A program made the translations under genes and the position numbers. Below are positions 1 to 64,000 of a stretch of 64,000 nucleotides of DNA, piece by piece. Within the stretch, counting starts at the first letter, position 1; every line of letters starts with the position of its first letter. Source of the stretch: Casuarius casuarius (Eukaryota; Chordata; Aves; Casuariiformes; Casuariidae); assembly GCA_003342895.1 (NCBI GenBank), contig PTFA01000020.1, positions 6,031,644 to 6,095,643 of the forward strand, in the 5' to 3' direction. A model generated the notes under the pieces. It saw only the letters and a list, made by a program, of their open reading frames with translations. It had not been told where the DNA came from and made no database searches.

Positions 1-3000
1 CGCAAGTAAGCTTCAGACAGTCTGAAAACAGCTTCTGAGTTCTACTGTATTCTACTGAATACAGTTCAGCTGAGACTTTCACTTGTCCCTAATTTGAAGA
101 CTGAACAATATGGAAGAGTAATATAAATTGTATGTGATATGTCTAGAGAAGAGGATGACAATCACTTGTCATCAGTCATTAAAGCTACAGAACAAGGTAT
201 TTAATCTTTGCTTTGTTTTGATTTGTGGGGGGTTTTTTTAGTATGAGGGCAATTGCTTTTGTAACAAAAAAATTGCTAGATACAGCATCATGCTGCTTAG
301 CTGTACAGTTTTCAGTAATAGAAAGGTATTTATTTTCCTGAATTTTTATTTTCTCTTCTAAACACTGACATTCCCAGCATAAGCTTACATATCAAGGAAG
401 AGGCTTGTTTTGTACCCTTCTAGCTTACATGCAAGACTGGGATTTCTAAAACTTTGAAACTAACTAAAAGTTACCTGTTTTGGGAACACGATGACAGAAC
501 AAGATATCAAGACACTCAAGCATGATCATGATACACATTACAGTTTGGTTTAAGAAGAAGACAGAGAATAGGGAACAGCAGATAATGTTCCCTTTATTAT
601 TGTTGTTAGTCTTTATCATAGATGCTTTTTCTTTCAGCTGTTTCTCAGACATCTCATGTTTATCAAAGTGACATATTTTAGGTAGAATGAATAACAGCTT
701 TTCCCTTTTACTCAGCATCTATATTATCACAATCCCTCTAGTTCCTCATATGTGGGGGGAATTCTCTTCCAAACAGTCTGCAAATGGAAGGATGTTATTT
801 ACAGTGTATGTGAGCTTTATTTTAGAATATATTGGACCAGATGAGAGTAACTATGAGATGGTAAACGGGATACGCTACACTTCACAAAAATCTTTTGGAT
901 ACTCTGATGAGCAACGACAACGTTCACACCATAAATAAGTTCTTCCTGAAGGGAAAAAAAGCAGTTATTTCTTATACGTGAGGCCTGAACATGTGAGGTA
1001 TATGTCTGATTTTTTAGTTTTCCAAAACAAATGACACTAATGTCACGCTCAGCCTTTCCAAAACCCCATTTGTGGAAATCCTTCACCACTAACAAGAACT
1101 GACAAAAAGTATAGCAGTCAACACTGCCCCCCAGTGTGAGTTGTTTTGAATTCATTCTACAACGGCTTCCTTTCTCAGTGTTGATTATCATGACTCCAAA
1201 GATTTTTAATTTAATTTTCTTTTAAGAAAATAATTTTAAAATACAGGTTTTTTTCCAACTGTTACTCCCCTTCTTTCTATGAATGACTGCACAAAAATAA
1301 TAAAATGTGTAAATACATAAATATTGTTTTTGTCACTTACATTTGCTTTATATGTTGATGAGGTGTTTTTTTGTTTTTTTTGTTTTTTTTTTAATTCTAC
1401 AGGCCCAGTGGATCAGGTTCAGAGATGATGTGAAATACGGTGTGGATTAGTGCTCTGTAAATATAATCATATAGATTTTATATGTAGGCAAATTCAATAG
1501 TGTTTACAGAGCTCTATCAACGAGATAGTAAAACATACAAATTGAAGTACATATCTGCTTCCTCAATGAATGTCATCGACTTAGGCATGAGAAGAGCAAG
1601 CACAATTACATACAAGGACCTAATCCAAAATTCACTGACACCAACAGGAGTCTCTTCAGTGCACCTCGGGAAGAGATGAAGAACTTGATACTTCCATATA
1701 TCGAGCACTTAAACCATGATCTAACACAATCACACAAAATACATACAGAAAGTGTCAAGCTAAGGAAGCAGTTCTGCTGAAATCGAGGGATTCTTCAGAA
1801 GACTGCAGAAATGAGCCTGCGTGTGACCATCTTACCCTCTACCGCTCAACTGTGCTAACCACACAAGCATCTCTGTGCTGTCAGGCTATGGACCACCACA
1901 CAGAAAATCAAGCTAGTTAGAATTATCCCAAAGGGTAAATAAAAAAGTTTTGAGATCATTTTGAGTAGACGGAGATTTTACAAAGACGTTAGCAGATCTT
2001 CCAAAGATGATAAAGAGAATCAAAATGTATTACTGTCATCCCAGCAGATGTCTGAGAGCTCACATAGTACAAATAAGAACAAACCTCTTTCAAATCACTA
2101 ATCTGTCCCCACCAGTCTCAAAGCATTGGGTGCTATTAATCTCTAAATACGTGATTCATCTTACAGTCAACACATTTGCTACACATACAAAGAATTTCTC
2201 AATCTCATTTAGAATTAATTGAGATTCTTTTTGGTAGTGTCTGTGTACCCCAAAGGAGACAATTAACTTCTCCCCACATGAGAAATGCAAACAGGGTAAA
2301 GCACCTCTTCTTGGTTACATCTTCTTAAAACAAAACACCTCAGTGCCCAGAACTTGTAACTTTGTCACATCTTCCCTGCAGCAGATTTTCTAATTAAAAC
2401 TGGGAAAAGAAACAACCTGTAATTAAAGAGGTGGAGATGACCCTTTGAATTTTAGGTATTCATCACAAGACAACTCTCTTAAAATAAAAATAAGTCAAAT
2501 ATTGTGCAGCTATAACATGGAACATATTTGGGGGAGGGTAGAAGAGTATCTATTTGGATTTCCTGAATACCGATGCAGTCACTTTTCCTGTTAAATTTTG
2601 GAGCTTTCAGTTATTTATCACAGTTTCAAAGAAGGTATTACCAGAGTACATAGCAAAAAAATTTAATGTAGTAGTAAGGTCATTCATATAAGAAAGGCAA
2701 GTTGGTTTGACGTTATTTATCACCTATCACACACATTAGCAATGTTACTTAAAGCCTAATGTTAGATGGATTTAAGTAAGACAGCTAAGGGATAGCAGTT
2801 TTAGGTCCAGCTTGATTGTAAGCTGTAGACGCCTTAAGCATACTTGGCTTATTATTGAATTGTCTTTACACTATTACTCATCTAGAATGTACTACTGAAT
2901 GTCAATCCTGAACTGCCTGAAAAATAGTATTAATGCAACCCTAGGTTAGTATGCTAAAGTACTCCCAATCAACAAGTTCCAGAAAAGTTAATTTAGCCAC

Positions 3001-4400
3001 ATAGCCTCTGTATTTTATAATGACATATTGAATAATTACAGAAGTTTGTATTAGTAAGGAATAGAAGGGGATCCCAAGTTAGTTTTACTGCCAGCAATTG
3101 AAAGAAGGTTTCCATACATTTTGGACTGGTCATCATTTAAGATGGCCCATGTGTTGCAAGATTACAGTATTTATGTTGCAGAGGGCGTTGTAGAGAATAA
3201 TTCCTATAGTCTAAAATACAGCTCTGTGTGAACCAGTACCTCAGAGACCATGGAAGTACAGCTGGTCAAAACTGTCAGTTTTAGGGACTGCTTTTGGCAG
3301 ATTTTGTGTGAACACTTTGTTACATTCCTGTGTTCCACAGGACAGGCTCTAATGTTCTTCTCTTAATATAAAGTAGCATATATTTTCCCAAATTAAGGCA
3401 CTTCCCAGAACCATTCAATAAAATTACAGTGTGAAGGAAAAGGCTAACACCAAGACTAGCGTGGTGCAGCTGCAAGTTACAGTATACTAAGTCCAGTAGA
3501 AAATTCCATTGAAGCTTGCTAAAAATTCATCTGATACTGGTATTCCTAAGAGCACCAGTTACAGTGCATATGTTGGACAAAGATAAGTAATATGAAAATG
3601 GAATGCTTTGCTGGTCTAGAAGGAATAAGAAATACAGGTTTGACCTGCATGTATGTAGCCGAGAATTCATACCGAGATGGGGGTGTGAGGGAGGAGGAAA
3701 GCGTACCGTAATTCTGTGCCACAATATACCTTAGAGAAGAAGGATGAAAAACGCATTGTAGCTATGCTATGATTTCATCTTCAGTTGCCTTGAAATAAAA
3801 TGGTCCAAATTGTTTGCCAGCATTACAAAGCAACTGTTTTGCCATGGCAGTGTTTATAGTTGTCATTTACCACCTGGCTGTAAAGCAGCCATGTTCCAAA
3901 ACATCCTCCCTTCCTACATTAAGTGGCACGAATCCCTCCAGTGTTGGTACACACAGTTCTGCTGACTCCCCTGGTTTGTTTTGTATTTCATCTGATCTTT
4001 GAGTAAATAAATTTTGATGGAATTGCTTCTCAGCTTGGCTTCTCCTCAACCTCCTGCTGGCACCAGCACTTGTTCCCAGTCTCTGCTGCTAGCAGTACAG
4101 GAGGTTTCATGCCAGGCAGTTTCAACTGCTAGTGTCAAGGGTCAGCTCCGCAGCCTCTTGCCTTTGTCACCAGCTCTCACAGCTGGCTGGCATCAATTTA
4201 CTCTCTTCCTTCAGGAGCTTACAATCAGCTTCAGACTCTCTTCCTCACAAAGTTTCCTTCTCTCTATGACCCTAGTAACCTTTACTTGAAATAATTTGCT
4301 AAATCCTGAGGTAGCTTGGTTGTTCCCCTGGGCATTGATTCAGTTTGAGTCCTTTCAACAACCTTGTATATGAAATGAAATAGTCAAACTCCAAATACAT
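1..4400. other. Non-coding flank, no clear gene
   Basis: AT-rich sequence with frequent stops in all frames. It contains T-runs near 1,360-1,393 and scattered short reading frames of no recognisable family. The only item worth marking separately is a possible splice acceptor and short terminal reading frame at 1,403-1,450. I see no repeat I can name here. Confidence 0.6.
1403..1450 (+). other. Possible terminal coding exon (weak)
   Basis: A long T-rich tract (about 1,355-1,395) ends in TTCTACAG, a textbook vertebrate 3' splice site. The next 45 bases are open in phase 0 (AQWIRFRDDVKYGVD) and close with TAG at 1,448-1,450. If real, this would be the last exon of a plus-strand gene whose other exons lie upstream, possibly outside the window. 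I found no partner exon in the first 1.4 kb and do not recognise the peptide. A chance acceptor in AT-rich DNA is at least as likely. Confidence 0.15.
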
Positions 4401-4415
4401 GCAGTTGTCAAGTGT

Positions 4416-4999
4416 TCTCACATGGCAGAACACATTTCATGGTTTTCTATTCTGCACTGGTATGGCCCCAGTATTGACCCCCGGGGGATGCCAGTAGTGA
4501 CCGGCCTCCAGCTGGACTTTATCCCGCTGATCACAACCCTCTGAGCCCAGTAGTTGAGCCAGCTTTTGATCCACCACACTGACCACTCACCTAGCCCATG
4601 CTTCATCAGTTTGCCTGTGAGGACATTGTGGGAGACAGTGTCAAAAACCTTACTAAAGTCAAGTTAAACAACATCCACTGCTCTCCCCTCATCCACCAAG
4701 CCAGTCATCTCATCGTAGAAGGCTCTCACGTTGGTCAGGCATGATTTTCCTTTCCTAAATCCATGCTGACTACTCTTGGTCACCTTCTTGTCCTTCATAT
4801 GTTTAGAAATGGCATCCAGGATTAGCTGTTCCATCACCTTCCCAGGGATCGAGGTGATGCTGACTGGCCTGTAATTCCCTTGGTCCTCCTTCTTGTCCTT
4901 CTTGAAAATGGGAGTGATATTTGCTTTCTTGCAGCTCTCAGAAATCTCTCCCAATTGCCATGACCTCTCAAAGATTATCAAGAGTGGTCTCCTTGTCAC
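4416..4999 (-). mobile_element. CR1-type LINE fragment, reverse transcriptase part
   Basis: Read on the minus strand from 4,999 to 4,664, this gives a clear non-LTR reverse transcriptase segment. It shows ITPIFKKDKKEDQGNYRPVS, then ISKHMKDKKV and QHGFRKGKSCLTN, the finger region shared by the CR1 clade. After a frame change the homology continues at 4,606-4,430 with SWLNYWAQRVV, then SSWRPVTTGIPRGSILGP, the segment just before the catalytic YADD block. That block is not reached. Frame breaks and truncation at both ends mark it as a dead copy. CR1 is the dominant LINE of birds, turtles and crocodilians, so this supports a sauropsid host. Confidence 0.93.
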
Positions 5000-5029
5000 T
5001 CTTCACACAACATTAGGAGCATCTCTGCT

Positions 5030-7190
5030 TTGGATTTATTAGTTGTGGACTCCTCACTCCTCATTTTTGAGTAAGCTATAACAGCAGCGTAGAAAGCCAT
5101 CCCTATTTTTAATTTTTCATGGATAACCTTTTTCACTGTGGCATCAATAAAATAAATACTAATTTACAGATTACTAGTCCCAAGATGCTAATGACAAGTT
5201 GCTAAATAGCATAAGACAATCAGATTTATCACTCCATCTGGCGGAAGCAAATGCTGAATATTTGCATGAACAATGGCCATGAAACAGAGACATTTTGTCA
5301 TTGTTTTGCATGATCACTATGAAGAGGACCTGAAGGAAATAATGCTGTTTTTATATCCGATCATTCTCCAGATGCATTTCTTGACTTGGAGTCTAAGACC
5401 AACTCCTCCCATCAGTTGTTCACTACCTTCTAACACAATCTCATTGCTCCAAGTCATTCCAGCAGATAGTTAGAAACCTCTGGAAAAATGCCAATTCACG
5501 TATTTTCAGGAATGATGGAAAAACTACCTCTCATTGGATAACGTTGTAAGAGTTTTAATGAAACTGAAGTTGTGTTATATTGTTTTATACCTTTTATACA
5601 GAACAGTTCCCTCAGTATAAAGTGAATTATGAATTCATAAGTCTTCTGCCCCTCCATTTTTCCTCAGGAAATTCTAAATCCTCAAGATTATAAAACACTT
5701 TGCCCTTCACTTCTAATAAGTCAAAATATTGAAGTCCTATTATGCTTTCCTAGGGCTCAAGTTACATAGAAAAAAGTGGGAGAGCTTTAATCCCTACAAC
5801 AAGCCTGCAATGAGCCTGTGGGGAGGCTGTTTATGGCAAAAGTAAAAGAAACTTTGTACTACAGATCCAGTCAGAGCCCTCAAGCAGACTGTTCGTCCCT
5901 TTGAAATATTTTTTCTTTCCTCTCACTTTAGTCTATCTTTGCATAATCTCTTTTATTTTGTTCAAGTGAAGCAGCAAGAAATTCTCCCTCCTCTTTTTTT
6001 CCCCTCTCTCCTTTTTTTTAATTGAGAAGAACTGCTGGTACTCAGCTTCTGGTGGGAAAAAACACAGACTGAGGCACAGTCCTGGCTCACTTCTCCCACA
6101 TTATTCACTCTGATGCAGTTAGAAGCCAATGTGCACTAATTGCTGTGATCTCTCCATTTGGCTTTTAACTTAAGTAGCCATCTGTAGGAGAATCTCGGCC
6201 GCTTTCAGCAGCCAGAAGCACTTGAAAACGGCAGCCCCCTAACATTGTTTAATTTTTACAACTTTGAGGTCACCAAAGACCACTGTTTCAATGAAATTCC
6301 ATAGGATGGGCTTGGCTGGATGATTTGTTTCTGCTTTAGGATTTAATTTGAACAATATGGACTTTTCCCCATTAGCATAAAATAAATCAGCACTTTGCAC
6401 TAGTTTCCCACGCATCACTTTCAACAGGCTGCCAACATTAGGATCATGTGGGTAGATGACAAGCACCCAAACTGCTTATATCTATTAGAGTCCTTTGGTC
6501 ACATCAGCTCTTGGTTTAGATCCTCCAAGTTACATATCACTATTAGTTATTTCCACAGTCACCAGGTTTAATGTACACATGCACCTTGTAATTCAGCCGC
6601 ACAGCGTATTTAGTTATAAATTCTAATCAGGTAGCATAGACTCAAATAATACAAAACATTTTCCCTTAATAATGGTGTTATTTCAAATACTATAGCTGTA
6701 CTTGCCTAATTTCAATGAGAACAAACATCCAAATTCATATTTTCCTCCCCCAGCTTTCCATATTCCTGTTAGCACAAAAAATGCTGCTTTATATATAACA
6801 ATTTTGTTCCATAAATGTAACTGAGATAAGTTTAACATTTATTGAACTAGAGTCTAGTTATTGCAGTTCAGCTTCAAAATACTGCAGGATTAAACAAATA
6901 ATCCAAGTTAATAATGGTAAGCCATGGAGCTAGTTGGAAAAACAAGGATATTTTTCCATGAAAGATTATCAGGTTGCTTCTCTCCCCCCATGCCCCTCCT
7001 CTACCAGGCCATATGAGGCATCTCAATAGGACAAGCAAATTTATTAGATTTATGCAAAAAGCAAAAAAGGAGCGTGTTCTAGGTGCTCCTACCTCTCATC
7101 AGCTGTATCAGCCCGCACCCTCACCCGTCACAAGGCAAACAAGCTTGCATGGTGTGTGGACGGTTACATTTCCCTCAGAAAGCCACCTCC
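5030..7190. other. Non-coding interval
   Basis: AT-rich sequence with pyrimidine runs (about 5,985-6,022). I see no family-recognisable reading frame, repeat or RNA gene in it. Confidence 0.55.
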
Positions 7191-7470
7191 ACGAAGCCCT
7201 GCAGGCTGCGGACTCCCCAGCCCTGGGGCCGGTGCACTGCTTCGCGACATGGCCGCCGCCGGGGCGCGACATGGCCGCCGCCGGGGCGCGAGGCCCTCTC
7301 CCGGCATGGCTCGAGGGCCATAGTGCCCCAGGCGCCCTCCCTGTGGCCACCCACCTCCTCGAGCTTCCCACCTCGACCACATGACACGACTCACCATGCC
7401 ACCTGGGAAGACAAGCCCCGTCGAGCCTGTCTCCTCGGTAATGGCGGCCCTGCCTCCTCTCTCCCCCCAG
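7190..7470. promoter_or_regulatory. CpG-rich patch with 22 bp tandem duplication
   Basis: Base composition changes abruptly from about 37% GC flanks to a block dense in CpG and GC. Two copies of a 22 bp unit (7,244-7,265 and 7,266-7,287) each carry GACATGGCCGCCGCCGGGGC. A further ATGGCGGCC lies near 7,441. Vertebrate CpG islands usually mark promoters or first exons, and ATGGC(G/C)GCC motifs resemble YY1-type promoter sites. Open reading frames run through the block on both strands, which is expected from GC richness alone. I cannot assign a gene or a direction. Confidence 0.5.
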
Positions 7471-7999
7471 GACCTGCTGACCCACCCACCCTGGCCTGCT
7501 CACAAGTCTTTTTTTTTAGCCATTTTCTACCCAAAAGAATGGAAGCAGTAACTTGCATCATGCTGCAGGATGTGGCAGCAAACCCTTTCAAAGGGCCAAA
7601 TGGCCTTTTTATGGCAAGATGCCAGATGCCACAGCTGGCTTGAGTAAAGCTAATTTACTGACTAAGCTGACGCCTCAGTGAAGGTCAGCAAAGACTTTTC
7701 TTAAACTTTTGCCACCAGGGAGAGCTCAAATAAGACAACAAATTTCTTATCTATGGTAATAGATACGCTGCTGTGTAACACTCGGTACGTCTGCATCTCA
7801 ACAAGTTGTTGACCGATTTAAAACAAATAAACAAATAAAAGTTAGGCCAAAGTTTTCCATTATATCTAGTCCTGTTACATCTCTGACGCTACATCTGATA
7901 TCGTGAAATAACTAGGCAATACTGCCAGAGGTGTCTTATTAGTAAAAGGCCAATACGCTGGCATAAGCAGAGTATTTTCTGCGGCTGGAACGGTAACGC

Positions 8000-8460
8000 A
8001 GAGACGAAGGTTGTAGCAGCGCCTCGTCCCCGCTGGCAGCCTGGCTGGCGCGCGGAGGTGATAATCTCACCGGAGCAAGAACGGCCTCCGTGCGAGGCCT
8101 GTTTCGTGATTAACGCTGACTGTATGCCGAGGAGAGAAATCCCTGCAGGTTGGAGAGTTCGGGTCCGAGAAGCTGCCAAAAGCCCTGATAAAGCAGCCAC
8201 TGTTAAGACACGAGAGTGCAAGAATTGTAATATCGATGCAGGTTGCCTGAAATGGCCTGCGCTTCCCCCTCTGGGCTGGCCGTCGCTGCAGGGCAGGATC
8301 CCTTGCACGGCCACCCTTTCTTTGGCATGCTTTTTGCACAGTGGAGCCCCACGGCCGCTGCTGTCAGCGCGCGCCTCCATTGCCACGCGGGAGGAGGAAA
8401 CGCGGAAAGCTGCCTCGCACAGAAGCTACGTGAAGTTAGTCGCAAGCACCCCCACGGCCA
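8000..8460. promoter_or_regulatory. Second CpG-rich patch, possible first exon on minus strand
   Basis: This second GC and CpG-rich block is separated from the one at 7.2-7.5 kb by an ordinary AT-rich stretch, so the two may be parts of one island. On the minus strand, GCTCCG is followed by GTGAGA (intron side at 8,070-8,065), a good 5' splice site. It would end an exon lying between about 8,071 and 8,450. This could be the first, possibly non-coding, exon of a minus-strand transcript. No recognisable protein is encoded, and the long open frames on both strands are attributable to base composition. Confidence 0.4.
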
Positions 8461-11400
8461 GGCTTCAGGCTCGGTGCTTGATGCATTTCCTCACATGCAA
8501 AACAATGCTAACCAAGTACATATGGGTTTTAGATGTTCATCATGACTTTTGCATACCAACAAGCCGCTTAAAAATAACCATGTTCTTTGCATTCTTTTGT
8601 GAAATGGATATGCCCTAAACTATTGATGAACTAAGACACAGAATACAAATGTTTGGGGGGATTTACAAGAAAAAAAGGAAGAAAAAAGTAACCAGAAATT
8701 GATCTATGAACTATGAAATATACAGAGGAAAAGTCTGTAATTTCTGACTTTAGCAGCAGTAGACAGTATTGGCAATCTCATGGGTATGCCTGTTCTGATG
8801 AGATTTTCTACCCACAGGTTTGCAAACTCAAGTAGAGGTTCAAAATATTTACAAAACGTTTAGAAAGACAGGCTACCACTCAGCTTTCTGCACAAGTGAA
8901 ATATTTATTCTGTCTGTGTTAAGGCTCTTTACCTTTACACAAACATTTCTGCAATCATCTTTACAGATCTAGCTATCTCCAGTCCAAATTATCTACAATG
9001 TTTCTTGTCTAGACCAGTCTAGGTATGTAAACTGTATTTTTATATATCATCTTTAGTTCCAAGAAAGGTGGACTTGCTGCAGAAAGAAGTGAAATATGTA
9101 TCTAAAAGTTCCACTAAAACAAACTGCAAATGTTTTTCTAAAAACCAATACAGGTTAAATATGCACTTTTTTTTCTAAGCACTTCATTTTTCAATTGGCA
9201 GCTGTATCCAAATTACTTGGTCTAACCCCAAAACAACACCTATATAGAAGCAGCAGAATTTCATGCAGAAAGTTTTTTTGGAAATTAGGGGATTTTTCTT
9301 ACTTTACAAAGGTAGATTAAACAGTTCTTTTTTTATATATAAAAAAAATAAGATGCTGTCAAACTGCTCATTGCTGAGGTCAGATACAAAAATATAGATG
9401 CTCCACATTCAAATTTGAATTTTTTCTTATGTAGGAAATCATATTGTGCAATTGTGTTAGCAGTTTCAATTGAATCAAATATTGAACTAAAAAAGCAGAT
9501 TCAGATTTTGTTTTAACATGTGATCATTTTCAGTGTATCAAGTTGGACAGTGTCAATTCAAGCACAGCTGCAACCTCCTTGGAAGGAAAATCTTCCTTTC
9601 CTGCATTTGCCCCAGATTCCAATGCTGCAATAGCTCAGAGATGTTTTTTTATCTTGGTAGGAGTGCAATAAGGAATGTCTACAGAATGTGCATATGTTTG
9701 TAGAGTAAATTAGAAACGGAAAAAATGGGTAATTTCTGGATTTTTGGGGAGGAAAGGAGAAAAACTTGTGCCATAAACAAGGATTTGATTAGAATGAAGA
9801 AATCTCATTTTTCCAAAGAGGAAAAAAAGTAAGCTTCACTTGCAGATCTTCCATGAAAACATTTGTGTGGTCTTCATCATTTCAGTCTCTCTCTAAAGAG
9901 CGATAGCTGCGATTTACGAGATTGTCTGACCTGGTCTTGAAATTGGAACTCTTCCGTAGCCAGTTTAATTCCTTAATTCCGTGCCAACCAAGTAAAGACA
10001 AATTTGATCAAAAAGCTATTGCACCTGCATGTAATCTTTCAATAAAATCTATAAAAAACCATAGCAATAGACCAAAAATAAGACTTTAGATGCACAAAAC
10101 AACTTGGCAAGCAAAAAAGTAGCTGCAGTCATGTATCCTTGTCTTATCTTCACTGCATCTTCTAACATAATCATCCTCTAAAGCACATATAGAACATGTT
10201 ACTGAATGTCTGCAAATATTTTACATTATTCTAAAGTATTATTCTAAAGTCTCTTAGTGATGTTAAGATGGTTGGGAGCAGAACAGGAAAGTAAGATGTT
10301 TTCATATCAAAACAAGAAATAACCTGAATTAATAAAATGAAATGAAATGAAAAATTGGTTAGGGTTGAACCAAAACACTTTATTTTTGTCTGATTTTCAC
10401 TGGTTTTGAAACTTCTAGCTGGTTTATGGCTTATTTTTACTTTCCTTTTTTCAGCCCCAAAAGGAAAAAGCTTAGTTAAATATAAATAAATGTAGAAATG
10501 AAACCTTCTACAGTTTTTCAAAATAGCTATTTCATGTTTAAAATGAAATGTTTAATTGTCTTCAAACTCCCCTTTCCTCTCTAGTGTGGCTGAACCTATG
10601 TGCCAAAGTAGACCTTGATTTTTAAGTACTTTAGTATTCTTCATGCTTATTGATAGGGTTATGAAGCAATATAAGAGAGCAGGGGCGGCTGTCTCAGAGA
10701 ACATGTAAGTGGATTACACTAGAGGGAAAGATTCTAATACATAAAAGCAGTATTATCTAGTTGTTATGAGTGCTTTTCAATTGTATCTTTCAAAGCATCT
10801 TTTAAAGAGAATCAAGGTCCTTAGTAGGAGGCCTACTATTTTCTAAATAACAAAAACATCATCTACAAGGAGCATTTTAGCGGGCAAGCACTGACAATGG
10901 AAAATAATTATAAATAAACTGCTATATTCATGATACCTTCTTAAAAGAATATGGGGACAATCCCAAACAATTCTAGTAGCTGACTAGAACAACAATGAAA
11001 ATATTCAGACAACTTATTTTATTTTACTGAAACAGAAACTGGCATCTGAATATACAGCTATGAAAAAGCCACCCCCTAACAAAATGCAAGTGTCTGAAGC
11101 TCGGAAGCATTCATGTGTGTCAATACGTGTGTCTGTACGCTGAGATCAGGTATTTTGAAATACCAGCTGAACGCTCAGGTATCTAGTTGAACAGTTGCAT
11201 GTCTCAATTCCCCATTTTGGGCATGCTTTAAATATGTTAGATATGTGGATGTTTTTGCCAATTCCTAGTTTAATCTGCTTTCACTGACAGAGAGGTAAAG
11301 ACCTAGCCTACATATTACTCCACATATAATTAAGGCACTAAGCCAGGAGGTCGGTGAAAGAGTGAAGGGAAGGGGTAGAGAATGTGGTTCTTTTAAATTA

Positions 11401-12300
11401 CCTGCCTGTATTTACTAAAATTTCTTTGGACAAATGTTGGCTTCTCTGTAGATCTTCAGAAGTTCCTCCACTGATTATGTAGGAAACCTGTAAGAAATAC
11501 TAGGTGTCTCCAATTACCTGGAAGCCAGACTACTTAACTACCTGAACATAGATGGCAACTGCAGTGACAAGAGCTCTTTAAAAATGGTAACACCAGTGCC
11601 AGTCCTGGTATCCTCTTGCCTTATTACAGTCTAGTGGGTGACACAGTTGCCTGAGAAGTGGAAAATGCATGTTCTAGGTTCTTCTTAACCTGAAAGGCTC
11701 CAAACTTATACCTTCCAGCTTGCAGGAGCGTATCTTAGCCAGCAGGTGAAGGCCCTTCTGGAAAGGCTGAAATGGGAGAGGGGGCACTCTCCAGCCTTCC
11801 TACAGCTATGCAGTCAGCAATGCCAATCACGGGGCCAGAAAAGGAGGCAAGCGGGACATCTAGATTCTCATCTGAAAGACAGTACAAAGAGGATAAGATG
11901 CCCTGCTCTCAGACATTTTACACTAGACCATCCCTGGTCAAAAAAACCCCAGAGACTGTTACCCTAAGTGGTAGACCAGTGTTCCAGGCTTCATCAGTCT
12001 CAGAGAGCTGAACCTACACCCTATGTGCTTCAGCCCCTGGGCTAGACTTTATCTGCTCCTTATTTGCTGTCTTTTTGACTAGTTGACTTTTATCTTCAAG
12101 TAATAGTAAGGCCAGCCTTAAAGGGAGGGATAAAAAACAAACTCTCTCAGCATGCACAGTACCTGGTGGTGGAGATGCTTTCCTTGCAATGGGGATTCAA
12201 GCTACCTCAGACTGATGCAGGATTGAAATCCAGATCTCCTGCTCTCGGGGAAGGTGCTGTAATAACCATCACTGTGAAGGGTGGAGAGATAGCAACAAAC
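8460..12300. other. Non-coding interval
   Basis: AT-rich, with short A and T runs and a (GAAAT)n-like patch near 10,335-10,353. Around 11,630-11,700 there is a tRNA-SINE-like phrase (CTAGTGGGTGACACAGTTGCC) that may be an ancient SINE head, but I cannot name it with confidence. No gene is seen. Confidence 0.5.
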
Positions 12301-12327
12301 TGTGTTACAGGAGACAAAGGTTGTGTT

Positions 12328-12385
12328 CTGGGTGACTATGGGCAAACCACTTCACCTTAGTAGGTTCAATTTTGTAAAAAATGAA
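12328..12385 (+). repeat. MIR-like SINE relic
   Basis: The phrase GGTGACTATGGGCAAACCAC, then TTCACCTTAG, then a degenerate TTGTAAAAAATG follows the order of the MIR core. That order is: gtgaccttgggcaag, cacttaacctct, and the closing ctgtaaaatg. It is old and diverged. MIR-type core SINEs predate amniotes and persist at low copy in birds. Confidence 0.5.
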
Positions 12386-12389
12386 AAAA

Positions 12390-15300
12390 ACCCTAAAGCT
12401 CACTGTTTTTAGCTACCTTAAAATTTCTTTTTTACTCAGCCCCACTTTCTACTTTCACTCTATGACTTAGACACCACAGATGAGGTAGAGTGGACATGAG
12501 AGCTTCATGTCCTAAGGTCACAGGAGGGTTGGGGCAAGAGGAAGAGCATTTTTTGTGAAAAAATAAGGAATAATTTGCATAGTTGTTGATTTTTAAAAGG
12601 GTAGCTTTTGTATTGCATAGTGAGTAGAAAATATGTATATCTTAATCAACAAAAGCCTCCAGAAATTGTCAGTGATGTCCACAATAGGCTGGTCTGAAGA
12701 ACAATTACAAGCAAAGAAAGCAGAGTTTTGCCTAGACAACTACTCAGGTCTTTCTGAGTAACTGTCATTTGAATACTTCCTTCCAGTAGCATGTTAGTTT
12801 GATAAAACACACCAAACCCCTCATATAAATAATTATATTTCACACATTAGCATATAAAATTAGCTTTCCCTGACATTTCAAACTGTCCATCAGTTTCGCT
12901 GAGAAGAAAAATGCTCTCCTTAGTACCTAGTAGCTGAAGACACCATGGTGCTTTGTTTGCAGAGGAAAATGCACATGTGCTGTAGTAAAGGTATTAAAGC
13001 ACATTTCTCTTTAGATATTTCTACTATGGAATTTCCAGCAGCTGAAACACAAATTTCAATTTTGCATATTTCAGAGCTTCATCAGTCATTTTATGAAGTG
13101 AAGGAAGTAATTTGCATGGACACCATGTATATTGGGACTGTTCAGGACACAGCTTCCAAGAATTTGAGCCTATTCTAGAGAATAACCTTTTCATTGGAAG
13201 GAATTTAAGATAGGTTAACACAGAAATGAGTGATGAAGCAGAAGCTAGTTCCTGACAAAAGAAAAAACTATCATGGTTTAGCAAGAATTTACCTCAAGAG
13301 AGGAAAAGAAAGATTATTATTACCCTTTCACTTAAGGATACAGTACTCATCATTATCTTATCCAACTTGTATCAGAACACAAAGATGAAATACTACGAGG
13401 CTGCAAAACTGCATTTGAAAAAAATGCTCTTGATTTTTGAAGTCAATATGTCTGCCCACACAATCAGACTGCAAGGCTACTGTGTAGAAACCACCATAGA
13501 AACGGCTTTTACCATTAGGAAAAAATAAGACTCACATTTAGAAATATCCAATCCTCCTTTGGACAAAGCTCCTATTTCCTCATTCACCCATTATATAAGA
13601 TTCAGAGATTGGAAGAAAAAACTTTGAAAAGAAAACAGATTTATTAAGCTGAGTTGGTTTCAATTTGAACTGGAAACATCAGTTCATTTGGACTTTTCTG
13701 TTAACTAAAAGGCCTTCAAGGAAAAAAATCGGTATGCATCCTATAGCCAGCTGTACATAAGCTGGTACCAATCTACTGACTTAAATGCAATTGAAGCCTG
13801 TGCCCAACAGCTGTGTTTGCAAAGCTGTTGAAGGTACAAAATACGTGTTTTTTTAAAAAGGAGAATGGGAAAGAAATGGAGAATGCAGAGTCTGAAGGTA
13901 ATTACCCCTTCCTGAGCCTGTCATCAGAACTATCCCAACAAGTACCGAGGAGTAGACTGGAGGTTTTTTTGATGCTCGTTCCACTTCCTCACAGTTTTCT
14001 GGCATTTCATCAAGTTCCTCCAGGTACACAGCTGACTGGCAAAGTCACTCTCACTGTGCAGAATCCCCTCTTCTGCTTGCCATCGTCTATGTGCTTGATT
14101 TCAGTGCCTTTCTAAATCTCTGCATTTGCTTTCTACCTCCTTCTGTCTTACACTATCCAAGCTTTCATCTTCAGTTGTCTTCCCTCACTTCAAAGCTCTT
14201 TACTTCTCTGATTTCATCATTAGTCACCTACTATTTTGGTCACTTTGAGCCCTCAAATCTCAATTTGCTAGGCTAGGCTATTCGTCTAGCCATTAGTGTT
14301 TTTATAGTCTTTTTGCTACCTCATCCTTATACTCTTCTGGACTTTTTAGACCTATTTCTCTCACTTACGTAAACAATTTCTGACATTGAAAACACAGCTT
14401 TTTGCCATAGCATTTCAGAACTGCACTTTTTGATTTCTTACATCTCAGCAAAGGGGGACATCTGTATCTGTATTATTTGCATGCAAAAAGGTATTTTGGT
14501 CATGCACTTTGTGTGACTATATGAAATTGCATTGTTTTGTGTGTCCACGCCACCTCTGAGGGTTCCAGGATTCTGTGTGGTGAAAAAGCACAAGGGAATT
14601 TTGGAAGATCATATTTTCCACTGACAGCTCATTCTGAGCTGAAGTGAGTACACACAGCAGACACATTTTTAACTGTGAGTCCAAATGAAATTATTTTTTG
14701 TGGTAAAAGCCAAGCTTCCCCTAGTATTCATAGGCCTGCTAGTATATCCACTTCCTTCAGTTAGATGCCCAACCGCATCTACCTCTAACCTGACATTCAG
14801 CTTCAGTCTTGTGGCTTTTTTGAATTTGGCATAATCTACATAGCTGCAAAATACTTAGCGCCAGCCTCCACTAGTCTGGAGTTGTCATTAGAGCATACCT
14901 AATATGCCTTACAGACAGGAAACTGATGATTCTGTGAAAAACAGATATGTTCTCATAAAGACAGATCCTGCATCAGACACTGCCTTATTAGGAGCTAGGA
15001 CTGAACCATATTATCTGTCCTGAGGCGCCCATCTTGCGCCCATGTGCAATGCATCCCCCCAAGGAGAGGAAGGGGTGTTGCCCCATTTCTTAAGCTTGGG
15101 TAAATAAAGAGTAGGAGAAAGTTTCTGGTGTTCTTTTCCGACTTGCACCCCTGTAAAGGGCAGAGAATAAAGTACCATAGCAGCAGAAAAGCGTTATAAA
15201 GCATGCTTCTTGATGAATACGAACAATCTCTCTGATGCAATTTCTTTTTGCAATTGACTGGATTTTGTCCAGAACAGGTAGTGAACAGAACTCAATAACT

Positions 15301-18300
15301 GTAACATTAATGAAGTTCATGCAGGCTAGGCTCAGACATCTCTCTGTTCAGCCACTGGGTACTTGAACCCAGGATGAACACATTGGGGGAAGAGTAGAGA
15401 CAGAGACTACAGTGTTGTTATATAGTTTATGAGATTCTTGCAAGACCTTTCTGCTAGGCCCCATCCATGCTTACATCTCACTTCATGCCTTCTCAGTGTA
15501 CGCCCTTCTTTGGCCATGAAATAACAGTGAGTTTAAACCAGGCGTGAAAGAAAGTTTTAAGACACTGGAACCAGGAAGATGGAAAGTACAGCTTTTTCTT
15601 CCTTGCTTGCAGTAGTTGTTTTCTCCTCTAAACCCCAACTGTTATTTTAGCACAGTCATATCCTGAGTTGTCGATTCCAGGTCTGTTTTATGAGATATGG
15701 ACAACTGTGCCTGCCATAAACAACCTCTGAAACACTCTGCACAGCTCTGATTTATATATGTATGAGTGAAGCGCTTTGCCACTAACCCCCACAAACACTT
15801 TCAGGACTGGCACAAATTAAAACATCTAGCTTTATTTTGGTTTCAATATATCTTTCCCTTACTCTTCTGTGGCTGTTATGTTTGTATGGGCAAACAGATT
15901 ATTTCAATAGATGAGAGCTGTGCTCATAAGACAGGATTTTTGTGCATTTCACAGCTGTGCTTGCCCACAGGAGCAGACAGTTCAGAATGGCACGCTGGCA
16001 TGTGAGTTGCAATTTTGCCGTCAATTCGTTATCAGTGAGAAACTTGCAGATTTAGCTGGTCTTGGTACGGCACCAAACTGAAGTCAACTGAGAAGCTGAA
16101 CTGTTAGGCTTTTTCTAGGATGAAAAAAGGGTGCAAAGCCATCTGTCAATGTTCTGGATAATTTCCAGCTAGAGTTAAACTTCAAATGATTTTCCCCATT
16201 AGCATGCACGTCAATCATATTCATAATTAGCACAGGCAAAACTGCTTGATTTTCTCAGTTTGCTTTCCAGCAAATACATGTGTATTGGAAACAAACATGC
16301 TTCTCGTTGATGCTAACCAGAATGGTTGTTAGTAAAATTTGTGAATGCGAACTGAGATCCAGATTTCTGATGATACTGAGACACCCATGGTCATTTCTAA
16401 AATCAGTTTAAGCTTGCTGACAAATAGCTAAGTAGCCAGAGATGAAGGAATCATATTTATCTTTTTTCTTGGTTAACATGAAATGATTAGAATGAGATTT
16501 CTCCATTTCAGTTCCACCAGCACAAACCCATTATTTGTTGGGAAGAAACCGTTCTGGATTTCCAGGTGAAACAATTTGTACACTTCTGAGGATCTGACAG
16601 ATTTAGATTGCTAAATGCCATTTCACCAGCACACAAATGAATTGTGACTTAGACTACTAAATATATAAATTACTTTTTAAAATAGCATATCTCTGCATAA
16701 GATCCTTATAAACTGCAGCAGTGGGCGAAGCAACATTAAAATAACTTTTTAAATTGGGATCTGAATTGAGCAGTGATTAAGGTATTCTCCCTCTGTAAGA
16801 GGTAGCCCCATAAGAAATGATTTAAACCTAGAGACAGGCAAGCCCTTGCAGCCCCTGCTTGCCCTAAAGTTCTGACTTGGACATCAGTGGGAATTTTATG
16901 TAAATGACAATGGCAGGAATGGTGTAAATGATGGCATACATACATAATTAAGCCTAATAGCACCTATTCTAACAACACAACCACCACCAAGTAAAAAGCA
17001 GGAGGACAGAAGCTTGCCAAATTCAAATATGAAACTATAACATGAACATATTTATTTTGTAAAAACACGGAGTTCTGTTTAAATAGAACAAATAGAAATA
17101 GAAATGTACAGATGCTTCCACACATATGTTAGAACTCTGCAAAATAAAATAGGGGTAACTGCTTTGTCCTACCTCAGAGCGCAAATGAGCAGAACAATCT
17201 CTCATGAAGCTTGCTGCTTGAATGGCCAGGTGGCTTATGATACCTGTAAGAGGTACATAGATGAAGGACATCTACACCACACTATGCAGCAGGAATCACC
17301 TGGGGGTTTTCCCTGTAGAGCAATATGGCTCAAACATTTATTATTCATATCATTTCATCACAGCTACTTTGTCCTGTCACCACTAAACTACTGTCAAAAT
17401 TGCTTTCTCTTTCCCATTAGCCACCCCAGCTAATCTTTTCTTCTTGGTGCTCTCATGTAATTGTGAGCCTTACACACTCCCTTCTTTGATGACTCTTCTC
17501 TTTTCAGGTGAGAGCTAAACAGGTATTTCCTGCAGCACAGATACCTGAGGTCCCTTCCCTGTCTTTTTAAGTGTCCTCCAACTTGCCTTCCTTCCCCAGT
17601 CCTCCCCACTCAGTGCTTTGAGCTTTGAGTATTTCAGATTTTGCTCTCACCTCTCAAAGCTGCTTTCTTATCTACGGCCCATGTTCTGTTTCAGGGAGCC
17701 AAGGCTGCTGAGGTAAGTTTCTAAGGGAGAACAGATAGTCCTGGCTCCACTCCCTGCAGCTGGTGGCCACCACCTACTTTCTCCCACCACATCCCACACC
17801 TCCATCTTTCTCTACATTCCTAATTTTTTCATTGTTTTTCATCTATGCTGGGTGTTCCTGCATGGTAAGGCCAGTAGCATGCAGAAGTGGGAGGCTCCCT
17901 GCTACAGGCCTGGATTTAGTTCACAGGCATGACCTGGTGAGGTCTGCAGTCAGCCAGTGAACTCATGCAATCATGCAGAAATCCATTCCCTACCAAGGGA
18001 GCGATGTGTGACACCCGAATGCACATCTGAAAACAAACATTTGGAAACTTCAGGAACTACAAATCCCAGGAAGTAGTTCAGCTTCTTAAACAAAAGTATT
18101 ACAAATCCATTTTGAATGGAAATTTTAAGGACTTGCTTGTGTTTAATAAGATATAAAAAAACTAGGTACACCATTTAAAAGGTAGCTTTTTCCTCTAAGC
18201 CTACATCTTGCCTGATTGTATGACAAATGCAAAGCCTGAACAGATATATTTTTAATCTTCTTTGAAAACCTTAAACATGCTATCCCCTAATTCCAGATAT

Positions 18301-19600
18301 GTTTCTTGTTTCCATTTCAGTTCAGCTACTAAATTAAAGCTAGCCATAACATCCTCTGTATCTAGTACTGAATCCACAAGCTTCAAAGAAGCTGTATACT
18401 TCCTTTTGTGCTTTTAAATCTTTTTGCAATGTCATTATTTTCATAAGCACCTTTCTGATGATTACAGACTATTTTTCTATCAGCAAGGTTTATCATCAGT
18501 CTTGAAATCCAATATGCAGATAAAAAAGCATATTCAGCCTTCTGACTCACTAGAGTGTCTCAAGGTGCTAAGATTCAAATTGCAGTGGTGATGAATTCAT
18601 TCTCTTTCTATTCATAGTAGAATCAGAATTTGGGATGCCATCTTAATCATCCCCTCAATAATCCCATCCTTGAAGGTACTTATTTAATTTCAGGATTATA
18701 CATCTTGATCAAAATGTATTCTTGGGTTACAATGGAGCGCCTGTAACAGGGCACAGACAGAACGCCTAGGTATAATGAGGCTGATGGATGAATAACAATG
18801 TCGCTATTCACATATCGAGGCCCTGCTGTATCTGAGCCATCTGCTGCTGAAATAGCACATCCGTACTGAAGAATGGTAGATTATTTTTTCTCTTTTATTA
18901 TTCAGAGAGAGATTCTCACTTCGTATAATGTCCAGGCACTGGATCTATGCCTACTCCTGCTAGCTGAGAATCTGAGATTAATTTTTATTGTTTGAAAATA
19001 CTTTGTAAACTGAAAATAACGTGCAACTGTGAAATTATATTCTTTAAAAGCATACGCTTGAGTGATATACTAAAATGAATTTCTTTGTTAACACAAATGA
19101 GATCTGAAAGTAGAGTTTTAGTTGTAAGAAAGTTGTAAGGGGGAAGAAAACATCAGCATGTTAGCACAGAGCAACAGAAATGAAGCTCAATAAATTGCTC
19201 ATGTGAGTGGTCTTGTTGACTCCAGTGGATTACTGATGTGAGAGAAGTTCATATAATTTGGCCCACAGTTATCCAGAAAATGACGCTATTCGTTAGTAAC
19301 TAATAAAAGAGAAGCAATAACAAGGACTATTCCTTCGTGGTCTCTGATCTTGTAGCTGACGAGCAGGGCTATGTATACAGAAACCACACTAATACCTGAC
19401 TAATAATATTGAAGAAAAAATGAAGTAACAGCATCATTAAAGTTTTTCAGACTTGTTAATTCAAACAGTGAGCTACAAATGCCATCGAGGCTTAAAGAGA
19501 GTTGCAAAGATCATGTGACTTCAGGATCAGTAATAAAAGGAAAAGCAAACACCAAAGTAAGGAAAAAAGGCAATCAGCACAAATAGCTTCCTGGGGAACT
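12390..19600. other. Non-coding interval
   Basis: No family-recognisable coding sequence. The region holds pyrimidine-rich stretches (about 17,440-17,860), where several open frames are compositional. It also has a short palindromic site at 18,054-18,079, listed separately. Nothing else in it stands out. Confidence 0.5.
18054..18079. promoter_or_regulatory. ZNF143-like motif inside a small inverted repeat
   Basis: GAACTAC (18,054-18,060) and its exact reverse complement GTAGTTC (18,073-18,079) flank a 12-base centre. The left arm plus centre reads ACTACAAATCCCAG, close to the ZNF143/SBS promoter consensus ACTACAATTCCCAG. The surrounding DNA is not CpG-rich, so this may be chance or part of an old repeat. 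Confidence 0.25.
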
Positions 19601-19609
19601 CTGCCAGGT

Positions 19610-19790
19610 TATTAAAAAATTCTTCACTGTGAGAACAGTTAAGCATTGCAGTAGGTAGCAGGAATCTCCCTCCCTGTATATATTCAAGACTCAGCTTGAC
19701 ATGGCCCTGGATAACATAATCTAAGGTGCTGTTTTCAACAAGCTGAATCAGAGGATCTCCAGAAGTCCCTTCTAACTTAGACTTATTTTT
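19610..19790 (+). mobile_element. CR1-type LINE 3' end
   Basis: This matches the typical 3' terminal region of CR1-group LINEs. It runs from a TTCTTCACTGTGAGAACAG-like start, through GGAATCTCCCTCC, TATTCAAGACTCAGCTTGAC and GGCCCTGGATAACATAATCT, to GATCTCCAGAAGTCCC. It is 5' truncated, with no reading frame left. The orientation is plus, judged from this order. Confidence 0.85.
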
Positions 19791-20886
19791 ATGATTTAGT
19801 TTTGTTGCAGTGATCTTTGTGGAACGATAATGTTCTTCTTGTGAAAACTCAGTAAAAGGACTGAAAGCCACTCTTAATATCACTATAAAAATACCAAAGA
19901 TTGTTTCATAAAACATGAATTCTGCACATTTGTTCTTGCTTTTACTCAGTCATGGTTAGGCATGTCCATATATGTATGGCAAGATTTCTGTCACAAAGTT
20001 TTCAGGATTTCTTCAGATGCTATACTATAAATAAATATTTTCCCCAATCTGAAAGGAACACACTGAACCTCAGGACGTCTGACATTCGCTTACTGTTTTA
20101 ACATTTACTGTGTTTCCTTCTTAGGAAGTACTGAATAATAAATGCAGCCGATTTCAACTCATTTGTAAATAATAATCCATGTCAAATGTTCCAAAGACTT
20201 TAGGAATGAAGTAGTATTTTTGATTTTCTGTGATTATTATTACCTCTGGAGAGCTAAATGTGGGCAGGTTAAAAAAAAAAAAAGAAAAGATCCTTCGCCA
20301 AGTGAATTCAAAAACTAGAGACTATATTCTGATTTAGATTAAAAACTGCAAAATGGATTAAGTAATTAATCCTTGAGTCTCCTTTTAAAAACTGACTGCA
20401 GGAGCCCAAGACTAACTGAAAGTCAAGACTCTTGGTTGCTTTACATTTTTTAAACCATTCTCTCTGGACCATGCACCCTGCCTTTGGCTCAAGGTGAAAT
20501 CTGCAACAGTAGAGTGGGAGACCAGACATTTGGCTCTGCCTCTGTATACAGCTCTGCATTTTAGCTGGATGTCAACCAGCAATAAGTATTATCTTCTCCT
20601 CACAGCAAGAAGAGACGGATAGGGAATAACAAGTCAGTATGTTTTTTCTTAAGGCTCCTCAGGCTTATTCCTGAACTGACAACGTTCTTTCAGGCCACAG
20701 ATACATCTACTATTCTGTTTCCAGCTGACACTTCAGAAGAGACTTTTGCCCCTGGATACTCAACTACAGTTACTGGTTACAGATCTGCTCAAGAGCTGTT
20801 CATAGGGGCCATCCCCTGACCTGCCACAGTCAAAATGGGCAGTGTTAGCACAGTCCTTCCATTAAACTGGTTAAGGAAACTTGGCT

Positions 20887-20892
20887 TATTAT
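20887..20892. repeat. Target site duplication, left copy (TATTAT)
   Basis: TATTAT immediately precedes the TG that opens the 5' LTR and is repeated exactly at 24,849-24,854 after the 3' LTR. Six-base duplications are characteristic of alpha/betaretroviral (class II) integrases. This proves a single integration event for the whole 3,956 bp unit. Confidence 0.95.
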
Positions 20893-21130
20893 TGTAGGGG
20901 CAGACAGCGAGGGATTGGACAAGATAGAGTTCAGGAGCCAAAAGCCTTGGGAGGAATAAAAAGCAGTATGTAGATAAGGTAGTAGCTGCACGGGATGAGA
21001 AGGAGTGATGATGGGAACTTGACCTTCGGGAAAGTACCGATCCGGGCTACAGCTTATATATAGGGCTTGCTTGCTTGAATAAAGTTGATTCTGATCCAGC
21101 ACATCGGAGTCCGTGAATCAGACCGCCACA
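20893..21130 (+). repeat. 5' LTR (238 bp)
   Basis: Begins TGTAGGGGCAGACAGCGAGG and ends GACCGCCACA, giving TG...CA ends. TATATATA at 21,055-21,062 is the promoter box and AATAAA lies at 21,078-21,083. With the hexamer only about 16 bases past the TATA box, the transcription start must fall near or after it, so the hexamer sits in U3 and R is very short. This compact layout is known from avian alpharetroviruses. It differs from the 3' LTR at position 3 (T/C), at a CpG (CAGCGAGG against CAGTGAGG) and in AATAAAAAGC against AATAAATAGC. Confidence 0.97.
21055..21083 (+). promoter_or_regulatory. LTR promoter TATA box and poly(A) hexamer
   Basis: TATATATA (21,055-21,062) is followed by AATAAA (21,078-21,083). 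The same pair recurs in the 3' LTR at 24,773-24,780 and 24,796-24,801, unchanged. Both promoter and polyadenylation signals are therefore intact as sequence motifs. Confidence 0.85.
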
Positions 21131-21132
21131 AA

Positions 21133-21150
21133 TGGCGCCCGAACAGGGAC
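21133..21150 (+). other. Primer binding site, tRNA-Lys3 type
   Basis: TGGCGCCCGAACAGGGAC lies two bases after the 5' LTR. This is the exact complement of the 3' end of tRNA-Lys(UUU), the lysine-3 primer. Chicken-type alpharetroviruses normally use tRNA-Trp, so this element belongs to another class II (ERVK-like) group. Confidence 0.95.
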
Positions 21151-21321
21151 CGAAGACTGACTTCGTCCAGGGCTGTAGAGGCAGCGGTTAGCTGAACCGG
21201 TGGCGGAGCCCGGCTGGACAAAGAGCTGCTGAAAGGAAGCAGAAGGGGAGCCGCTGAAAGGAAGCGGCATTGCGCGCAACAGGTTACCTACCGCTGGACG
21301 GAGGTAAGCAGCCGGGAACGC
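21151..21321 (+). other. Retroviral leader with splice donor and repeated GCTGAAAGGAAGC
   Basis: The untranslated leader between primer site and gag. GCTGAAAGGAAGC occurs twice (about 21,228-21,266), and GCGCGC near 21,272 could serve as a dimerisation palindrome. GGAG followed by GTAAGC (intron side from 21,304) is a strong 5' splice site, placed just upstream of gag as in other class II retroviruses, where it would generate subgenomic RNA. Confidence 0.7.
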
Positions 21322-21936
21322 GTGGGAGTCGTGGGAAACGGAATCTCCCCGCAAGATAGGTCCGTGCTAAACGTAATGCAAAAGACTTTGAAACAGCACG
21401 GCAGAGATATACCCCCCCAAGATCTCCAAATGTTATTGATGTGGGCACGCTCGAACTGTCCCGAGGTGAATTCTAGCACGATTTATAGCCTCGGTATGTG
21501 GGACTCAATCGGAGTTAAGCTCTGGGACGCGGCAACAAGAAACGATAAGACGGCGGCAGGACTTTTAGCCCCGTGGCGTACCATGCTTGAGACCCTGAAA
21601 GAGCATAGCAAGAAGAAAGCACAGGGACCGGAGGCACCTGCAGCCCCCACAGCACCTCCGTCAAGCGACACGGTGGTGGGGGCGGTGGGTGGACGGGACT
21701 CCCCAGGAAACAACCCAGACAATCCATTTGACCCAGGGCCGATCAATCCGGAACAGGAGCCGGACCTCTATCCACCTCTTAATGCGCCTTGCTGTCTCCA
21801 TCTTACGGCCCCTTCGGAACCACCGCCCCCCCGCAAGAGACGGGGCCACCCGCGAGTGCCGACTGCCCACAACCCCCCCACTGACCCGGCCTTCTGGGAA
21901 GGATCCATCGCCCCAGGGCTGCTTGGCGGGGCGTGA
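21322..21936 (+). pseudogene. gag: Gag remnant, matrix-like N-terminal part
   Basis: An open frame of 204 codons directly after the leader, ending in TGA at 21,934-21,936. Its first part resembles the retroviral matrix fold of class II viruses, with two helical stretches and a WDSIGVKLWDAA-like segment around residues 60-72. A proline-rich, disordered-looking part follows. YPPL (21,769-21,780) fits the YPxL late-budding motif that recruits ALIX. The codon at the expected start is GTG, followed by a Gly-Val-Val-Gly sequence typical of an N-myristoylated gag after Met, so the initiator appears to have been lost. Capsid, nucleocapsid and everything to the middle of pol are missing. The frame is the same as that of the VAPB segment downstream. 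Confidence 0.85.
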
Positions 21937-22090
21937 CTACACCGGCCGGGGATGCCCCCCGCCTGCCTTCTTCCCTCCCTCCTTTCCTCCCTGCCTTCCT
22001 TCCCCTCCCGCCCGGCCCTTCCTCTCTCCGCCTGGTGCCGCCTCCGCCTGGTGCCGCCACCGCCGAGCAGCAGGAGGCAGGAGGAGGAAC
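21937..22090 (+). other. Gag/VAPB junction zone, mostly VAPB 5' UTR
   Basis: This is a GC and pyrimidine-rich stretch (CTTCCCTCC repeats, then CCGCCTGGTGCCGCC twice) ending in GAGGAGGAAC before the VAPB start codon. Its character is that of a vertebrate CpG-island 5' UTR, and I infer it came with the captured VAPB mRNA. The exact crossover from gag cannot be placed. It lies somewhere between about 21,880 and 21,980. The gag frame reads through it without further stops after the TGA, and includes an ATG at 21,952. Confidence 0.6.
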
Positions 22091-22599
22091 ATGGCGAAAG
22101 TGGAGCAGGCCTCAGCCTGGAACCGCAGCACGAGCTCAGATTCAAAGAGCCTTTCACAGATGTTGTCACCGCAAACCTGAAGCTCGGCAATCCTACAGAC
22201 AGAAATGTGTGCTTCAAAGTTAAGACCACAGCACCACATAGATACTGTGTAAGACCTAACAGTGCAATTATCCATGCAGGAACGTCAGTTAATGTTTCTG
22301 TGATGCTACAGCCTTTTGACTATGATCCTAATGAGAAAAGTAAACACAAGTTTATAGTTAAAAAAAAAAAAGAAAAAAAAAGAAAAAAAAAAGAAACAGT
22401 CTATGCTTGCTTCAGCTGATACTTTAGATATGGAAGCAGTATGGAAAGAGGCAAAACCAGAAGAACTCATGCATTCGAAACTTAGGCGTGTGTTTGAGCT
22501 ACCAACAGAAAATGATATGCCTTATGACATAGAAATGAGATTGTATCTACAACTGCAACAAAGACAGATTCTTCTGTAATGTCTAAATCAATTAAGTCC
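22091..22599 (+). pseudogene. VAPB: Captured VAPB cDNA fragment (MSP domain), broken
   Basis: VAPB is an ER tail-anchored protein whose N-terminal MSP domain binds FFAT motifs of lipid-transfer partners at membrane contact sites. The start ATGGCGAAAGTGGAGCAG (22,091-22,108) gives MAKVEQ, and [44 protein letters not shown] and [18 protein letters not shown] follow. After a 37 bp A-rich insertion, [14 protein letters not shown] and KLRRVFELP continue to about residue 160. The coiled coil and TM anchor are absent. The match is to VAPB rather than VAPA (for example NPTDRNVCF). There are no introns, so the source was spliced mRNA. Breaks: one base lost just after the start (about 22,107-22,112), the A-rich insertion, and a small deletion near 22,530. 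Because of the first loss, the MSP part is in frame with gag, not with its own ATG. Lys87 of the FFAT site is kept, while Met89 is Ile. Confidence 0.94.
22360..22396 (+). repeat. 37 bp A-rich insertion inside the VAPB segment
   Basis: Runs of 8-12 A separated by single G residues sit exactly between the codons for VAPB residues 90 (Val) and 91 (Gln). VAPB homology resumes immediately after. The length is not a multiple of three, so it shifts the frame, which closes at 22,417-22,419. It resembles an expanded A tract or an inserted poly(A) fragment. Confidence 0.85.
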
Positions 22600-23277
22600 C
22601 TCTTCGGAGGCACCCAACTCGAGCTGTAATTACTGCACATGTATCATTAAAATTTAATTATTTAATTTGCTTTGATTTGGCTCTGAACTTTTCTGTGGGA
22701 ACCTAAGGTCAGGCCCTGTTATGGTGGCCAACAAGCCTAATTTCCATAACAGTTTGGCGACCCAGGTGGGACCCTAGGCAACCACTGTCGGGGCCTCTCG
22801 TCTCCAAACGATCATCTGGCGCCATCGGGTGAGTTCACCTGGGATCTTTGGCAACAAGAGGCACCGAAAAGGTGAGTCTTAAATTCCTGCCTAAATTCTA
22901 AATTCTGGTCTGGTAGCAGTGCACTGTAAGGGGTACGCGGGCTGGCCACGTAAGGCGTACCAGGGGATGGGTGCGAGTCCCATCCCGAGGGTTTGAGTGG
23001 GTTTTAAGTCCCAGCTCGGTCCAGCCGGAGAAGGGGTGCGCAGCCTGATCAGCCTAAGGCGCACTGCAAGACTGTAAGACAGAAGTCTAGAGTCACTGTG
23101 ACTGGTGTGAGCGTGAACAGTACTGGGTGCGTGAGTGTGTATAGCCTGGGAACCGGCCAGGGTGCCTGTCAGCAGGGCTGATGAAGCCGCCTGCTGCGAA
23201 GGGAGAGCAGTCCTAGCAGTTAAAGACTTGGGTGGTGTGAGTGCAGTTCCCAGAGAGTGAGAGAAAGAGAGTGTGTG

Positions 23278-23280
<3 letters not shown>
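22600..23280 (+). mobile_element. Second retroviral leader (R-U5, PBS, 5' untranslated region)
   Basis: VAPB homology ends near 22,599. The next 150 bases contain ATTAAA (22,646-22,651) and a GT-rich tail, and close with CCATAACA (22,744-22,751). Four bases on, TGGCGACCCAGGTGGGAC looks like a primer binding site. About 500 bases of GTGAG-rich, stop-filled sequence follow, with GGTGAGTTC and GGTGAGTCT donor-like motifs, and then the A tract. This order (R-U5, CA end, PBS, leader) is that of a retroviral genomic RNA 5' end, and it differs from the Lys3 leader of the provirus itself. I infer a second virus, possibly gammaretrovirus-like, copackaged and joined by template switching. The family assignment is uncertain. 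Confidence 0.6.
22755..22772 (+). other. Second primer binding site, tRNA-Arg-like
   Basis: TGGCGACCCAGGTGGGAC begins with TGG, as required to pair with a tRNA CCA end. It resembles the complement of tRNA-Arg(UCU)-type 3' ends, with a few differences. It follows the inverted pair TGTTATGG (22,717-22,724) and CCATAACA (22,744-22,751). The second of these would be the 3' boundary of the foreign U5. Confidence 0.5.
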
Positions 23281-23330
<50 letters not shown>

Positions 23331-23331
23331 A
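23281..23331 (+). repeat. Poly(A) tract, A37-G-A13
   Basis: A 51 bp A tract separates the second leader from pol-derived sequence. It directly follows GTGTGTGATT. It may be a captured poly(A) tail, an expanded A run native to that leader, or a template-switch product. Homopolymer length may also be affected by assembly error. Confidence 0.9.
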
Positions 23332-23449
23332 GGTTGGTCCAACTGTGTCAGGAGGATTGCCCATTCCTGACAAAGGAGGAAAACCCAGCAGAACCCAGCA
23401 AGGGACTTTTGATCAGCAGGCTAAATTGTCCCATGATTTTTTTTTTTTT
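23332..23449 (+). other. Unassigned retroviral segment before integrase
   Basis: After the A tract there is a stretch open in one frame (CQEDCPFLTKEENPAEPSKG) that I cannot place with confidence. It may be the RNase H to integrase linker or foreign sequence. It ends in a T13 run (23,437-23,449) adjoining the integrase zinc-binding part. Confidence 0.4.
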
Positions 23450-24250
23450 CTTCACGAAAATGCAAAAGCGCCACAAAAAACTTATCATATCACAAGGGAC
23501 TAGGCCCAAAACATTATTCGAAGTTGCCCTGATTGCCAAAATGTATCCCCGTTACCACCCTACTTAGGGACCAGCCCTCGAGGCCTGCAACCGTGCAATG
23601 TCTGGCAGACAGACGTTACCCATTATCCCTTATTCGGAAGATTGAAATATGTCCATGTCTCTGTAGATACCTTTTCCCATTACGTTGTCACTACTGCCTA
23701 TGCTGGGGGGAAAAAAAAAAAAGAAAGCCGTGATGTATGTCGTCACTGGCTTGCCTGTTTTGCCACGATGGGAGTTCCCACTCTAATTAAAACTGACAAT
23801 GGTCCCGCGTACACTGCACAACGAACGTGGGCATTTCTCCAAACCTGGGGGGTCACTCATGTGACCGGAATTCCCTATTCCCCAACTGGCCAGGTAATAG
23901 TGGAATGTACCCATCGTACTATAAAAAACACGCTTGAAGAACAAAAAAGGGGGAATAGCCCCGGTGCCGCCCCACAAGAGCAGCTACGGAAAGCCTTATA
24001 TGTTCTCAACCTCTTAAACTGTTATGCGGACCAAAGTGCAGTTAATAAGCATTTCTCATGCCCTACGTGGCGAGAACAGCCTCGGGTTCACTACAAGAAC
24101 CTGGAAACAGGTCAATGGAGTGAACCAGTAGACTTAATAATGTGGGGGAAAGGTTATGCTTGTGTCTCCACAGGTAACGGGCCTCGTTGGATGCCTGCAC
24201 GGCTGATTCGACCTGTTGACGCATCCCTCGAAACACCAAACGAGGACTGA
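23450..24250 (+). pseudogene. pol: Integrase domain of pol, defective
   Basis: Integrase inserts proviral DNA into host chromosomes. In frame 2 the zinc-binding part shows candidate His codons at 23,453 and 23,486 and a CPDC pair at 23,525-23,536. The catalytic core follows: WQTD with Asp at 23,612, TDNGPAY with Asp at 23,795, and GQVIVECTHRTIK with Glu at 23,903. The last two are 35 residues apart, the D,D35E signature. A C-terminal part with GYACVSTGNGPRWMPARL follows, then TGA at 24,248-24,250. Defects are a TAG at 23,501-23,503 within the zinc-binding part, an A-rich expansion at 23,711-23,727 that adds lysines, and no upstream protease or reverse transcriptase. It is class II in character and cannot be made as a normal Pol protein. 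Confidence 0.9.
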
Positions 24251-24263
24251 GAGCCAGTTAAGA

Positions 24264-24545
24264 TGAGCCCGTTTCAGGGTATTTTCTGGCAATATCTGCC
24301 TGCCTCGTGCAGGGTCAATATCTATTCATAAAAGCTTACAGCGACTACATGACCTTACTAAGTTGTAGATAGAATCAGAGTGGAACCCTTTTGAGGGATA
24401 GGACTGGATGTTAGGTTTGGGGTCATGGGTTAAGAAGGTACTGGCGTGTGGATTGGTAACCTTGCTAAGATTTCTAGCCCTTGCTATCTACCTCCCTTGC
24501 TTAATAAGCCTTATGCAGAGAATGACTCGAAGGGCTTTGCATTAA
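24264..24545 (+). pseudogene. env: Env remnant, mainly TM C-terminal end
   Basis: An ATG at about 24,264 starts a short frame that may be the env signal region, but nearly all of env (SU and most of TM) is deleted. From 24,330 a frame shows LQRLHDLTKL, a stop, then ESEWNPFEG, another stop, and from 24,402 GSWVKK followed by a hydrophobic stretch and LMQRMTRRALH before TAA at 24,543-24,545. The hydrophobic run with basic tail is the membrane anchor and cytoplasmic end of a class II retroviral TM protein. Two internal stops and the deletion make it non-functional. Confidence 0.75.
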
Positions 24546-24596
24546 GTCCTTGCTGTACAAATACACGCTGCACTGGCAATATTTAGTTTAGAAAAT

Positions 24597-24610
24597 AAAA
24601 AAGGGGGAGA
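24597..24610 (+). other. Polypurine tract
   Basis: AAAAAAGGGGGAGA directly abuts the TG of the 3' LTR. This is the plus-strand primer site for reverse transcription, intact and in the correct place. Confidence 0.93.
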
Positions 24611-24848
24611 TGCAGGGGCAGACAGTGAGGGATTGGACAAGATAGAGTTCAGGAGCCAAAAGCCTTGGGAGGAATAAATAGCAGTATGTAGATAAGGTAG
24701 TAGCTGCACGGGATGAGAAGGAGTGATGATGGGAACTTGACCTTCGGGAAAGTACCGATCCGGGCTACAGCTTATATATAGGGCTTGCTTGCTTGAATAA
24801 AGTTGATTCTGATCCAGCACATCGGAGTCCGTGAATCAGACCGCCACA
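24611..24848 (+). repeat. 3' LTR (238 bp)
   Basis: Begins TGCAGGGGCAGACAGTGAGG and ends GACCGCCACA. It is the same length as the 5' copy, with three substitutions and no gaps. Promoter and polyadenylation motifs are retained, so it could still drive or end transcripts outward into the flank at 24,849 onward. Confidence 0.97.
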
Positions 24849-24854
24849 TATTAT
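24849..24854. repeat. Target site duplication, right copy (TATTAT)
   Basis: Exact copy of 20,887-20,892, directly following the CA end of the 3' LTR. Confidence 0.95.
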
Positions 24855-27800
24855 GACTGAAACAGGATAAGGGGAACTCATATGAATAGTTATGCTGGCA
24901 GACCTGAGGGTAAAGTAACCTCTGGCAGAGCACAGCAAGGCAGGCTGCTAGCAAGTCACTGGAGATGGCCTGGAAAAAATCTTTTAACCTATACTTGCAG
25001 CTTGGAGACTGTATGGGTATGCCTTCACCATACCTTGCTCAGGGCTGCACCTTAAACCACAAGCTGGATCTTGAAAGAAACCTGTTAAAATGGATCTTTT
25101 ATAGCACATACATGAGTCTCTGAAGATCACTGCAACTAAGTCTAACATCAGCTTCAGGGTTAAGCTTCAGGGGGGGAAGAGGGGCCAAAAACATTTTTAG
25201 AATGGCCAAAAACACTTTTAGGAATATTTTTTAATTCCAGGAATACTTTCTTTTGCATATGTTTCATTTTATGCATACTGTCACTGAAAAATAAAATCAG
25301 GAAAAGAACAGTGGTGCTGTGGGGTTAGCAGCTGATTTGTCACTGCTATCACAGCTGCTCTGTGAACATGTGTGTGTGCGCATGTGTTTATGTGTACAAA
25401 ATTTCCTGGTCCTAATAGTGCATGACTCTACCCTTACACGAAATCTCTGAATGAGTAAGCAGCAAGTGGCACTACCCAAAACCACTCTGCAGCAATAATA
25501 CGAGAAAACAGCAAAGGATTCTGGATATAGATAAGTGCCTTACTGAGATGGAGCCTTTTTCAGGTACTCACCATTTTTCCTTGATGACCTTATTCAGAAG
25601 CCAGGATTTTCCAGAATTTGAGCACAGCATGATTTGAGCAGGGCTGTGCTGACATATTCTTACACCTTTATTAGCATCATCTGCAGTTCTGTAGAGCAAG
25701 CAGCATGCTATACCTCGTGTCTCATTTTTTGTAGAGATTTGAAATCACATATTCTTTTTCCTTGGAGAGCAATCACTGAGGTATAGTGTCTTCCCCTGGT
25801 GATGTTGCTTGCTGTGGAACAGCCTTCATTAAATCAGTCAACATCCATGTCCCTCAGTTCAACCTAGAATAATTCTGACAACTAAACAAGAGGCTACCTC
25901 CTCACGACAGCATGCATATACTCAAGGATTATGTTAATCAAAGTATTTGAAATGCAGAAATTTTCCTCTCTTATTTATACATCTCTCTATTTACCTGCCC
26001 AGTCTGTATAACAAAACTTTCAGAGTTCCTGCTGGAGGTAGCTACAAGATATCATGGTCAACCTGCTGAAAATTTTAAGTAAAGAGACCTCCAGAAATTT
26101 ATTTGACCTTTTTTTTTTCAAAATAGAGATGCAAAATGGCTGTCTGGTATACCCCATATGAATGCAAAGTAGTTTCACTAAACTTAGCCCAGGCATTTCA
26201 CTTATTAAAGCTACATTGCGACTATGCAAAACAATGCCTCACCAGCTACAGATTCCAGGAAGAAGTCTTGTTGTCTAGAAGTGCTTTTGATGGCACAAAC
26301 CTGGCAAAAGCAGCTCTGCTGCTTCGTGTTCAAACCACCTCCCATATGCAAAAAATGGTTACGACCAGTGTAAGGTGAAAAAGAGAATATTTAGGGGTTA
26401 ACTGAGGCAAAGGAGTAGCACAAGAGAACCTATCTCTACAAGTGGAAATCACACAAACCATACCAATGGTGTTGAGTTAGACTACACCACTCCCTGCTCT
26501 TGCACACAGACTGCAGTCCCCAAACTGGACAACACAGGTATCTCTCTCCGGGCTTCTCTCTTACTGTACTTGAGCACATGTGGCCGAGTATTTGAATAGG
26601 ACTAAAACATGATGATACAGTGATGTCTGAGAACAGAACTTAGTGCTTTTGCAAACAACTGGTTTGAAATTCTCTGTCAATGGACCCATGTCTATCAAGG
26701 AAACAAGCACTATCACCAAAAAGCATCGAGTCTGCCTCCAATGTGGTTGCTACCAGCCACCCAGCCTCGCTCAAATCCCAGTAGCAGGACTGTTCATGGG
26801 ACAAAAAGACTGCCTATTGTGTGTGTCTATTTTAACACTTTGCTTCTCAGCAAGGACTGCTAAAGAACAGAATTTTCCCTGTTGATTTTTGACAATTCAC
26901 TGCAAGGTGCTTTCACAGTCTTATTTCAGATGATGTGAAATGGCGTGGCAGTGATCACACCTACAAAGTAAAGAAACACATATATTGTTAATAATACCCT
27001 GGGCCCTTCAGTCTTTTCTCTCTCTCATATTTGAATCTACAGTATTCTTTCTAGTTTCACTTATGGATTAGACCACTTCAGACAGGAAAATAAGCTGGCT
27101 GCTGCTGAGTCTGCTTTAGCATGTACAAACCCCTTGAATAGTACATGCAAATCAAAGACTCTGGCTGCAAAGAAACAGAGCAAAAAGGAGAAAAGGTGAA
27201 ATGCTGGCCTTGCTGAAGTTAGTGGTAGGAAGCACACTGAGTATAACCAGTGCCAGGATTTCACTCCAAAATAGCATCTTATACTAGCAACAACATGAAT
27301 GTATATTAAGGAATTACAGTGCAGAGACACCCTTAAGTTAACAGAAAAGCAGAAGTAATCACAGGAGCTCTACTGACATCCAGTTCCTTCAGAAGTAGTG
27401 TATAATCATAATACTATACGAGTTTTTAAATTATTTGTGTTTCTTGCTCTCAAAAAAGTTCTTGCTAATATAAAGCAGGTTTTAGTAAACCTGCGTAACT
27501 TATTAGTTGGAATTTGCCTGGAATAATGGGTAAGTCAATTTTAAAGATTTTAAATTATGTCAACTACAATTTAAAAACATAAAACTGCTAATACCTTAAT
27601 TACATAGTAGATATAGTTCTTATTTCTGCTAATTCTTTGTTTTGTTTGCTGTTGTGATCATTAATCATAACTACATGTGTGAAGGAACAAATAGACTACA
27701 TTCAGATCACGATGAGAATGTAAAAGTCAAACACTTTTTTTTGGCATATGCATTTTACCACACAAGTATTTATTACTAGGAAAATACAGCAATGCCTGAC

Positions 27801-28440
27801 AGTTATTATGAGGGATCTGCCAGAGCAGACTGAAGCATTCTAACATTTCGATTAGAATTTAGATGTGTTTACTCCATGGTTACGTTATACCCAACAATTA
27901 AATCCTATAACTAGATACTTCTCTATTGACTGTGAAGACAAATCTGTGATATGCCTTGTGTGAATAAGTTGAGAAAGTCCTCTTTAATCATATTGAAAAT
28001 GTTTTTCTCTGCTCAGGGAAAGAGCTTAATGCAACTTGTGGGTGAATCCTCTAATCTGTGTTCTTCTTTATGTTGTGCAAGAATAAGTCCTTTGGCTTGA
28101 ACAAGACAGCTAATGTGTATATAAAAAACAGGACTGTATATGCAGAGGTGATACATAACTAATAAAGAGTGACTAAATAAAATACTGCCAATGTTCTTTA
28201 GCAAAACACATTCAAACTGAGAAAAGCATAATTTTTGCTTCTAACTTGTGTTCCATACCATAAGTATCTGTGCTAACTTGTAAATATTACGTAGAAACTG
28301 TAAAAAATGCAAAAATAACCTCAGAATTTGTGATTTTTAAACTTGCAATTTTCAGCCTCCAAGTATGAACAGCAAATGAGCTTTGACATTTCTAAGGTGC
28401 AAAACTTGAAATCAGTGTAATATAAGCAACACTCTTATTT
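24855..28440. other. Non-coding interval
   Basis: AT-rich flank of the provirus with no recognised gene or repeat. A short GT-rich patch (about 25,360-25,395) is a weak microsatellite. Confidence 0.5.
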
Positions 28441-28449
28441 TGGGCCATG

Positions 28450-28745
28450 AAGCAGTTACGCCACAGGTCTGTAGGATCATGAATAGCATGGAAGAGGACA
28501 AGAGAGAGCAACTGACCCATTTGTTGTTCATAGTAAAAATCAAGGGGACAATGAATAAGCTCATGAGACAGCTAGTTTAAAAGAAAGCAAAAAGGATATC
28601 CTCAGCTGTGAAACTCTATATTACTCTATAACCGCCCTACTCTCTTATTTTTCCCTAGGCATCTATTACTGGTATTGCTGATTACAGGGTACTGGGCTCA
28701 GTGGGCCTTTGGTCTGACCTAGTATGATCATTCTTATGATTTTAT
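28450..28745 (+). mobile_element. Old CR1/L3-like LINE 3' end
   Basis: It ends with GGGTACTGGGCTCAGTGGGC, then CTTTGGTCTGACCTAGTATG and ATCATTCTTATG. This is the characteristic 3' terminus of the older CR1/L3-type LINEs. The upstream part is diverged, and its boundary near 28,450 is approximate. Confidence 0.75.
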
Positions 28746-29129
28746 ATCACAGTGATTAGCAAATTAGAGGATAAACAATGAGATGGGTGGCATCACTGCT
28801 GTGTTAGGACATGTGTGTGTAGCTTTTCTGAGGTACTGCTGCTCTAGGACAGAGCGGTGATAGCTCCCACTTGCAGCAAGAATAAAAGCCTCTTCTGAGA
28901 GTTCGGATTGCATGTGAGTTCTGTCTGAAAAGGACATGTGGGAAGTGGGAAAAGGAACAACTCTTACACTCTTCAAATCTGTAAAGTGAGGCAAATATAA
29001 TTTTTGTGCTAGAGAAGACTGCATTTATTATTCCAGATGTTCTGAGGTGATTTATTTCTCAGCTTCTTCACTTTTTGCAGGCTATTTACAAACAGAGCTA
29101 GCTTTCTGCTGTGGTATTTCTTAGAAATT

Positions 29130-29370
29130 GGAAATTCAGGGCTTGAAGGAACCTGCAGAGACTATCCAATACAACCTTCTCTTCACTGTGCCATGATTAG
29201 GGGTGTTTTGTCTAATCTCTTTTTAAAAATAACCTCCAGTGAACAAGGTTCCAAAACCAGTTTGGGTAGTTTGCTTTCTCTTCTCATAAAGGATTTCTCT
29301 ACTATCTAATTTAAAGCTTATTTCCTGCAAATTAAGGTAATTACTTCTAATCTTTTGCATACTGGAAAAA
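29130..29370 (-). mobile_element. CR1-type LINE 3' fragment
   Basis: Read on the plus strand it is the reverse complement of a CR1 tail. It shows GCTTGAAGGAACCTGCAGAG, TATCCAATACAACC, later TTCTCATAAAGGATTTC and TATCTAATTTAAAGC. The order corresponds to the usual reverse-strand CR1 phrase of the type 'ggaaggaacctctggagaccatccagtccaacc'. It is diverged and without coding potential. Confidence 0.75.
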
Positions 29371-32300
29371 AGTAGGAATAAACTAACTTAAAACCAATCA
29401 ACCAAAGGGGTTTACCAATCAAATAAATATAAGGGCCATCAAACCACAGCCAGTGTGTACTGCATGTCTGATTTCCTTGCCCATGACTTCAACAAATGAG
29501 GGCTCAGGTCCCCACACTTCCCCCTTTTCCATACCTAATAAACACTTCACCTCCCCAGTCTCATGCCATACTTTTCTATAACATGTTCGAGAACCTTATC
29601 CCCCTATTCTTTTAGTTTGGCTGTTGTCTTATTGTCTAAACCTGCCTTTTAAATACCATCTTCCCACTGTTTCCCAGCAAGTTGCTACTGCCATCTACTC
29701 CATCCATACGTAATACCTGCCAGCCTCTCTTGCCTATCAGCACACAATGAAACTGCAGTGCAATGAGCCAGACTAACTGCTTTGTGAGTACATTTGTCAG
29801 GCCATATGTTGTACAGACTTCATTCACACAAATCATTCCAGGGTCTCAGGTAGTTTAACTGCTGAGTATTCAGCACCCACTCTGTGGCATGGGTCAACTG
29901 AGCTAGAGAGAATTTTTCTAATTACTTGAGCAATCACAAACATTTTAAGTAACGCTTTAACAAAATAACAAATAGTAAATATTATTTCTAATACACAAAT
30001 CTGGAAAAGTGCACATAAAATACAGCCCTTCTGAAAACATTTCCAAAAGCAAAGAGCCATTCACATATAGGTTTACAAATGTCAAACAGAAAGCAATATA
30101 AACATGATTTATATGAATTATTGCTTGAAAATGGACAAATATTTGTTATTCTTATTTCTGCTGTGTTCAGCTAACACTCTTTGTTGTCCAGGAAACTCTT
30201 GATCTAGTAAAGCACTTAAGCACATACTGACATTCCATTTAATGGAAAAGAACCACAAGCTGAACATAAAAAAAAAATCAGAGGAAGTAGCTATAGCACA
30301 AAGCCCACCCCCCAAATAATGCTGTTTCTAAATACAATTCACACAATTATTTCATTCTTAAACTCATAATAAACACACAGAAAGGAAAAAATAAATATCT
30401 TTACCTATGAAGCAAAAGAAAAAAGTGGTTAACATTTTCAATCATCCTTTTGCATTAGGAATTAATTTTTGTTTTGCTGAAGTCAAATGAAAATATCTCT
30501 TTGGCTTTCATGAAGTCTAGATCCTGGGAAGAAACTGCTTTTATGCTTCTGTTTGCGTAGAATGTCAATCGATGTGTAAAGTTAAAAGGTGCCATAGCAC
30601 TCTTCTCTACTGTTACCAAGAAAGATAACTGGCTTGAGAAGATTTACAGACAGACAGAATCTGTCATTTCCTCTGTATTTACAGCTCTTACATAGTCTCA
30701 CTACTGCAGGTCTTATACGCCTCGCACTCTTCAATGTATTTATTCACAGATAAAGATAATGTAGTGATACGCTACTGTTTTTGCGCTATAGACCAGGAGC
30801 TCAGAAGCTGCTAGTCACTTGCCAAGGGTCACACGGGAAATGTACGGTAGAGCAATCTCAGACTCTCTCCTTACCTCTTCAGTCACCCGTCTGCTCCCTG
30901 CCATGCTACCAGAAGGGAGGCCAGCCCTCTGGGCATGTGTCTGCTGACCCCTCTGGCTCGCCAGCCCCGTGGCCACTCATGGCACCACAGCAGTCACTCA
31001 GTGGTGAGTGTCACTTACACCCCTTGCAAAGTGAAACTCAGGCAAAGAAGTTGTGGAAAAATGACTGTGTCATCCAACAAAATTCAGGTTCTCAGTCTCA
31101 ACTGACTTGTGATTATTGTTACTCTTATTAAGGGCTCGAACTAAAGTAAGGAAGGTCTGTCAGTTTATACCAGCTGAGGAGGTAACCTTTTACTCACACA
31201 TTTGCTGATTTTAATGGGCATAACTGCATCAATGCATTAATGATTTTTTTTTGCAGTTTATAAAAACAGCTTTTCTTGAAATTTCCTTATTTCCCCTATT
31301 ACAAAGCAAGTGATGTGCTCAAAACTGAACTGCGTGTCTTCGTTTGGGCTATGAAAGTTCTCTGGGTATCAGAGGCACCCTTGCCACTACAAGCGGTTTC
31401 ACATGAGTTAATTTACACAGCATCGCAGAGCCATAGGCCAGGATATGAATTTAAATTGCACTGGTTAGTTCTGCATTAAGTCAATGTGGATGCTAAGTTT
31501 TAGCCTAAGCTCAAGATGTGAGACTATACTGCTATTTTACTCTATGAGATCTTCTATCCAGTGAAAGAGTGCAACACCATTCAACTCCATAAATTCACTC
31601 TCCAGCTTAAGACACTGTAATATACTTTTGGTAACAAGCCTTATACTCAGGTGGCTGACTTTTCACACAGCTACAACGAAACAGGAAAACAGAATACAAT
31701 GAATAAATGAAGGTTCGTAGTGGCCAGCTTTGATTAATCAGTGCTAAAAACTGTCACTACAGGCATACATACATCAAATATATCAGTTAAAAACAGGTTT
31801 AAACAATAAGGCCATATATCTAGACTAGTAAATTAAACAATGCCTAGGATACTCCCAGGCACTGAAATGCTACTGTTTATGCAGAGAAATTGGCTTTGGC
31901 CCTGGCCAAAGTTTGGCAGCTAGAACGTTTCAGGCGCCGTTCCCAGTAGGTAGTTTGCGTGTGAACAAGCATAAACAAGGGCTATTCCAGCTAGTCGCAG
32001 CAGTAGGAATCTTCCTGGGCAGGTTCGATTCATTAGAACAAACATAGCGTAAGTGTGACATTTTCTGTAATTAGGATCTCTTTTGTTTCAAGCACTTAAA
32101 TTTCTGAAGACTCAGCTCTGTGGGGAGTGCTGTTTAAATTGCTGTTCAGAGAACCTTCTTTGCACCCGAGAAGGACATAAGAAAAAAGAAATATGAAAAA
32201 TATCATTGAAGTAAGAGGAGGATGGAAATACACCTCACTGTAACACATAACAGATCAAATACATGGCAAAGGCCGTGAACCCTAACGATTAAGTTTCCCA

Positions 32301-33400
32301 GAGTCCCCTAGCATCATACAGTTCTCAGCACTGGATTTAGCTATGGTACTGATGAGCAAAGAGTTTATAAGGCTTGGGGCTGTGCAGCAGTTTGACCTCT
32401 CCCTTACCATACTACGGGGAGTGCAATACCACAATCAGGTGGTACTTCTGTACTTCAGAACCTCCCTACTTCTCATGCTTTACCTAATAGCATTGACTGG
32501 GACTCTTTTGGTGGCAGGGATTCTTGACAACTGACATTCCAAATTATTTTGGAGTGATTTGAAATGCTGGCTGAAAAGGAGAAAGATACCGTCACAGAGC
32601 TCCATGAAATGCACTGTTCTTCCATGCAGGTGTGCAGACCAAAGGGTGAACCACAACAGACCTCTCACTGTCACTGTAGTGTTCTTTCAAAAGGCCTTTT
32701 ACCTCACGTTGGTTCTCACACTTCGATTTTTTTTTAAGGACACCTCAGCTTCGCCAGAGGGGTCTGAATTAATTTCAACTAAACTCTTCTGTGCAAGAAA
32801 TGCAAATACCTTATTTGTATTTCACTGCAGTATACATATAAGCTACATAAATACAAAATCAATAAAGTCAATACAATAGTAGTATTAGTTCTGGTGGTAT
32901 TTGCACTATATTAACTTGCTTCACAAATATAGTAGACTATTTTTGCGTGCCTAAATCTTTATTGTTACTGTATTTAGTTTTATTATTAGATAAATGACCT
33001 ACTATTTCAATTTGTCAGAAATATTAACTTATCACAGATAAGCCTATGGTTGCAAAATAATTATGACACCCAAAATAACCCAGACAGATTAGACTCATTT
33101 GAACTGGTGAACTGTTACCTCATTTTTTTAATGACAAAAAATGTCATTAAAGAGAAAATAAAACTCTGCAAACCAGGAACCATTGCCACTAAAATGTGAG
33201 CACATACTGCCCAAGAAGGGAGGTGGCTAAGATAAATGAAGGATGCCTTGACTAAAGGGTGACTAGCTTTCAGAAGTCTATCCAGTGGCAAAAATGCAAA
33301 AGAAATAGCAAGTACAGTGAAAACGAGCACCACCAATCTGTGTGAAAAGTGGAAAAAGTGGGAAGCTGACAGTCTATACACACTTAAACAAATATCAAAA
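29370..33400. other. Non-coding interval
   Basis: No recognised gene. It includes one MIR-like relic (30,811-30,880) and a short hairpin AATGACA/TGTCATT near 33,130-33,149. Several open frames of 60-116 codons have no family features. Confidence 0.45.
30811..30880 (-). repeat. MIR-like SINE relic
   Basis: CTAGTCACTTGCCAAGGGTC followed by ACACGGGAAATGTACGG and AGAGCAATCTCAGACTCT follows the reverse-strand MIR core (acttgcccaaggtcacacagc, then the 'gagc..ggattcgaac' box). It is diverged. Confidence 0.45.
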
Positions 33401-33419
33401 GGTAAAGACTTGGACTTAC

Positions 33420-33499
33420 CTTTGACTGTTTTCGTACACACCAAATACTAATAATGACAATAATAATAAGGAACACAAAGAAAATACTGAGTCCTGCCA
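33420..33499 (-). CDS. Candidate transmembrane exon of an unidentified membrane protein gene
   Basis: On the minus strand, CTTTTGCTCTTTCAG precedes an 80 bp open exon that ends at AAAG followed by GTAAGT. Read in phase 1 (two bases, then codons) it begins AGLSIFFVFL, continues as a strongly hydrophobic run rich in Ile, Val and Phe, and ends in WCVRKQSK, a stop-transfer basic tail. This is the shape of a single-pass type I membrane segment. Its start phase matches the 39 bp exon at 34,970-35,008, and it ends in phase 0, the usual pattern for a TM exon before a cytoplasmic tail. I do not recognise the protein, and no tail exon was found downstream. Confidence 0.45.
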
Positions 33500-34340
33500 C
33501 TGAAAGAGCAAAAGAAAGGTACCATTACTCAAGTCATTAAGAGAAGGAAATAATTACTACCTGCATTGGTGATGCAACACAGAATAGTTATATGCTACAG
33601 TAGAACCTAGATCTTTATTTTTCCTCTAAACAAAAGTCTGTTTCAAATCTGGATAAGCACAGAAATGAACCGAGCATATTACAACTCATTACAGTCAGTA
33701 ATTATTTTTGGCAGGCAAAGTAACTTTCATCTTGATTAAACTCTAACAAATCAGCTCCACACAACCCACCTCTAACACATTCTAAAGCATCTGTTCAGCC
33801 ATGATAGTTAATAGTATGCTTAGAAACATATTTCTAAGCAGAAAATTTGTTTTATTTGAAAGAACTTACAAAGCCTATCCCTTTTCATTTTTCTTTGAAG
33901 CATTCTGAAGTGAAACGCTTTTTACAATTTTATCAACAATTTCTGTGAGCCCACCTTGAGGATGTTTGGAACACTTTAAGACCAAAGCAGCTTTGCTTAT
34001 GAAGGAATTTAAGCAATGTGCTTTGTTTGTTTGACTGTGCTTCTCCTTTCAGGTTTCCTTGCATTTTTACAACTGTTACCCAGCAGAATAATAGATTAGA
34101 TACATAACACAAAGAAAAGAGTTTGTCTAGTTATTCATATAAAAAAAAAGCTGATTGTTAATTTTTAAGTAATAGTAATAATGCTATGTTAATGTTAATG
34201 ATGCTGTTTAATAATATTTCAATTAATAATACTGTAATATATGTTAATATTCATATAATATACTGTTAAATAACATTTATTTCTAGTCTGAAAACAGATG
34301 TGTAATTGTAAAACAATAGCAAAGATTTCCCTGATTTTAC

Positions 34341-34439
34341 CTCTTGCATTTATCATAACAATATATGCTATATTCATCTCCAATTTTAGTATACGAACAG
34401 TTACTGCTGATCACAGTATCACTGGTGTTGCAGTTTTTA
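34341..34439 (-). CDS. Possible Cys-rich exon (incompatible phase)
   Basis: GGGGCTTTTTCTTTCAG precedes a 99 bp exon ending AAGAG followed by GTAAAA. It is open only in phase 2 and reads NCNTSDTVISSNCSY, then GDEYSIYCYDKCKR, with four cysteines and N-glycosylation-like sites. The splice signals are good. However, phase 2 does not join the neighbouring candidate exons (both phase 1), so it would need other partners, be an alternative exon, or be chance. Confidence 0.2.
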
Positions 34440-34969
34440 CTGAAAGAAAAAGCCCCAAAGATTACTTATCATAATTCTAAAAACAGTAAATTACTATGGT
34501 CTAGTCTAATAAAGTGATATTCTTATTACTCAAATAAGTATACCAGAAAAATACAACGATTTTCAATTAAAGTGTCTTTAATCTCCATTCACAAAAGAAT
34601 AATTTCTCAGGCTAATGTAGGCAGTCCATATTCAGTTTTTGTTTTGCATAGTCAACTGTGGTAAAAGAAGTTGGAAGTTCAAAACTTAGATAAAGAAAAA
34701 AATTCTTTAAGCAGAAGTAAATATATTGAAGTTGTCAACCTACCTAATGAAGTTGAGAGATGTTCTGCTGTCAAAAACAGTGAAAATTAGAACCATGAGT
34801 ATACCATAAAGCTATGTGTAACAGAACTGAAATCACTTTTCCATAGTCTTTGATCACAAAGCACCAAAATTATGGTTCGTTGTTAGAAGCAAACTGTAAA
34901 TCATTATTTCCTGTCAAAATAATAGACTGCAGCTATTAACTAGTCTGGGCCTACATTCACCATACTTAC

Positions 34970-35008
34970 ATGCTGATTTCTGTTCACCCTCCTTCGTATG
35001 TGCTTTGT
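34970..35008 (-). CDS. Candidate short stalk exon
   Basis: On the minus strand, TTACCTGTCAAACAG is followed by 39 bases and then GTAAGTATGG, a strong donor. In phase 1 it encodes KAHTKEGEQKSA, hydrophilic and charged, like the short stalk exons next to membrane spans in surface receptors. Its end phase (one base) joins exactly to the transmembrane exon at 33,420-33,499, and its start phase (two bases) to the signal-peptide exon at 39,336-39,381. The polypyrimidine tract of the acceptor is weak. Confidence 0.35.
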
Positions 35009-35767
35009 CTGTTTGACAGGTAAGCTTTTATGTGCAAGAACTCTCATATATTTAGAGAGTTGTATATTTATATATATCTACAGTTAGCATAACTTAGCCC
35101 AAATCAGAATAGCATTTTTCTTCAGATCCTGCCATGCTGAATGACGAAGGAGGGAGCAGATGAGACTGTCACCATCAAAAGTTGCCTCCTCCTTCTTGCC
35201 TTTCTTCTGTCTTCACCACTCAGCCTCCAGTAGTGTCGCAGCATCAGAGGCATAGAGAAGACATGAGGGAGAAATAGGGTAAGTGAAATTCCTAGCTCTT
35301 CAGCTAGCAAAACTGCCTGAACAGCTGCTTAATAGAACAATACAATACAAAAACCTCTCAAGCCTAGGAATTAAGAAGACATTAGAGTTCTAAAGCCCTC
35401 ACCTATACTTATAAAGTTTTGTGCAACTCTAGCTGGGCTTGTAATAGTAAAGGTATCCTTGTGAAAGCAGTCACTTCATAAAGCCTCTAGAAGGATCAGC
35501 AAGAGCAGCGTATCATTTCACACACACACAAGCAAGTACTGATGACCCTGCACAGAGGCGTGTTGCAGTAAGATGTAAGACACTTAACAGGTCTGTGTGG
35601 GGTTCTTCTGGTGCTATCTTCCTCATTAGTTTTCTTCCTTTACCACAAAACACCAGCCTGTCCATTGATCATGAAGAGTGTCTGACATTTTATACTACAT
35701 GACTATTTTCTGATGCTCGACAGTCTTAATTATGTAGGCTTTGTTATTTGAGATGTTTCAAATATTC

Positions 35768-35855
35768 TTGGTGCCTCAGCTTCAACCTCTGTAAAAACAG
35801 GGGGGAAACTGTTTAAATCTGTAACAGGGTCATAGTGCTGCTAAATTAATTCATG
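35768..35855 (+). repeat. MIR-like SINE relic
   Basis: TTGGTGCCTCAGCTTCAACC followed by TCTGTAAAAACAGGGGG, CAGGGTCATAGTGCTG and TAAATTAATTCATG follows the plus-strand MIR tail (cctcagtttcc, ctgtaaaatgggg, tcatagggttg, taaatgagttaat). It is diverged. Confidence 0.6.
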
Positions 35856-36825
35856 TTTGCAATTTTTTTAGAAGAATTTTGGATAGAAAGTGCAGTTAAA
35901 AGGCATATCACTATGACAGATTCATTTTCTTCTGTATTGCAACACTGGTACCAGCAGAGACACCATCAAGGTACTATCAGTGGCATACTCAACATTCAGT
36001 ACGGATTAAAGTACAGATAAATAGTGATAAAGTACTGATGTAAAGTACTGATGAGTTTTGTTCATAACATCTTGATACCAAAGTGACTTGGCTCTGTTCA
36101 AACGTTGCTCCTATGAGTAAACGACAGGTTGAGCCCTGTGTCCATGCTGAACAAAGAAGGCCAAGGTACCTACAAGCAGCTGTCTTTGCCTAACTATGCC
36201 AAGCTGTACCTCAGTTTAAACATGGGTTTAGGGTATGATCAATCAAGTGACTTAACAAGTTCCCATCTGTTGGCACAGACACAGTTACTGACAGTAAGTG
36301 CATTCTTAGCTCACTCCAGTCATGAAGTAACTCACAGCATTTAAACTAACAGGTTTTACTTTATGCTTGGGACAGCCTCCCAGTGTTCACATTATCTATT
36401 ACCAGGCTTCATGTGATGGAGGGTTGCTTGGCACCCTGGAGTAAAGCAATCAACTTGGCCATGTCCTTAGTCTTCCATTTTAAGAAACTGGTATTTGTTG
36501 AGTCTCTAGGAGAAGAGAGCAAACTTTTAACTTTGTAACACTTCCATGTCTTGTGACTTAGGCAGCAGGCTTGGCAATAGCTGAGAAAAGGAGCAACTTC
36601 CATCAAACTGCCAGAGTGTCAAGACTCAGCAGGACAAAATCAAACTTCAAACAGGAATAGGCACAACAGGATATGAACAGAAAGAACAGAAAACTGTGCA
36701 AGAGTCACCATGAGAAAAACAAAAAAGGAAAAATGAAAGAGTGAATTCACAAGACTCAGGTGTGCACGCTGAAGAAGGAACTAAGGATTTGGAGGAAACA
36801 ATAAATTAAAAAAAAAAACCCTGGA

Positions 36826-36919
36826 ACATGATCTTTCCCATCTGTTTCTGGTTCAGAAGTGTGATAAGGTGAGACAGCAGATGTGACACTGTACATTTCC
36901 TCTGATGGCAAAGGTGTTT
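36826..36919 (-). other. Possible minus-strand exon, mucin-like reading frame (weak)
   Basis: After AAAATATGCAG the minus strand is open in one frame as VAASQTPLPSEEMYSV, then TSAVSPYHTSEPETDGKD, rich in Ser, Thr and Pro like a stalk region. There is no convincing donor; the sequence runs into CCAGGG and a T11 run. The frame does not match the phase of the nearby candidate exons. It is recorded only because it lies between the signal-peptide and stalk candidates on the same strand. Confidence 0.15.
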
Positions 36920-39335
36920 GGCTCGCAGCAACCTGCATATTTTTACAAAAATATCCTAAAATTTAAAAACAAATATATTATTGCTGGAATATATCACATC
37001 ATTTATTAATAAGGCTGTCTGATAATTTCTTTTATAAAATCCTGTTTTCAAATGCTGATAACTTGGACAATCTTGGCTGCTGTTTTATTTGTGGAATGTT
37101 TGCCACCATTAGACTTCTCCATTATGAACATTTCAGTTGAAATTGTTACATTATTTCTCAGAATAGGCTTTCAAAAACAAGACTGTCATTTACTCAGATT
37201 AAAAAAATATTTTCACAGATATTCTCCTCAGATATTGCAATGCTTCTATGCTTTGGAGTAAGAATTTGAAATCCATAAAGAAAAAGTAAGTGAAGCTGTA
37301 TCCTTTACTTTACTGGGCAGTCTGTGAAAATCAGCAAAACCAGCTTAACCGCAAGCCTGTGAAATGATATTCCACTTTCTTCTCTTTGAAGAGACTTGTT
37401 AGGATATGACAGCTAAATTCTCCTGAGATGTTTGTTGATATCCGTGTTCTTTCTCAGTTTTCCTCTTGCCTTATATGCTATGGGAAGCAATTTTATTGAT
37501 ACAGTTGATGCAACTCATTAGGTTGCTTTAGTTAACAAATGAAAACATCCTTTCTTTCAAATTCCTCCTCAATTTCAATTGCAAAATAATGAAAAAGAAG
37601 ATCTGGGGAAGGGTGAAAGTATCTTTCACCCTTGAACTTTTCCTGCATGACAGGAAGAGAGAAAAAGTATACACTTGGTTCTCTTACTGCAGCATTAAGC
37701 GGATGCTTTCTTACAGTACCTCAGTTGTGACATTAAAAAGAACAAAACTTCTTCTGTGGTACCAAGTTTAGGCAGAGAAGTCCCAGGAGGTTTGACATAG
37801 GAAATAACTCATTCTGAAACAGCACAGGGGGACAAAGCTGTAGCACGTGAGATTCTTGGACACACAAATAAATTAGTGCCATTAAACATGTCTTACATAA
37901 TTCTGGTCTACTCTCAGAGATCTTGCTTTCTATATAGTTCTTGCTAGAATTATAGCATAATCCCCATGTATAATGTCCACAGCTCTTCTGCAAGGGAGGA
38001 AACATGCACCCATGACATTGCAGTAAGAAAAAACAGTACTTATAGGCAGATGTTGCCCTTTTTCTCTGAGAATATGCTGCACTTGTTAGCAATGGGTTTA
38101 AGTTGCTCCATGGCTAGCAGAAAAACTTGCTTTGTCACTGTGAGGCCTTCATAAGACTCATACCAAGCAGAGCACAGCTACACAGACTGGGCCTGCAGAT
38201 ATGCGTATCTCCATGAACTCTTCTGAAAACGGACAGCATAAGTTTTCAGCCAGGCCTGTGATCTTGAGAGCCCACGTGCTCTCATGATAAGAAGGTCCAT
38301 TAGCCAAAAAACCCCATCTCTTAGCACCTCTTTAAGTTCTTGCTCTATTGCGGCCTTTAGTGGGACAAAGGTGTAAAGAAGAAAGTCCCTTATGTGTTTG
38401 TACCAATCTAATCTTTTTTTTTTTTCATTTTGACAAGAAGGCAGTATTCCAGTGAAAATTAATGAAACAGATACAGCGTTTCTGTTGTGTCATATTCAGT
38501 CACAAATTCTAACCGCGAAATGTGAACTGCTTTCATTAGACACAAATGATATTAGTGGTATCTGCTATGTCGTATTCAGTCACAAATTCTGAGCATTAAA
38601 CATAAATGTATTCATTAGGCACAAACAGAATAAGGGGCTGGGGTACTGCCCTCCAGGTACTCTTTGCAACTACTCAAGTCCTAATAATGCAATTGGTGCC
38701 GTTGGGAAGAAGTTTGTGACACTCACAGGGTGAGACATCACCTTTTCTCACTGCTCCTCAGTGAACTTACAAAGTCTTTATGGCAGACTTAGGAAGACTT
38801 GGTGCTCATGGTTAAATATCCTGAACTCATTCCTCAACTAGGAATCAGTTCTGGGGTTTTTGCTCTATTTTGCAGCATCACTGAGATATTGCCACTGTAC
38901 TTGTAACCAGCAGTGCTAATAAAATAAATGTATTCTGTGTATTTGTCAACATACCTTTAAGTCTAATATTGTTTGTTACAATACTGATGTTTCTTTCTGA
39001 ACCTGCAAAGGATTTCTTTGAAAAACAACAACCCAATTTACTCTTGAAGTTTGATTATTAGAAGCTACAGAAATTTGTATAGCAAAATATCTTTATGCTT
39101 TACCCTGTTTTTAAGTGAGTTTAATCTTACTGATAGAGATGTAACTAAAGTAATCTTTCATATGATACAATATAATAACGCATAGAGAAAACATCAATGA
39201 TTGTACAATGATTTATAGATCAATTCATACTAATTTCCATTTAGAATATATTTAGGTATATCTTCATACAGTAATTAAAAGAATTGAAGAGAAAGTAATG
39301 GCTGATAAAACAGGTATAAAAAAATGTTCACTCAC

Positions 39336-39381
39336 CTGTAAGCAAGAGAATGAAAGTAGGTATTGTCTTACACGACCTCAT
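39336..39381 (-). CDS. Candidate first coding exon with signal peptide
   Basis: On the minus strand, GGAAAAAATGAGG starts a 46 bp coding stretch, MRSCKTIPTFILLLT plus one base, that runs into GTGAGT, a strong donor. A short basic start and a hydrophobic core make this a plausible secretory signal peptide. It ends in phase 1, typical of signal-peptide exons of surface receptors and compatible with the stalk exon at 34,970-35,008. If an extracellular-domain exon exists between them it should also be phase 1 at both ends. I could not find an immunoglobulin or sushi domain in the 4.3 kb gap. The gene is unidentified. Confidence 0.4.
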
Positions 39382-40499
39382 TTTTTCCTTTTGTATCTGG
39401 CACAGTGCAAAAAAGCCAGAAAACAAACCTGAAAAATCCCCTCGTCACTGTCCCCACAGCAAAGAAAGTTTGGTTGTTATTCCCTAAGGCAAAACACCTC
39501 AAAAGACTAACCCTGCTGCACTTATCATTTCCTAAGCTGTTTATTGGTTGGATCACACTATCTCATAAACAGCTGTTATAAGCAGTTAAACACCACACAA
39601 GCTGCATAACTTTAGGAGTTTCGGATGTACTAAAAAGAATTTACATACTACACAAAAACAACTAAACAACAAGTTCTAGTCATATGTAAAAACAAGTTCT
39701 GAACTGTGCAATTAGTAAAATACTCTAGTTGTGATGAGGATATTCTCATACCTTACTCTTACAAAGAGACTTTCCATAGATCTCAAAGCACATTTTAAGC
39801 ATGGAAAATTAATCTCCTTCCATGGGCCAGGTTTCTCCTGAAGCCTGGCCCATGGAAGTGAAGAGCCTGTTGACCACAAAAGACAGCCATGTTCCCTTGC
39901 ACTAGTCACAGATCATACTACATTCCTAAATACTCACTGCGGTACAAAAATAAGCATCCAAAACCAAATCCTTGCCACCCTTGTAAAGTGTGATTAGTAT
40001 GTACTTGAATTATTTAGGATCCTTTAAGGAAATAGTATTATGACTTCCATAACTGCTTCTCAAGTGCATCTCAGAATTGTTGGTCAATGTTTAAGGTTGT
40101 CTGACCACCTGGAACCATAAGTATCTCATACCACAGATGATAATTAGAATGAAAAGGAATTAAATTTGTCAAGTAAAAGGAGTCTGCTTGGCAAATTACC
40201 ATCACACTATCAAATATCCCACCTTCTTCCTCTGCTGAGACTATTTTTTCAAAGTATACAAGAGTACGACATGAAATACTTGCATCTCCATGGATTCACG
40301 CACCATAGTGCAACTCATCGTTAGTGGGCTCATTTCCTCAACCATATCTCCTGCCCTGCTCAGTCACTGTGGGACTGCACCCAGGTCAGTGAGGTAACTG
40401 CCTCTGCCTGTGTTGGGGTCACTCCTGGTTCTTCTTCACTTGTGGAACAGCCCTGCTTTGCTGCTCCCTGACAGTCAGCAGCTTGAGGGAAATGGTTAT
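39382..40499. other. Non-coding interval with a perfect hairpin
   Basis: This would be the upstream region of the minus-strand candidate gene. No CpG island or clear promoter is seen. It contains the inverted repeat at 39,817-39,858, listed separately. Confidence 0.45.
39817..39858. repeat. Perfect 15 bp inverted repeat, 12-base loop
   Basis: CTTCCATGGGCCAGG (39,817-39,831) and CCTGGCCCATGGAAG (39,844-39,858) are exact reverse complements around TTTCTCCTGAAG. The stem is GC-rich in an AT-rich setting. It is too short for a typical microRNA precursor. It may be a cruciform, a protein site or a young local inverted duplication. Confidence 0.85.
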
Positions 40500-41022
40500 T
40501 CTCCTTGGTCTGGCACTTGTGAGACCAATTCTGGAGTGCTGTGTCCAGTTTAATTCTCCCCAGTATAAGAAAGACATGGACAAATTGGAGCAAGTAAGTG
40601 GAGGGCCACCAAGATGGTCAGGGGGCTACTTGTACAATGTATGCACATGATTTATAAGGAGAGAGTGAGGAACCTGGGTTTCTTCAGCCTGCAGAAGAGA
40701 AGCTGTGGGGGAAGGGGGTCTCACTGCTGTCTTAAACTACATAATGAGGGTTATAAAGAAGATGGAGCTGGACTCTTCTCAGAAGACTCGGACACTGCAG
40801 CAAGGGAAATTCTGACTAGATATAAGGAGAAAATTCTTCATAAAGAGGGTGCCTACGCAATGAACAGGCTTGCCCAAAGAGACTGTGGAATCCCCCTCCG
40901 TGGAGATATTCAGAGCTCGACTGGACAAGGCCCTCAGCAACATGACCTAATGTAGAAGTTTGTCTGCTTAGAGCAGAGAGCCGGACCAGAGGACCTCCAA
41001 CTTAAATTATTCTACAATTGTT
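40500..41022 (+). mobile_element. CR1-type LINE 3' end with ORF2 tail
   Basis: The conceptual reading shows LVRPILECCVQFN, then PQYKKDMDKLEQVSG, RVRNLGFFSLQKRS, YKEDGAGLFSEDSDT, and RLAQRDCGIPL with IFRARLDKALSN-like content. This is the C-terminal region of CR1 ORF2. The 3' untranslated tail follows (GACCAGAGGACCTCCAACTT). Several frameshifts and stops are present. It is 5' truncated and inactive. Confidence 0.88.
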
Positions 41023-44000
41023 TGATATACAGTAGTGTTATTCTTGAGTCCTTCTTGCACCTCATTGAACACTGAGTTCCACAGAAATCAAAATACAAAG
41101 TAGCTATTTCATTTTTACAAAGGCTATTCAGGCAATAAACATTACTTGCAAGATCATATTCCTTATATGTGCACTTTCAGGAGACTTTGGGAAATTAAAA
41201 CAAGTATTTGCTATGTAAACAAATGTTTGCCCATCAGACTTATTGGAAGCAACTCATATGCCCAAACAAAGGTGTCCAGTGCCACTTTAGATACTGTAAT
41301 TTATCCAAGACATCCATATGGGACTGACAGTTATGGTACATGTCCAATGGGAGACCTGCACTCTTCTGGAACTGAATATTGAGGCCAGGCAGGCTATCGT
41401 AGGCTGTCTAAAATGCTCCTAGACACTCGTGGTAATGAAAGTGAATCAGTCCCCTAACATGTAATTCTACATAAAATTATCAAATACAGATAATTCTTCT
41501 GAGCGGTTATAAAACGTATAATCTTTGCATGAGTATTGAAAGAAATTACTTAATTTAGAAATGAGTAGCAGGACATAACTGAAGGTAACTGACTGCACAT
41601 ATTTTTGTATTTTAGATCCCTATCAGGAAAGGGATCTACACATACATTTTACTAATTGACTTAATTACTTAATTACCCATTGAACTTAAATTGCAATTGG
41701 ATTCATAGTCACCAAAGCCTGAGGCCCAGATGGTTAAACTCCTTATCTCAGTGGTATGCAGACAGATGTTCAAGCAGGTCCAGTCTCTATAATGGAACTA
41801 CTCATTTGAGTAACTCTTTATTTTTGAAAGTAGTAGAATCACCTCATAGGCTACACTACTGAACTTAACCCATACTTAGTTGATTTATTGGATTTAGAGC
41901 TTTATAGACCCCAGTCTGAAATCACCTTGGATTTGAGACATGCTAGAAACTTAGGAAAAAGATATTTTTTTCATCATCATAAATTGGAACAAAAATACAC
42001 AATTTAAATGTGTACTTTGTTTTGAAACAGGTCTCTGGATGGAATGCCATACTAGTCATGCAAAGATTGAAAGAACCATCCATGAAGTCAATTATCAAAT
42101 TAAGGTCTCTAATGAAAATGGGTTCTGATTCCAGGATCGCTTTCTTAGTTGGTTAGCTCTGTAAGAATGGGTTCAGACAAGAAATTCATTTTCATATTTG
42201 TCCTTCGCTAACCTTTTTTTCAGGAAGTTGCTGCATCACCAATTATTAAGCAAAAAAATATATCTGTTTAAAGTTTTTCCGTATCAGTAAAATTGCCAAA
42301 TGGCAGCATAATGCTTGCTTGTGTCACATTAGCAGCGTTTTTTGTTTTTTGTTTTTGTTTCTTTTTTCCCCAGTGCAAGTATCCTTATCTTTTCTTCTTC
42401 ACTCAACGTTTCTTTATCAGGTCATAGCAGAACCTTTTTGCCTTCCAAGTCTATTGATAACTAGCACAAGAAGCCACTTTCATTACGCATTTTTTTTCAA
42501 AGACTGTTCCCAAACTATCATGTAACCAATGCTTTCTTCTTAGACTTTGTTTGAAGAATATCTCCAGTAACAATTATGTTTTCTGTCCCTTTTGATAATA
42601 TTTTAGTGGACTAAGAAATTAGTATCTTCCTACATTTCCAGTGTATATAGAGAAAAGCATTCATGCTGACTCACTCTACAACTGAAGAACCATGACTCCT
42701 GTTCAAGGAGCTGTATAGACAGAGGCAATTCAGAGGGAGACTCTCATCTAGGTGTGAATTTCTGAAACAGTAGAGGTCTGTCCATTCATTTAGAAGGATC
42801 CTTAAGCAGACTGACCTCTTCTGTCCAAGTCAGACAAGTTAATTTGTCTCAAAAGGGTCTGCCTTCAAACACACAGTTATACACATTGAAGAGAGAAAAG
42901 GTACAAATAATGAATGCATCTACTTACAGGAGAGGAAGGGAGTAAATAGCAAATGTGTAGAAGGATGCTCATTTGCAACCAAACGTAACAGAAAGCTTCC
43001 CTTGGACCACACAGAAGCTCTGGAATCCAAAAACATCAGCATTATATTAACAATACTTCTCTTTCCCCTGGTCTCAAAGCATGAAATTCTCAAGCCCACT
43101 GTTCCCTGACAAAAATCTTTCAATACTAAAGCAATCTGCTTCCAGTATACACTTTATAAAATACTACCACAAGCCACACAATCCCCTTTTCAGGAGATAC
43201 TCCTCATCCAGGTCACCAGACTTACCAGGGAGTACTGATCCCTATTAGTTCATTACCTTTCCTGAATTACATCCTGTCACATAAACCCTTTCAGAAGGGA
43301 GGACTTAGGGCAAAGCGGTGTATATAGGAAAGGCACTGCTATCTCTTTCACAGAGATCAAGGGTTTAAAAGGGAAATAGATTAAGTTCTTTAGGACCTCT
43401 GTACATTTCCCCAAATTTGTATCCAATAAACATCAGGCCTACTAAACCACCTTCACTTTACTAAATGATAGAAGTTACTTCTACACAGTGTTACAAAGGA
43501 GGTAAAAAGGATATATACATACATGTATATATAAAGATTTTTTCTAAATACTCCCTCTTATTCACTGGTTTTGAAAAGTTCAGTTTCTAATAAACGGAGT
43601 CAGATAGGTGGCCAGGTAATTATATAGTTGGAGCCTACCATATCTCCATTTCCCCTCATACTTTGCAGCAACCAGTTAGATGCTATGGCACAGGTACAGA
43701 TCTCTTTTTTATTATCTCCTTACCTAAGTTTTGGTATTTGCTTTGTTGATGCCTAATTAGAATTATTTAGGAAAAAAAAACCCTTCAATATATTTTTATT
43801 AGAATGTTTTGATTCTGAAATAGTTTTGGGAGATGGTTCAGTTTTTATAAATCTATAATTGAAAACCATTAAACTTCTGCCTGCCTAGAAAGCTGAAAGA
43901 GTCTGTCAGTTCAGATCATGCACATGTGGATTGTTTTGGACTTGGGAACACACAGAAGCCAGGCTCATAAGCAGCCTGATACATAGGTAGACACACAGCC

Positions 44001-47000
44001 AGGATTTTTAGGGTTCCCTGGTGTATTACTTGGAAGTAAGAAGTTTAGAAGTTTCAACTGAGAGGACATATTTCCAAGATTTGTGTCCCTTCATCACCTG
44101 CAGGCTGAAGTGAGCCTTGAAATCCAAGGACCTGTGGATCAGCAACACTGAACAGCTGTATTTGTGGCACTCCACATTTAAAAACCAACCAAAGTAAGAG
44201 GCTTAAACTGAAGTCATATATCTCTAAAATCAAACAGTCTTAGAAGTTATTGATATAGGAATTTGGCCATCCTTGCCAAATTTTACTTATTCTACTTCTC
44301 TTATTTTAATAGAAATGATAGAAACAATAATTAATGTAATGGATGGTTTTTATTAAAAAAGTGGGATTAGTTATGATGGATCATCTGTCCAAAAAAGAAT
44401 TTGATGGACATCATGTGAATCCACAGTCTGCTAGACTGGACACTGCCATGAGCTGGGCACTACACAGATGCTTGATGAGGAAACAGTGCTTAAGAATTGC
44501 TTGAGCCTCATGCCTCTGACTCTGTATAGCAAACACATAGTCTGTAGACATGCAGATTCAGGTAAAGCTGCCTAAATCAGTGTTTTATGACTCATGTTAC
44601 CTGAGCTTAGATTCACTGTTATTCTGTTCTCAAGTCCAGAGTTGAGCTACTGAGAAACAGGCTGTTAATAAATCTTCCTTTTCCTGTTGAAGGGAATGTG
44701 AGTCTCCCCTGAAGCTGGCATCATATACAGATCTTCTCCAAAGGAAATCAACAGCCAAGATGTGAGTGGAGTTGTCATTGACTGATTATTGACTGCTGAT
44801 GAACCTATGCATATCAGACAACACTGCCAGAGGAGGACAGATGCAACAAAGCAGCCACCTGCAAAAGAAAAGCTCTCAGATATAGGACTTGCCCCATATA
44901 TTTTGCTCTAATGTGATTCTATGAGTGATCTGATCCTTCTTTCAGTTCCTCCATCTCTTAGAGCCCATATTCTCCAGAGAGTGCTCTTAATCTTCCCACC
45001 TGCTCTCTACTCCAGTTACCATATCTAGCATTTCTGAAAACTGCTGTCATTGCCACTACTGATGAGAATGCCAGACAGTGAATCCAGTCTTCTAAATTTA
45101 AAAACACCATAGCAGCAATAGATGCACTGTATCAAAAGCAACAAAGGTCAAAAAGAAAGAAGGGAGCAGGGGAAAAAATTCAGAAAACCACCTGCAAACT
45201 CCTTTGATGAAACTGCAAAATAAAAAAGCATTTTGTTAGCTCAGTTCTCCCTAATAATTTGGGTAAACATTTGGAACCCTTTCCTCTCATGCTCCTCACC
45301 TCCATATTCTCATTTGTTGTCATCTACCTGTCTGTTGTCATCCATTCAACTGTAGGCACCTCAAGGCACCTGCAGTGACAGCAAAAATAGATACAGGTAA
45401 CACAGAGAAATAATTAGCCATGAAAATATTCATGGTGGCAGTAAAGTCTCAACACCTTGAAGTTCAGGTGAATAGAGGCTGCTAGGCAAACGTAGAGTTG
45501 AGTTAAGGTAATCCTTTTGAAATCAGTACAGTTAACAACTCTTCACATCAATTATATTAATCACCAGGAAAGAAGAGTTATACACAAAGGCTGACATTCA
45601 TTTGCCAGATGCTACCGTGAGGGAAGTGATCCTCCATTAACATCAGCTGAGTTGCATTAGCCATTGCCAACAGAGGAATTAATTGTAAAAAAGTAGTGGT
45701 ACCATCCAATATGCAGAACAAAAGAGAGGAGGTATAGTACCGTACTATTATAAATGTTATCCTTTCTCTTTCTGTAGCCTTCTACCCTATAAAATTCATT
45801 CCATTAAATGTGAAATGTTTACGGAATGAAATCTTATAGCTCTATGGGACAGAAAGCTTGTCTTCACATTTGTGCATAAGGAAGCTGGCTTCTGTATGCT
45901 GTAAAAAATTAAATGTCTTTGATAATATATATTTCTGATAACAAATACTACAGAATAGTATGAAATTATCCTTATAGAGTACTTACAAAATGTCTGAAGA
46001 GTTAAATATTTTTCCATTGACTTCAGTGTCATGTGATCATTTGATGACTTGTTTCAGCATTTAAAAAGCATACAGGCTGAAGTTCTAACAATTTTGACTT
46101 TTGCAGACTAGTATTACCAACAGAAAAGTCCAAACTATAAGCTGAAAAACTTCTCTAATTTTCCCTGTATCTCACATAATAGTATGTTATGTCAAATCAA
46201 ATAAATGCATGATTGTTTCCATCTTCTAAACAGATCTCATAAAGTTAATTTGAAAAAAAGAATCCATTAGAAAATGCTCATGTGACTCAGTTTTATCAGC
46301 ACTACTTGCATTTTGCATACTAGGTCAGGCTTTACTTACAGATTTTGATTATTATTATTAGGCTATTTTCAGTAGTGTAGAACCTTTAAACTATTTAGAA
46401 ACTTCTCAAGTATCACGATTGCAAATAGCAGTTTTTGCATCATGTCACACACACAGATTTTCATGCCTGTATTACTGTATATGGCTTGGAGCTGTGGAAT
46501 GATGCATAGTGGCAGATTGGTATGAACAGATAATTATGACTGGGAAAAATGATAACTATTTAAATTAGAAACTGTACTACATTCAAGGATCAAACTGTAG
46601 GGCAGCTTCTATTCACTTATAAAATAGTGAGATTCCTCCTAACCCGACAGGCCTTTGTAGCAAGATACCTCCCAGAGGATAGCTCAAAATGATTGCTGCT
46701 GAAGATTGAGTCATACACATTGCAGTTTACTGGTCTCTCTTTCTGTTCCACATGCATGTATACACGTGCACATATACCTATGGTTCTTTTTCCCAGAAGA
46801 GGCTAAGGAGGAGCTTTAAAGCTCCAGGGATATCCCTGCTGAGTTTTCCTCAAAATGATTCCACTGAAAAAGGAGGGCTTATCCCCCTGAGGAACTAGCC
46901 GCAAGGGTCCCTATTTTACAGGTTTTCACAGAGCTGGTTGCCATTTTTTGTTTACTTGTACAGTACTCTTGTTACATAATGCCATCATCCACAACTGAGC

Positions 47001-50000
47001 TACTGAATCGAGCAGACTTCTTAAATCTCAGTGGTTAACAAGTAACATAGCTGCTGCATGTGGAAGAAATTTTGCCTTGTCTGAGCAGCAGAAACTTGCA
47101 GGTAGATTCTCTCTTGAAAATTTATGCAGAGCATAGCGCATATAGGATGTGGAGGTAAGTAGTTCATTCCTCTTCCTGCTTGCCTTGGCATATCTTCTGA
47201 CACCACACAAGAAGTTTCAGTGTTGTGGACAGCTAACAGAAACCACTGCTGTCTCCCAACTCGTATTTGGAGAACTTCCAAACTCATTTTATTATCTTTG
47301 CTTTTTGAAGGGAAAGTAGTATTTTGGCCTTTTCCATTAATTCACTATCCTGCACACCAAACATTGAAATTTGAAGGATATGTCCTCTTTATATCATGCA
47401 CTGCAAATGTGTATAATGCAAAATTGCTGTCTCAACGCATTTTTAGTTTAATTTAGGACTGTCCTGTTTCTCTCTCCTGCCTGCCTGCCAAAACTATGGA
47501 TTTCCCACAATGCCTACAAAAAGAGAGCAGACTGATCTGTAAGTTGAATTCCCTCAAAGTTATTCCACAAAACAATCTCAAGTTATTTAGGAAGGCTCTT
47601 TCACATGACTGGCAAAAAACTAACCCTGATAACAGATGAAAGTTTGTCTCCTGTAGCAAACATCTCATACAGCTCTTATATTCATGTTTCCATGCTTGTT
47701 TTACAGTGGCATGGTCCTTCTTCATTCACAGACTGTAGGTAGTAGTCTGAACTCAGCACCATATAGAAGTTGCTGAAGTGAGAGACTGTCAGCTATTTAT
47801 TTTTTCACATGTGAGCATTTCATTCAGGAACTATAAAATGCTTCATCCTCTCTATATTTGTAACGGAGAATAACTTTGAGCCCCTTGTGTTTTAGTTCCC
47901 TTGATCTATATTGACCACACATTTTAAGGAGAGGCTGACAGCTAGCATGTCAGTTATTTTCAGATATCTGTCTCTGTCAAATTCAGAAATCCCAAGAAAA
48001 TAAACGAAGTGCAGGATTATAAATACATGTGAAATCAGAGCTGTCATCACTCTGAAGGATTTTCCATTGTGCCTGCTGCACTATTTTTAAGCTAAGATTT
48101 CCCAGATGTTTAGTAGGAATGTTTAGAGAGTAAAACATTTCATTTTTCTGAAGGCTGCAACATTCTTAAATTTAACCTATTCCTAATTTAGTTTATTAAT
48201 TCCACCGTGCCTGATTTGTTATTCTCACTTGTGTAAGCAGAATAGAATAACAAAAATGAAGTTTAGCAAGCCTACACAGTTCTCATATGGCCTGAAAGCT
48301 GTTGTTTCGAATTTTGAGGTACACTCAGTTATTTAGAAGAACAGAATTGTGGTAGAGACAGCCTGAAAGAAAGCTCCTCATGTGTGTTCACTCTGGCCTT
48401 CAGAGGCTAGCAATGGGTCTCCATTGCTCTGAGCTAGAGAGTAACAGGGTAGGCATTATCCTCCACATCCTGATCCTTCTGCTAGCCAGTGGTTTACTGA
48501 ATGCAGCTCAGAGAAGACTGATTTAAATTTCCAATTTTAATTATGATTTACATTAGCAAGAAGGAAAACTTTATCTAAAACTTTAATCTTATTTTACCTT
48601 GCTAACTGATATATTCTAATAGTGCCTTCTTTTTGTCAAGCCATAGGATATGGTATATCCATACATTTTAATGCACATAATCTTGTAGTTTAAACATATT
48701 TATTCGGAAACCTAATTTTTATGATGGTTGAGAATGGTGACTTATTCATTTCTTGTCCTACATGGTTGATTTTTACTTGCATTTTTTTTGTCAAATTGCA
48801 CCCAGAAGAAAATTGGATTCCAACAGAAAATACATAAAAGCAGAGTTTTAGAACTAGTAGATCTTATATCCTCACATTCACAATCAGTCTTCTTGTGTTT
48901 TTGACTCTCATTCAGGCTCACTATTACTATTACTATTTTTCTGTATAGCATAAATTATTTTAATTGATAACAGTGACTTCAAAAAAAGTTTCTGAGCTTC
49001 AGATTCAACTTTATGTGTACTTAGTTTAAGAAATAAAATATATTTAATTTAAATAAAAAGTCATATTTAAAGCTACAACCTTATTTTTATTTTTGGAGCC
49101 TCAGAATAGTTTTACTTTGCACCTCTCAGAGAATAGGGCTCAAGGCTTATGTAGATTAACTATATCACTTTTTTTGATCTATACTTTCATAATGGACAAG
49201 TAAGGCTGGGTGAAAAGATTGTGGATCATGAAGGTCTGTGAGTTCGTAATGATTTCTCCCACAGAAGATCACTGCTTTCAAGTCCCTGTGCCTTCCATGG
49301 CCTCTTCCAAACACTTTACTGAAGAAAGAAAAAGCCAGACATTTCTTGCATTAAAGCTAAACTGGTGAGTTTTAATTATCTGTAGCTGCAGAAGATGATA
49401 GTAGTGGATTCCTGAGTCTGAAGCCTTTTAACATACTGTTTCCCTGACCCCAAGGAAGCTCAAAAGACCACAATATTAAACAACAGCAGCAAAACCATTC
49501 TTATCAGATGCCAGAGCTTGATTCTGTTGCTGACGCATAGGAATCTAGTGCCATTTGAGATGATGTAAGATATCCAAGATATCTGTATGGGCTGGTGGGT
49601 CTGGCAGACTTGTGCCTCTTAGAGCGTCAGCGAGGGCCAAGCAGGGTACTGTAAGGCATGCCAAGTGGCAATAAACATGTTGGGAAACAATCAAGCCCCT
49701 ACACTAAGTGTAGTAATAAACTGCTGAAAGTATTAGCAGGAGAATCTACTATAATAGGCCACTAATCCCCAAATTTATTTTTCCACAGACCTTCATGGAG
49801 AATGGGAGCTGATGTTGGTTTCATCTTCATTGGGCATGTGTCAGGCACAGCAAGCTGCAAGGGGGCAAAAGTGTGTGTTACAAGCAAGACCATGCTTCCT
49901 GAACAAAGACTACACTCAGGGGCAAAGGCACTATACTAAGGCAGTACGCTTCCCTTTCCTTGACACATGACTCGGTATACAGTGGTAATAAGTTGCACCA

Positions 50001-51550
50001 CTGTGGTGCTTCCGAAAGCGTGCCTTTTGAGTGCCTTGGACAATGAGTGCAGCACTCTGGATCGCTACTACCTTACAGATCCTAGACTCAGGACCCGAGA
50101 GAGCCAACATACTGATAGGATAAAAGTATTTACCTCAAGAATGTTCTGCTCACATTTGAATGAAGATTCAAGCTGCTTCATATTCCTTTATTAAAATAAA
50201 AAAGTTTCCCCATTCCAAAGTCTTGCTGTACTTTGTATATAGCAAGCTACTCTTACTCACTTTTCTGTTAAGATCTTATATAAGCTGCAGAAAGGTTAAA
50301 AAGTTGTAGCTAGGTTGCTTATGTTCACTGCCCATAGTCATCAAATTACATCAGAAATGAAGTCATATAATTGGCTTTGCCACTCAACATACAATTTTAA
50401 GATTGCACTTATGGTCTCTCTGTGTGTAAATGGATTTGGCATGGTTTATATTACAGGCAAGACTAGCTTTTGTGCACACCTTCTTTTCTTCCCACACTCT
50501 TTTTCTCTTGCTCATGGAAACATACACATGCTTTTACTTAAGAGATGCTCAAAAACTATAATGCTGCAGTTCTTTGACCCTAGGCCATTAGCCCTCTCTG
50601 GACAGATCTAATAAACAACTGAAACATCTAAGCATTTTAGGCACCTGATCTCTGGAGAAAAATTCAGAATTTCGCAGAAGGTCTCTATGTGGTGCCTAGT
50701 GAGATGAAGGCAAGTCAGAGTGGCAATCTAAAAAACCTGCATGCTGACTTGTGTGCTATCATCTAAGAAGAAATGGAATCGTGCTGTGTCTTAAACACTG
50801 AGTCTCTCTGTAACTTAGATACTTGACATAGTTCTGCAGGAAGATGTCTTCATCCATCCAAGATCTTCAATCCACCTCAGGATCCTTCTGTTTTATAAAG
50901 TAATCAGAGAAGAGGGACAACTGCCCACCTCTTCTGTAATAGACTGCGCTTCAGAGGACTCAGAGATTCAATTCCTTTATCGATATGAAAATACTCAAAC
51001 CCACATCTCCAGTGTCCTTTATCACGAACCAGGAGGCAAGTGTTTGTCTTTCTTTTAAAACTGGATTATGGTACAGCAAAGCGTTTAAGACCAGTGCACA
51101 GGGTGAGAGAGCAAAACTCTTCATTCTGTTGGTTAGGTTATAGTCTTGGAAGGAGAAATCTTAAGATTTCCATCCCTGCTCTAAGAATTTCTGTACTTTA
51201 TATTGTTTTTAATACAGTACACATCTATAAAGCAGTAAAGCATACATTCAATTATTAACTCCTTTATATACCATTTTTCTTGTCCTCTTTGTCTCAGGGC
51301 ACAGTTTAATATACTTCCGTTACGACTGCTAAACATGTGTTATTTATTATTTACACATCACCAAGTTAACATTAGCCAAAGAAAACTTCTCACTACTTAA
51401 AGTCTGAGAGAACTACAGAGACCCACTTTAAGGGAGACTCCATACATCCTTTAGAAGAGAGCTCTACCAAGACACTTTGCCTGAGTGCCTGGACGTTTGT
51501 AGCTGCCTATCACTTCCACAGATAACAGGATAGCTGTGAAGTTCGGAGTT
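41023..51550. other. Non-coding interval
   Basis: More than 10 kb without a recognisable gene or repeat. A strong pyrimidine tract plus CCCCAG near 42,336-42,374 looks like a splice acceptor but leads into no convincing exon. A TA-rich microsatellite lies near 43,510-43,545. Confidence 0.45.
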
Positions 51551-51554
51551 GCTC

Positions 51555-51619
51555 ATGATATTATATTATTTTGAATATCATATCATATTATTTTGAATGA
51601 TATCATATTATTTTGAATC
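51555..51619. repeat. Short imperfect tandem repeat
   Basis: ATTATTTTGAAT occurs three times (51,565, 51,587 and 51,607), with ATATCAT-like spacers, at intervals of 22 and 20 bases. It is a small AT-rich tandem array. Confidence 0.8.
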
Positions 51620-54570
51620 AAATCTATGAGATACATTTTCTTACCTTTGTTCCATCCTATACGAAACAATAGTCTAGCCTTATGCCACAGCGTGTTATAT
51701 TACAAGAGATGTCATAATAACTAAAATCTTAAGTTCTGAACCATTGTGGTCCTTGACTTATTTTTATGAGCAGGTACTCATTTTCCTGGCTAAATTCCAA
51801 CTGGCTAGTAACAACATTACCCACATAAGTCTCATGTGTAGCTGCAGTCCACAATGGTTGAAGCACGACATTTCCAATGTAGGTCTAGTTCCTTTTCACA
51901 GAGTGGGGAAGTAACAAATGTCTGAAACAAAGAACCCAAATGTGAGTATTCTTGCACAGTGAGTAGTTCTCAGGCATATTCTTCAGCAGAATTTGGCAAA
52001 CTTTGTACTACACTGTTACATTCATTTTTAAAAAGTAATTTTCTTAAAATTAGCATACATCTTTTGCTTCCCCTGCAAGGCTATTTTGATCAAAAACCCA
52101 TAACAGCAAAATAAAGAAACCAAACAAATACAACATATAATTTTTAGTGGAAAATTTGTGAAATATTTCTCAGCTATTAATGAAGTTTAATTAATTAACT
52201 ACATTAATTTTCCATATCATCACTTTGCATATAAAATACTGCAAAATGAAAGCCGATAACAGAATTTTTAGCACTGAAGAAAGGGACGTTGCTGTATCTC
52301 ACGTTCATGGAAAGAAATCTTCGGAGAAACTTTGAATTAGTGTTCTTGTCATTGGGCACTAGAGGTCACCAGTGCTACAGACACGGGGAAAGGGATTGGT
52401 TTTACGATCTTGAGTAATACAGACAGAGGCCTCAATCCGTCTCCTGTGACTTTCATTTAAGTTGTTACTGGAAGTTCTTTGGCATCTCAGTTTTTGGAAG
52501 AGTGAGCAGATTAAACTATTTCTTTCAAGCACGGTATGTCTCAGATGTATAGCTGTGTATCTATTTGAAACGGATGGGTGTCTCTTCAAAATATGATTTA
52601 TTCGTCCCACTGATACTTGAGAGTTCCTTGGCTGATACCTGCTGTATTTGAGCTCTGAGTAATGTTGTTGAGACAGAACCACAGAACACCCAGCAGAAAC
52701 ACATGTTGTTTCAAATGAAACAGCATGGCCCATTTCAAGAAAGAAACAGTGCTCCTTTACTGGTTCCATGTGTGGTGTGTGAAGGGTTCACTGAAGCAGA
52801 ACATTCAAGAACACCAATTGCATTTTTTGAGTAAGAGACCACACCATCTTGTAACACATTCAGGACTTTCCATTTCTATGAGTGATACTTATGACAAAAT
52901 ACCCCAAGTCCCCATGAATGTGAAGAGGCAGAAAGTGCTCAGAAATCTACATATGATATGCTAGAACACAGTCATTCTTTAGAAGAAAATATATCCATCC
53001 TTTAATTTCTAGAAGATAGAAATGTAGTTAAAATATGTTATATAACATTAATAGCTAAATTTAACAATGTCGAAGTCTATACACTGTATCAACTATTCAT
53101 GTAATGCATGAGGCTAACACAATCCTAACTCTAGAGTAGGCTTTTTAGCAGTGATTCATTTCATAAAAGCATGGAAGTGGTACAGTCTAATAAAAACACT
53201 ACTGGAATTATGGAGACCGACTATACAAACTATTACCTAACAAAAAGTCTTCTCAGTACATTGAACATTATTCCCATGTTAAATATCAAATCAAAGATTG
53301 TTTTCACAAAAGATTTCGTAAGATATTGGATATTAAGCCTATCACAGATTGAAATTTTAGTGAGAAGTCTATTGAAACTCGATAAACCCTGAAACCTACA
53401 TTAAGTAGCAATACCGCACAGGGTTTTTTCATGCTTGCTTTCTTCACCTAGGTTTCATCTAACTCTGAAGTTCTTTCACTTTGAGATACAGTACATAAAG
53501 AATGTTTTAAGATATGCAAAGTTAAAAATTAGGCAGGCAGGAGAAATCTTACCCTTGAAAGAAGTAAAAACAACTGGGCACTGTATGGTATATATTTTCA
53601 CTATTTTGTTTAAAACAGCATATTAGTGTACTTAAAACACTTCAGATCTGTCTGTTATTTATGATGCTGTAAACATACAGAAAAGCATGAAAGTCACATT
53701 TTCCACTGCATCCAGGAGACAAACTTAAAATTACAGCTATTGGAATCTGCTTTATGAGTTGTGTGAAAGGTGTAGTTAAATGCAGTGCTACAAACTTCAG
53801 TCTACAATATCCTATGTATTGCAACTCCTAGATAGGTGCTAACCAAAAGAAAATAAATCAAGCTACATTAAAACTTCTGGCCAAGTTCAGCCTGCCTTAC
53901 ACTCTTATGAAAAGAAAGCAAAAGTACATGTGAATCTGGCCCATGCCATATATATCCTCATATTAGTGAGACACTGCAAAATACAAGTTAATGCATGACT
54001 TATGATCAAAGGTGAGCAAGGAAGACAGCTCAGCTCAGCAGTGAGGGCTCTCAAGGCTCTCAAGTGTGAAGCTTTGCAAGTTGAGAGGTAGATCTGGGAC
54101 ACAGGACTTGGTAGAAGGTCTTTCCTTGGGAGCTCCTTCAGCTTCTGCCCATGGGCTTCTTCCCTCTCTCCTGCTCTGCCTTCTCCTGCTAGCCGCCAGC
54201 CAAGAGGGAACACCAGCACAACATAACAGGAGCACAATGTGGCATAACTACAATACTGCCACGTCCCTGTCCAACCCAAGGTATCACATGCGGGAAGAAG
54301 GACGAAGGGCCAGCTGAGAATTCTCCTTACATGAGGAATTCACCATGAGGCAAATCTAATTGCTTTCTGCTTCTTTTGGGCAACTTCACCAGTGCCCAGC
54401 AACATTGGTGCCTTCCAGATATATAGTCTTCCCTGCCAGCAGTATTTATCCAGTAAGTCTGAACTAGACTTCTTTAAATGAATATTTTACCTTAGTCTTA
54501 GTGCACTCTCATAAAGGCCAGTACCTGTGAAGAAAGGGACTTACTGGATTATGAGATACAGCTCTGCAAC
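51620..54570. other. Non-coding interval
   Basis: It contains the longest frame outside the provirus and GC-rich patches (136 codons, minus strand, 52,359-52,769), which has no family features. No gene can be supported. Confidence 0.45.
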
Positions 54571-54576
54571 CACCTT

Positions 54577-54577
<1 letters not shown>

Positions 54578-54615
<38 letters not shown>

Positions 54616-54630
54616 TCGTCGTCGTCGTCG

Positions 54631-54661
<31 letters not shown>
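54578..54661 (+). repeat. Compound trinucleotide microsatellite (CAA)12 CAT (CGT)5 (CAT)10
   Basis: An uninterrupted 84 bp array of three related triplets in the same register: CAA x12 (54,578-54,613), one CAT, CGT x5 (54,617-54,631), CAT x10 (54,632-54,661). In one plus-strand frame it would read poly-Gln, poly-Arg, poly-His, but nothing around it supports coding. Repeat number is likely to be polymorphic. Confidence 0.95.
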
Positions 54662-57600
54662 ACCGGTTTTCAGCTGGATCAGTTCCCTGCTCTCAGGGAA
54701 GCATGTGTCAATACAAATGCTGGTGCTGGCACAAGATAGCAATCACAGGAAGGGAAGGGAGGGAAGGATGGGACTAACCCTTTTGGCAAAAGGGTGAATT
54801 AGCTTGACTGAAAAGTCATCACTGAACTGCAACATGTATTTGATGAGTATGCCAATGAAAAGACAGAAGTTGGCATCAAAAGACATGAGAGTAGGCCCTA
54901 AATTTCCCCCTTCGTATAAAACATCCAAAGGTGTTGATACTCAGGATATGCTACTAAGCTCATCTCAGGCTTTTGTGGATGTGGGTCTCAGCAGAGGGTA
55001 AGAGCATTAGCATATGAGATGGGGCAGCGTGGCTGGGTTTGAGGAACTAAGGATTTTTTCTTTGCTGATCTCGGGGAAGCTTCTGACATTTTTACTGTAA
55101 TAATTTACTGCAGTTTTCATATCTGGTGAATATATGTAGGTCCTGGAAAAGCTCTTGTGTATTTACTTAAATCTACTATAAATAAGACTCATTTACCTTC
55201 ATCCACCCATCATATAGCTCTGGAACTAGAGGAAGTAAATATTGGACCTGGCAAATACAATATTTTATGCCTTCTGGTCCCTTCCCATTTTCTTAACTTT
55301 CATCATCTTTCAGAATTATGTTTCTATTTCAGTTATTCAGTTCTTTTTCTGTCTAAAAACATCTGCTTGATCAGAAAGCTGTGTTCAACTGAAAAATAGC
55401 ATTCTGATTAGAAGAATGTATGCTCAGGTTGGTGAACCCAATAGACAATCCAAGTGCATCAGTTTTGTGAATCTTTCCTCTAAGTAGCTGAAACCCTAAT
55501 TGCTCTCCTCAGAGAATCAATGGGTTGCCCAAGTCTTTGGCCTTGCTTTAGCTGTTTTGCACTAACCTTGCAGAGTAAGGTAACTCTGAAGTTAGTTTAC
55601 TCTGCCACTTGTGGCTCCCTGTACAGCTTATAAGCAGCTCCCCTCCCCTACCTCTGGGTTTGTGTTCAAGGGAAACAGGCTGCACCACATTGGCCCAGAC
55701 GAACCTGGCTGCTTGTGTTTCTTAAGAGCTCTGACTTGCTGAATAAGTCTGGGTATAACTTTTGGCCTATTTAAATTGTTTGGACTTGAGACCTGAGCAG
55801 ATAGCCCTGCAGCATCGGGGGGAGGGGGGGGCTTACAGCTTCCTATGTGCTTTGTTCATGGAGCTCAGCATGCATCTCCAAACAAAGTTGTTAAAGTTTT
55901 CCACCAGGCTTGTGCCATACCAGCAGTGAAGTTAACCATCATGGTTACCTTTGTTGTCAGAGTCCCTGCTGCCCAGGCAGGAATGCAAGTACGGGCTGCT
56001 ATCCAGCTACCCTGAGACTGTGTAGCTGCTGGACTTCAACAGAAATCAACTTATAACATAGAGACTACGCTGGTGGGGGAAGGGACAGCACTATATCCAT
56101 GGCCACCCACTGCCTAGAAAAAGTCTGGCAACAGGGGTGTTATTCTTGTTCCATTGGCAATCGTGGGACTTCTGCTAGACTTGATCCTAAATGAATGCAT
56201 TTTTCTGACCCAGAGTCCTTTTATGTGGTTCGGCATGGAAAAGTGCCATGGTATTTGTCACAAAAAGTCCTCACTGGCTAATCTGTTTTTAGGATTGTTG
56301 ATGGTTTATAAATTAGAATTATTAGTCAAACATTGCTCTGTGTGTTCAAACTCCTAGTACAGACTGGGGCCATAGGGCCAGCATCGAACCACCTTTCTAT
56401 CTAACCTAAATTGTTCTGACACGAGGGAAATGTCGGCAGAGCAAAACCAGAAGGGGACATAAGCATTTTACCTCTTACATGTACTGTAATATGTCTTAGC
56501 TGCTGTGCAGGCCACTGGACATTTATACAACATCTCCAGTGAAAGTCAGTTCATTATGCAGTGAAGCCGTGGCAGGTCCCATTTAAATATGCCATATGCT
56601 CTGTGCTTTCTGGCAACAAACTGGCTTGCTATTTCTATCCATGTTAAACAGTACAGCGGCAGATTAAAAATTTTAAAATTACAAAGGCAAAACTAGATGA
56701 GAATACTAGTTCACTTTAATCAAAGGACAAGTCCTTCAGTAGTGCAACAGCTTGCCATGCCTGATGCAGGTTGTTCATCCCAGAACCGAGCTGACAGAGG
56801 CCTTTAGTGGTGAAGACTCCTACACAGGTGGATGTCCACAAATCCCAAATTATGGAATTAGCTCTGTTACTGAGAGTAGACTGAAATAATGAGGAAATGA
56901 AAGTTGACAAGCATTTATGTGCGCCTATGTGTTACTGTGCTCACCTGAGTTTCAGATGTCATACCACCAGATTCTCTTACTCCTTTTCTTTGTCCTCCAG
57001 ATTCCTTCTTTATCCAATTACCACAAGTATATATATGTATAAAAAATATATATACCTTGTACTAAATTCTATGAAAGCTGTAGATCTGAGTCTTGAACCT
57101 TCAACAACACAGCAAGTATGTCTCCAGCTGTTTATCCCCTGCAATCTTTTGTCATTCCACATCTGGCTCATGAACTTTGGTGATTCTTCACCAGTTCTCT
57201 GAATGGACTCCTTGCGAATGTGGGTAATCATTTTTTGTAACAGACTGGGTCAATGCTTTATGGATAGACTTTTTTGGTCATACCAGCTAAGAAAGATATT
57301 CACAGCTTTGGGAGAATGACTTTAGTGACCCATACTTTTTGTGGTGATGGAATCCAAATTCTGTACATTCCACTCTTTTTCCAGGAACACTAACTGCAAA
57401 ATTAATACAGTGTGCAAAACAAAGGAGAAGACTAAGGATCAAATGCAAAATAACCCTCCTGTTTATACCAAAGCAGAGTTTAGCACTGAGAGTAACTATG
57501 GTTGACTTCCCCCACTCACACATTCAATTTCGTTTAAGAAACTACTAAATATATTTGCTTTGATACACATTTCAGGCAAAGGATTTCACTCTCTTTTCTT

Positions 57601-58295
57601 TCACAAGACAACCTTAAATATGTATCTGTTGTGTGTTTGGCAAAAGATATTAAAAAGATTAGAAAGGTTTGTATTATTCACAGTCACATTAGGGTGAGAG
57701 CATAACACAGCTGCTGACTGCCTAGAATTAAAAAAAAAAACTCCAATGAACTTTCCATATATATGTGCGTATGTGTGTAAGAATATATATAAATACATAC
57801 ATAATATATATGCATGCAATGTCAGCTTCCAGGCAATTCCTCCAGGTTATTTGATATAGCTGTTTTCAGAGATGCTTCGCGTGATGCTACAAAGCTATGT
57901 GAAGAATTGGTTAATCTATCGTGGCAAAACTTCTAGACACAAAGAAAATTTCTTGGAATTTTTCTTTGACAGAATTAGTTGGTCAATTTCTTGTGCAGAG
58001 GAGGGTGCTGAAACAGTGACTTGAACAGACTGAACGCTCCCCTAGCCATGCAGCCCAAAACCCACCGTTGTTTTAATCCTTTCCACCTCACAGGGGAAGA
58101 AGAATGCCCAGAACTGTGGTGTGCCTGTAAAAGACACACATAAATCTCTGAGTGGAGCTCAGACTTCTTGGGCTTTTGGGGGCAATGGAGGTCTTAACGG
58201 CATAGCACGAAAAATCCTTCTCTCCATCTAGATAAGGAGGAAGTACTGTCTTTTCCTGCTAAAACTTGAGGTTTTTTTCTCTCTACTTAAGACCT
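54662..58295. other. Non-coding interval
   Basis: AT-rich sequence with a G-run (about 55,817-55,830) and TA/TG-rich microsatellite patches (57,025-57,055 and 57,755-57,815). No gene is recognised. Confidence 0.45.
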
Positions 58296-58299
58296 TCAA

Positions 58300-58330
58300 T
58301 AGCCAAGTTATTTCAGCTGAAAGGAAGGGG
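58300..58330. repeat. Left flank repeat of the LINE insertion
   Basis: TAGCCAAGTTATTTCAGCTG followed by AAAGGAAG is matched, with about four to five differences, by the sequence at 59,490-59,520 just after the LINE 3' end. It looks like an aged target site duplication. Confidence 0.6.
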
Positions 58331-59488
58331 GTGATGAGTATAGGTAAGTCTCTATAGCTGTACCTTTATATGGATAAAGAACTGGTTAAAAGGTTGGAAA
58401 CAGAAGGTCAGAGTCAACAAGTGAGTTTTAACGTTGCAGGGAGATTATCAAAGGAGTATTGCAGCTCTCTGTGCCAGGGCATGCTCTGTTCTACTTATTT
58501 ATAAATGATTTAGAAAAGGGGTGAACAGTTTGCTGAAGAAACAAAGTTATTCAAGGTAGCAGAAGTGAGGGCTGACTGAAAAATTGTAGAAAAGTCTTCC
58601 TACTGTGAGTGACTGGGTGATGAGATTCAATGTTGATAAATGTAAAATTTTGCCTACGCAATAAAACCACCTTAATTTCATATACAAAATGAAGGGTTTT
58701 GAGATGATTGTTAATACTTAGGAATTAGATTTTGGTTTTTAATGAACTACTCTATGAAAGCATCAGCTCAATGCTCAAAAGCAGACAGAATTTTAAGAGT
58801 TGATACTAAAAGAAATACACAGAAAATAAACAGGGAACATAATCACATCACTGTGTGAATCCATAGGAAATCCACATCTTGAATCCTGTGTGCTGTTCTT
58901 GTCCTCTCACTTAATATAGGTTAGAGTAGAACTGGAAAAGCTCCAGAGCAGAGCAAGAAGGATGGTGAACCACATAGAATGGCCTCTATGTGATGAATGA
59001 TTAAATAGGCCAGAACTCTTCAGATTTGAAAAAAGACAACTGAGGGTGATAATTTATATTCTCAACTCTATAAAATAAATGGCACAGAGAAGGTGAACAG
59101 GGAACTGGACTGATCATTGACTCTTCCAGTACAAAATCTAGGAGGAAATGCAATGAAAATAATAGGTGGCAGGTTCAAAACAAACACAAGGACCTGACTC
59201 TTAGATGGCAGGATTTTCTGGAGGCTAAATGTTTCAAAAAGCAACCAGAAAAATCTGTAGAAGAAAACTCAAGCAATTATTACATACAGAGATTCAGTCT
59301 CCGGCACAGGAAGTCCCTGGACCACAAACTGATGGAGACTGAAAAAGTGCTCTGGTCATGCAATGCTATATGCTCGCTCTCCTCTTACACTCATCTCTCA
59401 ACAGACACTGATGTCAGCCAATGTGACAGAGTACATATGGGCTTAGAGGAACCTTTGGTCTGATCAAGTATGGTTGTTCTTATGCTCA
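58331..59488 (+). mobile_element. 5'-truncated CR1/L3-like LINE
   Basis: From about 58,360 the sequence follows the 3' half of ORF2: TGGTTAAAAGGTTGGAAACA, TTATTTATAAATGATTTAGA, AGTGACTGGGTGATGAGATT and CAATGTTGATAAATGTAAAA. It ends with GAACCTTTGGTCTGATCAAG and TATGGTTGTTCTTATG. The reading frame is broken many times. It is an old, inactive copy of about 1.16 kb, notable for the direct repeat on both sides. Confidence 0.85.
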
Positions 59489-59489
59489 G

Positions 59490-59520
59490 TAGCTAAGTTA
59501 TTTCAGCCGATAGGAAAGGA
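59490..59520. repeat. Right flank repeat of the LINE insertion
   Basis: TAGCTAAGTTATTTCAGCCG followed by ATAGGAAAGGA begins directly after the LINE terminus and pairs with 58,300-58,330. Confidence 0.6.
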
Positions 59521-62500
59521 GAGTAGGAGAGTTTGACCTACTGACACACAATTAAGAGAATTCGTTTCATGTAGGCTCGATGACAGTGGGGAAGTGCTCA
59601 GCTTCTAAAACAGCAGTAAGCATAAAACAAACACAGAAGTATGATATGCAACAGTTCCAATAAGTGGCTTCTCATGTTTCCTTGTTACCAACTGGACATG
59701 TTGGATGGACAAAGGACATGTCTGTGTAGACTAGAAAAAGATTTACTGTATCAATAGAAAACAACAACATGTGAGATTGAGCCAGTGCTGTATGTGCTCA
59801 GAGTAAGCTAAATTGCATAAACTACAAACTTGCCATACATTCTACCATGTTGGTGAACATGCTTTATCTTTGTCTACAGTTACTGCTAACTGAGGATGAA
59901 CACCCAATTGTCTTCACCTTTTACAGGTACACACTGTCAGTAACAGGTGATTTGCAAAGTGTTAACAAGGTGCAAGTTAGAGATTTTCAGTGACAAAGCA
60001 TTATTTCATTTTTCTAAAAGCACTCAGCATGTGAAAGCAGGAAAAAAAATGTAAAGTGCTGAAAAATGCAAACTCATACAGTTCTGGCCATCACAGACTA
60101 TCATTTACAGTAATGGGCTGTATCTACCAAGTAAATCTATGGAGAACTGAAACAAAGTTAGAGCCTATAAAGTGTGCAGGGTTGAATCTGAGATGTTAAC
60201 TCGGTTAAAATATTTCCTGCTTGTCTTTGCTGCTTTGTTTTTCCCTCAGTTAAGCTCATCTCAGTTAACCAGTCCAAGTTAAGACTGCACTTTTTTGCAG
60301 TATAGGCACATCTCAATTGTTGAGGATAGCTGTAATTAACACACACATGTTTTTCCAAGTCTAGCTAAGCCTATATGTACTTTATTTTCTCTCTCTTTCA
60401 TACCGTTTCTCCTCTTTTTATTTAGAAGATTCTCTAAGGAATTCTGAGATTAGATCAGGTTAGGTACTGAGTAGAGCGAAAAAAAGGGAATTTCATGAGT
60501 GAGCATAGAAACACTGGATCTAAAATACAGAAATTACTAAATTTAACATTAGCTGCAATTGCTTATATGCCACTGCCTCAGTCATGGTTTAATACTGTTT
60601 ACAAGAAAAGGAAAGGAATGGTCAACATAAGTTGTGGAAAGCATGAGTGACCCTGGTGGAATGGGTATCATGTACATTGCTCACCAGTGAGACATCTGTT
60701 TTCAACTATGAGGCTCTCAACAACTGCTGAATAAAATATCATGATATCTAAGCACCAGAGCTAACTCTGGTGACAGTCGCAGAATTTCTCCACACATCAG
60801 TCCTGTCATCCTCCATTAGCGGTGTTGCCAATGCCAGCCTGTTTGAAAAATATACTGTGGTCTGCCTGTGTGCATGTTTGACTGACTTCTAGCTTGTAGT
60901 TACTACTACTACATTTCAGTCATCAAGCCAGGATAGCCCATCATGACTGCAGACATCATAGACCTAAGTCCAATTAATTTGAAAACTGAAATTAGAGCAG
61001 GACATGTAAGTAGTTTAATTAAATCTCTGAAAAGGAATTAACCCATAGAATCTTCCTCCTCATTTTGCTGAAAACTTACCCTGTAAAATACTTAGTTTAC
61101 AACACAGGTCTGAATTTTACTGTGGTGCATATTGCCAGCAAACTGGCTTGCTGGTATACAGGAAGGTTTACAATACTGAAAAAATAATTAAATATCCTTT
61201 GAAAGAACAGTCAGAAGCACTGCAGACAAAATGCAAACAATCTCAAAACACCAGAGTTTTTTTCTAAAGGTAATTGGGAAGGAGGAGTTGTTTATATAGT
61301 AGTCTTATCCCAAAAGGCCACCACATATAATATTCTCACTGACTTTAATAGTTATAGTAGGTGCAGATTTATAGTCGGGTGTAAGGATGTTTCAGTCTTC
61401 ACCTCTTCACCTCTTATTAGCACTTGTCTTCTACTTCCTTGCCACAGTTTAAGCAGTCCCAGATGCTGTTCAGTACCAAAGCTCCCCTCTAGCTCCCATA
61501 AAACCAGAAAAAAGTATGTCGTGGAGTATATCATGTAACTGATGGAGATAGGGCAGGAATGGAAAGGGGAAAGATTCTCTGTGGAATATGACCTGATGAA
61601 CAAAGCCTGGTCTCAGCTCACTGTTAGTATCGGCATTAAATCTAACCTTTTCCTGAATAAACAAAAATTTACTAGCTTAATGCTTTCATTAGTACAAATA
61701 TTTTCAACAAAACTCACTTCATTTGATTTAATTTCTTAGGAAGAAATGTTTTTATTATAACAGTGAAAGGATAATGCACATTAATAACCTAAGCATCTGA
61801 AACAGGAATAAATGAAACCATATACAATTAAAGCAACTATAAATTTTCCACTGCCTTCATGAATGAATTTGTTTAGGCATTTCTAAATTATAGCAAACTA
61901 ATAGCAACCTATAACTGCAGTGATGAGGATAAATGAAACTATGAAATCTTTATATAGTATAAAAAAATCAAGACTAACACCATTTTATCAGAATAAAAAG
62001 TGCATGGGATTTACTTTATCCCAAAGCTGTCATTTAAAAATATCACTTACATTACTCTAAATCTGGAAGAGATTCCTACAAGATGTCTTGTCTTGTAAAA
62101 TAACATGGAAAAATGGATATAATTCTCTCTGGAGATGAATATATTCTTCTCAGAGTATTACAAACTTTGCAGTTATAAATGATACTTTCCACAATGCTGT
62201 GGTAAACAGGCATTCTAACTTATCATAATCTAGCTATAATTAAGAAAGATGGCTTAGTCACTATGTCTCTCTCTAGCTCAGCCAGAAGGTAAAGATTCCT
62301 TTAAAGATACACGACTGCCTCTCCAGGATTCTTTTTCTTAGTAGCCAAATGCCTCTCCCTTTTCTGGCAATCATACTCAGTCAGTCCTCGTTATTATGGA
62401 GCCAGAGGTTCTGCTTTTAATATGACTACTAAAATGGCATGCAGGGGGCAATTTGATAAGACAATGATATATATGCATTGAACACCACAGGTATTCACTT

Positions 62501-64000
62501 TTGAAATGCCCTCAATTTTTCCTAACTCATTCCCTACGTGAATAAATAAAAGCCACAACAAAAAAAATACCTTTTTCTTATTAGACTGCCAGAGATCCCA
62601 AAATCTAGTTGATATCTGTTTCCAATTTGTCTTTGTGGAAAGGAAGCCAAAGAGCTGCTTTTCTTCCTCCTTGCAGAATGCAGCCAAAATGTAGCCTAAC
62701 CTGGGTGCACCCACCCACACTCACCAGTATGTGCATTCTGGTCATGACTCTAGTTAATAAATTTGATTAGCTCGTACAGCACTCCAAGCCAGCAGCCCAC
62801 AAGGCAGGTTCGACCAATACCTTTGCTTCACTCACTGCTCTCAGCAGACCACCAAGGCTCTAGTTTGTATTTTTAAACCTGGGTTAAATTGTGGCATAAC
62901 CACAAACCATTGCATGCGATTACCAGTGGGGTTCCAATGACTGACTGACAAACAAAATCTTAGCACACTGAGCCTGCTTCTCCCAGTAGTAAACACATGT
63001 TATTAATGAAATGAAATGAAATGAAATGATTCTAACAGGCTACACAATTGGAAGCTTTTTTCTTGATTGACAGACTATCCTGTTCTTAACAGGCCAAACA
63101 AAGAGGGCAGAAAGAGTACACTTGTATTTTTTGCTTTACGAAGTAAAGACCTAAGGATATCGAAATGATTTCTCTGTTAAGTTTTAATCTAATGTAGTAT
63201 TTCTATGGCCAGTCACTGAGTGATGCATTACCTGGATACATACTCTCTGTTACTCTTAACAGACGGGGCTAGCATTTTCAAAAAGCCTTCCCCAAAATCT
63301 CTATTGCTTCCTTTCCACTGCTGACCCACTGCTCTGTCATCACTGACATAGCTTAGCAGGAAACCACATTGATTAAAAAAAAAAAGGCATGAACATGCAT
63401 GTAGCATGAGATCATGACACCATCACTCAGAACTACTGCAGACTAGTATAGTTTAATTGCCAGCTGCTCAAAACAACGCTTGGTAGGCTAGACTGGGTAT
63501 TAGGCAGCAGGATGGAACAGATGGGTTGCTCATTCATAGACAATATAGTTCATGTTCTTCAGAAGAAACTGGAACAGCCACAAAACAGGATGAAAACTGT
63601 TACACAGTTTCACCGCGCTTTTTTTTTTTCTCCACAAGGAGTGGATGAACACATCTTTAATGCCACAATTCATACCAAAACTGTCATCACAACTTTCAAG
63701 ACTCCTAAATTGGACCTACGACAGTCAGGAACTTAGCTGCACATTCAGTAGCAATGTTCTTCAGGCTATTATTAAGCAGTCCTCCCTAATTCAGTCTCTG
63801 CCCAGGCTGTTCACATATGCTACTACAGCACCCTGTGTCAGACTGGTGGAGAACAGAGAGAGGAAGCAGGGGTTGCTTCTGTCAGTGCTGCTGCCAAAAA
63901 AATAAAAATGCGAGTCAAACTATAGCCTCAGTCTGATGAAACTAATCCAACTCATTTCACCCAGTGATGCCACTAGCCAGTAATCACTAACAAACAGGCA
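59521..64000. other. Non-coding interval
   Basis: AT-rich, no recognised gene or named repeat. There is a pentanucleotide run (ATGAA)n at about 63,006-63,028 and an A11 run near 63,376. Confidence 0.5.

What the first reader, a model, noticed from the sequence alone, without database searches (positions are those of the whole stretch)
20887..24854. Endogenous retrovirus that captured a spliced VAPB mRNA
Seen directly: a single provirus bounded by identical 6 bp duplications and 238 bp LTRs, with an intronless stretch inside that reads as VAPB from its start codon to about residue 160, plus apparent 5' UTR. Known: retroviruses can capture host mRNA by template switching during reverse transcription, and CR1 machinery rarely makes mRNA retrocopies in birds, so an LTR element is a plausible vehicle. 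Inference: this is a transducing retrovirus frozen in the germ line. VAPB, a membrane contact-site tether that also interacts with RNA virus replication machinery, is not a gene I know to be carried by a retrovirus.
Basis: partly seen in the sequence, partly recalled or inferred. Interest (0 to 1): 0.95.

Follow-up and report, generated by a model that had tools for sequence, protein, structure and literature searches.

The report
Bird retroelement family carrying captured VAPB
A retrovirus-like element in a flightless bird copied part of the messenger RNA of the cell's own VAPB gene into itself, later added a piece of a second retrovirus, and then multiplied to dozens of copies in which the VAPB piece shows no sign of still coding for a protein.

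Summary
Window 20887-24854 is a provirus with 238-bp LTRs (3 differences), TATTAT duplications and a spliced VAPB segment (codons 1 to ~158). It is not a single frozen virus: in the same genome 40 of 40 scored matches to the VAPB piece were positive (94 candidates), and two searches together give 78 places, some weak. The 20 best-scoring other copies share its mosaic; 19 have LTR pairs, with unrelated flanks and mostly perfect 6-bp duplications, so they spread by retrotransposition. Earlier-stage copies carry VAPB to codon ~215 joined in frame to RNase H at 12 bases (GCAGCTGCTGTC) found both in host VAPB and in a relative without VAPB: a direct fossil of template switching. Later the 5' end was exchanged, and VAPB codons ~158-215 plus RNase H were replaced by the R-U5-PBS-leader of a second retrovirus. 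VAPB is a passenger: an A-rich insert and a 4-nt deletion break it, and variation among copies ignores codon position (44:46:45). Two residues point to an emu-lineage source; three emu protein records belong to the family. ERV host-mRNA capture is known (crocodilian KIT-ligand, nectin3). New here: the gene, the bird host, the amplified non-coding cargo and the surviving intermediates.

The parts
20887..20892 (+). target site duplication TATTAT, left
20893..21130 (+). 5' LTR, 238 bp
   Evidence: LTR pairs in 19 of 20 fetched copies, two of them with a partial second LTR
21133..21150 (+). primer binding site of tRNA-Lys type
   Evidence: sequence; tRNA assignment recalled
21151..21714 (+). leader and N-terminal gag of a second, exchanged type
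   Evidence: L029, L041 and the VAPB-less relative L056 carry a different sequence here
21196..21936 (+). gag open frame (stop to stop); weak Gag_p10 match
   Evidence: E=0.063, below the curated cut-off
21715..21945 (+). gag part shared with VAPB-less relatives
21950..22090 (+). VAPB 5' UTR by inference (left edge uncertain by about 25 bases)
   Evidence: host exon 1 not found in the assembly
22091..22595 (+). VAPB spliced coding sequence, codons 1 to about 158, frame broken
22360..22396 (+). A-rich insert at codon 90/91; at the same place in the other copies examined
22596..22751 (+). R-U5 of a second retrovirus, starting at its inferred transcription start
   Evidence: independent LTR fragment in L022
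22755..22772 (+). second primer binding site, tRNA-Arg-like
   Evidence: sequence; tRNA assignment recalled
22773..23411 (+). leader of the second retrovirus, with an A-tract at 23281-23331
23412..24250 (+). integrase region of the betaretrovirus-like parent (open frame 23504-24250)
   Evidence: Pfam rve 3.6e-21 and IN_DBD_C 1.6e-11; cassowary POK6 73% identical over 59%
24251..24610 (+). 3' remnant (env transmembrane end by inference) and polypurine tract
   Evidence: no Pfam match for its ORF
24611..24848 (+). 3' LTR, 238 bp
24849..24854 (+). target site duplication TATTAT, right

Best explanation
A betaretrovirus-like (ERVK-type) endogenous retrovirus of an emu-lineage (casuariiform) bird co-packaged a spliced VAPB mRNA. 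During minus-strand DNA synthesis the reverse transcriptase, copying pol RNA, switched at 12 identical bases (GCAGCTGCTGTC) to the VAPB mRNA, copied it into its 5' UTR and switched back into gag, deleting the rest of gag, pro and RT. The resulting non-autonomous element exchanged its LTR-leader-gag N-terminus with another relative. It also replaced VAPB codons ~158-215 and RNase H with the R-U5-PBS-leader of a second retrovirus, by a switch at the 5' end of that virus's RNA. This form was copied in trans to dozens of sites. VAPB travels as non-coding cargo. Shown: intronless VAPB inside LTR/TSD units, the shared mosaic, earlier and later forms, the 12-nt junction, absence of codon-level constraint. 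Inferred: RNA co-packaging, the direction of each switch, trans-mobilisation by helper relatives.
For: Same mosaic in the 20 fetched copies (the 20 best-scoring of 39), apart from assembly gaps in L009, L023 and L026, a deletion in L025 and truncation of L010. LTR pairs in 20 of 21 copies (window included); 6-bp duplications perfect in 15 of 20, one mismatch in 3, two in 2. Flanks unrelated between copies. RNase H piece: 12 of 12 candidates match; 6 joined to VAPB, 5 without VAPB, 1 in an N gap; host VAPB, VAPB-less pol (L049) and chimera share GCAGCTGCTGTC at the breakpoint. Second-virus sequence starts about 30 nt after a TATA-like box in an independent LTR fragment, with 11 of 13 bases shared with VAPB there. 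Rooted tree puts the 23 late-stage copies (window included) in one clade inside the early ones (SH-aLRT 76, bootstrap 92). Residues T131 and I164, otherwise seen only in emu VAPB, are in early copies. Three emu records are members.
Against: Host exon 1 was not found in the assembly, so the gag/VAPB-UTR junction is placed only to about 25 bases, the UTR is inferred, and the VAPB start site was not tested. The parent of the second leader rests on one LTR fragment; the genome search with that leader did not complete. Clade support is moderate. The order of the 5' exchange conflicts between VAPB tree and 5' type (L040 versus L041). The A-rich insert, present even in the earliest copies, is not explained by the model. 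The fetched copies were chosen by score, so they favour the late form. No RNA data.
Confidence: 0.9

Rival explanations
1. VAPB arrived as an ordinary LINE/CR1-type retrocopy that landed in a provirus.
For: VAPB is intronless, and an A-rich tract lies within it.
Against: The segment keeps its 5' side but lacks its 3' end; the A-tract is inside codon 90/91, not at the end; the 3' edge is a 12-nt microhomology with pol; the same edges recur in independent insertions.
Confidence: 0.03
2. The copies are DNA-level duplications of one chimeric locus.
For: The copies share the same internal junctions.
Against: Mostly different 6-bp duplications (L022 happens to share TATTAT with the window) and no flank similarity among the 20 LTR-bounded copies; LTR divergences from 0.4 to 5.3% in 18 pairs.
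Confidence: 0.02
3. The element is a functional transducing virus whose VAPB protein (a soluble MSP domain) was selected.
For: The early-type copy C259 keeps the host-like start region, and VAPB is in frame with RNase H at the junction. Four family matches are free of stops over about codons 8-138.
Against: Variation by codon position 44:46:45 (codons 8-90) and 15:26:14 (91-136) in 21 copies; A-rich insert and 4-nt deletion in all 21.
Confidence: 0.05
4. Assembly artefact.
For: Homopolymer tracts and N gaps occur in several copies.
Against: The same chimera in many contigs and family members among emu records that this assembly does not encode identically.
Confidence: 0.01

Closest known systems
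CrocERV31 with nectin3 and CrocERV29 with KIT-ligand (PMC4299795; passages and one section read)
   Same: Endogenous retrovirus lineage that captured a host mRNA, then multiplied in the germ line; nectin3 replaced env.
   Different: There the captured frames are reported as intact and under purifying selection. Here the VAPB frame is broken and unconstrained, and the capture breakpoint with a VAPB-less relative is preserved.
LTR-mediated retrocopies by template switching (Tan et al. 2016, not held; read through passages of review PMC5408686)
   Same: Microsimilarity-guided switch between LTR-element RNA and an mRNA; partial mRNA copied; reported for chicken too.
   Different: Here the chimera became an amplified element family with later recombinations.
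Maize Bs1 retrotransposon (passage in PMC5408686)
   Same: LTR element that took up pieces of cellular genes.
   Different: Plant element with three cellular genes (passage) and few copies (recalled); here one vertebrate gene and dozens of copies.
Rous sarcoma virus src and walleye epidermal hyperplasia virus cyclins (section read in PMC4299795)
   Same: Retroviral acquisition of a host gene.
   Different: Viruses whose captured protein is active; RSV is named there as replication competent.

Membership tests
Betaretrovirus-like ERV (ERVK, class II) | 6-bp target site duplication, TG...CA LTRs | tested here: met
Betaretrovirus-like ERV (ERVK, class II) | integrase related to ERVK pol | tested here: met
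   many named hits are ERVK/POK6 bird proteins (best 120 of 243 listed)
Betaretrovirus-like ERV (ERVK, class II) | Gag p10 domain | tested here: inconclusive
   E=0.063, below cut-off
Betaretrovirus-like ERV (ERVK, class II) | tRNA-Lys primer binding site | tested here: inconclusive
   sequence present; tRNA identity recalled, not computed
ERV-mediated host mRNA capture | intronless host sequence between the LTRs of one integrated unit | tested here: met
ERV-mediated host mRNA capture | breakpoint at microhomology between viral RNA and host mRNA | tested here: met
   12 of 12 bases with L049, 11 with L050 and L051, 10 with L052
ERV-mediated host mRNA capture | chimera inherited through further retrotransposition | tested here: met
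LINE-type processed pseudogene | 3'-complete copy ending in poly(A) with its own duplication | tested here: not met
Transducing retrovirus with an active host gene | captured reading frame kept by selection | tested here: not met
Non-autonomous LTR element | lacks reverse transcriptase and most of env, yet multiplied | tested here: met
   piece map leaves no room for pro or RT and only a short env-like end
Non-autonomous LTR element | mobilised in trans by a helper | not testable with these tools
   VAPB-less relatives exist; no activity data

The most novel reading that the evidence does not exclude
The chimera became a more successful parasite than its VAPB-less relatives because of what it kept and gained: a short Gag still under constraint (third-position excess confined to the start of gag) together with a borrowed second packaging leader and a host-mRNA spacer. 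It would then be a three-source element that uses two viruses' packaging signals and perhaps produces VAPB-matching RNA that affects the host gene.
Probability: 0.15. Interest if true: 0.8.

Novelty: new variant of a known kind. Interest (0 to 1): 0.6.

Why it matters
Retrogenes are described as scarce in birds (title of Suh 2015, seen in a reference list), so LTR elements are a possible main route for copying host mRNAs there. Here the sequence of events survives in one genome: host gene, VAPB-less viral relative, first chimera, intermediates and amplified end product, with a base-exact breakpoint. That makes the template-switch model directly checkable and gives an example of a host gene fragment multiplied as passive cargo. 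It also shows that three emu database records named VAPB or VAPB-like belong to a retroelement family.

Tried and rejected
A VAPA origin was rejected. Relatives in viral contigs: none for integrase or VAPB. Solved-structure search with a gag piece: no match up to E=1. Pfam scan of ten further window ORFs, one of them in the element's 3' end: nothing up to E=0.1. Differing interiors of L009, L023 and L026 looked like other mosaics but are almost wholly N. The exon-1 pattern found only a family copy. Literature: 'VAPB' with 'endogenous retrovirus' gave 18 papers, judged by title and abstract start only (ALS, neurodegeneration and other topics); none is about a capture by those. The three-term searches gave none. 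An apparent conflict remains: by VAPB sequence L040 lies outside L041 plus stage 2, yet L041 has the old 5' end and L040 the new one; recombination between copies is a likely reason. On recheck one residue first numbered 162 was corrected to 164.
Full report
OBSERVATION. The window holds a provirus exactly at the coordinates given: TATTAT duplications at 20887 and 24849, 238-bp LTRs with 3 differences, a PBS and a polypurine tract. Inside are a gag frame, a VAPB segment, a second retroviral R-U5/PBS/leader, an integrase region and a short remnant. VAPB identity is firm.

A FAMILY, NOT A SINGLE PROVIRUS. The window lies in a 1.19-Gb assembly. The VAPB piece (22091-22599) gave 94 first-look candidates; 40 were scored and all 40 match at 88-100%, the window's own copy included. 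The LTR gave 331 candidates, 40 scored, all at 96% or more, the window's two included. A protein search with emu VAPB gave 139 matches, host gene and VAPA-like gene included, among 150 scored of 171 candidates. Merging the listings, without the host gene and the VAPA-like gene, gives 78 places, some of them weak. All 20 carry the window's mosaic, apart from N gaps (L009, L023, L026), an internal deletion (L025) and a truncated copy without LTR (L010). Counting the window, 20 of 21 have LTR pairs (partial second LTR in L025 and L026). Their 6-bp duplications are perfect in 15 of 20, with one mismatch in 3 and two in 2, and 600-bp flanks do not match between copies. They are therefore independent insertions. 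LTR divergence in 18 usable pairs (L025 and L026 left out) runs from 0.4 to 5.3%, median 3.0%, window 1.3%. With recalled rates of 1-2e-9 per site per year that is about 1 to 27 million years, and 3 to 6 for the window copy.

WHERE VAPB CAME FROM. The host gene lies on C356; exons 2-6 were read. Its protein (codons 20-243) differs from emu VAPB (P0121) at one residue. Emu and this host share T131 and I164. Among 120 listed VAPB-type proteins T131 occurs only in emu P0121 and the emu family member P0213 (90 readable at that site; rhea has K); among 127, I164 occurs only in P0121 (60 readable, few of them birds). Four early-type copies (L029, L038, L040, L041) have T131, and all six early-type copies have I164. 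So the source was a VAPB of the emu lineage; kiwi and cassowary VAPB were not among the named sequences I looked at. Emu record P0241 finds at best 93% in this genome (137 of 137 candidates scored), so the host is probably a casuariiform other than emu; its name is inferred, not shown. Emu records P0148 and P0213 share derived residues and frame breaks with the window, and P0241 does so by eye, so the family is in emu too.

THE CAPTURE BREAKPOINT. Some copies carry more VAPB. In C673, C797, C755, C360, C259 and C105 VAPB runs to codon 215 and continues in frame into RNase H; in the first five no second leader was found, and C105 was seen only over a short stretch. A search with the RNase H piece of C673 gave 12 of 12 candidates: 6 joined to VAPB, 5 without VAPB (one of these, L053, with a different upstream sequence) and 1 in a gap. 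At the breakpoint host VAPB, VAPB-less pol (L049) and the chimera share GCAGCTGCTGTC; L050 and L051 differ at one base, L052 at two. The chance of 12 identical bases at a random point is about 6e-8. This is the expected mark of a switch during minus-strand synthesis from pol RNA to VAPB mRNA.

LATER EVENTS. C673 (L029) and C299 (L041) keep a leader and gag N-terminus 78-79% identical to the VAPB-less relative L056, whereas the window, L040 and the late copies have another type: an exchange near window 21714. In late copies VAPB stops at 22595. Position 22596 starts a match to an independent LTR fragment in L022, about 30 nt downstream of a TATA-like box, so the junction lies at that virus's inferred RNA start. 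VAPB and the fragment agree at 11 of 13 bases there, GTYCCTCTTYGGA. The segment ends near 23411, where pol resumes. In a tree rooted with the host gene, the 23 late copies (window, 20 fetched, L031, L032) form one clade (76/92), L041 is its sister (83/90), and L029, L038, L040 and L042 lie outside; L039 was left out for lack of sites. Differences from the host common to the copies with letters there are silent changes at codons 35, 50, 55 (one exception) and 111, plus D116H.

NO CODING ROLE FOR VAPB. All 21 copies have the A-rich insert at codon 90/91 and the 4-nt deletion (L024 also has a 4-nt duplication beside it); 14 of 21 have the 1-nt deletion near codon 7. The early copies have the A-rich insert too, but L029, L038, L039 and L040 lack the 4-nt deletion. 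Minor variants by codon position are 44:46:45 and 15:26:14. Integrase is also flat (116:86:113, 16 copies). Only gag 21331-21630 shows a third-position excess (31, 32, 50 variable sites of 100 each, P=0.0015), carried by its first half (15, 13, 28 of 50, P=0.0008; without CpG sites P=0.004); the second half and the rest of gag show none. Seven overlapping pieces were tested, and exchange with active relatives could cause the signal.

PLACE AMONG KNOWN SYSTEMS. Host mRNA capture by ERVs is documented: CrocERV29 KIT-ligand and CrocERV31 nectin3, with frames reported under purifying selection (PMC4299795, passages and section 15). LTR-mediated retrocopies are reported for chicken (review PMC5408686, passages). 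CR1 activity is very low in emu and cassowary, whose divergence is put at about 28 million years (PMC8665684, passages). No VAPB-carrying retrovirus was found in print. The window element works like these and meets the membership tests for ERV host-mRNA capture, but not for an active transducing virus.

LIMITS. Host exon 1 was not found in the assembly; the left VAPB edge is uncertain; the second virus's parent rests on one fragment; the A-rich insert is unexplained; dates use recalled rates; fetched copies were the best-scoring ones.

Noticed in passing
22360-22396, 23281-23331, 23711-23722, 23437-23449: Expanded A-rich (and one T-rich) tracts in VAPB, leader and integrase of one element; the VAPB tract measures 26 to 49 nt in 20 of 21 late copies (one not measured) and about 110 nt, largely of AAAAG units, in L041. 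Origin unexplained.
   Followed up: partly
21331-21480: Third-codon-position excess of variation among copies, the only such signal found in the element.
   Followed up: partly
L022 488-605 (minus strand): Independent fragment of the second retrovirus's LTR about 2.4 kb upstream of a family copy.
   Followed up: partly
G000:C359:941949-942304: A decayed VAPB-like stretch (58-86% identical, stops) that may be an older retrocopy outside the family; counted among the 78 places.
   Followed up: no
G000:C558:120101-120367: A VAPB-type match listed inside an open frame of 2790 residues; not examined.
   Followed up: no
emu records P0148, P0213, P0241: Database proteins named VAPB or VAPB-like are family members; P0148 appears to treat the A-rich insert as an intron (inference).
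   Followed up: partly
6962-8618: Stretch with long open frames on both strands and no Pfam match.
   Followed up: partly
G000:C356 upstream of 919102: Exon 1 of the host VAPB gene was not found by the protein or pattern search.
   Followed up: yes
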